Shown here one piece after another: positions 1-27,809 of a DNA stretch of 27,809 nt. The DNA comes from a virus. The translations under genes were made by a program, and so were the position numbers. The notes below the pieces were generated by a model. That model was given only the letters and a program-made list of their open reading frames with translations. It was not told where the DNA came from and made no database searches. The first letter of the stretch is position 1. Every line of letters begins with the position of its first letter. The stretch is taken from IMG/VR virus record IMGVR_UViG_3300048434_000194, positions 1 through 27,809 of that record; one strand, given 5' to 3'.

Positions 1-545
1 ACAATTTTAAATTTGACCCTGACAGTATTACTGCTGATCTAAACACAGTAGAATGGTTACATTTCAATGGTGGTGAACCATTGTTTACAGATGTACACTT
101 GGATATACTAGCTCGTATACCAAATCCACAACAATGCAGTGTATACTATAACACCAACGGTACCATAAAGGTTAAAGACAGTGTGTTTGAAGTTTGGAGT
201 AAATTTAAACTGGTTAAACTTGTATTCAGCATAGACGATGTTGGAGATAGATTCAACTATCAGCGCACCAATGCAGATTGGAAACAAGTGGAAGCCAATA
301 TGTTTTGGTACAGAGATGTTGCTCCTGTTAACATGATGTTTGGTATAAACAGAACTATTAGCAAACTTAACGAACATCATCGAACTGAACTTGATGCGTG
401 GTTTGCACAGTGTTTTCCTACAAATAGATTAGGTGATCCAAATGAATTTTCTGAACAGTTGGCTAGTGGGCCTTGTAGTTTAGATAGTCCAGTGTTTGAT
501 GATTACATAACTAGGTTAGATAAACTAAGACAAGTATCTATCTAA
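1..545 (+). CDS. Radical SAM protein, twitch type, C-terminal part (5' end outside window)
   Basis: The frame is open from the left edge (first full codon at base 3), so the N-terminal part with the CxxxCxxC cluster motif is outside the window. What is visible starts inside the SAM-binding barrel: a GGEPLF motif (SAM amino-group contact in this superfamily), then an NTNG strand and a FSIDDVGDRF segment. These match in order the GGEPLL, STNG and FSIDGIEEQF segments of the complete radical SAM protein at 17931-19109, so the two are paralogues. The substrate is unknown. The TTG at base 81 should not be used as a start, because conserved sequence continues upstream. The 3' end overlaps the convergent polymerase gene by 21 bases. 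The family is likely; the function is open. Confidence 0.8.
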   Translation, partial: NFKFDPDSITADLNTVEWLHFNGGEPLFTDVHLDILARIPNPQQCSVYYNTNGTIKVKDSVFEVWSKFKLVKLVFSIDDVGDRFNYQRTNADWKQVEANMFWYRDVAPVNMMFGINRTISKLNEHHRTELDAWFAQCFPTNRLGDPNEFSEQLASGPCSLDSPVFDDYITRLDKLRQVSI

Positions 546-2222
546 CCTATAACCTTTTGCATCATAGCAGTCAATGTAACGACTACCATTGCTCATGCGT
601 ATCTTGCCGCTGCCTGCAACTACATCTGTGTCTCGGTACCCAAAAGGCTTTTTAATAGTAACATCCACATACTCGCCATTGGCAACTCCCAGTGTTACAA
701 ACGTAACATAGCGTCCACCTTCACCTCTGAACACACGGCCATTAGCAACTAGTCCTGCAAAGTTTACTCTGTCACCCCAGGTTTCCTGTACAAACATATT
801 GGGCATAAACTCTGGTTGTGTCCAATATCCATGACGTTTGTATTGTTGCTGTGGTGATTCTGTAATGCCGTTTGGATAACCTAGGTCACGCAGATCCCAG
901 CCAGCATTCTTTGCTTCTGTTTTGTGTACCCAGCGTTTGTAACTGCCCTGACAATGTTTAAGTGCTGCCCGCCAAAACTCCTTGGGGTTGTGAGCCTTTT
1001 GATATGCAAGTGCCCATATAAGTCTACCTAAATTTACAGCATGCGCTCTGCACAATCCAAAACTGCCCAGCCCATATAGTTCTTGTATGATCTGTTCTTT
1101 GTTTTCACTCTCACCCATCTTCTCCATGAACTGCATAACTTTTTGTTCGTCACGTTTTGCAAACGCACGACGATACATGTCTGCTTCATACATGTCGCAG
1201 TTGATAAGTTTTGCTATTTTACGAATAGCATCGTCCTCATATACAATCGTATCTTCCAGTCTTTGTTCTGTCCAGTCCTGGAAAAAACTTGCTTTTTGTC
1301 TGCCTGTAGTAGCAACAGGACGTATAAGTGCAGTAGCAAACACACAGTCTGATTTACTCTGCGGTTGTATTGCTTGGAATAGTCTGCGCATTGCTGGCGA
1401 CTCTGCTTGTGTTACACCGATAACTTCTCCTCTGCAAAGCATTTGACTTGTTTCAAAGTCCTGCTCAGGATATGCTTCCAATGGTGTTTCGCTGTCTATT
1501 TCCAGTAGTTGACTAAGTCCTCTGTTAGCAAGTATGTCTATTTTTAAATGCTCTAGGTCTTCTACTTCACGCTTGTCCAGTAGTATTTGATTGTCTGCGT
1601 TGATTAAACTTTTTGGTATCTTGTGATTGAATACAAGTATACCTCCGCAGTGTTTTGATATTGCCTTCTTTTTGCCTATTAGTTTCTTTTCGATTCTCAT
1701 TGCTTCTTCCTTGTCGATGTCTAAATCTTCGTATTTGAAATTGCGAGGAAGTTTACCAGATGCGCCAAGACGTCGTGCTGCTTCTCTGCGAGCACCGCGC
1801 TCCTTGTAGGTAACATAGTTGCTGATCCTGGCACTTTTGCCGGGCCATTTATCAAATATCCGTTGCATTACAGCATTCTGTTGCCAATGTGGAAAGTCTA
1901 TATCCACATCTGGTAAATCATCTCTCAAAGGATTTAGGAAACGTGCAACCGGTATTTGCCATCTTATGGGATCCACGTCTGTAATACCCAGTAGGTAACA
2001 GACGAGACTAGACCCTGCTGAACCACGAGTCATATGAGTAATGTCACGGGTTAGCGTCAGTACATCGCAAATTGTGAGGAAGTAATCGACGAAACGAAGT
2101 TTGAGAATAATCTCTAGTTCTTCGATAAGCCTGTTATGATATTCAGCATTGTTCGGAATATGCCTTATGAATCTGCCTAGTAATCGTTCTAATTGAGCCG
2201 TTGCGTCCTTAGGTAACTTCAT
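525..2222 (-). CDS. Mini C-family DNA polymerase (DnaE-like, no PHP domain)
   Basis: The 565-residue protein resembles the catalytic core of bacterial replicative polymerase III alpha (DnaE, usually about 1,100-1,200 residues). Visible landmarks are RGSAGSSL (66-73), LLGITDVDP, ARFLNP and PDVDIDF (104-110). D105 and D107 fit two of the catalytic aspartates, and LKIDIL gives D229 as a candidate third. KHCGGILVF near 190 matches the fingers/HxxGGVV region. Near the C-terminus VNFAGLVANGRVFRGEGG followed by YVTFVTL resembles the OB domain. The N-terminal PHP domain and most of the upstream palm are absent. The ATG at 2222 has a good Shine-Dalgarno (AAGAGG) and no conserved sequence upstream, so the short form seems genuine. 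T4 relatives usually replicate with a family B polymerase (gp43), which is not in this window. A repair or host-directed role is possible. Stop is TAG. Confidence 0.85.
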   Translation of the reverse strand: MKLPKDATAQLERLLGRFIRHIPNNAEYHNRLIEELEIILKLRFVDYFLTICDVLTLTRDITHMTRGSAGSSLVCYLLGITDVDPIRWQIPVARFLNPLRDDLPDVDIDFPHWQQNAVMQRIFDKWPGKSARISNYVTYKERGARREAARRLGASGKLPRNFKYEDLDIDKEEAMRIEKKLIGKKKAISKHCGGILVFNHKIPKSLINADNQILLDKREVEDLEHLKIDILANRGLSQLLEIDSETPLEAYPEQDFETSQMLCRGEVIGVTQAESPAMRRLFQAIQPQSKSDCVFATALIRPVATTGRQKASFFQDWTEQRLEDTIVYEDDAIRKIAKLINCDMYEADMYRRAFAKRDEQKVMQFMEKMGESENKEQIIQELYGLGSFGLCRAHAVNLGRLIWALAYQKAHNPKEFWRAALKHCQGSYKRWVHKTEAKNAGWDLRDLGYPNGITESPQQQYKRHGYWTQPEFMPNMFVQETWGDRVNFAGLVANGRVFRGEGGRYVTFVTLGVANGEYVDVTIKKPFGYRDTDVVAGSGKIRMSNGSRYIDCYDAKGYRLDRYLS

Positions 2223-2261
2223 TGTGTGCCTCTTTTTTGCCTAAATTCTTTTGTTTGTGCC

Positions 2262-2285
2262 AAGTGTAACATTTCTGTCACACTT
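2262..2285. promoter_or_regulatory. Imperfect 24-bp inverted repeat upstream of the polymerase gene
   Basis: AAGTGT-a-ACA, loop TTTC, TGT-c-ACACTT: a six-pair arm, one A/C mismatch and three more pairs around a four-base loop. It lies between the small exported-protein gene and the polymerase start, both on the minus strand. There is no T-run after either arm, so it is not an obvious Rho-independent terminator. It could be an operator, an mRNA hairpin or a processing site. Confidence 0.45.
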
Positions 2286-2324
2286 TATTTAGTAAGAGAC
2301 TAGTGTAGTTTATTAATTTTTGGT

Positions 2325-2546
2325 TTAGTAACGCAGAACAAGATCCCAATCACCTTCACTGCGCACACATACCCAGTCGCGTTTAAGTGTATCAAAGTCG
2401 TATTTCATTTCTTGCTGAGTTATATTAAAATAACAATCAGCAAGCCTTTCATACGTTGCTATACTTTCTGCTTGTGGTACACCATTACTAAGGGTTACCA
2501 TCACTAACAACCACTTAATTATTGGATATCTTCTGTTCGTATGCAT
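2325..2546 (-). CDS. Small probable exported protein
   Basis: About 73 residues from the ATG at 2546. The N-terminus has basic residues (NRR), a hydrophobic stretch (IIKWLLVMV) and a small-residue region VPQAES that could be a signal peptidase site after A. The mature part YERLADCYFNIT...DWVCVRSEGD holds two cysteines, suitable for one disulfide. I do not know a function. It begins inside the 3' end of the lipase gene (32-base overlap) and is probably co-transcribed with it. Starts at 2573 or 2501 are alternatives; none has a strong ribosome binding site. Secretion is inferred from composition only. Confidence 0.55.
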   Translation of the reverse strand: MHTNRRYPIIKWLLVMVTLSNGVPQAESIATYERLADCYFNITQQEMKYDFDTLKRDWVCVRSEGDWDLVLRY

Positions 2547-3246
2547 CCATGCTGTGATCTCTAGCACCATCAAATAGTTCTAGTTTACTCCAAGCACGAA
2601 AGCGTCCACGCCAACTGTCTTTAAACTTCTGCCAAGGTGTAAGTTTGCGCATATTTCCATAGTAGTTAATGTAATGTAGTTCACCATAGTGTCTAAAACC
2701 CATTATCCAAAATGGAACACGAGGAACAACATCATTGTTGTTTACATATCTATGATTCTCAAACGTTTGCTTTGCAAGCCAATCAGGACCACCTACACGA
2801 GGACTTCCGTATGTATAGCAAGCAACTACTCTGTCGTTTAGTCTACTGCTAGCAAGTGTTGCCATTGCACCACCTAGACTATGTCCACATATGTAAAGTT
2901 CTTTTTCTTCACGCTTTCCATAGTTGATATGGTTTTCAACAGTGTCCCAGATGCGCTCTAGGTAATCATAAAATCCAGCATGCACCATTCCTTCAGTTTC
3001 ACTGGGACGTTTCCATGCTTTCAAATCTGCTTTGATATCACTGAACTCTTTTGGCTCTGTGCCTCTGAATGCAAGTACAATGCGTTCACTGTTTTCAAGG
3101 AACAAGCACTCTGCACCTTTACGATCTATAAGTTTTGTTTTAGTATAACCCATTGTGTGTGCAATTGGCTTACTTTCTTTTTCGGTCATATAGGCTATTT
3201 TAGCCAGAGTTGCAAAGTGCAACCCAGGGTTCTCTATAGTTGACAT
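2515..3246 (-). CDS. Class-3 type lipase / alpha-beta hydrolase
   Basis: The 243-residue protein has the fungal-lipase-like (class 3) pattern. AFRGTEP (59-65) is the oxyanion-region strand, ICGHSLGGAMA (119-) is the nucleophile elbow with S123, YTYGSPRVGG follows as the next conserved strand, NNNDVVPRVP supplies D172, and GARDHSMDAY supplies H231. This gives a full Ser-Asp-His triad. It probably hydrolyses an ester or lipid. No signal peptide is visible, so it would act in the cytoplasm or on the inner membrane, perhaps in lysis or membrane remodelling. The ATG is preceded by GGAGAG. Its promoter is the minus-strand half of the divergent late element at 3278-3296. Length is close to the domain's normal size. 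Confidence 0.85.
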   Translation of the reverse strand: MSTIENPGLHFATLAKIAYMTEKESKPIAHTMGYTKTKLIDRKGAECLFLENSERIVLAFRGTEPKEFSDIKADLKAWKRPSETEGMVHAGFYDYLERIWDTVENHINYGKREEKELYICGHSLGGAMATLASSRLNDRVVACYTYGSPRVGGPDWLAKQTFENHRYVNNNDVVPRVPFWIMGFRHYGELHYINYYGNMRKLTPWQKFKDSWRGRFRAWSKLELFDGARDHSMDAYEQKISNN

Positions 3247-3277
3247 ATTCTCTCTCCATGTTACAATATGTAATGTT

Positions 3278-3296
3278 GTATTTAACCGATAAATAC
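3278..3296. promoter_or_regulatory. Divergent late-promoter palindrome
   Basis: GTATTTA-ACCGA-TAAATAC is a perfect 7-base inverted repeat around a 5-base spacer. Each half is a T4-type late box (TAAATAC), reading left into the lipase gene (minus) and right into the gene at 3319 (plus). The same arrangement recurs at 23685-23703 with a different spacer, again between divergent genes. Late promoter identity is inferred from resemblance to T4 TATAAATA and from the many other copies placed ahead of genes in this window. Confidence 0.7.
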
Positions 3297-3318
3297 TAAA
3301 AACGATAGGATAAAAACC

Positions 3319-3582
3319 ATGCGTAAACAGACCCGTAGTATACTACACGAACTAAACAGCATGATTGTTGACAAAGATAGACAGCATGTAATGGAAAGTC
3401 GAGCAACTAACGTGATAGAGAGCGCAATCAATCTTATTAATGAAATGCACAAGCACTACGATGCCGATGTGGCAGGTGACCTGGAACGTAGACTTATTAA
3501 CAGTATTCGTCATCAGGACAGTCGTAAGTTTGTGCGAGGTATTCGGAAAGTCAACGAAAGCAAATGCGCTTCAGAGAAATAG
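3319..3582 (+). CDS. Conserved T4-like marine phage protein, unknown function
   Basis: The 87-residue protein is charged and probably helical, starting MRKQTRSILHELNSM and containing ESRATNVIESAINLI and GDLERRLINSIRHQDSRKFVRGI. I recall similar small proteins in T4-like cyanophages just upstream of the next gene, but no function. It is the first gene after the divergent late promoter and overlaps the next gene by 19 bases, so translation is probably coupled. It has no membrane segment and no cysteine cluster. It could be a virion or head-assembly accessory protein; that is a guess from position. Confidence 0.75.
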   Translation: MRKQTRSILHELNSMIVDKDRQHVMESRATNVIESAINLINEMHKHYDADVAGDLERRLINSIRHQDSRKFVRGIRKVNESKCASEK

Positions 3583-4784
3583 TAGCCGAGGCTGCTGAAG
3601 GCAAAAATACACACTTGGAACACATTGAGGATCTAGTATTTCTTCAAGGCAAGTCTGGTGCGCAGAGTGCGCTACAGTATATTAACAGTGTGCGTGACAT
3701 GCTGGAGAATGGCGGCGACAGTGGTAACATAACTGTTAAGTGGGATGGTGCTCCTGCTATATTTGCTGGCACTGATCCAAGTGATGGTAAGTTTTTTGTT
3801 GGTACTAAAGGTGTGTTTAGCAAAACCGGCAAACTTGTAAAAAGTACTGCAGACCTTGACAAGTATGGCTATGAAGGCGGCATTCGTGAAAAACTTGCAC
3901 AGGCACTTAAACTGCTATCTGGACTGGGTATACAAGGTGTGCTACAAGGCGACATGATGTATACCAAAAGTGATTTAGAAACTGCTGACATTGATGGCGA
4001 AGAGAGTTGGGTGTTCCAACCCAACACTATTGCTTATGCTGTTCCTAAAAACAGTGAACTAGGCAAGCGTATTGCCGCAAGTCAAATGGGTATTATATTT
4101 CACACAACCTACACAGGTGATAGTGTGCCAGAAATGACTGCAAGTTTTGGTGCAGATGTAAATGAACTAAACAAGACCAGCGCAGTATGGTTTGATGATG
4201 CAACCTACAAAGACCTAAGTGGACAAGCAAGTCTAGCACAGCAAGAGAATAAACAAATACTACAAGGGCTAAATGCTGCAGCCAGCGCACTTAAAACTGC
4301 AGACTTTACAGCAGTTAGCGGCGACTATAAAGCACTGCTTATGCAGTATGTAAATGCAAGAATTAAACGTGGCGATACACAAATAGATGATGCAAAGAGT
4401 TTTGCGCAAGACTTTACACAGTGGTACAATGATTACATACAAAAAGAGATTGCAAAACTAAAGAATCAAGACCCAGCAGCACCTGCAGTAAAGAATCGCA
4501 CAGATAAAATTGATGCACAGAACAAATTTATTACTGACAACATGACAGGTATTGCCAGTGCGCTTGCAGTGTACAAAGACATTATTGCATTAAAAAATAT
4601 GCTTATAAATAAATTGAATAAAGTAGACAGTATTAAGTCACTTATCCGCACAGACACAGGCTACGAAGTAACAAACCCAGAAGGATTTGTTGCTATTGGC
4701 ACAGACAGTGGTGCAGTTAAACTAGTGGACCGCATGGAGTTTAGTAAAAACAACTTCAGTGCTGTTAAGAACTGGAGCAAGTAA
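3564..4784 (+). CDS. Putative covalent nucleotidyltransferase (ligase-like) with capsid-targeting-like leader
   Basis: The 406-residue protein belongs to a family common in T4-like marine phages and usually left as a DUF. KWDGAP (K59-W-D-G62) looks like motif I of ATP-dependent ligases and capping enzymes, where the lysine is adenylated. Then come FFVGTKGVFSK (78-88), VLQGDMMY (126-133) and near the C-terminus PEGFVAI (E373-G374) and GAVKLVDR (K386), resembling motifs IV and V of that fold. The first residues MRFREIVAEA resemble the T4 capsid-targeting sequence (MKTYQEFIAEA), whose cleavage by the head protease follows a V/I-x-E pattern. If both readings hold, this is a ligase-like enzyme packaged in the head. 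The enzyme assignment is inference from short motifs. It ends with TAATG overlap onto the next gene. Confidence 0.7.
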   Translation: MRFREIVAEAAEGKNTHLEHIEDLVFLQGKSGAQSALQYINSVRDMLENGGDSGNITVKWDGAPAIFAGTDPSDGKFFVGTKGVFSKTGKLVKSTADLDKYGYEGGIREKLAQALKLLSGLGIQGVLQGDMMYTKSDLETADIDGEESWVFQPNTIAYAVPKNSELGKRIAASQMGIIFHTTYTGDSVPEMTASFGADVNELNKTSAVWFDDATYKDLSGQASLAQQENKQILQGLNAAASALKTADFTAVSGDYKALLMQYVNARIKRGDTQIDDAKSFAQDFTQWYNDYIQKEIAKLKNQDPAAPAVKNRTDKIDAQNKFITDNMTGIASALAVYKDIIALKNMLINKLNKVDSIKSLIRTDTGYEVTNPEGFVAIGTDSGAVKLVDRMEFSKNNFSAVKNWSK

Positions 4785-5704
4785 TGAGAGCAAAAGAATT
4801 TATCAGTGAGGATCACCAGAAATTAGATGAGGCAATATTTCTTCCACTTCTCATGGGCGCCGGTGTAGTGTGGCAAGGTGTTGAAACATACAATGACATT
4901 CAAGATTATAAAAGTGGAAAAATAGATGGAGCGGAACTTAGTAAACGCATTGGTACTGATGCTGCAGCCGCAGTTGTGGGCGGCGCGATTGGTAAAGGCC
5001 TATCAGTTGGCTGGAGCGCAATTAAGAGTGCTATGAAATTTAAAGGTGCTGGTAAAGAAGCATTGGACACTACAAAAGACGCAATTAAACAAGCAGACAA
5101 AGCACCAAAACCAGGCAGTGTTGTTAAAACCGCAGACGGCAAGAAGGCCATAGCAGGTGTTGACGGCAAGCCTACTACAGTAAAGCCTGGCGATAAAAAA
5201 GCAATTGCAAATATTAAAAAAGCAGCAAAAGATCCAAAGAATAAAAAAACCGCTGGCAAAACTGGTGCAGCCGCTGGTGCAGTTGCTAAGAAAGGTGACG
5301 ATGCCGCAAAAGCCGGTGCTACGGCTGCTTCAATGGGCAGCAAGGCTAAGAAGTTAATTCCAGGTAAGGCAGTTAGACGTGGTGCTATAGCAGGTGCACT
5401 AGCAAATCAAGCAAATGATGCTATAGGATCAGGCTCAATAGGCGACAAATTTGATAGCATAGTAGATAAAATAAAAAAAGGTACAGGCACTGCAGGTGAT
5501 GTGGGCGATGGCGTTGTATACTTTGGTAAAGAAAAGAATCCACCAATTAAAAAAGTACAAGGTGTCAATGATCCATTGTATAAAAAACCAAAAACTATAA
5601 ACACTAAAACCATGGATAGCAATAGTCCAGTACCAACTGCAAAAGATCCCAAGTTACCAAAACAAAACACTACTAGTCTATCAACGCAGCAAGGTGTAAA
5701 ATAA
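4784..5704 (+). CDS. Lys/Ala-rich putative internal head protein
   Basis: The 306-residue protein begins MRAKEFISED, close to the T4 capsid-targeting leader with an I-S-E site. Residues about 18-85 are hydrophobic/Gly-Ala-rich (LPLLMGAGVVW, AAAAVVGGAIGKGL) and could contact or cross a membrane. Residues about 95-220 are low-complexity Lys/Ala/Gly/Pro, like histone H1 tails, rich in AIANIKKAAKDPKNKK-type stretches. The tail is Pro/Thr/Ser-rich. The composition suits DNA binding or neutralisation inside the capsid, or a protein delivered with the DNA. Gene overlaps of one base on each side place it in a unit with the nucleotidyltransferase-like gene. No enzyme motif is seen. Confidence 0.7.
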   Translation: MRAKEFISEDHQKLDEAIFLPLLMGAGVVWQGVETYNDIQDYKSGKIDGAELSKRIGTDAAAAVVGGAIGKGLSVGWSAIKSAMKFKGAGKEALDTTKDAIKQADKAPKPGSVVKTADGKKAIAGVDGKPTTVKPGDKKAIANIKKAAKDPKNKKTAGKTGAAAGAVAKKGDDAAKAGATAASMGSKAKKLIPGKAVRRGAIAGALANQANDAIGSGSIGDKFDSIVDKIKKGTGTAGDVGDGVVYFGKEKNPPIKKVQGVNDPLYKKPKTINTKTMDSNSPVPTAKDPKLPKQNTTSLSTQQGVK

Positions 5705-6372
5705 TGGCATTTGAATTTATCAGAGAAGAGATTACAGAAGCAAGATATATCCGCACTGCTGGTGATACAATTGGTAGAGATGCAACTGATGTTGCTGAAA
5801 GTTTCTTTGAACAACTGCTTATGCTACAGCAAATGCGTTTTGAAAATCCAGCATTTGCAAAAAAGTATGCTAAAGATACACTAAAGTTTATGAACTTTAA
5901 TAGTGTCAAACCAGGCGGAACTGACTTACACAATCTTGCAAGTATTATTGCTAACCCAAGCAAATACAAAGGTGTTACCAGCGGCGGCAGTGTTAGTTTT
6001 GATGAACTAGGATTTAAACGCTACTTGCGTGATATTGCAGCAGGCAGAAGTAATACTGGCATGGATAGAACATTTTTAATGAAGCAGCAACGTAATCTAG
6101 GTATTACAAGTAGTTTCCTAAAGCAAGCAAGACGTGCAAGTGCAGACTATGGACGCACCAGTGCAGGTGAACGCACTGGGCTAAGTGCAAGAATGGTTAA
6201 CAGTCAACGACAGGATGGCAAGTTCCGCAGTGATATCAGCAAGCAATACATGGGAACAATAAACGACAAAAAACTTATTCCAGATCAGAAAAAAGGCATA
6301 CCAATGTGGGCCAAAGCAGCAGGCGCATTTGCAGGCGGTGTTGCTGTTGGACGCACTGGATTCTTTAACTAA
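5704..6372 (+). CDS. Putative head/virion protein with capsid-targeting-like leader
   Basis: The 222-residue protein starts MAFEFIREEITEAR, again an EFI-x-E leader. The body is basic and mostly helical (DVAESFFEQLLMLQQMRFENPAF, then FLKQARRASADYGR and arginine-rich segments). It ends with a short Ala/Gly hydrophobic segment MWAKAAGAFAGGVAVG. No catalytic motif is visible. It starts on the last base of the previous stop (TAATG) and is the last gene before the late promoter at 6388. It is probably a structural or packaged protein; the role is unknown. Confidence 0.7.
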   Translation: MAFEFIREEITEARYIRTAGDTIGRDATDVAESFFEQLLMLQQMRFENPAFAKKYAKDTLKFMNFNSVKPGGTDLHNLASIIANPSKYKGVTSGGSVSFDELGFKRYLRDIAAGRSNTGMDRTFLMKQQRNLGITSSFLKQARRASADYGRTSAGERTGLSARMVNSQRQDGKFRSDISKQYMGTINDKKLIPDQKKGIPMWAKAAGAFAGGVAVGRTGFFN

Positions 6373-6387
6373 TAAATCCTTAAATTA

Positions 6388-6396
6388 CATAAATAC
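6388..6396 (+). promoter_or_regulatory. Late promoter box (CATAAATAC)
   Basis: T4-type late box 41 bases before the ATG at 6438, in the gap after the 5704-6372 gene. The predicted transcript would begin near 6401 and contain the hairpin at 6402-6419. Confidence 0.65.
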
Positions 6397-6401
6397 TACT
6401 A

Positions 6402-6419
6402 TGCAAGCAAAGGCTTGCA
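6402..6419 (+). other. 5'-leader RNA hairpin (TGCAAGC-AAAG-GCTTGCA)
   Basis: A perfect 7-bp stem with a 4-base loop sits almost at the predicted 5' end of the late transcript, before the Shine-Dalgarno GGAGATAAG at 6426. It may protect the mRNA from decay or tune translation. A similar small hairpin occurs in the leader of the next gene. Confidence 0.55.
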
Positions 6420-6437
6420 CCAATAGGAGATAAGAAA

Positions 6438-6839
6438 ATGGCAGACATTACTCGTGTACACGGTAACGGAAAAGCACATGGTTCACCAGCAGGCGCAATT
6501 AGTGCTGATGAGCTAGTCATTTTAAATGACATGAATATGGATTATTTTAAAATTATTGTACAAGATGTCTCAGGTGACGTTGCTGACATTCGTAACGAAT
6601 TAGACGTAGGCGAATCAGTTGCAGCAATTCTAACACTAATCGGAACAAAAGCAAATGTTGAAATGTATCAAGTTGAAGGAGATACAACTGGTCAGATCAG
6701 TGTAGCAGTCAAAGGCAAAGATGCATGGACAACATCAACACTACAAACAGCCATCCGCGCACTGGGTGCTGCAGTTGGTAGTAACAGTGTAGACGTTAGC
6801 GGCTCAACAGTTTCAAGCAGTGGCTTAGAATTCGTATAA
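6438..6839 (+). CDS. Small late virion protein
   Basis: The 133-residue acidic protein starts MADITRVHGNGKAHG and ends in a Ser/Val/Gly-rich tail (GSNSVDVSGSTVSSSG). It looks like a compact beta-rich structural protein; small proteins of this type occur in T4-like cyanophage virions. It has its own late promoter, leader hairpin and a strong Shine-Dalgarno, GGAGATAAGAAAATG, identical to that of the 6899 gene, suggesting high expression and perhaps duplication. Function (decoration, head or tail component) is inferred from expression signals only. Confidence 0.75.
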   Translation: MADITRVHGNGKAHGSPAGAISADELVILNDMNMDYFKIIVQDVSGDVADIRNELDVGESVAAILTLIGTKANVEMYQVEGDTTGQISVAVKGKDAWTTSTLQTAIRALGAAVGSNSVDVSGSTVSSSGLEFV

Positions 6840-6843
6840 GTTT

Positions 6844-6852
6844 AATAAATAA
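6844..6852 (+). promoter_or_regulatory. Late promoter-like box (AATAAATAA)
   Basis: Box five bases after the previous stop and 47 bases before the predicted translation signal of the gene at 6899. It deviates from the usual final C of the other copies. Confidence 0.5.
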
Positions 6853-6861
6853 TTACATACA

Positions 6862-6875
6862 GTGTAGAGATACAC
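6862..6875 (+). other. 5'-leader RNA hairpin with GAGA tetraloop
   Basis: GTGTA-GAGA-TACAC is a 5-bp stem closed by a GNRA-type tetraloop, in the same leader position as the hairpin at 6402-6419. Confidence 0.45.
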
Positions 6876-6898
6876 ATCATTAATTTGGAGATAAGAAA

Positions 6899-7237
6899 AT
6901 GGCAGAACTAACCAACAATGCAAAAGGTACAGCAGGCAGTGGCATTGGTCCACGCACCCGTATCATTAACCTTGCAAAAACAAACATGACACAAGCAGAA
7001 CTAGATGCAGCTCTACTTTACCTCGCAGCAGGCGATGTTGCAGGCACAAACGATGCACACGGTATCGCAGGTGTAAGTGTACTTACAGAATCAGGCGTGT
7101 TTACAACAGGCACAACTGATAACGTGCAAATTGCAATCCAGGGATCAGGTGCATTTACAGCAGCATCAAACTTTGGTACAGGTTCAACAGGTATCACAAG
7201 TTCACTACTAGCTGATTTTGATCAACAGCCACTCTAA
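6899..7237 (+). CDS. Small late virion protein
   Basis: The 112-residue protein is Ala/Gly/Thr-rich, with MAELTNNAKGTAGSGIGPR at the start and a beta-type tail with FTTGTTDNVQIAIQGSGAF. It shares the 15-base ribosome-binding/start sequence and a similar leader layout with the gene at 6438. The region around VQIAIQGSGAFTAAS loosely matches ISVAVKGKDAWTTS of that neighbour, so the two may be distant paralogues. It is followed by the only clear Rho-independent terminator in the window. It is probably an abundant virion protein; the exact role is unknown. Confidence 0.75.
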   Translation: MAELTNNAKGTAGSGIGPRTRIINLAKTNMTQAELDAALLYLAAGDVAGTNDAHGIAGVSVLTESGVFTTGTTDNVQIAIQGSGAFTAASNFGTGSTGITSSLLADFDQQPL

Positions 7238-7261
7238 GCGGCTAACATAAACTAACAAAAA

Positions 7262-7288
7262 GGCTCAGTTTTTACTGGGTCTTTTTTT
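7262..7288 (+). terminator. Rho-independent terminator
   Basis: GGCTCAGT, loop TTTT, ACTGGGTC form an 8-bp stem (two G-U pairs) followed by seven Ts. It follows the two late virion genes and separates them from the 7309 gene. Confidence 0.9.
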
Positions 7289-7292
7289 ATGA

Positions 7293-7301
7293 GTTAAATA
7301 C
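7293..7301 (+). promoter_or_regulatory. Late promoter box (GTTAAATAC) just before a start codon
   Basis: The box ends 7 bases before the ATG at 7309. A transcript from it would have almost no leader, and no Shine-Dalgarno is visible. A TATAAT hexamer (7305-7310) overlaps the start codon. Confidence 0.5.
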
Positions 7302-7308
7302 AGTTATA

Positions 7309-7737
7309 ATGAAACACTGTAATAGCCTTTGGCAGGATCATCCTGGTATCCATAGTATAGAACTAAACAAAATAAGTCCAATGAGTCATCATCAGGACAA
7401 TCGTTGGTATTGGCGTGACTTACCTAAAATGATAGATGATGGTATGTGGTATCCTATACTGTATTACAAAGTAACTCCTGAATGGTGGAACGGTGGATAT
7501 AAGAGCTGGTTCGGTGCAAACAAAGCATGGCCCTATATTAATCCTCCTGTAGTTTGCGAAGATGGAATGATCTGGGCACTTAAAACAGGCAGTAATAGAC
7601 TGCGTTGTTTAAAATTCATGGGATATACAAGTGCAGATGCAATACTATTTGACGATGTAAACCAACTTGTTAAACTTGGAGTATATCTCAGAGAACAAGA
7701 TCCACTCAACGGAGGCAAGCATGGGCGCAGTGTTTGA
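7309..7737 (+). CDS. ParB/sulfiredoxin-fold-like phage protein
   Basis: The 142-residue protein has a central motif KTGSNRLRCLKFMGY followed by DAILFDD, similar to the G-x-x-R-L-x-A-L-x-x-x-G-Y signature of ParB-like nuclease/CTPase folds. It is preceded by the typical instructions-like strand KISPMSHHQDNRWYWRDLP and many Trp/Tyr residues. There is no DNA-binding helix-turn-helix, so it is not a partition protein. Function is unknown; a nucleotide-binding or nuclease role is possible. The start lies seven bases after a late box with no clear ribosome binding site. The 3' end overlaps the next gene by 17 bases. Confidence 0.6.
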   Translation: MKHCNSLWQDHPGIHSIELNKISPMSHHQDNRWYWRDLPKMIDDGMWYPILYYKVTPEWWNGGYKSWFGANKAWPYINPPVVCEDGMIWALKTGSNRLRCLKFMGYTSADAILFDDVNQLVKLGVYLREQDPLNGGKHGRSV

Positions 7738-8194
7738 TATACCCAGTGCAGTATGGGGTGTAAGTTTGGTGGACATAACTGCAACTGGTGTTACTCGTGG
7801 CCATGGTAAACAACGTAATCAGCAGCGTAATTGGGAAACAGTGCTGCAAACTGTGGGGTTGCTTACGCAGCCAATTGTATTGCAAAAACCTGAGCTACAC
7901 AGTTATAATAACAGTGACAGTTTTGTAGGTAGCGAGCTTTATAAAAAGATAGGCAACAAACACCAATTTCAAATACAAATGCTCAATGCTAATGTAAACC
8001 TATGGGTTTTTGCACTAGGTGCAGAACAAGCAGACGTATTCGGTGAAAAAGCCCAACAACTTAATAATGTTTTTGACCTTATACCCGTGCATCATAGCCT
8101 TGAAGAAACTATACAATTAACGCCCAGCGTTTTTCATACACGAAACAGTGACTTAATTAACATACAATATTTTGTTGCACCAACTGCTGAATAA
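7721..8194 (+). CDS. Phage protein of unknown function
   Basis: 157 residues from the ATG at 7721, chosen because CGGAGGC lies just upstream; the TTG at 7667 lies in the previous gene. The N-terminus MGAVFDIPSAVWGVSLVD is hydrophobic, then GHGKQRNQQRNWETVLQTVG and a mixed alpha/beta remainder with FQIQMLNANVNLWVFALGAE. The layout (an internal target loop, a strand and a late FHTRNSDLINIQYF) does not match a family I can name. It overlaps the 7309 gene and probably forms an operon with it. The size and position suggest a virion or assembly protein, but this is not shown. Confidence 0.7.
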   Translation: MGAVFDIPSAVWGVSLVDITATGVTRGHGKQRNQQRNWETVLQTVGLLTQPIVLQKPELHSYNNSDSFVGSELYKKIGNKHQFQIQMLNANVNLWVFALGAEQADVFGEKAQQLNNVFDLIPVHHSLEETIQLTPSVFHTRNSDLINIQYFVAPTAE

Positions 8195-8198
8195 ATAT
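8189..8198 (+). promoter_or_regulatory. Late promoter-like box (GAATAAATAT)
   Basis: Overlaps the stop codon of the previous gene and lies about 95 bases ahead of the ATG at 8294, in a 99-base gap. Confidence 0.4.
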
Positions 8199-8268
8199 AT
8201 AGATGCTAGAAATACAGGCACATTTAAAATAATATTAGGCACATACTAAACAAATAGATAATCTAGAC

Positions 8269-8288
8269 ATCACCCCAAGGTAGGTGAT
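8269..8288 (+). other. Hairpin around the ribosome binding site of the 8294 gene
   Basis: ATCACC, an 8-base loop (CCAAGGTA) and GGTGAT form a 6-bp stem just before the ATG at 8294. The AAGG and GGTG sequences that could bind the ribosome are in the loop and 3' arm, so folding could lower translation of the holin-like protein. Confidence 0.45.
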
Positions 8289-8293
8289 TAGTT

Positions 8294-8545
8294 ATGGCGG
8301 AATTAGAAAAAGAGTCTTTAGAAGCGCATGTGGACATGTGTTCTGAGAGGTATAACGGGTTGCACAGAGAATTGAAACACTTGGGTGAACGCATGGATAA
8401 GTTTGAAAAAATGCTTACAGAAATGCGAGATATGATCATTAAACAAAAGGCAGAACGTAACCAACAATTAATTAATTGGGGAGTTGCTATTATCGGCGCA
8501 CTCGCTGCAGCATGTTGTACTCTTTTGTTTATGATGCTAAAATAA
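8294..8545 (+). CDS. XhlA/holin-like membrane protein
   Basis: The 83-residue protein has an amphipathic, probably coiled-coil N-terminal two-thirds (LEAHVDMCSERYNGLHRELK, then MDKFEKMLTEMRDMIIKQ) and one C-terminal membrane helix (INWGVAIIGALAAACCTLLFMML). This is the architecture of the hemolysin XhlA family, which acts with holins in phage lysis. Related small proteins occur in T4-like cyanophages. The single transmembrane anchor makes it more a holin accessory or spanin-like membrane protein than a complete holin. Possible translational control by the hairpin at 8269-8288. Confidence 0.7.
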   Translation: MAELEKESLEAHVDMCSERYNGLHRELKHLGERMDKFEKMLTEMRDMIIKQKAERNQQLINWGVAIIGALAAACCTLLFMMLK

Positions 8546-8546
8546 A

Positions 8547-8561
8547 CATAAATACAGTATG
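8547..8561 (+). promoter_or_regulatory. Late promoter box fused to a start codon (CATAAATACAGTATG)
   Basis: The box ends three bases before the ATG at 8559. In T4 the late start point lies about six bases after the box, so the predicted transcript would begin at or beside the start codon. TAAATACAGTATGA occurs identically at 20323. Confidence 0.6.
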
Positions 8562-8828
8562 ATTTTAAGTGAGCTTACAGAAGGTATGACATGGGCAAAA
8601 CGCGGCAACAAAGTTGTTCGCAAATTTCGCTGTGTCAGCGGCAGGCGCAAAAGTCGTGTAGTAAGTAATCCAGCACAGTGCTTTGCAGCACCAGATCTTA
8701 AGAAGCGTATTAAGATGAAAATGACTCGTGCAAGACTGGGCGCAAGAATGGCTCGCAAAGCAAAGAAAACAAAAAGAGTTAATCCAGCAAGTAAACGTGT
8801 AGCAGCACTAAACAAGGCAAGCAGATGA
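8559..8828 (+). CDS. Highly basic conserved T4-like phage protein
   Basis: The 89-residue protein is very rich in Arg and Lys, for example RGNKVVRKFRCVSGRRKSR and LGARMARKAKKTKRVNPASKR. Very similar basic proteins with the TWAKRGNK...RKFRC opening are typical of T4-like cyanophages. It probably binds DNA or RNA or sits inside the capsid, inferred from charge. The start ILSELTEGMTWAKR is preferred over the inner ATG because the same opening seems conserved in relatives. There is no ribosome binding site because the late box sits directly in front. It overlaps the next gene by four bases (ATGA). Confidence 0.75.
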   Translation: MILSELTEGMTWAKRGNKVVRKFRCVSGRRKSRVVSNPAQCFAAPDLKKRIKMKMTRARLGARMARKAKKTKRVNPASKRVAALNKASR

Positions 8829-9109
8829 AAATATTTGAAGTAGTACAGAGCGAACTTAATCCAGGTGACACTGTAACAATTAATGAAGCACAGTATATCC
8901 TCAAGAATGTACAGGGCTTTACTGCTACGCTAAGTGATCCTGAAGATCCGCGTATTACTTTTCAACTTAATCTTTCAGATAAGAAGATTGATATGTCTGG
9001 CAATGGCGGTATTGAAATAACAGATGAACTATCACCTGCAGAACGTGCGAACTTAATTCGCGGCGCAAAAGGTGCAATGGTTAACGTTAACGTAAGCAGC
9101 ATTAGATAA
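8825..9109 (+). CDS. Small virion-associated protein, unknown
   Basis: The 94-residue acidic protein starts MKIFEVVQSEL, a leader in the style of the capsid-targeting-like N-termini nearby. The body is a small beta-rich domain (GDTVTINEAQYILKNVQGF, DPRITFQLNLSD, KIDMSGNGGIEIT) and ends VNVSSIR. It has no cysteines or membrane segment. It is coupled to the genes before and after it (ATGA and TAATG overlaps). Function is unknown. Confidence 0.7.
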   Translation: MKIFEVVQSELNPGDTVTINEAQYILKNVQGFTATLSDPEDPRITFQLNLSDKKIDMSGNGGIEITDELSPAERANLIRGAKGAMVNVNVSSIR

Positions 9110-9336
9110 TGCGTTTTGTAGAATTTACAAGTGGTCTACAGACTTTTGTAACCAAGGAGGAGCAGGAGCTCATTGAAACAATGAGTAAAGGTCCTGTTAA
9201 AAAAAGAGATTTGACTGAGAGAGAACAACAAGTGGCACGCCGCTTAACCGAAAAATCTATCCTAACAAGGCAAAAGCACGATGACAGCATCTATTTTACA
9301 ATTTCCAAAGCAGCAAACTCTTCATCAACGTATTGA
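9109..9336 (+). CDS. Small conserved T4-like phage protein
   Basis: The 75-residue protein starts MRFVEFTSGLQTFVTKEEQE and has two helical segments (LIETMSKGPVKKRDLTEREQ, ARRLTEKSILTRQ), then a short beta tail YFTIS. This resembles a winged-helix-like or small helical protein seen in cyanophages. Its 3' end overlaps the next gene by 56 bases in another frame. Function is unknown; the MRF-EF opening links it to the other leader-bearing proteins. Confidence 0.7.
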   Translation: MRFVEFTSGLQTFVTKEEQELIETMSKGPVKKRDLTEREQQVARRLTEKSILTRQKHDDSIYFTISKAANSSSTY

Positions 9337-9709
9337 TCGTCTACTAGACTTTGTTCCCGAAATAAAAATTACCAAACTTGAACATGGCAGTATAAAAGTC
9401 AATGACATTGTGATTGACAATCGCTATGGCGCTTGGACATGCAAAGATGAAAATTTCTATAGACGCAAAAGTGCTGTGGGATATGCGCTTTGTTTGTTGC
9501 GCAATGACACAAAAAAAGCAAAACAAATAAAAGACCTAGATAGTAAACTACAAAAAATAAAAACAGATATAGATTTCTATCACCATACTTTACGCAGCAC
9601 TAATCAAGTACGCAAAAACATCATGAGTCACCGTATAAGTGCTGACATGCCCTACTTGCATGAAGCAGATGCTGCACTCACCCAACTCCTAAAAACCATA
9701 TCAGTTTAA
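9281..9709 (+). CDS. Conserved T4-like phage protein, unknown
   Basis: The 142-residue protein has a middle beta domain (IKITKLEHGSIKVNDIVIDN, then GAWTCKDENFYRRKSAVGYA) and a C-terminal helical part (KAKQIKDLDSKLQKIKTDID). I recognise the general form in T4-like cyanophage genomes but not a function. It starts at ATG 9281 inside the previous gene, and the overlap of 56 bases is unusually long for this window. The late promoter at 9708 overlaps its stop codon. Confidence 0.7.
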   Translation: MTASILQFPKQQTLHQRIDRLLDFVPEIKITKLEHGSIKVNDIVIDNRYGAWTCKDENFYRRKSAVGYALCLLRNDTKKAKQIKDLDSKLQKIKTDIDFYHHTLRSTNQVRKNIMSHRISADMPYLHEADAALTQLLKTISV

Positions 9710-9716
9710 TAAATAC
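9708..9716 (+). promoter_or_regulatory. Late promoter box (AATAAATAC)
   Basis: Box overlapping the previous stop, 26 bases before the ATG at 9742. The 15-base run ATAAATACACTATAT recurs at 12806, so the early transcribed bases are also conserved. Confidence 0.7.
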
Positions 9717-9741
9717 ACTATATAATTAAAAGGGAAGAACC

Positions 9742-10506
9742 ATGAACCTTAACGATCTCGTACCTGCACCAAATGCAGAAAAAGTAAACAAACTAGCAAA
9801 ACGTGTATTTGGATATGCACTGGACTTGGATAATCTAAGTGAAGCAAAGGCAGAGCGTCTACATAAGAACCTCAGTAGCCAAATGAACATTTATGAAAGT
9901 AAACTAGGCAGTGCAAGTCAAACTCGTACAAAGTATTACGAAATGAAAATTGCACTTGAAGCACTTACAAAGCACATTGCTGAAAAGAAAGCAAAGCCAG
10001 ACTATATTGACATCGACGGTGACGGCGATAAAGAAGAGTCAATGAAAAAGGCTGCTAAAGATAAAAAAGACAAAGCAAACGAAAGTGTAGTTACTGAAGG
10101 TGCTATCGAAGGCAGTGAACTAATTATGGCTGCTAAAAGCATGGTTGACAAGTATGACGCAATGATCCAGGATGTTGGTGAAATGCTTAATGAACAACTA
10201 ACTCCACTAGTAGATAAAATTCGTGACGAAATGGGTTCTGACGTTGCGGAACAATATCTAGCAACAATGACAGATGCACTAAATGCTACAATGGCAGGTA
10301 TGAAACAAGACCGTATGGTTGCAGACGATGCTAGTAGAATACTAACAGGTGAGGCACCAGCAGCACCAATGGGCGAGCCTATGCCAGCAGAAGGTGATAT
10401 TGCACCTGACGAAATGGACATGGAACCAATTGAAGATGACTTTGAAACAGCACCTGCCGCACAGGGTGGCGAAGAAGCACCAGTGGGCAGAGAAAAGAGA
10501 GCATAA
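9742..10506 (+). CDS. Acidic scaffold-like/head core protein
   Basis: The 254-residue protein is mostly helical and acidic, with a long C-terminal tail of Ala/Pro/Glu/Asp/Met. Residues 88-99 (YIDIDGDGDKEE) form a DxDxDG calcium-loop-like sequence followed by a Lys-rich stretch. The same DIDGDGDK...KKA motif is common in head-region proteins of T4-like cyanophages. This suits a prohead core/scaffold role, inferred from composition and neighbourhood. Shine-Dalgarno AGGGAAG precedes the start, and a late promoter lies at 9708. It overlaps the next gene by one base. Confidence 0.7.
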   Translation: MNLNDLVPAPNAEKVNKLAKRVFGYALDLDNLSEAKAERLHKNLSSQMNIYESKLGSASQTRTKYYEMKIALEALTKHIAEKKAKPDYIDIDGDGDKEESMKKAAKDKKDKANESVVTEGAIEGSELIMAAKSMVDKYDAMIQDVGEMLNEQLTPLVDKIRDEMGSDVAEQYLATMTDALNATMAGMKQDRMVADDASRILTGEAPAAPMGEPMPAEGDIAPDEMDMEPIEDDFETAPAAQGGEEAPVGREKRA

Positions 10507-10712
10507 TGTATACAACAGTTGACATGAGAAAATTACAAGATCGTTTAACAGCAATGACTGAAGTTGCAGAAGAAGCAGCACCAGTTCAAGAACAGCCAGA
10601 AGAAGCACCACAAGTTGAAGAAGCACCAATTGAAAATTCTAACGGTGATGCAGAACTAGCAGAACTTAAAGACATGCTAGGACGCAGTGGCGTAATGGGC
10701 TTTACTCAGTAA
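10506..10712 (+). CDS. Small acidic protein, unknown
   Basis: The 68-residue protein begins with a short helical, basic part (VDMRKLQDRLTAMTEV), then a low-complexity Glu/Ala/Pro tract and a short hydrophobic-acidic helix (AELAELKDMLGRSGVMG). It resembles the acidic tail of the gene before it and may be part of the same assembly. It is coupled on both sides by one-base TAATG overlaps. No function is known. Confidence 0.65.
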   Translation: MYTTVDMRKLQDRLTAMTEVAEEAAPVQEQPEEAPQVEEAPIENSNGDAELAELKDMLGRSGVMGFTQ

Positions 10713-11752
10713 TGAGATTTTACGAAGTAGATAGTAGTGTTGATGCTATAATGAGTGCGGCAATGCTTGCACAAACCCGTGCTAGTAATAGTGGCAAACA
10801 GGGTAAACTTAGCATTAACGGCTTTCTACAAATGCTTGCTAACGCAGGTATTATGATGGATTATGACGGATTTAAAACAGTTTTCGATACTAATCCTCAA
10901 CTTAAAAATGTTATTGCACAGTTCAACAAAGACGAGATTACATTTGTTGGCGACAGTGATGACGAAGGCGCAGAATATGAGGAGCCGCAAGGTGACATGC
11001 CAGATGATGAGCGTGTTAGCAAAATGGCACAAAGGGCTACTAAGATGAGAACTGAAGAATTTATTGAAACAACACTAACTGAATTTGATAGACACCAAGA
11101 TATTATAGATCAGATAGTAGACATGCAGCCAGAGAACAGCAATGAAATCATTCGCATGGCACAAAAACTTGGTGCTCCAGATAAAGCAATCGATGACATT
11201 CTACAAGCAGTGCTAGACAAAGTTAATATTGACGAAGCAGAACTTCCGCCACACCTAGCAAAAATGTTTGGCAAGGATGGCAGTCAAGTTGAAACACGCA
11301 CAGATGTTATGAAACAGATGCGCGACATTGTAGACAACAAGAGTGCAATGGAAGTAGAGTTTGGTGACGGCAAGCAAATGGTGGACATGTATACTGCTAG
11401 TGTGCTTACACAAATCTATGACAAAGTTAACGACAACAGTAAAGAAGCAATCATCCAGCGTATTGGTACAATTGAAAAGTTTATGAAACTAATGCCTAAA
11501 CTGTTTAACATGATTAGCGAAGGTTCTAGCCCACATCCAAAAGGCAGTGCCAAGTACAAAGCACACATGGCTGCAAAACATGCAAGCATGAACGAAGGCA
11601 AAAGCATGGAAGATAAGATTGCTGCTGACATTGAAGCAGGCATGAGTACTGATGCAATTATTGGCAAGTATGCTAACAAGGCTACTACAAATACAGATGA
11701 GATTCGTAAGATGATCCAACGCATTAAGTTTAAAAACTTTAGGAACAAATAA
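10712..11752 (+). CDS. Large virion/assembly protein, unknown
   Basis: The 346-residue acidic protein starts MRFYEVDSSVDAIMSAAM, again a leader of MRF-E type. It has a segment QGKLSINGFLQMLANAGI, an acidic patch with DSDDEGAEYEEPQGDMPDDE, long helices (NSNEIIRMAQKLGAPDKAID), and near the end PHPKGSAKYKAHMAAKHASM, a basic segment followed by MEDKIAADIEAGMSTD. I know this type only as a hypothetical structural protein in T4-like cyanophages. No catalytic motif is visible. It sits in the coupled chain 9742-12111. Confidence 0.7.
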   Translation: MRFYEVDSSVDAIMSAAMLAQTRASNSGKQGKLSINGFLQMLANAGIMMDYDGFKTVFDTNPQLKNVIAQFNKDEITFVGDSDDEGAEYEEPQGDMPDDERVSKMAQRATKMRTEEFIETTLTEFDRHQDIIDQIVDMQPENSNEIIRMAQKLGAPDKAIDDILQAVLDKVNIDEAELPPHLAKMFGKDGSQVETRTDVMKQMRDIVDNKSAMEVEFGDGKQMVDMYTASVLTQIYDKVNDNSKEAIIQRIGTIEKFMKLMPKLFNMISEGSSPHPKGSAKYKAHMAAKHASMNEGKSMEDKIAADIEAGMSTDAIIGKYANKATTNTDEIRKMIQRIKFKNFRNK

Positions 11753-12111
11753 TGGCATACTTCCCTACAGGCGCACAGGCTCGTGAAAGAGCGCAAAACA
11801 ACAACGTATTAGCACAGCAAATCAGTATCATGGAAATTGCTGTACTGGATGCTATTGCAACCAGTGCGTTTGCAGCAACCATTAGCAACACCTCAACTGT
11901 TACTATCCAGGGCACTACTATTACAGGTAGCCCGATGACAGACAATGACACAGACGGTCAAAACTACTACAAAGTCTATCAAGGTACAACAACTGACGCT
12001 GTCAAAACAGAACAGATGAATGAAGTTATTGCACATTTTGAGAACAAGGGCTATACCATCGCAAGAAAAAGCTCTAGCGGTACATATTTTTATTGGTATA
12101 TCACTTGGTAG
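11752..12111 (+). CDS. Small virion protein, unknown
   Basis: The 119-residue protein has a helical N-terminus (GAQARERAQNNNVLAQQISI) and a Thr/Ser-rich beta part (TSTVTIQGTTITGSP), then YYKVYQGTTTDAVKTEQMNE and a tail ending TYFYWYITW. Similar proteins appear in T4-like cyanophage virion gene blocks. It is the last gene of the coupled structural chain, with a TAATG overlap to the previous gene. The role is unknown. Confidence 0.7.
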   Translation: MAYFPTGAQARERAQNNNVLAQQISIMEIAVLDAIATSAFAATISNTSTVTIQGTTITGSPMTDNDTDGQNYYKVYQGTTTDAVKTEQMNEVIAHFENKGYTIARKSSSGTYFYWYITW

Positions 12112-12122
12112 TATAGTATAAT
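12093..12122 (+). promoter_or_regulatory. Sigma70-like promoter, possibly leaderless start
   Basis: TTGGTA (12093-12098), an 18-base spacer and a perfect TATAAT (12117-12122). The exonuclease ATG is at 12129, seven bases after the -10 box, where transcription would normally begin. The -35 lies in the end of the previous gene. Confidence 0.5.
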
Positions 12123-12128
12123 AAGTGT

Positions 12129-12809
12129 ATGCTTATTAACAAATACAACTATAAACCCATAAACAGAAAAACAATTGAAGGCAAGAGGCACTATGCAACT
12201 CCTGACGGAAACGCTGTGCCTAGTGTTACAACAATCCTTGACAAGACAAAGTCCAAGGAAAAAATGCAAGCACTGAACAACTGGAAGAAGCGTGTAGGTG
12301 AAGCCAAAGCACAGCAGATTGTTACAGAGGCAGCAGGCAGAGGTACACGCTTACACAAGTGGCTTGAGGACTATGTTATGACTGGAGAGATCGGAGAGCC
12401 AGGTAGCAATCCTTACAGTCAACAAAGTCACAAAATGGCAAGTCTCATATTGGAGCATGGACTTAAAAATGCTGACGAGTATTGGGGTACAGAAGTTCCA
12501 CTTTACTACAGTGGACTTTACGCTGGCACAACTGACCTAGTTGGTGTACATGATGGTGATCCTGCAATTATGGACTTTAAACAAACCAATAAGCCAAAGC
12601 GAACTGAATGGGTAGAAGATTACTTCCTACAACTATGTGCCTACGCACATGCACATAATAACATGTTTGAAACAACTATCAACAAGGGTGTTATTCTTAT
12701 GTGTAGCAAGGATTATCAGTATCAGGAATGGATACTTGAAGGTGCTGCGTTTGATCATTATAGTAACATATGGTTTGACAGAGTAGCACAGTACTATGGA
12801 CAAGGATAA
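12129..12809 (+). CDS. PD-(D/E)XK exonuclease (RecB/MGME1-like)
   Basis: The 226-residue protein has the RecB-type nuclease order. RGTRLHKWLE (71-80) is the conserved G-x-x-x-H-x-x-x-E helix, TEVPLYY gives E122, AGTTDLVGV supplies D136, MDFKQTNK supplies D149 and K151, and YFLQLCAYA is the Q-x-x-x-Y helix. It probably degrades or trims DNA ends, using Mg2+. Cyanophages of the T4 type carry comparable exonucleases. It may aid recombination, host DNA breakdown or genome maturation. No ribosome binding site is visible; the promoter at 12093 may give a leaderless transcript. Confidence 0.85.
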   Translation: MLINKYNYKPINRKTIEGKRHYATPDGNAVPSVTTILDKTKSKEKMQALNNWKKRVGEAKAQQIVTEAAGRGTRLHKWLEDYVMTGEIGEPGSNPYSQQSHKMASLILEHGLKNADEYWGTEVPLYYSGLYAGTTDLVGVHDGDPAIMDFKQTNKPKRTEWVEDYFLQLCAYAHAHNNMFETTINKGVILMCSKDYQYQEWILEGAAFDHYSNIWFDRVAQYYGQG

Positions 12810-12813
12810 ATAC
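12805..12813 (+). promoter_or_regulatory. Late promoter box (GATAAATAC)
   Basis: Box overlapping the exonuclease stop, 28 bases before the tailspike ATG at 12841. It is followed by TAGGAG as ribosome binding site and shares a 15-base run with the promoter at 9708. Confidence 0.7.
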
Positions 12814-12840
12814 ACTATATTATTGTAGGAGTATACTAAC

Positions 12841-14421
12841 ATGGCCATTGTCCAAATAAGTCGCATACAACATCGTAGAGGCGTTGCTGATAATTTACCA
12901 CAACTAGCAGTAGGCGAACTTGGTCTCGCAGTGGACACACGCAGAATTTACATTGGCAACGGTGGAACAGATGCTCCACAGATTGAGAACATTGAACTGT
13001 TAACAGCAAATAGCGACTTGCTTGACAGTGCAGATACTTATACCTACAAAGGTGCTGCAGCAGGATATAATGCTACAACTGGTGTGACTGCTAACAATCC
13101 CATTACACGCACCATGCAACAAAAGTATGATGATCATGCTAGTGTAAAAGACTTTGGTGCAACTGGTGATGGCGTAACAGATGATACTGCAGCAATCAAC
13201 CGCGCACTGTTTCAACTGTTCAGTCGTGCAACAAATACAGAAATTCGTCGTGCATTGTTCTTCCCTGCGGGCACATACATTGTAACAGATGTAATTAAGA
13301 TTCCTACATTTGCTAAACTAGTAGGCGACGGACATAACAGTAGTATTATTAAAGGCACAAATGCAGCCAGAGACGCAGTTGCTATGACCAGTGATAGTAT
13401 ACAGCAAATTGATGGCAGTATAGGATCAGGGGGCGCAACTGTTCCAGGAAATGTGCAACTTGATGGATTAACTTTTTTCGCAAGTGTAGACACAGTTGAT
13501 GCATTTGTTATTAACCAAGCACAGAATGTTACTATTTCTAACTGTCGCTTCCAGGGCTTCAATTCAACAATTCCAGGCGCAGTGGGCAACAGCGCGGCAG
13601 CGGTAAAATTAGAATCCAGTACTACTCGCGAAACAGAGCATGTAAACTTTGTAGGTTGTGTGTTTACACTTAGTAGTTTCCTAGTTGTTGCAGACAACGA
13701 CATGAGCAGCATTACCTTCAGCGGATGTGAATTCAGTAACGCATTTAAAGGTGCAAAAATTGGTGAAGCCAGAACAGGCAGTGCGCCTAGTGTTGATGGT
13801 CCACGTGGTGTCAAGATAACAAACAGTTTATTTGACAACATCCACGATCGTGGTATCCATGGTTACTTTGGTCCAGGGCTAACTAGTGCATTCAACACAT
13901 TCAAAGACGTTGCTAATGCAGGACTGGGTGTTGGTAACGCAAGCACACATGTAATTGACTACGCACAACTAGGGCAGCATAGTATTGGTGATGACTTTGA
14001 ACGTACAGACGGTGATGTAACAAGCACAACAAAACGTGTTAATCACCAAGGATTTGCAGTGGGCGATGCTGCAGTAGAAGCAGGACGCTACAGTAGACGT
14101 TATGGTACTACAGGAACTATTACTGACAACCAAACAAATAGCACTGGACTAGGAATAAGTTTCAGTAGTAACAGCGGCGACGAACATGCTGTTGAAATAG
14201 ACTATACAATCACAAGAGGCACAGCCAAACGCCAAGGCGTGCTACGCATCACACAGGATGGAACTGCACAAGTAATTGATGACGACTTCAGTGAAAATAA
14301 TGGCAGTACCGGAGTAACTTTTAACTTGACAAATAGTTCAAATATCACTACACTACTATATACAAGTACTAGTACCGGAACAAGCGGTACAATTCAATAC
14401 AGTATCAGAACAATAAGTTAA
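12841..14421 (+). CDS. Tail fibre/tailspike with beta-helix (pectate-lyase-like) domain
   Basis: The 526-residue protein has an N-terminal particle-attachment domain (ISRIQHRRGVADNLPQLAVG and GELGLAVDTRRIYIGNGG), of the kind seen in phage tail fibres and tropism-determinant N-termini. The linker leads to SVKDFGATGDGVTDDTAAIN (101-120), the signature of the pectate-lyase-3/right-handed beta-helix superfamily, with repeating NVTISNCRF, SSITFSGCEF and GVKITNSLF rungs. The C-terminal 150 residues are a Thr/Ser-rich beta domain, probably receptor binding. It likely recognises or cleaves host surface polysaccharide. No catalytic residues could be assigned. Late promoter and strong ribosome binding site fit abundant late expression. 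Confidence 0.85.
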   Translation: MAIVQISRIQHRRGVADNLPQLAVGELGLAVDTRRIYIGNGGTDAPQIENIELLTANSDLLDSADTYTYKGAAAGYNATTGVTANNPITRTMQQKYDDHASVKDFGATGDGVTDDTAAINRALFQLFSRATNTEIRRALFFPAGTYIVTDVIKIPTFAKLVGDGHNSSIIKGTNAARDAVAMTSDSIQQIDGSIGSGGATVPGNVQLDGLTFFASVDTVDAFVINQAQNVTISNCRFQGFNSTIPGAVGNSAAAVKLESSTTRETEHVNFVGCVFTLSSFLVVADNDMSSITFSGCEFSNAFKGAKIGEARTGSAPSVDGPRGVKITNSLFDNIHDRGIHGYFGPGLTSAFNTFKDVANAGLGVGNASTHVIDYAQLGQHSIGDDFERTDGDVTSTTKRVNHQGFAVGDAAVEAGRYSRRYGTTGTITDNQTNSTGLGISFSSNSGDEHAVEIDYTITRGTAKRQGVLRITQDGTAQVIDDDFSENNGSTGVTFNLTNSSNITTLLYTSTSTGTSGTIQYSIRTIS

Positions 14422-14449
14422 AAATTATTAGTCCTAGACTTCAATAAGT

Positions 14450-14489
14450 TATAATGTCTTAAATGTACAGTGTCTGTGCCTGTAAATAC
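14450..14489 (+). promoter_or_regulatory. nrd operon promoter region (TATAAT and late-type box)
   Basis: A perfect TATAAT is at 14450-14455, but the -35 hexamer is weak (TTAGTC at 14428). A late-type box TGTAAATAC is at 14481-14489. The region is the longest gap of the window (109 bases). Two promoter types would allow expression early and late. Confidence 0.45.
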
Positions 14490-14530
14490 TGCACACTAAA
14501 AATGAAAAAGAAATATCAAGAGGGTTCAAG

Positions 14531-16834
14531 ATGAACAACAACATTCAAATTACAAAGCGTGATGGCACTAGAGAAGACCTTGAACTGGATAAACTCCACA
14601 AGGTCGTTTTTTATGCGTGTGAAGGAATTACAGGCGTTAGTGCTAGTGAAGTAGAAATTCGCAGTCATATACAATTTTACAGCGGTATGTCAAGTGTTGA
14701 CATCCAAGAAACACTTATTAAGAGTGCAGCAGACCTAATCAGCGAAGAGACTCCTGGATATCAGTTTGTAGGTGGTAGACTAATTAATTACCACTTGCGC
14801 AAAATGGTATACGGCGAGTTTGAGCCTTGGCATATTAAGAAGATTGTTGCTCGTAATGTTGAGATTGGTTTCTACGACAAGGAACTGGTTGATAGTTATG
14901 ACGATGATGAATGGAGTGTCATCAACGACTTTATCAAACATGATCGTGATGAAAATTTAACCTATGCGGCAATGGAACAGTTCCGCGGCAAGTATCTAGT
15001 AAAGAATCGTGTTACTAACGAAATATTCGAAACACCACAAGTAGCGTATGCGCTTATTGCTGCAACGCTGTTTGCTCACTACCCGAAAGAGACCCGCATG
15101 CAGTGGGTCAAAGACTACTATGATGCTATATCTACATTCGACGTTAGCCTTCCTACTCCTGTTATGGCTGGTGTACGCACTCCACAGAGACAATTTAGTT
15201 CCTGTGTACTCATTGAAACAGACGATAGTCTGGACAGTATCAATGCTACTACTAGCAGCATTGTTAAGTACGTTAGTCAAAAAGCCGGCATTGGCATTGG
15301 AGCAGGATCCATACGGGCCTTGGGCTCGCCTATTAGAGCGGGAGATGCTTACCACACAGGAGTTATCCCCTTCTATAAGATGTTTCAATCCGCTACGAGA
15401 TCATGTTCTCAAGGCGGCGTGCGAAACGGAGCCGCTACTTTGTATTACCCTATATGGCATTATGAAGTCGAAGATTTGCTCGTGCTTAAAAACAATAAAG
15501 GAACAGAAGACAACAGAGTCAGACACATGGACTACGGAGTTCAGTTCTCAAAATTGTTCTATGAACGACTAATTAGTGGTGGCAATATTACATTGTTTAG
15601 TCCACATGATGTGCCTGGTTTGTATAAAGCATTTTTTGCAGATCAGGATCTGTTTAAAGAACTATATGAAGCAGCAGAGCGCAAAACAAGTATCCGTAAA
15701 AAGTCATTGCCAGCAGCACAATTGTTTGCAAGTTTTATGGAAGAGCGTAAAAATACAGGACGCATTTACTTAATGAACGTGGACCATGCAAATGATCACG
15801 GATCATTTAAGCCTGATCTAGCACCTATCAAACAGAGTAACTTGTGCTGTGAGATTAACCTTCCAACAAAGCCACTTAATGACTTCAACGATGAAGAAGG
15901 TGAGATTGCACTGTGTACACTAAGCGCAATCAACTGGGGAAATGTGCGCAAACCAGAGGACTTTAAAAAGCCCTGTGAACTTGCTGTGCGTGGACTGGAT
16001 GCACTGCTTACATACCAGAACTACCCTGTACTAGCAGCAGAGCGTAGCACAATGAAACGCCGTCCTCTTGGCGTTGGTATTATTAACCTTGCATACTTTC
16101 TTGCACGGAATGATACAACCTACTCTAATCCAAACTTGGATCTTATTGATGAATATGCCGAGGCTTGGAGTTACTACTTAATTAAAGCCAGTGCAGATCT
16201 AGCAGTTGAGCAAGGTGCTTGTCCTGGTACAAATGAAACACGTTATGGTGACGGACTAACTCCTAACCAAACGTACAAGAAAGATGTAGACGATTTAGTT
16301 AAGCATCAAGAACGCATGGATTGGAAAGGTCTGCGTAAACAACTTGCGGCAACTGGCATTCGTAACAGTACGCTAATGGCACTTATGCCTGCTGAAACAA
16401 GTGCGCAGATATCAAATAGCACAAACGGTATTGAACCGCCTCGTGCATTTGTCAGTGTCAAGCAGAGCAAGGACGGTGTTCTAAAGCAAGTTGTTCCTGG
16501 ATATCCACGTTTGAAAAACAAGTATGAACTACTGTGGGATCAGCAAAGTCCCGAGGGTTACATTAAGATCATGGCTGTACTACAAAAGTATATTGACCAA
16601 GGCATTAGTGTAAACACAAGTTACAACCCACAGCACTATGAAGATGAAAAGATCCCAATGAGTACAATGCTACAGCATTTGCTAATGGCATATAAATATG
16701 GGACCAAGCAGTTGTACTACTTTAACACATATGACGGAAGTGGCGACGACATGAGTGATCGTGTTGAAGGCATTGAACTTGCACTTCCAGACGAGATTGA
16801 ATATGAAGAAGATTGCGATAGTTGCACAATATAA
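14531..16834 (+). CDS. nrdA: Class I ribonucleoside-diphosphate reductase, alpha subunit
   Basis: The 767-residue protein reduces ribonucleotides to deoxyribonucleotides with NrdB and a thiol partner. The N-terminal ATP-cone starts with QITKRDGTREDLELDKLHKV. The active-site residues fall at E. coli numbering: C225 (QFSSCVLIE), N437/C439/E441 (SNLCCEINL) and C462 (ALCTLSAIN). The KQLYYFNTYD segment carries the radical-transfer tyrosines, and the C-terminal CDSC (C762, C765) is the thiol shuttle for glutaredoxin. Length is normal. Start follows AAGAGGG. A stretch of roughly 15288-15560 uses TCN serine and TTG leucine codons unlike the rest of the gene. It leads the operon with nrdB. Confidence 0.97.
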   Translation: MNNNIQITKRDGTREDLELDKLHKVVFYACEGITGVSASEVEIRSHIQFYSGMSSVDIQETLIKSAADLISEETPGYQFVGGRLINYHLRKMVYGEFEPWHIKKIVARNVEIGFYDKELVDSYDDDEWSVINDFIKHDRDENLTYAAMEQFRGKYLVKNRVTNEIFETPQVAYALIAATLFAHYPKETRMQWVKDYYDAISTFDVSLPTPVMAGVRTPQRQFSSCVLIETDDSLDSINATTSSIVKYVSQKAGIGIGAGSIRALGSPIRAGDAYHTGVIPFYKMFQSATRSCSQGGVRNGAATLYYPIWHYEVEDLLVLKNNKGTEDNRVRHMDYGVQFSKLFYERLISGGNITLFSPHDVPGLYKAFFADQDLFKELYEAAERKTSIRKKSLPAAQLFASFMEERKNTGRIYLMNVDHANDHGSFKPDLAPIKQSNLCCEINLPTKPLNDFNDEEGEIALCTLSAINWGNVRKPEDFKKPCELAVRGLDALLTYQNYPVLAAERSTMKRRPLGVGIINLAYFLARNDTTYSNPNLDLIDEYAEAWSYYLIKASADLAVEQGACPGTNETRYGDGLTPNQTYKKDVDDLVKHQERMDWKGLRKQLAATGIRNSTLMALMPAETSAQISNSTNGIEPPRAFVSVKQSKDGVLKQVVPGYPRLKNKYELLWDQQSPEGYIKIMAVLQKYIDQGISVNTSYNPQHYEDEKIPMSTMLQHLLMAYKYGTKQLYYFNTYDGSGDDMSDRVEGIELALPDEIEYEEDCDSCTI

Positions 16835-16846
16835 GAGAGCGGAAAA

Positions 16847-17968
16847 ATGGCAGTATTAAACACAGGTAAACACAATCACACAGAGAAGATGGCATTCTTT
16901 GACGGCGAACTAGGCATGCAGCGTTATGATACGCTAAAGTATCGTCAGTTTGATAAACTAACTGACAAGCAGTTAGGATTCTTTTGGCGTCCTGAAGAAG
17001 TGGATATCCTTAAAGACAGCAAAGACTTTAAAGAACTTACTAGTCACGAGCGTCATGTGTTTACTAGTAATCTCAAGCGACAGATCTTGCTTGACAGTGT
17101 ACAAGGTCGCGCGCCAGCAGAAGCATTTAATCCTATTACAAGTTTACCAGAACTTGAGAACTGGATTACTACCTGGACATTCAGTGAAACAATTCACAGT
17201 CGCAGTTACACACATATTATCCGTAACGTGTACAGTGACCCTAGTATTATCTTTGACGAGATGATGGATATCAAAGAGATTGTAGATTGTGCAGATAGTA
17301 TTACAGAACTGTATGATGAACTAATTGAAAAGTCAATGTACTACAATTTGTTAGGCACAGGCACACATACAGTAAATGGTAAGAAAATTAAAATTGACAT
17401 GTATGAACTAAAGACGCTACTTTACAAAACATTAATGAGTGTAAACATTCTCGAGGGTGTGCGTTTTTATGTATCATTTGCTTGCAGTTGGGCATTTGCT
17501 GAACTTAAGAAGATGGAAGGCAATGCTAAGATTATCAAGTTTATTGCCCGTGATGAAAATGTACACTTGGGTAGTACACAACAACTACTTAAGATACTGC
17601 CCAAAGATGATCCAGACTTTGCAAAGATTGCAGAAGAAACACGCGAAGAGTGCGTACAAATGTTTGTAGATGCAGTGGATCAAGAAAAAGAATGGGCAGA
17701 GTATTTGTTTGCTGATGGCAGTATGATTGGTCTAAACAAGCAACTACTTGATGGATACATTGAATGGATTGCACACAAGCGCATGCTTGCAGTAGGACTA
17801 AAATCACCTTACACAGTTCCACAGGCAAATCCACTACCATGGACTGCTAAATGGATTGCAGGCGGCGATGTGCAAGTTGCACCTCAAGAAACAGAAATAT
17901 CGAGCTACATTATAGGTGGCACAAAACAAGATGTCGAAAAAGATACATTCGCAGGATTCAGTCTGTAA
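16847..17968 (+). CDS. nrdB: Class I ribonucleotide reductase, beta subunit
   Basis: The 373-residue protein carries the diiron-tyrosyl radical site. D83 (LLDS), E114, H117 and Y121 (SETIHSRSY), E203 (LEGVRFY) and E237/H240 (RDENVHLG) match the E. coli ligands and radical tyrosine one residue earlier each, so it should be a tyrosyl-radical enzyme. The C-terminal FAGFSL is the type of tail that docks on NrdA. It starts 12 bases after nrdA and its 3' end overlaps the radical SAM gene by 38 bases in another frame. It has no obvious defects. Confidence 0.97.
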   Translation: MAVLNTGKHNHTEKMAFFDGELGMQRYDTLKYRQFDKLTDKQLGFFWRPEEVDILKDSKDFKELTSHERHVFTSNLKRQILLDSVQGRAPAEAFNPITSLPELENWITTWTFSETIHSRSYTHIIRNVYSDPSIIFDEMMDIKEIVDCADSITELYDELIEKSMYYNLLGTGTHTVNGKKIKIDMYELKTLLYKTLMSVNILEGVRFYVSFACSWAFAELKKMEGNAKIIKFIARDENVHLGSTQQLLKILPKDDPDFAKIAEETREECVQMFVDAVDQEKEWAEYLFADGSMIGLNKQLLDGYIEWIAHKRMLAVGLKSPYTVPQANPLPWTAKWIAGGDVQVAPQETEISSYIIGGTKQDVEKDTFAGFSL

Positions 17969-19109
17969 GCACTATTGCAGTAGTCCTTTTATTTCAACAA
18001 GGCAAACAGCATGGGACAAAATAAGTCCCTGTGCTTTTGGCCCTATTGAAGTTCAGGTAGATGCAAACATGCCACAGTCAGAAAGATGGCATCATCCTGA
18101 ACTAAATGCATTGCGTGAAAAATTTAGTGCAGGGCTTCGTCCAACGGAATGCAAACGATGCTGGGACGAAGAAGATGCAGGTGCACAGAGTCTTAGACTG
18201 CGTACCAATGCACAGTACGGCACTGATCATCCTAATTGGAAGCAAGGACCCAAGGAACTTGTTATTAAAACAACTAATGTGTGTAACCTAGCATGCAGAA
18301 CATGTGGCGGCTGGGATACTAGTTTTTATTGGCCTGAAGGCGCACACTATGAAGAAATCTATGGCGCTACAGGCAACGATTTTATACAAGTCCGTGATAA
18401 AGTTTATCATAATAGCAATAGTTATAAGCTCAGTGATTTAGTAAATTTAGAAAAGATAAGTTTTTTTGGCGGAGAGCCACTGCTGGATAAAAAGCATGCA
18501 GTGCTATTAGAGAAGATAGTGGCAGCAGACAAAGCCAAAGACACAACACTTTTTTATAGTACAAACGGGCAGCAAACAGGAAAGCACTATGAAAAATTAT
18601 GGAGTAAATTCAAACGTGTTGAAATATTCTTTAGTATTGATGGCATAGAAGAGCAATTTGAGTATTTGAGATGGCCTGGCAACTGGGCAAAGACTGTGAA
18701 AAATATAGATTGGTTTTTGGATTTGCCAAACAGATACCCTGACGTTGATTGGTATTTTCAAGGAACACAATGCGTAAGTCTTATCAATATTGCAGACTAT
18801 CAAAAAACAGCAAAATGGTTACGAAAAAAACTTAACACTGTACATTTTAATATTGTAGATCATCCTAACCATTATAGAATGACAAACCTTCCTGACTTTT
18901 TAAAGGCAAAAATTGTAGATACAATAGAAGATAGTGAAATTAAAAACTATCTTACTATAGAATCTGCTGATATAACAGAACTACAAAAAATGATAGTATG
19001 GACTAAGAGACAGGATATATTTAGAAACCAGGACTATGCCACTGCATTTCCAAATACATATGAATTACTTAAACCTTATTGGAGTATGATTGACAACCTG
19101 CATGAATAG
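17931..19109 (+). CDS. Radical SAM protein with twitch-type C-terminus
   Basis: 392 residues from the ATG at 17931, chosen for AGGTGG 11 bases upstream; a GTG at 17916 is possible. The cluster motif is CNLACRTC (C118, C122, C125). An N-terminal Cys region (SVCKHYC, SPC, then CKRCWDEED) matches the pre-motif region of the twitch radical SAM proteins frequent in marine phages. GGEPLL and STNG follow, then FSIDGIEEQF. The protein would generate a 5'-deoxyadenosyl radical; the substrate, perhaps a peptide, tRNA or nucleotide, is unknown. The position after nrdB and before glutaredoxin, with overlap on both sides, is striking. It is a paralogue of the truncated gene at 1-545. Confidence 0.88.
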   Translation: MSKKIHSQDSVCKHYCSSPFISTRQTAWDKISPCAFGPIEVQVDANMPQSERWHHPELNALREKFSAGLRPTECKRCWDEEDAGAQSLRLRTNAQYGTDHPNWKQGPKELVIKTTNVCNLACRTCGGWDTSFYWPEGAHYEEIYGATGNDFIQVRDKVYHNSNSYKLSDLVNLEKISFFGGEPLLDKKHAVLLEKIVAADKAKDTTLFYSTNGQQTGKHYEKLWSKFKRVEIFFSIDGIEEQFEYLRWPGNWAKTVKNIDWFLDLPNRYPDVDWYFQGTQCVSLINIADYQKTAKWLRKKLNTVHFNIVDHPNHYRMTNLPDFLKAKIVDTIEDSEIKNYLTIESADITELQKMIVWTKRQDIFRNQDYATAFPNTYELLKPYWSMIDNLHE

Positions 19110-19599
19110 TCTACAAAATAATATTGAATCTTGGGTGCTTAACAGATTAAGTACAAGATCAGAAGTCTTCAACGGACTTCCGCCCTGTCCATATGCCAAA
19201 GCAGCATGGCTAGAAGGCAAAGTAAAAACACATCACTTGGACGGTAAGTTTCCATTGCAAACACACATACCTGCAGAGATAGAAAACTATACCTATCACT
19301 GGCCCAAAAACTGTGAAGTAGTAGTGCTAGGATTTGATCCTCTACTCATACTTCCTAATCAACTTAGTGAGATTATAGACAGTTGCGAGTCAATGCTAAG
19401 TAAACGTGGATACACAGCATTAGAAGATCATCCCTTTGAACGTGAAGAGGTAGGCGGTGTATGGTTAAACAATGGAGAATATGCGCTGGTTTTAATACAA
19501 CCAACAGAAGAACTTGTGGAAGCAAGGGCATGGTTAGAAAGCAAAGACTACTATAAAAATTGGGATCCAGAGTATAAAAAGGATGTGCAAGATAGATGA
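19102..19599 (+). CDS. Unknown protein with CPYA motif, radical SAM partner
   Basis: 165 residues from the ATG at 19102, which overlaps the end of the radical SAM gene by 8 bases (ATGAATAG); the TTG at 19090 is less likely. Near residue 30 it has GLPPCPYAKAAWLEGKV, a single-Cys motif followed by a mixed alpha/beta part (EVVVLGFDPLLILP, YALVLIQPTEELVEARAW). I do not recognise the family by name. The strict coupling to a radical SAM gene and to the GNAT-like gene after it (ATGA overlap) suggests it is a substrate or partner protein, but this is inference. Confidence 0.7.
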   Translation: MNSLQNNIESWVLNRLSTRSEVFNGLPPCPYAKAAWLEGKVKTHHLDGKFPLQTHIPAEIENYTYHWPKNCEVVVLGFDPLLILPNQLSEIIDSCESMLSKRGYTALEDHPFEREEVGGVWLNNGEYALVLIQPTEELVEARAWLESKDYYKNWDPEYKKDVQDR

Positions 19600-20030
19600 G
19601 TGATATATACGCTAGAATAGATCTTAGTAAAACCAATTATAATGTTACAATTGAATATAAAGTACTTCAACATCCAGATGTAGAACGTATTTCAAGCATA
19701 TATCGAGATTACTGTCTATATAAACAGTTTAAAAGTGTGTATCCATTGTTTCCCAGCGAATGGGACAAACCACATGTGGACTTAATAGGCTATTTTCACA
19801 ACCACCAATTGGTAGCATATAGTATGTTCCACAAGTACGACAACAAAAATGTACACGCAGATCAGTTTGCTTGGGATTATAAAAATCCTGCATTGAAGAT
19901 AGGATATAAAAGTTTACGCACAGAGTGCGCACTGTACAAAGCCTGGGGATATGATTACATCTATATAGGCGAACACTATGAATACAAAAGCGAAATACAA
20001 GGATACGAAATATTAGGACCTATGACATGA
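19596..20030 (+). CDS. GNAT-fold protein resembling arginyltransferase C-termini
   Basis: The 144-residue protein has a C-terminal region FAWDYKNPALKIGYKSL (91-107), followed by TECALYKAWGYDYIYIGEHY and YKSEIQGYEILGP. This order resembles the C-terminal GNAT domain of arginyl-tRNA-protein transferases (YYDP..LSLG...L..E...A...G..Y.YLG.Y and a Y-K motif). The first half has SSIYRDYCLYKQF and a strand DLIGYFHNHQLVAYSMF. The N-terminal Cys domain of full ATE enzymes is missing. It could transfer an amino acid or acyl group to a protein, or bind a tRNA or CoA donor. It sits between the CPYA gene and glutaredoxin in an overlapping operon. Family match is inferred from motif shape. Confidence 0.6.
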   Translation: MSDIYARIDLSKTNYNVTIEYKVLQHPDVERISSIYRDYCLYKQFKSVYPLFPSEWDKPHVDLIGYFHNHQLVAYSMFHKYDNKNVHADQFAWDYKNPALKIGYKSLRTECALYKAWGYDYIYIGEHYEYKSEIQGYEILGPMT

Positions 20031-20302
20031 TTACAGTATACACAAAAGACTTTTGCCCATTCTGTGTACAAGCAAAAAAGCAACTCACAGACATGGGATT
20101 TGAATATGAGGAAGTAAACATCGAAGCAGATGGTGAAACACGCCGTTGGTTAGTTGAACAAGGACATCGTACAATGCCGCAGATTTATCACAATGGTAAA
20201 GTGCTAGTAGAAGGTGGCGCACAAGAACTTGCTAAACTAAGCAAAGATGAAATCAACACTGCCATGGGCAACTTTGACTTTGACATCAGTATGAAGTTAT
20301 AA
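20027..20302 (+). CDS. Glutaredoxin
   Basis: The 91-residue protein has a CPFC active site (C10-C13) after the strand MITVYTKD, then RTMPQIYHNG with cis-Pro P51 and the C-terminal VEGGAQELAKL region. It is the likely electron donor for the ribonucleotide reductase CxxC tail, consistent with the nrd operon. It overlaps the previous gene by four bases. The sigma70-like promoter at 20274 lies within its 3' end. Confidence 0.93.
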   Translation: MITVYTKDFCPFCVQAKKQLTDMGFEYEEVNIEADGETRRWLVEQGHRTMPQIYHNGKVLVEGGAQELAKLSKDEINTAMGNFDFDISMKL

Positions 20303-20303
20303 T
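20274..20303 (+). promoter_or_regulatory. Sigma70-like promoter ahead of the PAAR gene
   Basis: TTGACT (20274-20279), 18-base spacer, TATAAT (20298-20303), beginning within the end of the glutaredoxin gene. A second TATAAT at 20308 and a TTGACA at 20280 have no good partner. Confidence 0.5.
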
Positions 20304-20320
20304 AGCATATAATATATTAA

Positions 20321-20335
20321 GGTAAATACAGTATG
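20321..20335 (+). promoter_or_regulatory. Late promoter box fused to a start codon (GGTAAATACAGTATG)
   Basis: The box ends three bases before the PAAR start at 20333, as at 8547. An AAGG run at 20319 could serve longer upstream transcripts as a ribosome binding site. Confidence 0.6.
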
Positions 20336-20623
20336 ACGTTTCCAATAGTAAGAATGGGTGATGTAAACAGTGCAGGCGGTGCTGCAATGGTACCAAGACC
20401 CACAGTGTTAAGTAGTCAAAAACCACTTGCAGCATTTGCAAGTAGTGTGACTCCGCATCCTTGTTGTGGTGCTCCTGGATGTAGCGTACACTGTGCTGCA
20501 AGTATAACAGGCGGAAGTCCAACAGTGTGGGCAGAAGGAAAACCTGTACATAAGGTTATGGACACTGATACCTGCGGGCATTCTAGGGTACAAGGCGATA
20601 ACAGAGTTTTGGTGATTAGATAA
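20333..20623 (+). CDS. PAAR-type tail spike tip protein
   Basis: The 96-residue protein has the layout of PAAR proteins: VRMGDVNSAGGAAM at the start, a Cys-rich stretch PHPCCGAPGCSVHC (42-54) suited to metal binding, repeated GSP and EGKPVHKV turns and a late CGHSRVQGDNRV. PAAR proteins cap the central spike of contractile tails and help pierce the envelope. It overlaps the next gene by one base (TAATG) and is one of the two tip/large virion genes in this region. The Cys/His metal site is inferred. Confidence 0.85.
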   Translation: MTFPIVRMGDVNSAGGAAMVPRPTVLSSQKPLAAFASSVTPHPCCGAPGCSVHCAASITGGSPTVWAEGKPVHKVMDTDTCGHSRVQGDNRVLVIR

Positions 20624-22383
20624 TGGCATATGCAAGTACAAGTCCTATAAGTTACCTGGGAGCAATGGCAGTGGGTGCCATGGAAGATAATACTGGATTT
20701 GCGCCTGCTACTAAGGAAATATCTGCACTTACTAAAGCCGCGGCTGCCGGACATATTCAATTGACTGCTAGTATACTAGCAGCAGGAGGTTCAGTAGACA
20801 CATTATGTAACAGAGACATAAGTGGCAGTGGTGCATTTATAGGCACAGTTCCAAGTGACTATACAAGTACACTAGGAACAGGCATGGCCATGGATCGTCT
20901 AAATGCGCATGGAAATCTAATGTTTGGAACTGGACCAATACAAATGGCACAAACATTTTTTATTACAGAGGGATTTACACAAACAAGCCTAAGACTTGCC
21001 CCTACCCTAAACAAACTAAATGAAGGTGTAGAATTTGGTAAGTTCCCAAATCTTGACAGTTTAGTGTATCCAAGCAATGGCGTATTTCCTAATTACTTGG
21101 GCAGTGGATATCAGGATTATCAGGCTGTTGCTACAAATGGTATTAGTAGTTTAGTCAGAAACCCAACAAAAGCAAACTTTGAATTACTAGCAAGTGATCT
21201 AGTTAACTTGGGTAGCGCATTTAGCGTTGCTGATATTGCAAATTTTGCTAATCCAGGACAAGTTGTTGCAGCATTAAACAATGCAGACGCTATGACAGCC
21301 TCAGGTCTAAATGTAGTGCTGGCTGCAGTTGGAATTGACCCAAGCACTATATATAATCTGGGAGATAGCACCTATAATGTACTAATGCAAGAAGTATTAA
21401 ATGCAGTTAATGTTCCAGAATTAGTTAGCAACTCACAAACGCTACTGGAATCCAATATAAGTGATATGCAAAGTTTAGGTGATTACACAAACTTTGATAA
21501 AATATTTGTACACAGTAAAGATGTTATTGCATTTTCAACAATAGAAGAATTTAGAGCTAAGTTACAAGCCCTTGAACTAGGTAGAATTGAAACAGTTGCA
21601 CAACTTGCATCATATGTAGGCAGCGTGGAACCAGTAACCCTTCCAACTATAGGCAACGCTACAAAATTTGTTAAGCGTGAATATGTTGACAGCGTAATTG
21701 CAAAGTTCCTAGGAGGTACTGGCCTCTATAATAGTATTACTCTACAGGATATGATAGGTATACTAGGAGGAGTAGGTGTTAGCACGCCTGCTAGAAACTA
21801 TAGAACTGCAATTCAAGCATTGTATGACGCGGGCGAACTTACAGCACTAAGAGCAAGACTGGCTGAACTTAGTGCAGGATTAAACGGGGACTATACCACA
21901 ATAATTAGTCCTGAAGTTGTTGGGCCACCATTAATACCTGCAGTAATTAATATTCTTGACCCTTTCGACAATAGCAACCATGGATCATTTGGTAGTTTTC
22001 AAGCAAACAAAATAGGTCATATCGAATCAGCATGTGCTGCACTAATGAGCCGTCGTAATGTTAATAGTAATATACAAACTGCTATAGATAATTGGCGTGC
22101 AATTAGTAAAAAAGTTTTTGACGAAAAAGATTTTCAGAGCCGCATTGATATGAACTACGATATTAGAACAGATTTCAGTGACAATGCTGTAAACTTTGTG
22201 CAGGGATTGCGTGGAACAATAAACGAGCGAGGAAAAGGTCAAATAGTACGAGGCTTAGTTGATCAAGCAGTTTTGGATGGTGATGTGGGTGGTGAATATA
22301 TGAGTGCTTACGTTAAAGAACTAGAAAATAAAGCAGTAGCGGATACCTTTGATATTCGTTGGAGAGCGGAGTTTGATGAATGA
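20623..22383 (+). CDS. Large virion structural protein (probable baseplate)
   Basis: The 586-residue protein has Ala/Gly/Ser/Asn-rich segments (MAYASTSPISYLGAMAVGAM, GHIQLTASILAAGGSV), many small helices, and LDRLNAHG-like and SALRARLAELSAGLNG-like helical parts. The C-terminal part includes ESACAALMSRRNVNSNIQTA and VNFVQGLRGTINERGKGQIV. The position directly after PAAR suggests a baseplate hub or tip protein, as in T4-like cyanophages. I cannot place it in a named family, and no enzymatic motif is seen. It has a four-base overlap with the zinc-ribbon gene. Confidence 0.75.
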   Translation: MAYASTSPISYLGAMAVGAMEDNTGFAPATKEISALTKAAAAGHIQLTASILAAGGSVDTLCNRDISGSGAFIGTVPSDYTSTLGTGMAMDRLNAHGNLMFGTGPIQMAQTFFITEGFTQTSLRLAPTLNKLNEGVEFGKFPNLDSLVYPSNGVFPNYLGSGYQDYQAVATNGISSLVRNPTKANFELLASDLVNLGSAFSVADIANFANPGQVVAALNNADAMTASGLNVVLAAVGIDPSTIYNLGDSTYNVLMQEVLNAVNVPELVSNSQTLLESNISDMQSLGDYTNFDKIFVHSKDVIAFSTIEEFRAKLQALELGRIETVAQLASYVGSVEPVTLPTIGNATKFVKREYVDSVIAKFLGGTGLYNSITLQDMIGILGGVGVSTPARNYRTAIQALYDAGELTALRARLAELSAGLNGDYTTIISPEVVGPPLIPAVINILDPFDNSNHGSFGSFQANKIGHIESACAALMSRRNVNSNIQTAIDNWRAISKKVFDEKDFQSRIDMNYDIRTDFSDNAVNFVQGLRGTINERGKGQIVRGLVDQAVLDGDVGGEYMSAYVKELENKAVADTFDIRWRAEFDE

Positions 22384-22550
22384 TTTCTACAGTAGAGTAT
22401 ATACATCATTATACATGTGACAAATGCAAAGGATGGTGGAGTATTGCAAGTCATGAAAATTATAAACCTAAAGCAATGTATTGCCCACATTGCGGTCATA
22501 AGCACAGTGTTATTAATGTTGTTGATGTTAAGGACGGAAGTCCACGCTGA
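22380..22550 (+). CDS. Small zinc-ribbon protein
   Basis: 56 residues with two CxxC pairs, C13-C16 (YTCDKCKGWW) and C35-C38 (MYCPHCGHKH), forming a probable zinc ribbon. The ATG overlaps the previous stop (ATGA). Such small zinc proteins usually bind nucleic acid or protein partners. Its last 98 bases are also read in another frame as the signal peptide of the next gene, so both reading frames appear constrained. No function is known. Confidence 0.75.
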   Translation: MISTVEYIHHYTCDKCKGWWSIASHENYKPKAMYCPHCGHKHSVINVVDVKDGSPR

Positions 22551-22878
22551 ATCCAGAGGTAGAACCTATACTGGCAGCGAAAATAAAACACACTGTACAT
22601 TATGGAACACAGAAGTCCTGCGGTGGCCCCAGAAGATATTGGGACTAGAGCCAATGGAGTGCAGACGTAAAGCAGTGCCTCCAACTACTAGTAATACAAT
22701 TACTTGCAGACTAAAAAGACAATACATAGATCCTGAAACTAACGAGCGAATGTGTATATACGAGCGTGGTGCTACAGGACATGCAGATCTAACTGTTGCT
22801 ATGGACAAATACTTTCAATGTCCAAGAACGCAACAATGCACACAAAGCCCAGGAGGCGGACGCAACACACTAGATTAG
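22453..22878 (+). CDS. Probable exported Cys-rich protein
   Basis: 141 residues from the ATG at 22453 (a GTG at 22417 is upstream in frame). The opening has a basic start, a long hydrophobic stretch (IAHIAVISTVLLMLLML) and VHAES, a good signal peptidase I site. The mature part has about six cysteines (THCTLW, MECRRK, TCRLKR, RMCIYE, QCPRTQQC), suiting disulfides in the periplasm. GGTGGAG precedes the ATG. I do not know the family. The signal peptide is encoded across the zinc-ribbon gene in a different frame. Confidence 0.6.
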   Translation: MKIINLKQCIAHIAVISTVLLMLLMLRTEVHAESRGRTYTGSENKTHCTLWNTEVLRWPQKILGLEPMECRRKAVPPTTSNTITCRLKRQYIDPETNERMCIYERGATGHADLTVAMDKYFQCPRTQQCTQSPGGGRNTLD

Positions 22879-22888
22879 GAGTAGGATA

Positions 22889-23173
22889 ATGTTTTGGTGT
22901 AAATTATTTGGTCATCACTATAGTATTACGAGTGCAATGGGTAACTATGCTTTTTGTAGTAGATGTGGCGACACACTTACTATAAAAGATCCATATGCAC
23001 TTTCACCTGGTGAAAGACGCTATATGCATGGCATATTATTTGAAATGACAGAATTTGGTTTAGAGGAAGTAAAACAAGATGAAAAAACTAATAGAGAAAT
23101 TCTTATCGAAAAAATTGTTAACGAAACCGGAGGCGACCACACCGTTCAATCCAAGGACCCGCATACACAGTGA
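22889..23173 (+). CDS. Small zinc-binding-like protein
   Basis: The 94-residue protein begins MFWCKLFGHHYS and has CSRCG (C23-C26 pair), which with C4 and the histidines could form a zinc site like the small CxxFGH proteins of many phages. The C-terminal part is acidic and helical (EVKQDEKTNREILIEKIVNE). The start has a strong AGGAGTAGGATAATG. Function is unknown. Confidence 0.75.
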   Translation: MFWCKLFGHHYSITSAMGNYAFCSRCGDTLTIKDPYALSPGERRYMHGILFEMTEFGLEEVKQDEKTNREILIEKIVNETGGDHTVQSKDPHTQ

Positions 23174-23177
23174 AAAT

Positions 23178-23255
23178 ATGACTGATGAAGAAAAACTTAA
23201 ACAAGGTTTTAATGGAAGCACTTACAGTATTAATGGCAGGGATGTAGACTTTTAA
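23178..23255 (+). CDS. Possible small protein, 25 residues
   Basis: A short reading frame (MTDEEKLKQGFNGSTYSING, then RDVDF) begins five bases after the previous stop and overlaps the end of the convergent gene by four bases. The composition is like a real soluble peptide, but there is no strong ribosome binding site. I include it at low confidence. Confidence 0.35.
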   Translation: MTDEEKLKQGFNGSTYSINGRDVDF

Positions 23256-23677
23256 TTAATATTGCACCAATAACCATCTTCAGGTCCACTGCATCCTCTA
23301 ATTAGTAATTCTAACATTACGTCAAAGTCTTCAGCAATACCAATACTAATACCTGTTAACATCATAAGCAATAGTATAATAAACGGACTAGGCAGTATTA
23401 AAAACCAATAGGTACGAAATATCCCATGTCCATGCTCTAATCTGTATGCACGTTTGCGTTGAAAGTAATGTATTATACCTTTAACGCCAGCCTTAATTTT
23501 ATCAACAACCCATTCGCCTATAAAATAACGCACAGTCCTTACAACTATAAGCACAGGACTTGCAATAACATCATAGAATAACAATGCAACATCAACAAGT
23601 AAATCAACTACATGATCCACTGTCCACCAGTCTTTAAACTTTTGAATGCGTTGTTTTGTAACAGTTAATATATCCAT
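23252..23677 (-). CDS. Membrane protein of unknown function
   Basis: 141 residues from the minus-strand ATG at 23677, starting MDILTVTKQRIQKFKDWW; the longer frame upstream lies in the promoter region. It has two hydrophobic regions (about DLLVDVALLFYDVIASPVLIV and YWFLILPSPFIILLLMMLTG), with a basic cytoplasmic-type loop AYRLEHGHGIFR between. A C-terminal RGCSGPEDGYWCNIN holds two cysteines. It is divergent from the ExbB-like gene and shares the palindromic promoter at 23685, so it is likely expressed with it. The minus-strand late box ends seven bases before the ATG. Confidence 0.65.
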   Translation of the reverse strand: MDILTVTKQRIQKFKDWWTVDHVVDLLVDVALLFYDVIASPVLIVVRTVRYFIGEWVVDKIKAGVKGIIHYFQRKRAYRLEHGHGIFRTYWFLILPSPFIILLLMMLTGISIGIAEDFDVMLELLIRGCSGPEDGYWCNIN

Positions 23678-23684
23678 AGTAGTA

Positions 23685-23703
23685 GTATTTACCTGATAAA
23701 TAC
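23685..23703. promoter_or_regulatory. Divergent late-promoter palindrome
   Basis: GTATTTA-CCTGA-TAAATAC, the same 7-base arms and 5-base spacing as at 3278-3296. One half points to the membrane gene on the minus strand, the other to the ExbB-like gene at 23721. Confidence 0.7.
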
Positions 23704-23720
23704 ATTGTTCGGAGCACAAC

Positions 23721-24170
23721 ATGAGTATGTTTTTAAGATGGTGGCTGCTATTCTGCACTAGTTGTGCAGCAATGTTTGCAGCCTATAGTTTTGGTTTTAT
23801 AGATGCATTACTTGCAAAAGATATCACACGACTAAGTTTTGCAATACTGGGTGTATTCTTTTTATCAAGCATGTATGTGGGCTGGCTGACTTATAAAAGA
23901 AATAAAGGCGCCACGGTTAAAGTAGGTGTAAACATAGGTTGGTTTATTACTGAACTACTGCTTGCATTGGGTATGATCGGGACAGTGATTGGATTTATTC
24001 TAATGCTGGGCGGCAGTTTTGAAAGTTTAAACATATCTGACACAGGCAGTGTTAAAACTGCACTCACAGACATGGCGATAGGAATGAGTACTGCGCTGTA
24101 TACTACACTGGTAGGAATGGTATGTAGCCAAATACTTAAGGTGCAGTTGGTCAATGTCGAATCTAGATAA
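23721..24170 (+). CDS. Compact ExbB/TolQ/MotA-like proton channel protein
   Basis: The 149-residue protein has four predicted membrane helices (about 8-26, 36-57, 71-98, 114-139). The third and fourth carry the MotA/TolQ/ExbB signature: LALGMIGTVIGFILMLGGSF (GTV 87-89) and TDMAIGMSTALYTTLVGMV (T128-T129). Host ExbB is about 240 residues, so this is a shortened form lacking long cytoplasmic loops. It probably forms a proton-driven stator ring with the next protein, as ExbB does with ExbD. The GGAG ribosome site follows the divergent late promoter. The end overlaps the next gene by 17 bases. Confidence 0.82.
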   Translation: MSMFLRWWLLFCTSCAAMFAAYSFGFIDALLAKDITRLSFAILGVFFLSSMYVGWLTYKRNKGATVKVGVNIGWFITELLLALGMIGTVIGFILMLGGSFESLNISDTGSVKTALTDMAIGMSTALYTTLVGMVCSQILKVQLVNVESR

Positions 24171-24819
24171 CAAACTAAAATACAAAAGCAGTATAGGCTT
24201 TACAGACTTGCTATTCAATCTTGTGATTGGATTTGTATACTTATTTGTGATTGCGTTTATTCTTATCAACCCTGTTGCTAAAAAAGGCGATGTAATTAAA
24301 AAAGCAGAATACATTATTACAATTGAATGGAATCATGAATACAATGATGACATTGATTTATGGATCAAAGATCCAGCAGGTAATGTTGTAAGTTTTTTGC
24401 GCAAAAGCCAGGGCTTGATGCACTTAGAAAAAGATGATTTAGGTTATAGCAATGATGTTTATGTTAAAGGCAAAAAACAAGAGATAATCCATCTTAACAG
24501 AGAAGTAATTACACTAAGAGGCACAATACCAGGCGAATATGAGGTAATGGTTCATGTGTATAGTAGAAAGTTTACCATGGTAGATGGCACTGCCCGCCAG
24601 GATTTGCCAGGTATTATAGAAGCAAGTGTAATTAAGATTAATCCTTATGTGGAAACATATTTTACTAGAGTGCCCTACAATGAAACAGGACAAACACTGA
24701 GTGTAGTTCGTTTTAGTGTAGCAGATGAACATGCATACCTAGGACATAATAATAACCCAAGTGACTTTATTACTAAAAAAGGAACCAGTGGGCTAGGAAG
24801 GTATAACCAGTATAGATAA
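24154..24819 (+). CDS. ExbD/TolR-like membrane protein with periplasmic beta domain
   Basis: The 221-residue protein has one N-terminal membrane helix, with GFTDLLFNLVIGFVYLFVIA, where D18 sits like the proton-carrying Asp of ExbD (FIDVMLVLL). After the helix is EYIITIEWNHEYNDDIDLWI and DPAGNVVSF (65-80), resembling DUF2135-like beta sandwiches, then IPGEYEVMVHVYSRKF, a further beta strand pair. ExbD and TolR have a different periplasmic fold, so this seems a new fusion or convergent construct. The gene is coupled upstream (17-base overlap) and downstream (TAATG). It could convert a proton gradient into envelope work. Confidence 0.72.
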   Translation: MSNLDNKLKYKSSIGFTDLLFNLVIGFVYLFVIAFILINPVAKKGDVIKKAEYIITIEWNHEYNDDIDLWIKDPAGNVVSFLRKSQGLMHLEKDDLGYSNDVYVKGKKQEIIHLNREVITLRGTIPGEYEVMVHVYSRKFTMVDGTARQDLPGIIEASVIKINPYVETYFTRVPYNETGQTLSVVRFSVADEHAYLGHNNNPSDFITKKGTSGLGRYNQYR

Positions 24820-25280
24820 TGTTTGATTTTAATTTACTTCCTTTTTTTGCAAGCATGCTGGTACTAACATTAATTGTACTTGGTATAGGTGTGCATTTTT
24901 ATCGCAATGCACTTGTTATGTTTGTAGTAATTCCTGTTGCACTTTTTTGTGCATTTAGTGGGTATAACACTATTACTACTATGCTGGGCTATCCTGTAAA
25001 GCATAGTATACCTGAAGATAGCATGTATCTTAACCATATTGAAAACGGTGACGGTTCAGAACTTTATGTATGGGTGCTAGAACCCGAGCGTATGATGCCA
25101 AAGAACTACAGCATTCCTGCAACAGATAAAAATAAAAAACAAATGCAACGTGCTAAGGGTCGTACTGAAAAAGGTATTAACCAACAAATAGGCAAATACA
25201 AAAGCGAGCGCAGGGGCGAAGCGAACGACGGCGAATACAGGGTCTATGACTTTAGTATAGATCCACAAGGATTAAAATAA
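24819..25280 (+). CDS. Membrane protein, third member of the ExbB/ExbD-like set
   Basis: The 153-residue protein has two N-terminal helices (about 8-26 and 31-49), then a soluble region with HIENGDGSELYVWVLEPERM and a basic part KNKKQMQRAKGRTEKGINQQ. I do not recognise the family. It starts on the last base of the previous gene's stop (TAATG), which ties it to the ExbB/ExbD-like pair. The orientation of the soluble part is unknown, and the role is inferred only from linkage. Confidence 0.65.
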   Translation: MFDFNLLPFFASMLVLTLIVLGIGVHFYRNALVMFVVIPVALFCAFSGYNTITTMLGYPVKHSIPEDSMYLNHIENGDGSELYVWVLEPERMMPKNYSIPATDKNKKQMQRAKGRTEKGINQQIGKYKSERRGEANDGEYRVYDFSIDPQGLK

Positions 25281-25305
25281 TACGCTACGCCTATTAGTCA
25301 ATAGT

Positions 25306-25334
25306 TTTACAATTTTTATTTAAGAGTATATAAT
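25306..25334 (+). promoter_or_regulatory. Sigma70-like promoter for the aprB operon
   Basis: TTTACA (25306-25311), a 17-base spacer and TATAAT (25329-25334). This is the best host-type promoter in the window, about 33 bases before the aprB ATG, and suggests expression by host RNA polymerase without phage late factors. Confidence 0.7.
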
Positions 25335-25335
25335 A

Positions 25336-25344
25336 TGTAAATAT
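25336..25344 (+). promoter_or_regulatory. Late-promoter-like box (TGTAAATAT)
   Basis: A late-type box with a final T rather than C lies just after the sigma70 -10 box. Two promoter types may overlap here. Confidence 0.35.
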
Positions 25345-25367
25345 TTGTATAGTCTAAAGGAGAAACT

Positions 25368-25856
25368 ATGCCAACATTTGTATACATGACCGCCTGTGAT
25401 GGATGTGGACATTGCGTTGATATTTGTCCAAGTGACATCATGCACATTGATCCAGTAACAAGAAGAGCAGTAAACATAGAACCAAACTTTTGTTGGGAGT
25501 GCTACAGTTGTGTAAAAGCATGTCCACAAAATGCAATTGATGATCGTGGGTACAGTGACTTTGCGCCCATGAACCACAAGGTCAGAGTATTACGGGAACC
25601 AGAAAAAGGCGTTATCAGTTGGCGGCTTAAATTTAGAGACGGCAGAGAAAAACACTTTGAAAGTCCTATCCGTACGACACCTTGGGACAGTATCAAATGT
25701 GCAAGTGAGTATGACATGCCCGAAGCGGGACTAAACGATACACAGCAACTAGCACATGAACCAGAATACTTACTAGCAGATGGCGGGTTGCGCATGATTA
25801 GTAAAAATAAGTTTGTTAAATACGAGTACACAGGAGATAAACATGGCACCGCGTAA
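25368..25856 (+). CDS. aprB: Adenylylsulfate (APS) reductase beta subunit-like ferredoxin
   Basis: The 162-residue protein starts MPTFVYMTACDGCGHCVDIC, the hallmark opening of AprB, followed by PSDIMHID, RRAVNIEPN and CWECYSCVKACPQNAID. All eight Cys ligands for two [4Fe-4S] clusters are present (C10, C13, C16, C20 and C42, C45, C48, C52), as is W43 between them, seen in known AprB. The tail and length match family members (about 150-160 residues). AprB passes electrons to the flavin of AprA, but no aprA lies in the window, so it may join host AprA or serve the oxygenase next to it. A strong AAAGGAG and sigma70 promoter precede it. It overlaps the next gene by 14 bases. Confidence 0.9.
   Translation: MPTFVYMTACDGCGHCVDICPSDIMHIDPVTRRAVNIEPNFCWECYSCVKACPQNAIDDRGYSDFAPMNHKVRVLREPEKGVISWRLKFRDGREKHFESPIRTTPWDSIKCASEYDMPEAGLNDTQQLAHEPEYLLADGGLRMISKNKFVKYEYTGDKHGTA
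25815..25823 (+). promoter_or_regulatory. Late-promoter-like box (GTTAAATAC) within aprB
   Basis: A late-type box near the 3' end of aprB, 19 bases before the ATG of the oxygenase gene, with AGGAGA between. It could allow separate late expression of the oxygenase gene. Confidence 0.4.
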
Positions 25857-26934
25857 TCATAAAAATTGGACAGCAAAACCTAAAGTAGAACACATCAGCA
25901 GTGATGCTTACAACAGTTTCTATCTATATGAACAGGAACAAGAACTGATCTTTAGTAAAGTTTGGGTGCCCATGTGTCACATCAGTGAGATGTATAACCA
26001 AGGTGACTTTCGCACAAGTCAGATTGCAGGACAGCGTGTGGTTGCATGGAACACAGGTTCTGGCGTAAAAGCATACCTTGGAGATAATATTACGAGTGTA
26101 GCAGGCAACATGGCCAGCAACGAAGCCACTGGCAAAGAACTACACTGTGAAGTTTACCATGGTGGTATGGTATGGGTAACACTAAATGAAAATCCAGATT
26201 GCAGTGTAGACGAGTGGACAGCAGGCGCATTTGATTGTATTGCAGAAGCGATAGACACAGAAGAAATGGAAGTATTCCATTATCACAAAGCAGTTATAGA
26301 TACAAATTATAAATTGTGGCATGACACAAACAGTGAATTCTACCATGATTTTATGCATTATTTTAATAGAGTGAGTGGATTTAATGACGAATATTTCGCT
26401 AGAAAAAATATTCCTTTTGATAACGGTCATGTTAACGTTAGTAGTTTTACTGTTAATTACGAAGAGTATGACGGATTTGAAGATCGCGGGGAACTATCTT
26501 TTCCCAATCTGCCGCCCAACCAGTGGTACATGGTTGACCTATTCCCAGGATTCAATTTTAACCTCCGTGGGAGTGCATATCGTAGTGACTCAGTGACACC
26601 ACTTGGACCAAACAAAGTTTTAATCGAGTTCCGTGGTTACGGACTACGCAAAGACACACCAGAGGAAAGACAAACACGCATAAAGCATCACAATAGTATA
26701 TGGGGACCTTTCGGCAGAAACTTGCACGAAGACCTTATTGGTGTTGCTGGTCAAGGTACTACAATGCGTGAGGGTACAGAATCAAGGAATATACTGCACG
26801 GCAGACATGAAAATTCGACAATACACGACGAAGTTGGCATGCGTCACTACTATGCAGAGTGGGGCAACTTCCTAGGAGTTGATCCTGCAAATCCACTACA
26901 AGGACAACTTCAAGATGTTAGTAAGGCTGCGTAA
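25843..26934 (+). CDS. Ring-hydroxylating-oxygenase alpha-like protein lacking Rieske ligands
   Basis: 363 residues from the ATG at 25843, chosen for AGGAGA just upstream. The start IFSKVWVPMCHISEM and RVVAWNTGSGVKAYLGDN resemble the Rieske oxygenase alpha N-terminus, but the CxH and CxxH cluster motifs are missing; only CEVYHGGMVWVTL (102-114) remains, with Cys-x3-His spacing. The catalytic part has NYKLWHDTNSEFYHDFMHYF, where H168 and H172 suit the iron site, and NLHEDLIG gives D297 as third ligand. Family members keep H-x4-H, so the site is altered by one residue. If active it may take electrons from AprB or another donor. Substrate unknown. Likely co-transcribed with aprB. Confidence 0.75.
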   Translation: MAPRNHKNWTAKPKVEHISSDAYNSFYLYEQEQELIFSKVWVPMCHISEMYNQGDFRTSQIAGQRVVAWNTGSGVKAYLGDNITSVAGNMASNEATGKELHCEVYHGGMVWVTLNENPDCSVDEWTAGAFDCIAEAIDTEEMEVFHYHKAVIDTNYKLWHDTNSEFYHDFMHYFNRVSGFNDEYFARKNIPFDNGHVNVSSFTVNYEEYDGFEDRGELSFPNLPPNQWYMVDLFPGFNFNLRGSAYRSDSVTPLGPNKVLIEFRGYGLRKDTPEERQTRIKHHNSIWGPFGRNLHEDLIGVAGQGTTMREGTESRNILHGRHENSTIHDEVGMRHYYAEWGNFLGVDPANPLQGQLQDVSKAA

Positions 26935-27001
26935 GAAGGTATGCAAATTCATGGACTGGCTAAGCCGTGACAATGGCTGCAAGCACATGGGTCGTAATTA
27001 A
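26915..27001 (+). CDS. Possible 28-residue basic peptide
   Basis: An overlapping reading frame at the end of the oxygenase gene codes for MLVRLRKKVCKFMDWLSRD and then NGCKHMGRN. Two Cys/His positions and a basic amphipathic part might be functional, but no ribosome binding site is evident and it may be chance. The inner ATG at 26951 is an alternative. Confidence 0.25.
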   Translation: MLVRLRKKVCKFMDWLSRDNGCKHMGRN

Positions 27002-27012
27002 AAGAGGCTACT

Positions 27013-27234
27013 ATGAAAGAGTTTATGCTTGTTATCTCCATGTGGGGTAACACAGGCACGGATTGGGAATACATCGGTAATCAGATGGTATTGCAACAAC
27101 CCATGACTGAGGCACAATGCGAATACATGGTTAAAGAGGAAATGTGGACTCAATACATTGAAAATGAATACTATATGATGTTAGCACAGTGTTATCCTAA
27201 ACACTGTGCTGGTCAAGAAACCTGTGAAAAATAG
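27013..27234 (+). CDS. Small conserved phage/marine protein
   Basis: The 73-residue protein starts MKEFMLVISMWGNTGTDWEY and contains MTEAQCEYMVKEEMW and a C-terminal AQCYPKHCAGQETCEK. Four cysteines may form disulfides or bind metal. I recall similar small proteins in marine phages but no function. It is preceded by AAAGAGG and follows the oxygenase gene. Its stop at 27234 lies only one base from the 3' end of the minus-strand tRNA. Confidence 0.65.
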   Translation: MKEFMLVISMWGNTGTDWEYIGNQMVLQQPMTEAQCEYMVKEEMWTQYIENEYYMMLAQCYPKHCAGQETCEK

Positions 27235-27235
27235 T

Positions 27236-27340
27236 TGGCTTTGGGGGGAGGATTCGAACCTCCACGCTTAAATACATTGCAACACATATCTAAACAGACC
27301 GTAAACAGCGGCCCTCGTCTACCTATTCCGACACCCCAAA
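27236..27340 (-). tRNA. tRNA with anticodon GUU (Asn-like) and a long variable arm
   Basis: All cloverleaf arms can be drawn. The acceptor is TTTGGGG/CCCCAAA, the D arm is TCG-GAATAGGTAGA-CGA, and the anticodon stem GGCCG/CGGTC closes the loop CTGTTTA with GTT at 27304-27306. The T arm is GGAGG-TTCGAAT-CCTCC, with discriminator G and encoded CCA. U1-A72, G73 and the CUGUU loop are as in bacterial tRNA-Asn. The variable region is 33 nt, with arms TTTAGATATGTG and CAATGTATTTAA pairing at 11 of 12 positions (3 G-U). Normal tRNA-Asn has a short variable loop; long arms belong to Leu, Ser and Tyr tRNAs, and the D arm looks Leu-like. It lies 8 bases after the synthetase-like gene. Confidence 0.85.
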
Positions 27341-27348
27341 CTGGTTGA

Positions 27349-27809
27349 TTAAGCGGCTATTGCAACCTCTTGCTTTTTATCCATTGCCGCTATCATTCTT
27401 GTCAAACCAATACCGCCGCCCACTCTTGGGAAGAAGTCATGCTTTAAAAATTCTTCTAGTTCTGCTTGTACACGCTCTTTGGTAAACAGTTCAAATAATA
27501 GATTACTGTAAGCACCATCTGTGATAGTATGGAATGTATCCCTCATTTGATCTACATCACAACTGCGCTCTGCACTGCCTATGGTTTCCATGCCACCCAG
27601 TATGACATCAATCTTTCTACTAGTGCCATTGGCGTTACGGCTCATGTTCCAGAATGGTGATGTCATTTCAGGAAAGTCTGTGATCATTGTTGCTGTAAAA
27701 TCTTCATACATCTTTATTTCATGTTCTGCTTCTATTTCAGTCATAGGATCTAGTCCATAATGTTTTTGCCATTCAGAGTATGGTTTAACAACTATATCAC
27801 CAAATCCGC
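27349..27809 (-). CDS. Class II aminoacyl-tRNA synthetase core protein, AsnRS/AsnA-like (5' end outside window)
   Basis: The 152 visible residues are the C-terminal part; the frame is open to the window edge, upstream of the ATG at 27744. The order GFGDIVVKPYSEW, then ATMITDFPEMTSPFWNMSRN, IDVILGGMETIGSAERS and RVGGGIGLTRMIAAM matches the C-terminal catalytic region of class IIb Asp/Asn/Lys synthetases. The GIGLTRM segment is motif 3 with the ATP-binding Arg, and the IGSAERS segment parallels the GGS-R region. The GGGIG spacing is also like asparagine synthetase A, so it may form Asn-tRNA or free asparagine. The tRNA with anticodon GUU directly downstream in the same direction suggests a dedicated pair. 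Tail ends AIAA. Confidence 0.8.
   Translation of the reverse strand, partial: GFGDIVVKPYSEWQKHYGLDPMTEIEAEHEIKMYEDFTATMITDFPEMTSPFWNMSRNANGTSRKIDVILGGMETIGSAERSCDVDQMRDTFHTITDGAYSNLLFELFTKERVQAELEEFLKHDFFPRVGGGIGLTRMIAAMDKKQEVAIAA

Follow-up and report, generated by a model that had tools for sequence, protein, structure and literature searches.

Genetic organization of the locus

The IMG/VR virus record IMGVR_UViG_3300048434_000194 is a linear fragment of 27,809 bases, and the whole of it, referred to below as the window, was analyzed. Phage markers elsewhere in the window comprise DUF6267, a virion structural protein, and a tail-spike-like protein, together with an exonuclease, a ribonucleotide reductase, and part of the DNA polymerase III alpha subunit. 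Positions 23721–25280 of the plus strand hold three overlapping genes, which we name B, D, and C in their 5'-to-3' order, and the features of the locus are as follows:

23685–23703, both strands: palindrome with T4-type late promoter; GATAAATA lies at 23695–23702 on the plus strand, with a mirror copy toward the minus-strand gene
23721–24170, plus strand: B, 149 aa, a compact stator ring subunit of the MotA/TolQ/ExbB class
24154–24819, plus strand: D, 221 aa, an ExbD/MotB-type axle protein
24819–25280, plus strand: C, 153 aa, a third subunit with two predicted membrane helices and a small predicted beta domain
23252–23677, minus strand: divergent membrane protein, 141 aa from an internal ATG, a neighbor only and outside the module

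The overlap is 17 nt between B and D and 1 nt (TAATG) between D and C. The original prediction, made from the sequence of the window, had described three coupled plus-strand genes and one divergent minus-strand reading frame, all of which lie where it placed them; it had also counted the divergent gene as a member of the module, and this part has to be abandoned. That gene is found beside the trio only in the closest relatives (L002, L003, L004, L006, L008, L010, L011, and L026), and its confinement to these eight rules out its product as a fourth component. The divergent protein has no match in Pfam or PHROG, the PHROG collection is of no help in naming B, D, or C, and neither D nor C reaches the cut-off of any Pfam family.

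The palindrome (GTATTTA-CCTGA-TAAATAC) contains GATAAATA, which begins 26 nt before the start codon of B, and it offers the same promoter element to the opposite strand. In T4-like phages, this element is the late promoter. The late promoter motif lies 23–31 nt before B in most of the close relatives, and of 73 viral loci, 33 have NATAAATA in the 120 nt that precede B, whereas random stretches of that length drawn from these loci contain it in 2.5% of cases; the late promoter palindrome proposed earlier is thereby confirmed, and on the strength of this enriched T4-type element the late expression of the trio appears well supported.

The trio is followed in the window by a gene for a phage AprB-like protein (25368–25856; APS-reductase_C, PF12139, E 2.2e-22), in which both 4Fe-4S cysteine sets are present; its counterparts in L002 and L006 are 90–94% identical to it, and a search of six viral records turned up no aprA. 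Directly 3' of this aprB lies a gene for a Rieske/ring-hydroxylating dioxygenase alpha subunit (25843–26934). A Rieske dioxygenase gene adjoins the trio in L002, L006, L010, L011, L025, and L026, where aprB is sometimes missing.

Conservation and viral contexts of the trio

Viral contigs were searched with B alone, which returned 79 loci at 34–96% identity, and with a D profile, which returned 366 relatives from one short motif; the locus counts given here refer to distinct D sequences, namely 107 viral and 45 cellular. B, D, and C stand close together on one strand and in the same order in 103 of the 107 viral and 42 of the 45 cellular loci, so the expectation that the genes would be retained together is borne out. 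The remaining loci, some of which are at contig ends, lack one recognized gene, and only two related loci, L103 and L107, clearly carry B and D with no C adjoining. The dN/dS values against close relatives (B, 0.04–0.17; D, 0.10–0.18; C, 0.04–0.14), with many dS near saturation, indicate that all three genes are under strong purifying selection. Recurrence in more than 100 distinct loci, combined with this selection, makes the trio more than a product of chance: B-D-C is a real cassette.

The surroundings of the cassette are very varied, and include T4-like head-tail clusters, contigs of 316–379 kb, and the genomes of cultured Rhizobium phages. In one group of viral loci the trio sits among T4-like neck, sheath, and terminase genes, in the 316–379 kb contigs it lies amid unrelated genes, and in the Rhizobium phages it is found near gyrase, late-sigma, and replication genes. 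The cultured Rhizobium phages RL2RES, RHph_I1_9, RHph_N3_13, and RHph_I1_18 have intact trios annotated as hypothetical, and in phage RHph_TM3_3_14B, which carries a homing endonuclease between B and D, all three genes persist. On a set of T4-like contigs (L034–L040, L043, L047–L049, L052–L055, L058, and L059), the trio comes after neck/tail-completion genes and before the terminase small subunit; a gene of up to 2740 aa with a tail-fiber-like start comes next.

Molecular features of the three subunits

B scores 31.1 bits (E 2.2e-7) in the MotA_ExbB family PF01618, above the cut-off of 22.9, a threshold that is exceeded in eight of the eight viral records searched, and in hhalign it aligns with Escherichia coli ExbB at E 5.3e-5. 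The ExbB/TolQ-like nature that the original prediction had given to the protein starting at 23721 thus stands, its likeness to ExbB being answered at the level of sequence. The B family profile also finds the MotA/PomA structures 8gqy (E 0.0018) and 8brd (E 0.037), and B places the system in the MotA/TolQ/ExbB class. Charge and hydropathy suggest four helices with both ends cytoplasmic. The viral proteins have a median length of 150 aa, and the cellular ones, in the loci read, span 156–280 aa. Conserved polar residues are found in the GT and TT motifs of the two inner helices, with T88 (23982–23984, in GMIGTVIGF) present in 104 of 106 viral B proteins and T129 (24105–24107, in TTLVG) in 106 of 106; T88 falls inside one of the viral search patterns, and T129 lies outside them.

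D is modeled by AlphaFold (mean pLDDT 85.5) with one long membrane helix at residues 4–38, and its periplasmic part is predicted to be a beta-sandwich at residues 50–207 (24301–24774), with charge and hydropathy suggesting a cytoplasmic N-terminus. The helix contains Asp18 (24205–24207), which had been singled out in advance as the critical residue, and which is indeed conserved in all readable viral homologues (106 of 106) and all cellular ones (45 of 45). This residue lies outside the motif used in the viral-contig search for D, and one of the two genome-scan patterns covered it; since both D18 and T129 are outside the viral search motifs, their viral counts are not an artifact of the search. 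The D profile matches MotB weakly (E 0.011) with D18 aligned to MotB D32, and it is through this axle Asp that D resembles the partners of known stators. An ExbD/TolR periplasmic domain was looked for without success (no Pfam ExbD match; hhalign E 0.18 for ExbD and 0.2 for TolR), and D matched none of the PADLOC, Pfam, or NCBIfam models.

The beta domain shows two kinds of resemblance. By sequence, D aligns with the DUF2135 protein YfaP of E. coli (hhalign E 1.3e-6, probability 90.6, columns 53–145), so the DUF2135-like domain proposed earlier holds in profile-profile comparison; hmmscan gave no match to DUF2135 itself (PF09906). By fold, the D model resembles TerD-type structures (3ibz, Z 10.8 over 135 residues; 2qng, 9.3; 2qz7, 9.0; 2kxt, 8.4), with two chains not named TerD also scoring high (9a6r, Z 9.7; 7jtk, Z 9.2) and all others at 6.4 or below. 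Membership of the TerD family by sequence is ruled out by the profile (no hmmscan match to PF02342; hhalign E 0.12–0.17, probability below 1%), and the agreement is one of fold alone. The domain as modeled is DUF2135-like in sequence and TerD-like in fold, and its earlier description as novel is accordingly only partly right. Residues D18, W59, D66, D68, D94, D95, G97, and E117 of D are invariant or nearly so; since the title of 2kxt speaks of calcium binding, the conservation of D66, D68, D94, D95, and E117 makes a putative calcium site in this acidic cluster plausible.

C was foreseen as a two-helix protein and is modeled as one, with helices at residues 4–26 and 31–56 followed by a small beta domain (AlphaFold, mean pLDDT 77.4); G57 is invariant, and P59, G119, and G133 are nearly so. 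Under the positive-inside rule, positive loops lie on the cytoplasmic side of the membrane, and the loop between the two helices of C is positive, which would place the beta domain in the periplasm. The weak barrel matches of the model (eIF5A, Z 7.0) are not interpretable as to fold identity. C may be dispensable, given that L103 and L107 carry B and D without an adjoining C.

Cellular trios and probable exchange between phages and bacteria

A scan of bacterial genomes with a tight D alignment gave fifteen bacterial loci. D was found at E 1e-10 or better in 37 of 289 alphaproteobacterial genomes, and in 1 of 198 genomes of the phylum to which the Desulfobacterales locus belongs, namely the genome from which the query came. 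The trio is thus carried by alphaproteobacteria, Azospirillum among them, and by scattered other bacteria, with neighbors that vary between lineages. Several of these trios are plainly chromosomal, with non-phage surroundings that include lipoprotein genes and, in one setting, ABC/beta-propeller genes on one side and sufBCDS on the other; they rule out a phage-only origin, and the idea of a purely phage invention falls with it. In a quick tree, about seven changes of the virus label are needed, at least two of them forced by well-supported branches, and it is therefore probable that the trio genes have crossed between phages and cells on more than one occasion.

The chromosomal copies bear on two of the roles that might be considered. 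A late ion-conducting stator could collapse or redirect the proton gradient and so help to open the envelope, and both the late promoter motif before B and the membrane proteins with their predicted periplasmic domains agree with such a lysis or release device. We nevertheless regard it as very improbable, because no lysozyme, holin, or spanin recurs as a neighbor in the contexts examined, the trios of Rhizobium phages sit near gyrase, sigma, and replication genes, and bacteria keep the trio in their chromosomes. The motor might instead energize the acquisition of a nutrient, metal, or cofactor, and be carried by phages as an auxiliary metabolic cassette. In several alphaproteobacteria, PQQ alcohol dehydrogenase genes do adjoin chromosomal trios, confirmed by Pfam PQQ in L191, L221, L227, L228, and L229 and read by eye in L161, L202, L223, L225, and L231, so that a link to quinoprotein metabolism is possible, and the trio of the window adjoins the AprB and Rieske dioxygenase genes. 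These last neighbors are limited to close relatives, however, and no TonB, TonB-dependent receptor, or substrate-binding protein recurs in the phage loci read, and we consider a booster of uptake or metabolism unlikely.

Several further features of the cellular loci were recorded. Cytochromes c also adjoin the trio in the alphaproteobacterial loci with PQQ-dependent alcohol/methanol dehydrogenases. The gene immediately after C encodes a lipoprotein with a YFP(L/F)...W.Y motif in L215, L216, L217, L218, L219, L224, L226, and L232, with three YFP(L/F) lipoprotein genes standing in tandem in L218, and in Azospirillum brasilense (L233) a cell-wall amidase-like gene (4585–5382) is found about 2 kb upstream of the C gene of the trio. 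The trio is also present in CPR-type Harrisonbacteria and Yanofskybacteria and in another bacterium (L162, L163, and L165). CPR bacteria are generally thought to be without an outer membrane, and a job at the outer membrane therefore cannot be general.

Comparison with known stator systems

Bacteria use related proton-driven membrane motors to drive their flagella and to take up nutrients. The known stators consist of a ring protein around a partner with one helix that bears a conserved Asp (PMC9389320). The trio shares with MotA-MotB and PomA-PomB the match of the B profile to MotA and PomA structures, the four predicted helices with cytoplasmic ends, and, in D, an Asp at the start of a single helix; it differs from them in that B is without the large cytoplasmic domain of MotA, the domain of D is DUF2135/TerD-like rather than OmpA-like, a further subunit C is present, and no flagellar genes are nearby. 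The gene order of ExbB-ExbD(-TonB) and TolQ-TolR(-TolA), with a ring subunit first, an axle that bears an Asp next, and a further membrane protein last, is also that of the trio, and B itself is ExbB-like. However, D is without an ExbD/TolR domain, and C has two helices and no Pfam match to TonB or TolA; membership of the Ton or Tol systems is ruled out on the axle domain and the partners. As for the proteins that the axle domain resembles, E. coli YfaP has no stator partner beside it, and TerD proteins are without a membrane helix.

The Zorya systems, whose ZorA5B2 is a 5:2 complex (PMC11890865), raise the question of a defensive role, in which the motor would sense the envelope damage caused by an incoming phage, as ZorAB does, and block its entry or growth. 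The membrane core of B scores against the ZorA models, which give the best score among the PADLOC defense models (E 8.5e-7), the cassette behaves as an accessory in unrelated contexts, and the late promoter motif precedes B. In contrast to ZorA, however, whose profiles span 420–1063 positions, B with its 149 aa has no long cytoplasmic tail; D is without the peptidoglycan-binding domain of ZorB, having a predicted beta-sandwich instead; and neither D nor C matches a PADLOC model. These absences rule out membership of Zorya, from which the trio also differs in being carried by phages. Moreover, no effector resembling ZorC, ZorD, or ZorE is consistently adjacent in the loci, the chromosomal copies of the trio lie amid housekeeping and metabolic genes, and superinfection exclusion or inter-phage defense is, in our judgment, distinctly unlikely as the purpose of the trio. 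The trio falls outside Zorya, Ton, and Tol alike.

We know of no phages that encode their own ion-driven stators, and none are described in the literature that was found. Likewise, no description of this trio was found in the open-access literature on phage ExbB/ExbD, TolQ, TerD and stators, DUF2135/YfaP, and Zorya, which is weak evidence of its novelty.

A proposed model of the motor and its use by phages

Taken as a whole, we consider it probable, if short of firm, that B, D, and C make up a small ion-driven machine belonging to an undescribed clade of proton-driven stators of the 5:2 class, which drives a periplasmic domain and which phages make late in infection for use on the envelope of the host. 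The proton-channel-like module of ExbB/ExbD type put forward in the original prediction survives in the family of B, in D18, and in the retention of the genes as a unit; its four-gene layout does not. We infer a 5:2 assembly with ion flow through B and D. Five B subunits would form a ring in the inner membrane, with two D helices as an axle inside it, and ions would pass by binding Asp18, whereby the axle would turn or rock against the ring. In place of a peptidoglycan-binding or Ton/Tol-type domain, the axle would carry the DUF2135/TerD-like beta-sandwich, the acidic cluster of which is perhaps a calcium site. C would sit beside the motor and add a second periplasmic domain, probably as a partner or a brake.

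The system occurs in cells as well as in viruses, and phages carry the form with the shortened B as a transferable cassette. Late in infection, the trio would most likely keep an energized envelope process working or redirect it, be it stability, uptake, or exclusion. Late timing and mobility among phages fit envelope maintenance, exclusion, or release, and the chromosomal PQQ neighborhood fits a role in periplasmic metabolism; as to purpose, we infer, and give most weight to, a general motor of the envelope that is employed late in infection. More tentatively, as a possibility that we would not yet favor, the trio may belong to a lineage of rotary ion-driven envelope motors that stands apart and has so far escaped description, its axle bearing a calcium-binding DUF2135/TerD-like domain and its third subunit being dedicated to it; this lineage would reside in bacteria and have been repeatedly exchanged with T4-like and jumbo phages, which would assemble a proton-driven motor of their own in the envelope of the host at a late stage of infection.

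The system is open to experiment, with cultured Rhizobium phages that have intact trios and Azospirillum that has cellular relatives. Should the trio function in the way proposed, it would constitute a new branch in the small family of biological rotary motors, a recurring and unannotated gene set of the virome, of which one short motif found 366 relatives, would gain a function, and phages would be seen to invest in energizing the envelope of their host late in infection.

Follow-up and report, generated by a model that had tools for sequence, protein, structure and literature searches.

The class II aminoacyl-tRNA synthetases have metabolic paralogues, AsnA/AS-AR, EpmA/PoxA and HisZ, that consist of the catalytic core only and work outside translation, and we know of none that is accompanied by a tRNA gene or resides in a pyrimidine operon. 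A tRNA gene dedicated to metabolism has been described in Staphylococcus aureus, in which a non-proteinogenic tRNA-Gly serves the cell wall and escapes EF-Tu through changed positions (PMC9976931). For pyrimidines, the canonical pathway comprises CarAB, PyrB, PyrC, PyrD, PyrE and PyrF, and a picocyanobacterial asnB-pyrB2-pydC cluster has been suggested for alternative synthesis (PMC10119275). In cyanophages, a 'tRNA ligase' (T4-GC194 of P-SSM2 and P-SSM7; PHROG phrog_29758) has entered the literature by name only, and the available part of its source (PMC3037559) remarks on neither its pairing with a tRNA gene nor the variable arm of that tRNA. No known system tying a tRNA gene to pyrimidine synthesis was found in the open-licence literature searched.

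Here we analysed a viral DNA of 27,809 nucleotides (IMG/VR record IMGVR_UViG_3300048434_000194; hereafter, the window), at the right end of which a tRNA-Asn gene adjoins a synthetase-like gene of the T4-GC194 family, as the same tRNA-Asn does in the cyanophages. The enzyme shares the core fold, the motif 2 and motif 3 arginines and the Asn-type pocket positions of asparaginyl- and aspartyl-tRNA synthetases (AsnRS and AspRS; class IIb, PF00152), and it is core-only like the metabolic paralogues. In contrast to AsnRS and AspRS, it occurs with pyrimidine (pyr) genes, and it scores far below the models of AsnA/AS-AR and EpmA. The phage tRNA differs from the staphylococcal tRNA-Gly, which is class I, carries another amino acid, has no synthetase-like gene linked to it and serves the cell wall instead of nucleotides. 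The module proposed below would share the late genes pyrD, pyrE and pyrF with the canonical pathway, whereas CarB and PyrB are absent from most enzyme-bearing genomes and the enzyme would replace the entry steps; its gene set is different from the asnB-pyrB2-pydC cluster.

The tRNA occupies positions 27236-27340 of the minus strand (5' end at 27340) and is 105 nt long with its encoded CCA. The initial annotation had described a tRNA with anticodon GUU, U1-A72, G73, a Leu-like D arm and a paired 33-nt variable arm, and the sequence and a covariance model bear out this description. The acceptor stem is UUUGGGG/CCCCAAA, the D stem has 3 bp with GG in the D loop, the anticodon stem is GGCCG/CGGUC and the T arm is GGAGG-UUCGAAU-CCUCC. 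The anticodon (27304-27306) lies in the loop CUGUUUA, in which position 37 is U instead of the A37 (the t6A site) usual in bacterial tRNA-Asn; the variable arm (27264-27296) forms a 13-bp hairpin with a 6-nt loop, and the discriminator G73 is followed directly by CCA (27236-27239). The tRNA thus has GUU and G73 where a tRNA-Leu has a Leu anticodon and A73, yet its D and variable arms are Leu-like. The covariance model, built from relatives that include one identical copy, scored it at 103.5 bits (E 1.1e-24) with zero non-standard pairs, whereas ARAGORN made no call in the window; Rfam at its gathering threshold gave no match for the tRNA. All helices are intact, and 128 distinct homologues rule out an assembly quirk or a decayed tRNA.

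The enzyme gene ends 8 nt (27341-27348) before the tRNA on the same strand, as had been noted, and the window holds its C-terminal 152 codons (27349-27807, minus strand), the 5' part lying past the window end. The complete protein, found in a relative (L002) that is 100% identical to the fragment over the shared part, has 282 amino acids. It matches PF00152 (tRNA synthetase class II D, K, N; E=2.9e-10 for the fragment and 1.8e-16 at full length), and its profile reaches class IIb AsnRS/AspRS in the PDB. An AlphaFold2 model of the full protein, a check suggested at the outset, was built without the cyanophage rows (pLDDT 92.4, pTM 0.90) and has a class IIb AsnRS-like fold, the nearest solved structure being Pyrococcus horikoshii AsnRS (1x54; E 3e-16), with about 18% identity to AsnRS/AspRS structures in structural alignments. 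The catalytic core spans the protein nearly end to end, and the N-terminal OB-fold anticodon-binding domain is absent. R88 and R267 of motifs 2 and 3, together with R211, E68 and E106, are invariant across phage and bacterial members, and the motif 1 proline is replaced by Gln (Q32) in all. By alignment only, the pocket is of the Asn type: QTGQMWLE resembles QSSQLYLE of AsnRS and not QSPQLYKQ of AspRS, FEFE resembles VEAE and not LDVE, L67/E68 and E106 are as in AsnRS, and R211 is kept. The curated NCBIfam models for AsnRS (TIGR00457; 26.2 bits against a cut-off of 342.6), asparagine synthetase A/AS-AR (PRK06462; 20.9 against 389) and ND-AspRS all score the enzyme at less than one-tenth of their cut-offs, indicating that it represents a family of its own.

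Several other genes of the window are of note. A ring-hydroxylating dioxygenase alpha subunit (25813-26934; PF00848) and a ferredoxin-like protein with an APS-reductase beta-subunit domain (25368-25856; PF12139) are unusual metabolic genes for a phage, and their relatives adjoin the pair in two further loci (L005 and L209). The window also encodes a DNA polymerase III alpha-like protein of only 565 amino acids (525-2222) and a radical SAM protein (17916-19109), to which an open frame at the left end (3-545) is possibly related.

The pair is carried by hundreds of marine phages. A protein search of IMG/VR with the enzyme returned 227 viral stretches, and a profile search with the family at least 575. 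A GUU tRNA lay 4-161 nt downstream of the enzyme gene in 75 of the first 80 loci, the spacer usually being 4-9 nt. Over 173 distinct viral loci, 170 had a long-arm GUU tRNA beside the enzyme gene (165 parsed automatically, all GUU, and five recognised by eye, three of them with C33 or G33 and two with an irregular T stem), confirming the conservation that the initial annotation had named as a check. The bacterial tRNA-Asn identity set (GUU, U1-A72 and G73) is present in all 128 distinct tRNAs, CCA is encoded in 103, and the T and D loops are standard; the class I shape of bacterial tRNA-Asn, with its 4-5 nt variable loop, is replaced by a paired variable arm of 12-39 nt. The linkage is equally strict from the side of the tRNA. 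A tRNA-only pattern search gave 118 copies among the matches listed, in 110 of which the enzyme gene preceded the tRNA by 7-248 nt in the same orientation, the remaining eight lying about 130 nt or less from a contig end; among these matches, therefore, every tRNA with sufficient upstream sequence (110/110) had the enzyme gene within 250 nt. Leu-type class II control tRNAs, each with at least 300 nt upstream, had it in 0 of 115 cases among the matches listed, which rules out chance proximity. These pattern counts are samples, and some contigs are near-copies of one another.

Both cultured cyanophages, P-SSM7 and P-SSM2, have the pair, and its tRNA is the sole tRNA of P-SSM2 (PMC3037559). GenBank places this tRNA-Asn (PSSM2_199; NC_006883.2) at 164094-164179, about 2 kb off; its true place is directly after PSSM2_198 (4327-4414 of our locus L083, or about 162083-162171 of the record). 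In a few loci the tRNA has C33 or G33, an irregular T stem or an internal deletion (L175, L204, L173, L203, L337 and L089), possibly as steps of further drift or decay. Two phage lineages (L023/L037 and L061) keep the enzyme without the tRNA; when their whole contigs were searched with the tRNA pattern and with covariance models, the tRNAs that turned up were all for Leu, Arg, Thr, Trp, Asp or Glu. Despite the missing tRNA, the enzyme is under purifying selection (dN/dS 0.05 between L023 and L037). Two huge phages (L084, LR756501; L085, LR756508) have distant members, 44-49% identical, with no tRNA adjoining, and an ordinary class I tRNA-Asn lies elsewhere in LR756508. About 20 positions differ between tRNA-linked and tRNA-free enzymes, none of them catalytic, so they identify no tRNA-binding surface; both groups are acidic, and comparison of their net charges gave no sign of a strong or new RNA-binding surface.

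The variable arm and position 37 set the phage tRNA apart. All 37 distinct variable arms form a hairpin with a stem of 3 to 13 bp (for instance GAC/GTC, GCG/CGC, GGTA/TACC or GATT/AATC), and compensatory changes occur among the relatives. The mean pairing score was 7.3, against 3.5 in 200 shuffles whose maximum was 4.3; since pairing is far above that of the shuffles, the arm is under structural selection. Of the 128 distinct phage GUU tRNAs, 111 (87%) have U or C at position 37 and 17 have A, whereas only seven of 1077 other distinct viral tRNAs from the fetched loci have a non-purine there (1070 purine) and class I tRNA-Asn has A37 in 37 of 37. In a few of the phage tRNAs, U33 is also replaced by C33 or G33. 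With purine 37 missing in so many variants, the tRNA looks, from its sequence, poorly suited to decoding, and we consider it probably a mainly non-decoding molecule; the state of position 37 also hints that it may be kept from EF-Tu and the ribosome. Since the anticodon is invariant and the enzyme lacks an anticodon domain, another reader of the anticodon is implied, either the ribosome or a host synthetase. Bacterial AsnRS and AspRS use GUU and G73 as determinants, the amidotransferase reads U1-A72 on Asp-tRNA-Asn, and in yeast t6A37 acts as an antideterminant that wards off AspRS (PMC9976931). The loss of A37 with retention of GUU, G73 and U1-A72 would fit charging by host AspRS/GatCAB, or by AsnRS, better than decoding. 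Codon reassignment was rejected on the basis of NrdA, in which AAY codons line up with Asn, also within the active-site motif SNLCCE.

A scan of bacterial genomes yielded 125 relatives of the enzyme. The true bacterial relatives are 50-62% identical to the phage enzyme, and the long-arm GUU tRNA was absent from their genomes; the one hit with the tRNA, a Methylophilaceae MAG contig, is probably a phage. Among 67 bacterial loci examined, genes of the pyrE/pyrF type (OPRT/OMP decarboxylase) adjoined the enzyme gene in 18 and pyrD in 14, the pyr-linked loci belonging to Bacteroidota, Rickettsiales, Pasteurella, Rhodospirillaceae and Myxococcota. Within 38 enzyme-bearing genomes (G009-G046), CarB was missing from 34 and PyrB from 30, PyrC was often missing too, and PyrD was found in 21, compared with the presence of CarB, PyrB and PyrD in all 14 control genomes. 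The 38 are mostly unfinished MAGs, the small ones incomplete, and several have 4-7 Mb; four have CarB, and several have PyrB or PyrC. The Pasteurella genome is a complete chromosome and has no CarB and only a weak PyrB match. CarB/PyrB-poor genomes with the enzyme in pyrD/E/F clusters include those of L139, L098, L104, L111 and L140. In some Patescibacteria (L103, 634-2931, and L130), the enzyme gene stands with pyrE, a cytosine-deaminase-like amidohydrolase gene (PRK06886) and an argininosuccinate-lyase-like gene, a combination that may represent a variant of the pathway. In the family tree, which was rooted at the midpoint and has some weak forks, the phage enzymes linked to the tRNA fall within the tRNA-free bacterial family, near the Pasteurella/Rhodospirillaceae/Midichloriaceae pyr-operon branch, and the enzyme was therefore most likely tRNA-free before it gained the tRNA in phages.

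Divergent PyrD and PyrE homologues of this same branch adjoin the enzyme in phages. The gene orders are pyrD-enzyme-tRNA-pyrE (L491 and L499), thyX-enzyme-tRNA-pyrF-pyrD (L524; thyX named by eye from the protein, without a profile search), enzyme-tRNA-pyrF-pyrD (L525) and pyrD-enzyme-tRNA (among L505-L510). Overall, pyr genes were found in 23 of 262 viral enzyme/tRNA loci and in none of 119 control loci. The window, its 316-kb relative, P-SSM2 and P-SSM7 have no pyrD, pyrE or pyrF, and 26 of the 28 viral records searched have no pyr genes; as most pair-bearing phages are of this kind, host PyrD, PyrE and PyrF would have to finish the pathway. Separately, at least 44 viral contigs (L490-L533) encode a short divergent PyrD, 32 of them with no synthetase-like gene in the fetched stretch.

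Because the bacterial relatives adjoin pyrD, pyrE and pyrF in CarB/PyrB-poor genomes and phage pyr operons contain the pair, this gene association makes it very probable that the enzyme, or the pair, is involved in pyrimidine metabolism. Genomes devoid of CarB and PyrB must obtain dihydroorotate in some other way, and the enzyme is the sole unexplained member of the pyr clusters; we therefore propose it as the source. The atomic composition of L-Asn plus CO2 minus H2O equals that of dihydroorotate, from which we deduce the reaction Asn + CO2 -> dihydroorotate, a proposal with about an even chance of being right. The family would then open the pathway, doing the work of carbamoyl-phosphate synthetase and aspartate carbamoyltransferase: being of class II and having an Asn pocket, the enzyme could adenylate a carbamate on the alpha-amine of asparagine with ATP, the side-chain amide would close the ring, and PyrD, PyrE and PyrF of host or phage would convert dihydroorotate to UMP. 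As for the tRNA, host AspRS or AsnRS would read its GUU and G73, host GatCAB could read U1-A72, and the Asn would be transferred to the phage enzyme, the variable arm serving as a handle or as a bar to other uses; this hand-over is conceivable but rather doubtful. Our preferred explanation, in which the pair is a module feeding pyrimidine synthesis during infection, the enzyme makes dihydroorotate from Asn and a largely non-decoding tRNA supplies asparaginyl groups, is tentative as a whole, somewhat short of an even chance, with the hand-over step taken loosely. In its strictest form, a one-step tRNA-dependent route from Asn and CO2 to dihydroorotate that replaces CarAB, PyrB and PyrC and employs a tRNA outside protein synthesis, it is unlikely; Asn would there be delivered as Asn-tRNA in phages and as free Asn or ordinary Asn-tRNA in bacteria. 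What weakens the pyrimidine module most is the use of the enzyme by bacteria and by two phage lineages that lack the tRNA, which indicates that the enzyme does not strictly depend on the phage tRNA.

The initial annotation had raised the possibility of an orthogonal pair. As a translation system, this would have the core enzyme attach Asn to the phage tRNA by recognising its variable arm, with no reading of the anticodon; the tRNA would then serve AAY codons and so evade charging by the host or host defences that cut tRNAs. Class II synthetases face the variable-arm side of the tRNA, and the loss of the anticodon domain with the gain of the arm would be a neat exchange. The obligate pairing, the AsnRS-like fold and pocket, the invariant GUU, the mostly encoded CCA and the standard T and D loops also suit such a pair, as does AAY still meaning Asn in phage NrdA (Asn occupies 20 of the 34 positions that are Asn in E. 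coli); phage tRNAs, moreover, are able to counter tRNA-cutting defences (PMC11555353). The conserved association of a synthetase-core gene with a class II-shaped, Asn-identity tRNA has held up, but its reading as an orthogonal translation pair is not supported as stated, because the enzyme has no anticodon domain, purine 37 is lacking and the enzyme family and the tRNA occur in pyr operons. The relaxed position 37, the occasional loss of U33 and the persistence of the enzyme without the tRNA also speak against decoding by this pair, which we regard as unlikely, if a serious contender. Alternatively, the enzyme might be an ammonia-dependent, AsnA/AS-AR-like asparagine synthetase that, with an ordinary extra decoding tRNA, raises the supply of Asn-tRNA. 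AS-AR shows that a core-only class IIb enzyme can be of this type (PMC9437257), and there is weak similarity to 'asparagine synthetase A' models, but the score falls far short of the cut-off, and the pyrD/E/F clustering in genomes without CarB and PyrB, the long variable arm and the odd position 37 would go unexplained, making this improbable.

Of similarly low probability is a regulatory or structural role, in which tRNA-Asn, charged or uncharged, would be bound by the enzyme, sense Asn and switch an Asn-consuming pyrimidine enzyme. A synthetase-like regulator has a precedent in HisZ (PMC9437257), and such a role would fit the linkage, the tRNA inside operons, the enzyme without tRNA and the relaxed position 37. 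Against it, the enzyme has kept its catalytic motifs, and regulation alone does not explain the invariance of U1-A72 and G73. The long arm and G73 are also the identity elements of SerRS, and A73 -> G73 makes tRNA-Leu a Ser acceptor (PMC7609411, PMC9976931), so that host SerRS might charge the tRNA with Ser and AAY be partly read as Ser. This is very improbable, as AAY codons align with Asn in conserved proteins and the invariant U1-A72 and GUU would be needless. Equally hard to credit is a tRNA that has no function, whether a passenger, a chimera or a gene in decay. Mismatches or deletions do affect the tRNAs of a few relatives (L089, L203 and L337) and ARAGORN missed several, but the identity bases are invariant in all 128 distinct tRNAs, the variable arms show compensatory changes and, among the pattern matches listed, the tRNA never occurs without the enzyme gene.

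Taken together, a tRNA, a synthetase-like enzyme and pyrimidine genes form a widespread association that is unprecedented in the searchable literature; the open-licence literature searched describes neither the enzyme-tRNA pair nor such a pyrimidine enzyme. Were the orthogonal translation pair correct, it would be a naturally occurring and widespread pair in which synthetase and tRNA recognise each other by a new logic, and genetic code engineering could make use of it; either reading is directly testable in the cultured phages P-SSM2 and P-SSM7. The bacterial enzyme is, apart from the phage, a candidate new entry enzyme for de novo pyrimidine synthesis. If the pyrimidine module is real, it would provide such an entry for bacteria that seemingly have none (Aureispira, Pasteurella atlantica, Rickettsiales and some Patescibacteria), and the phage tRNA would have moved from the genetic code into metabolism. 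It would also give abundant marine phages a way round the regulated first steps of UMP synthesis, whose repression early in infection is on record for at least one host (PMC10986495).
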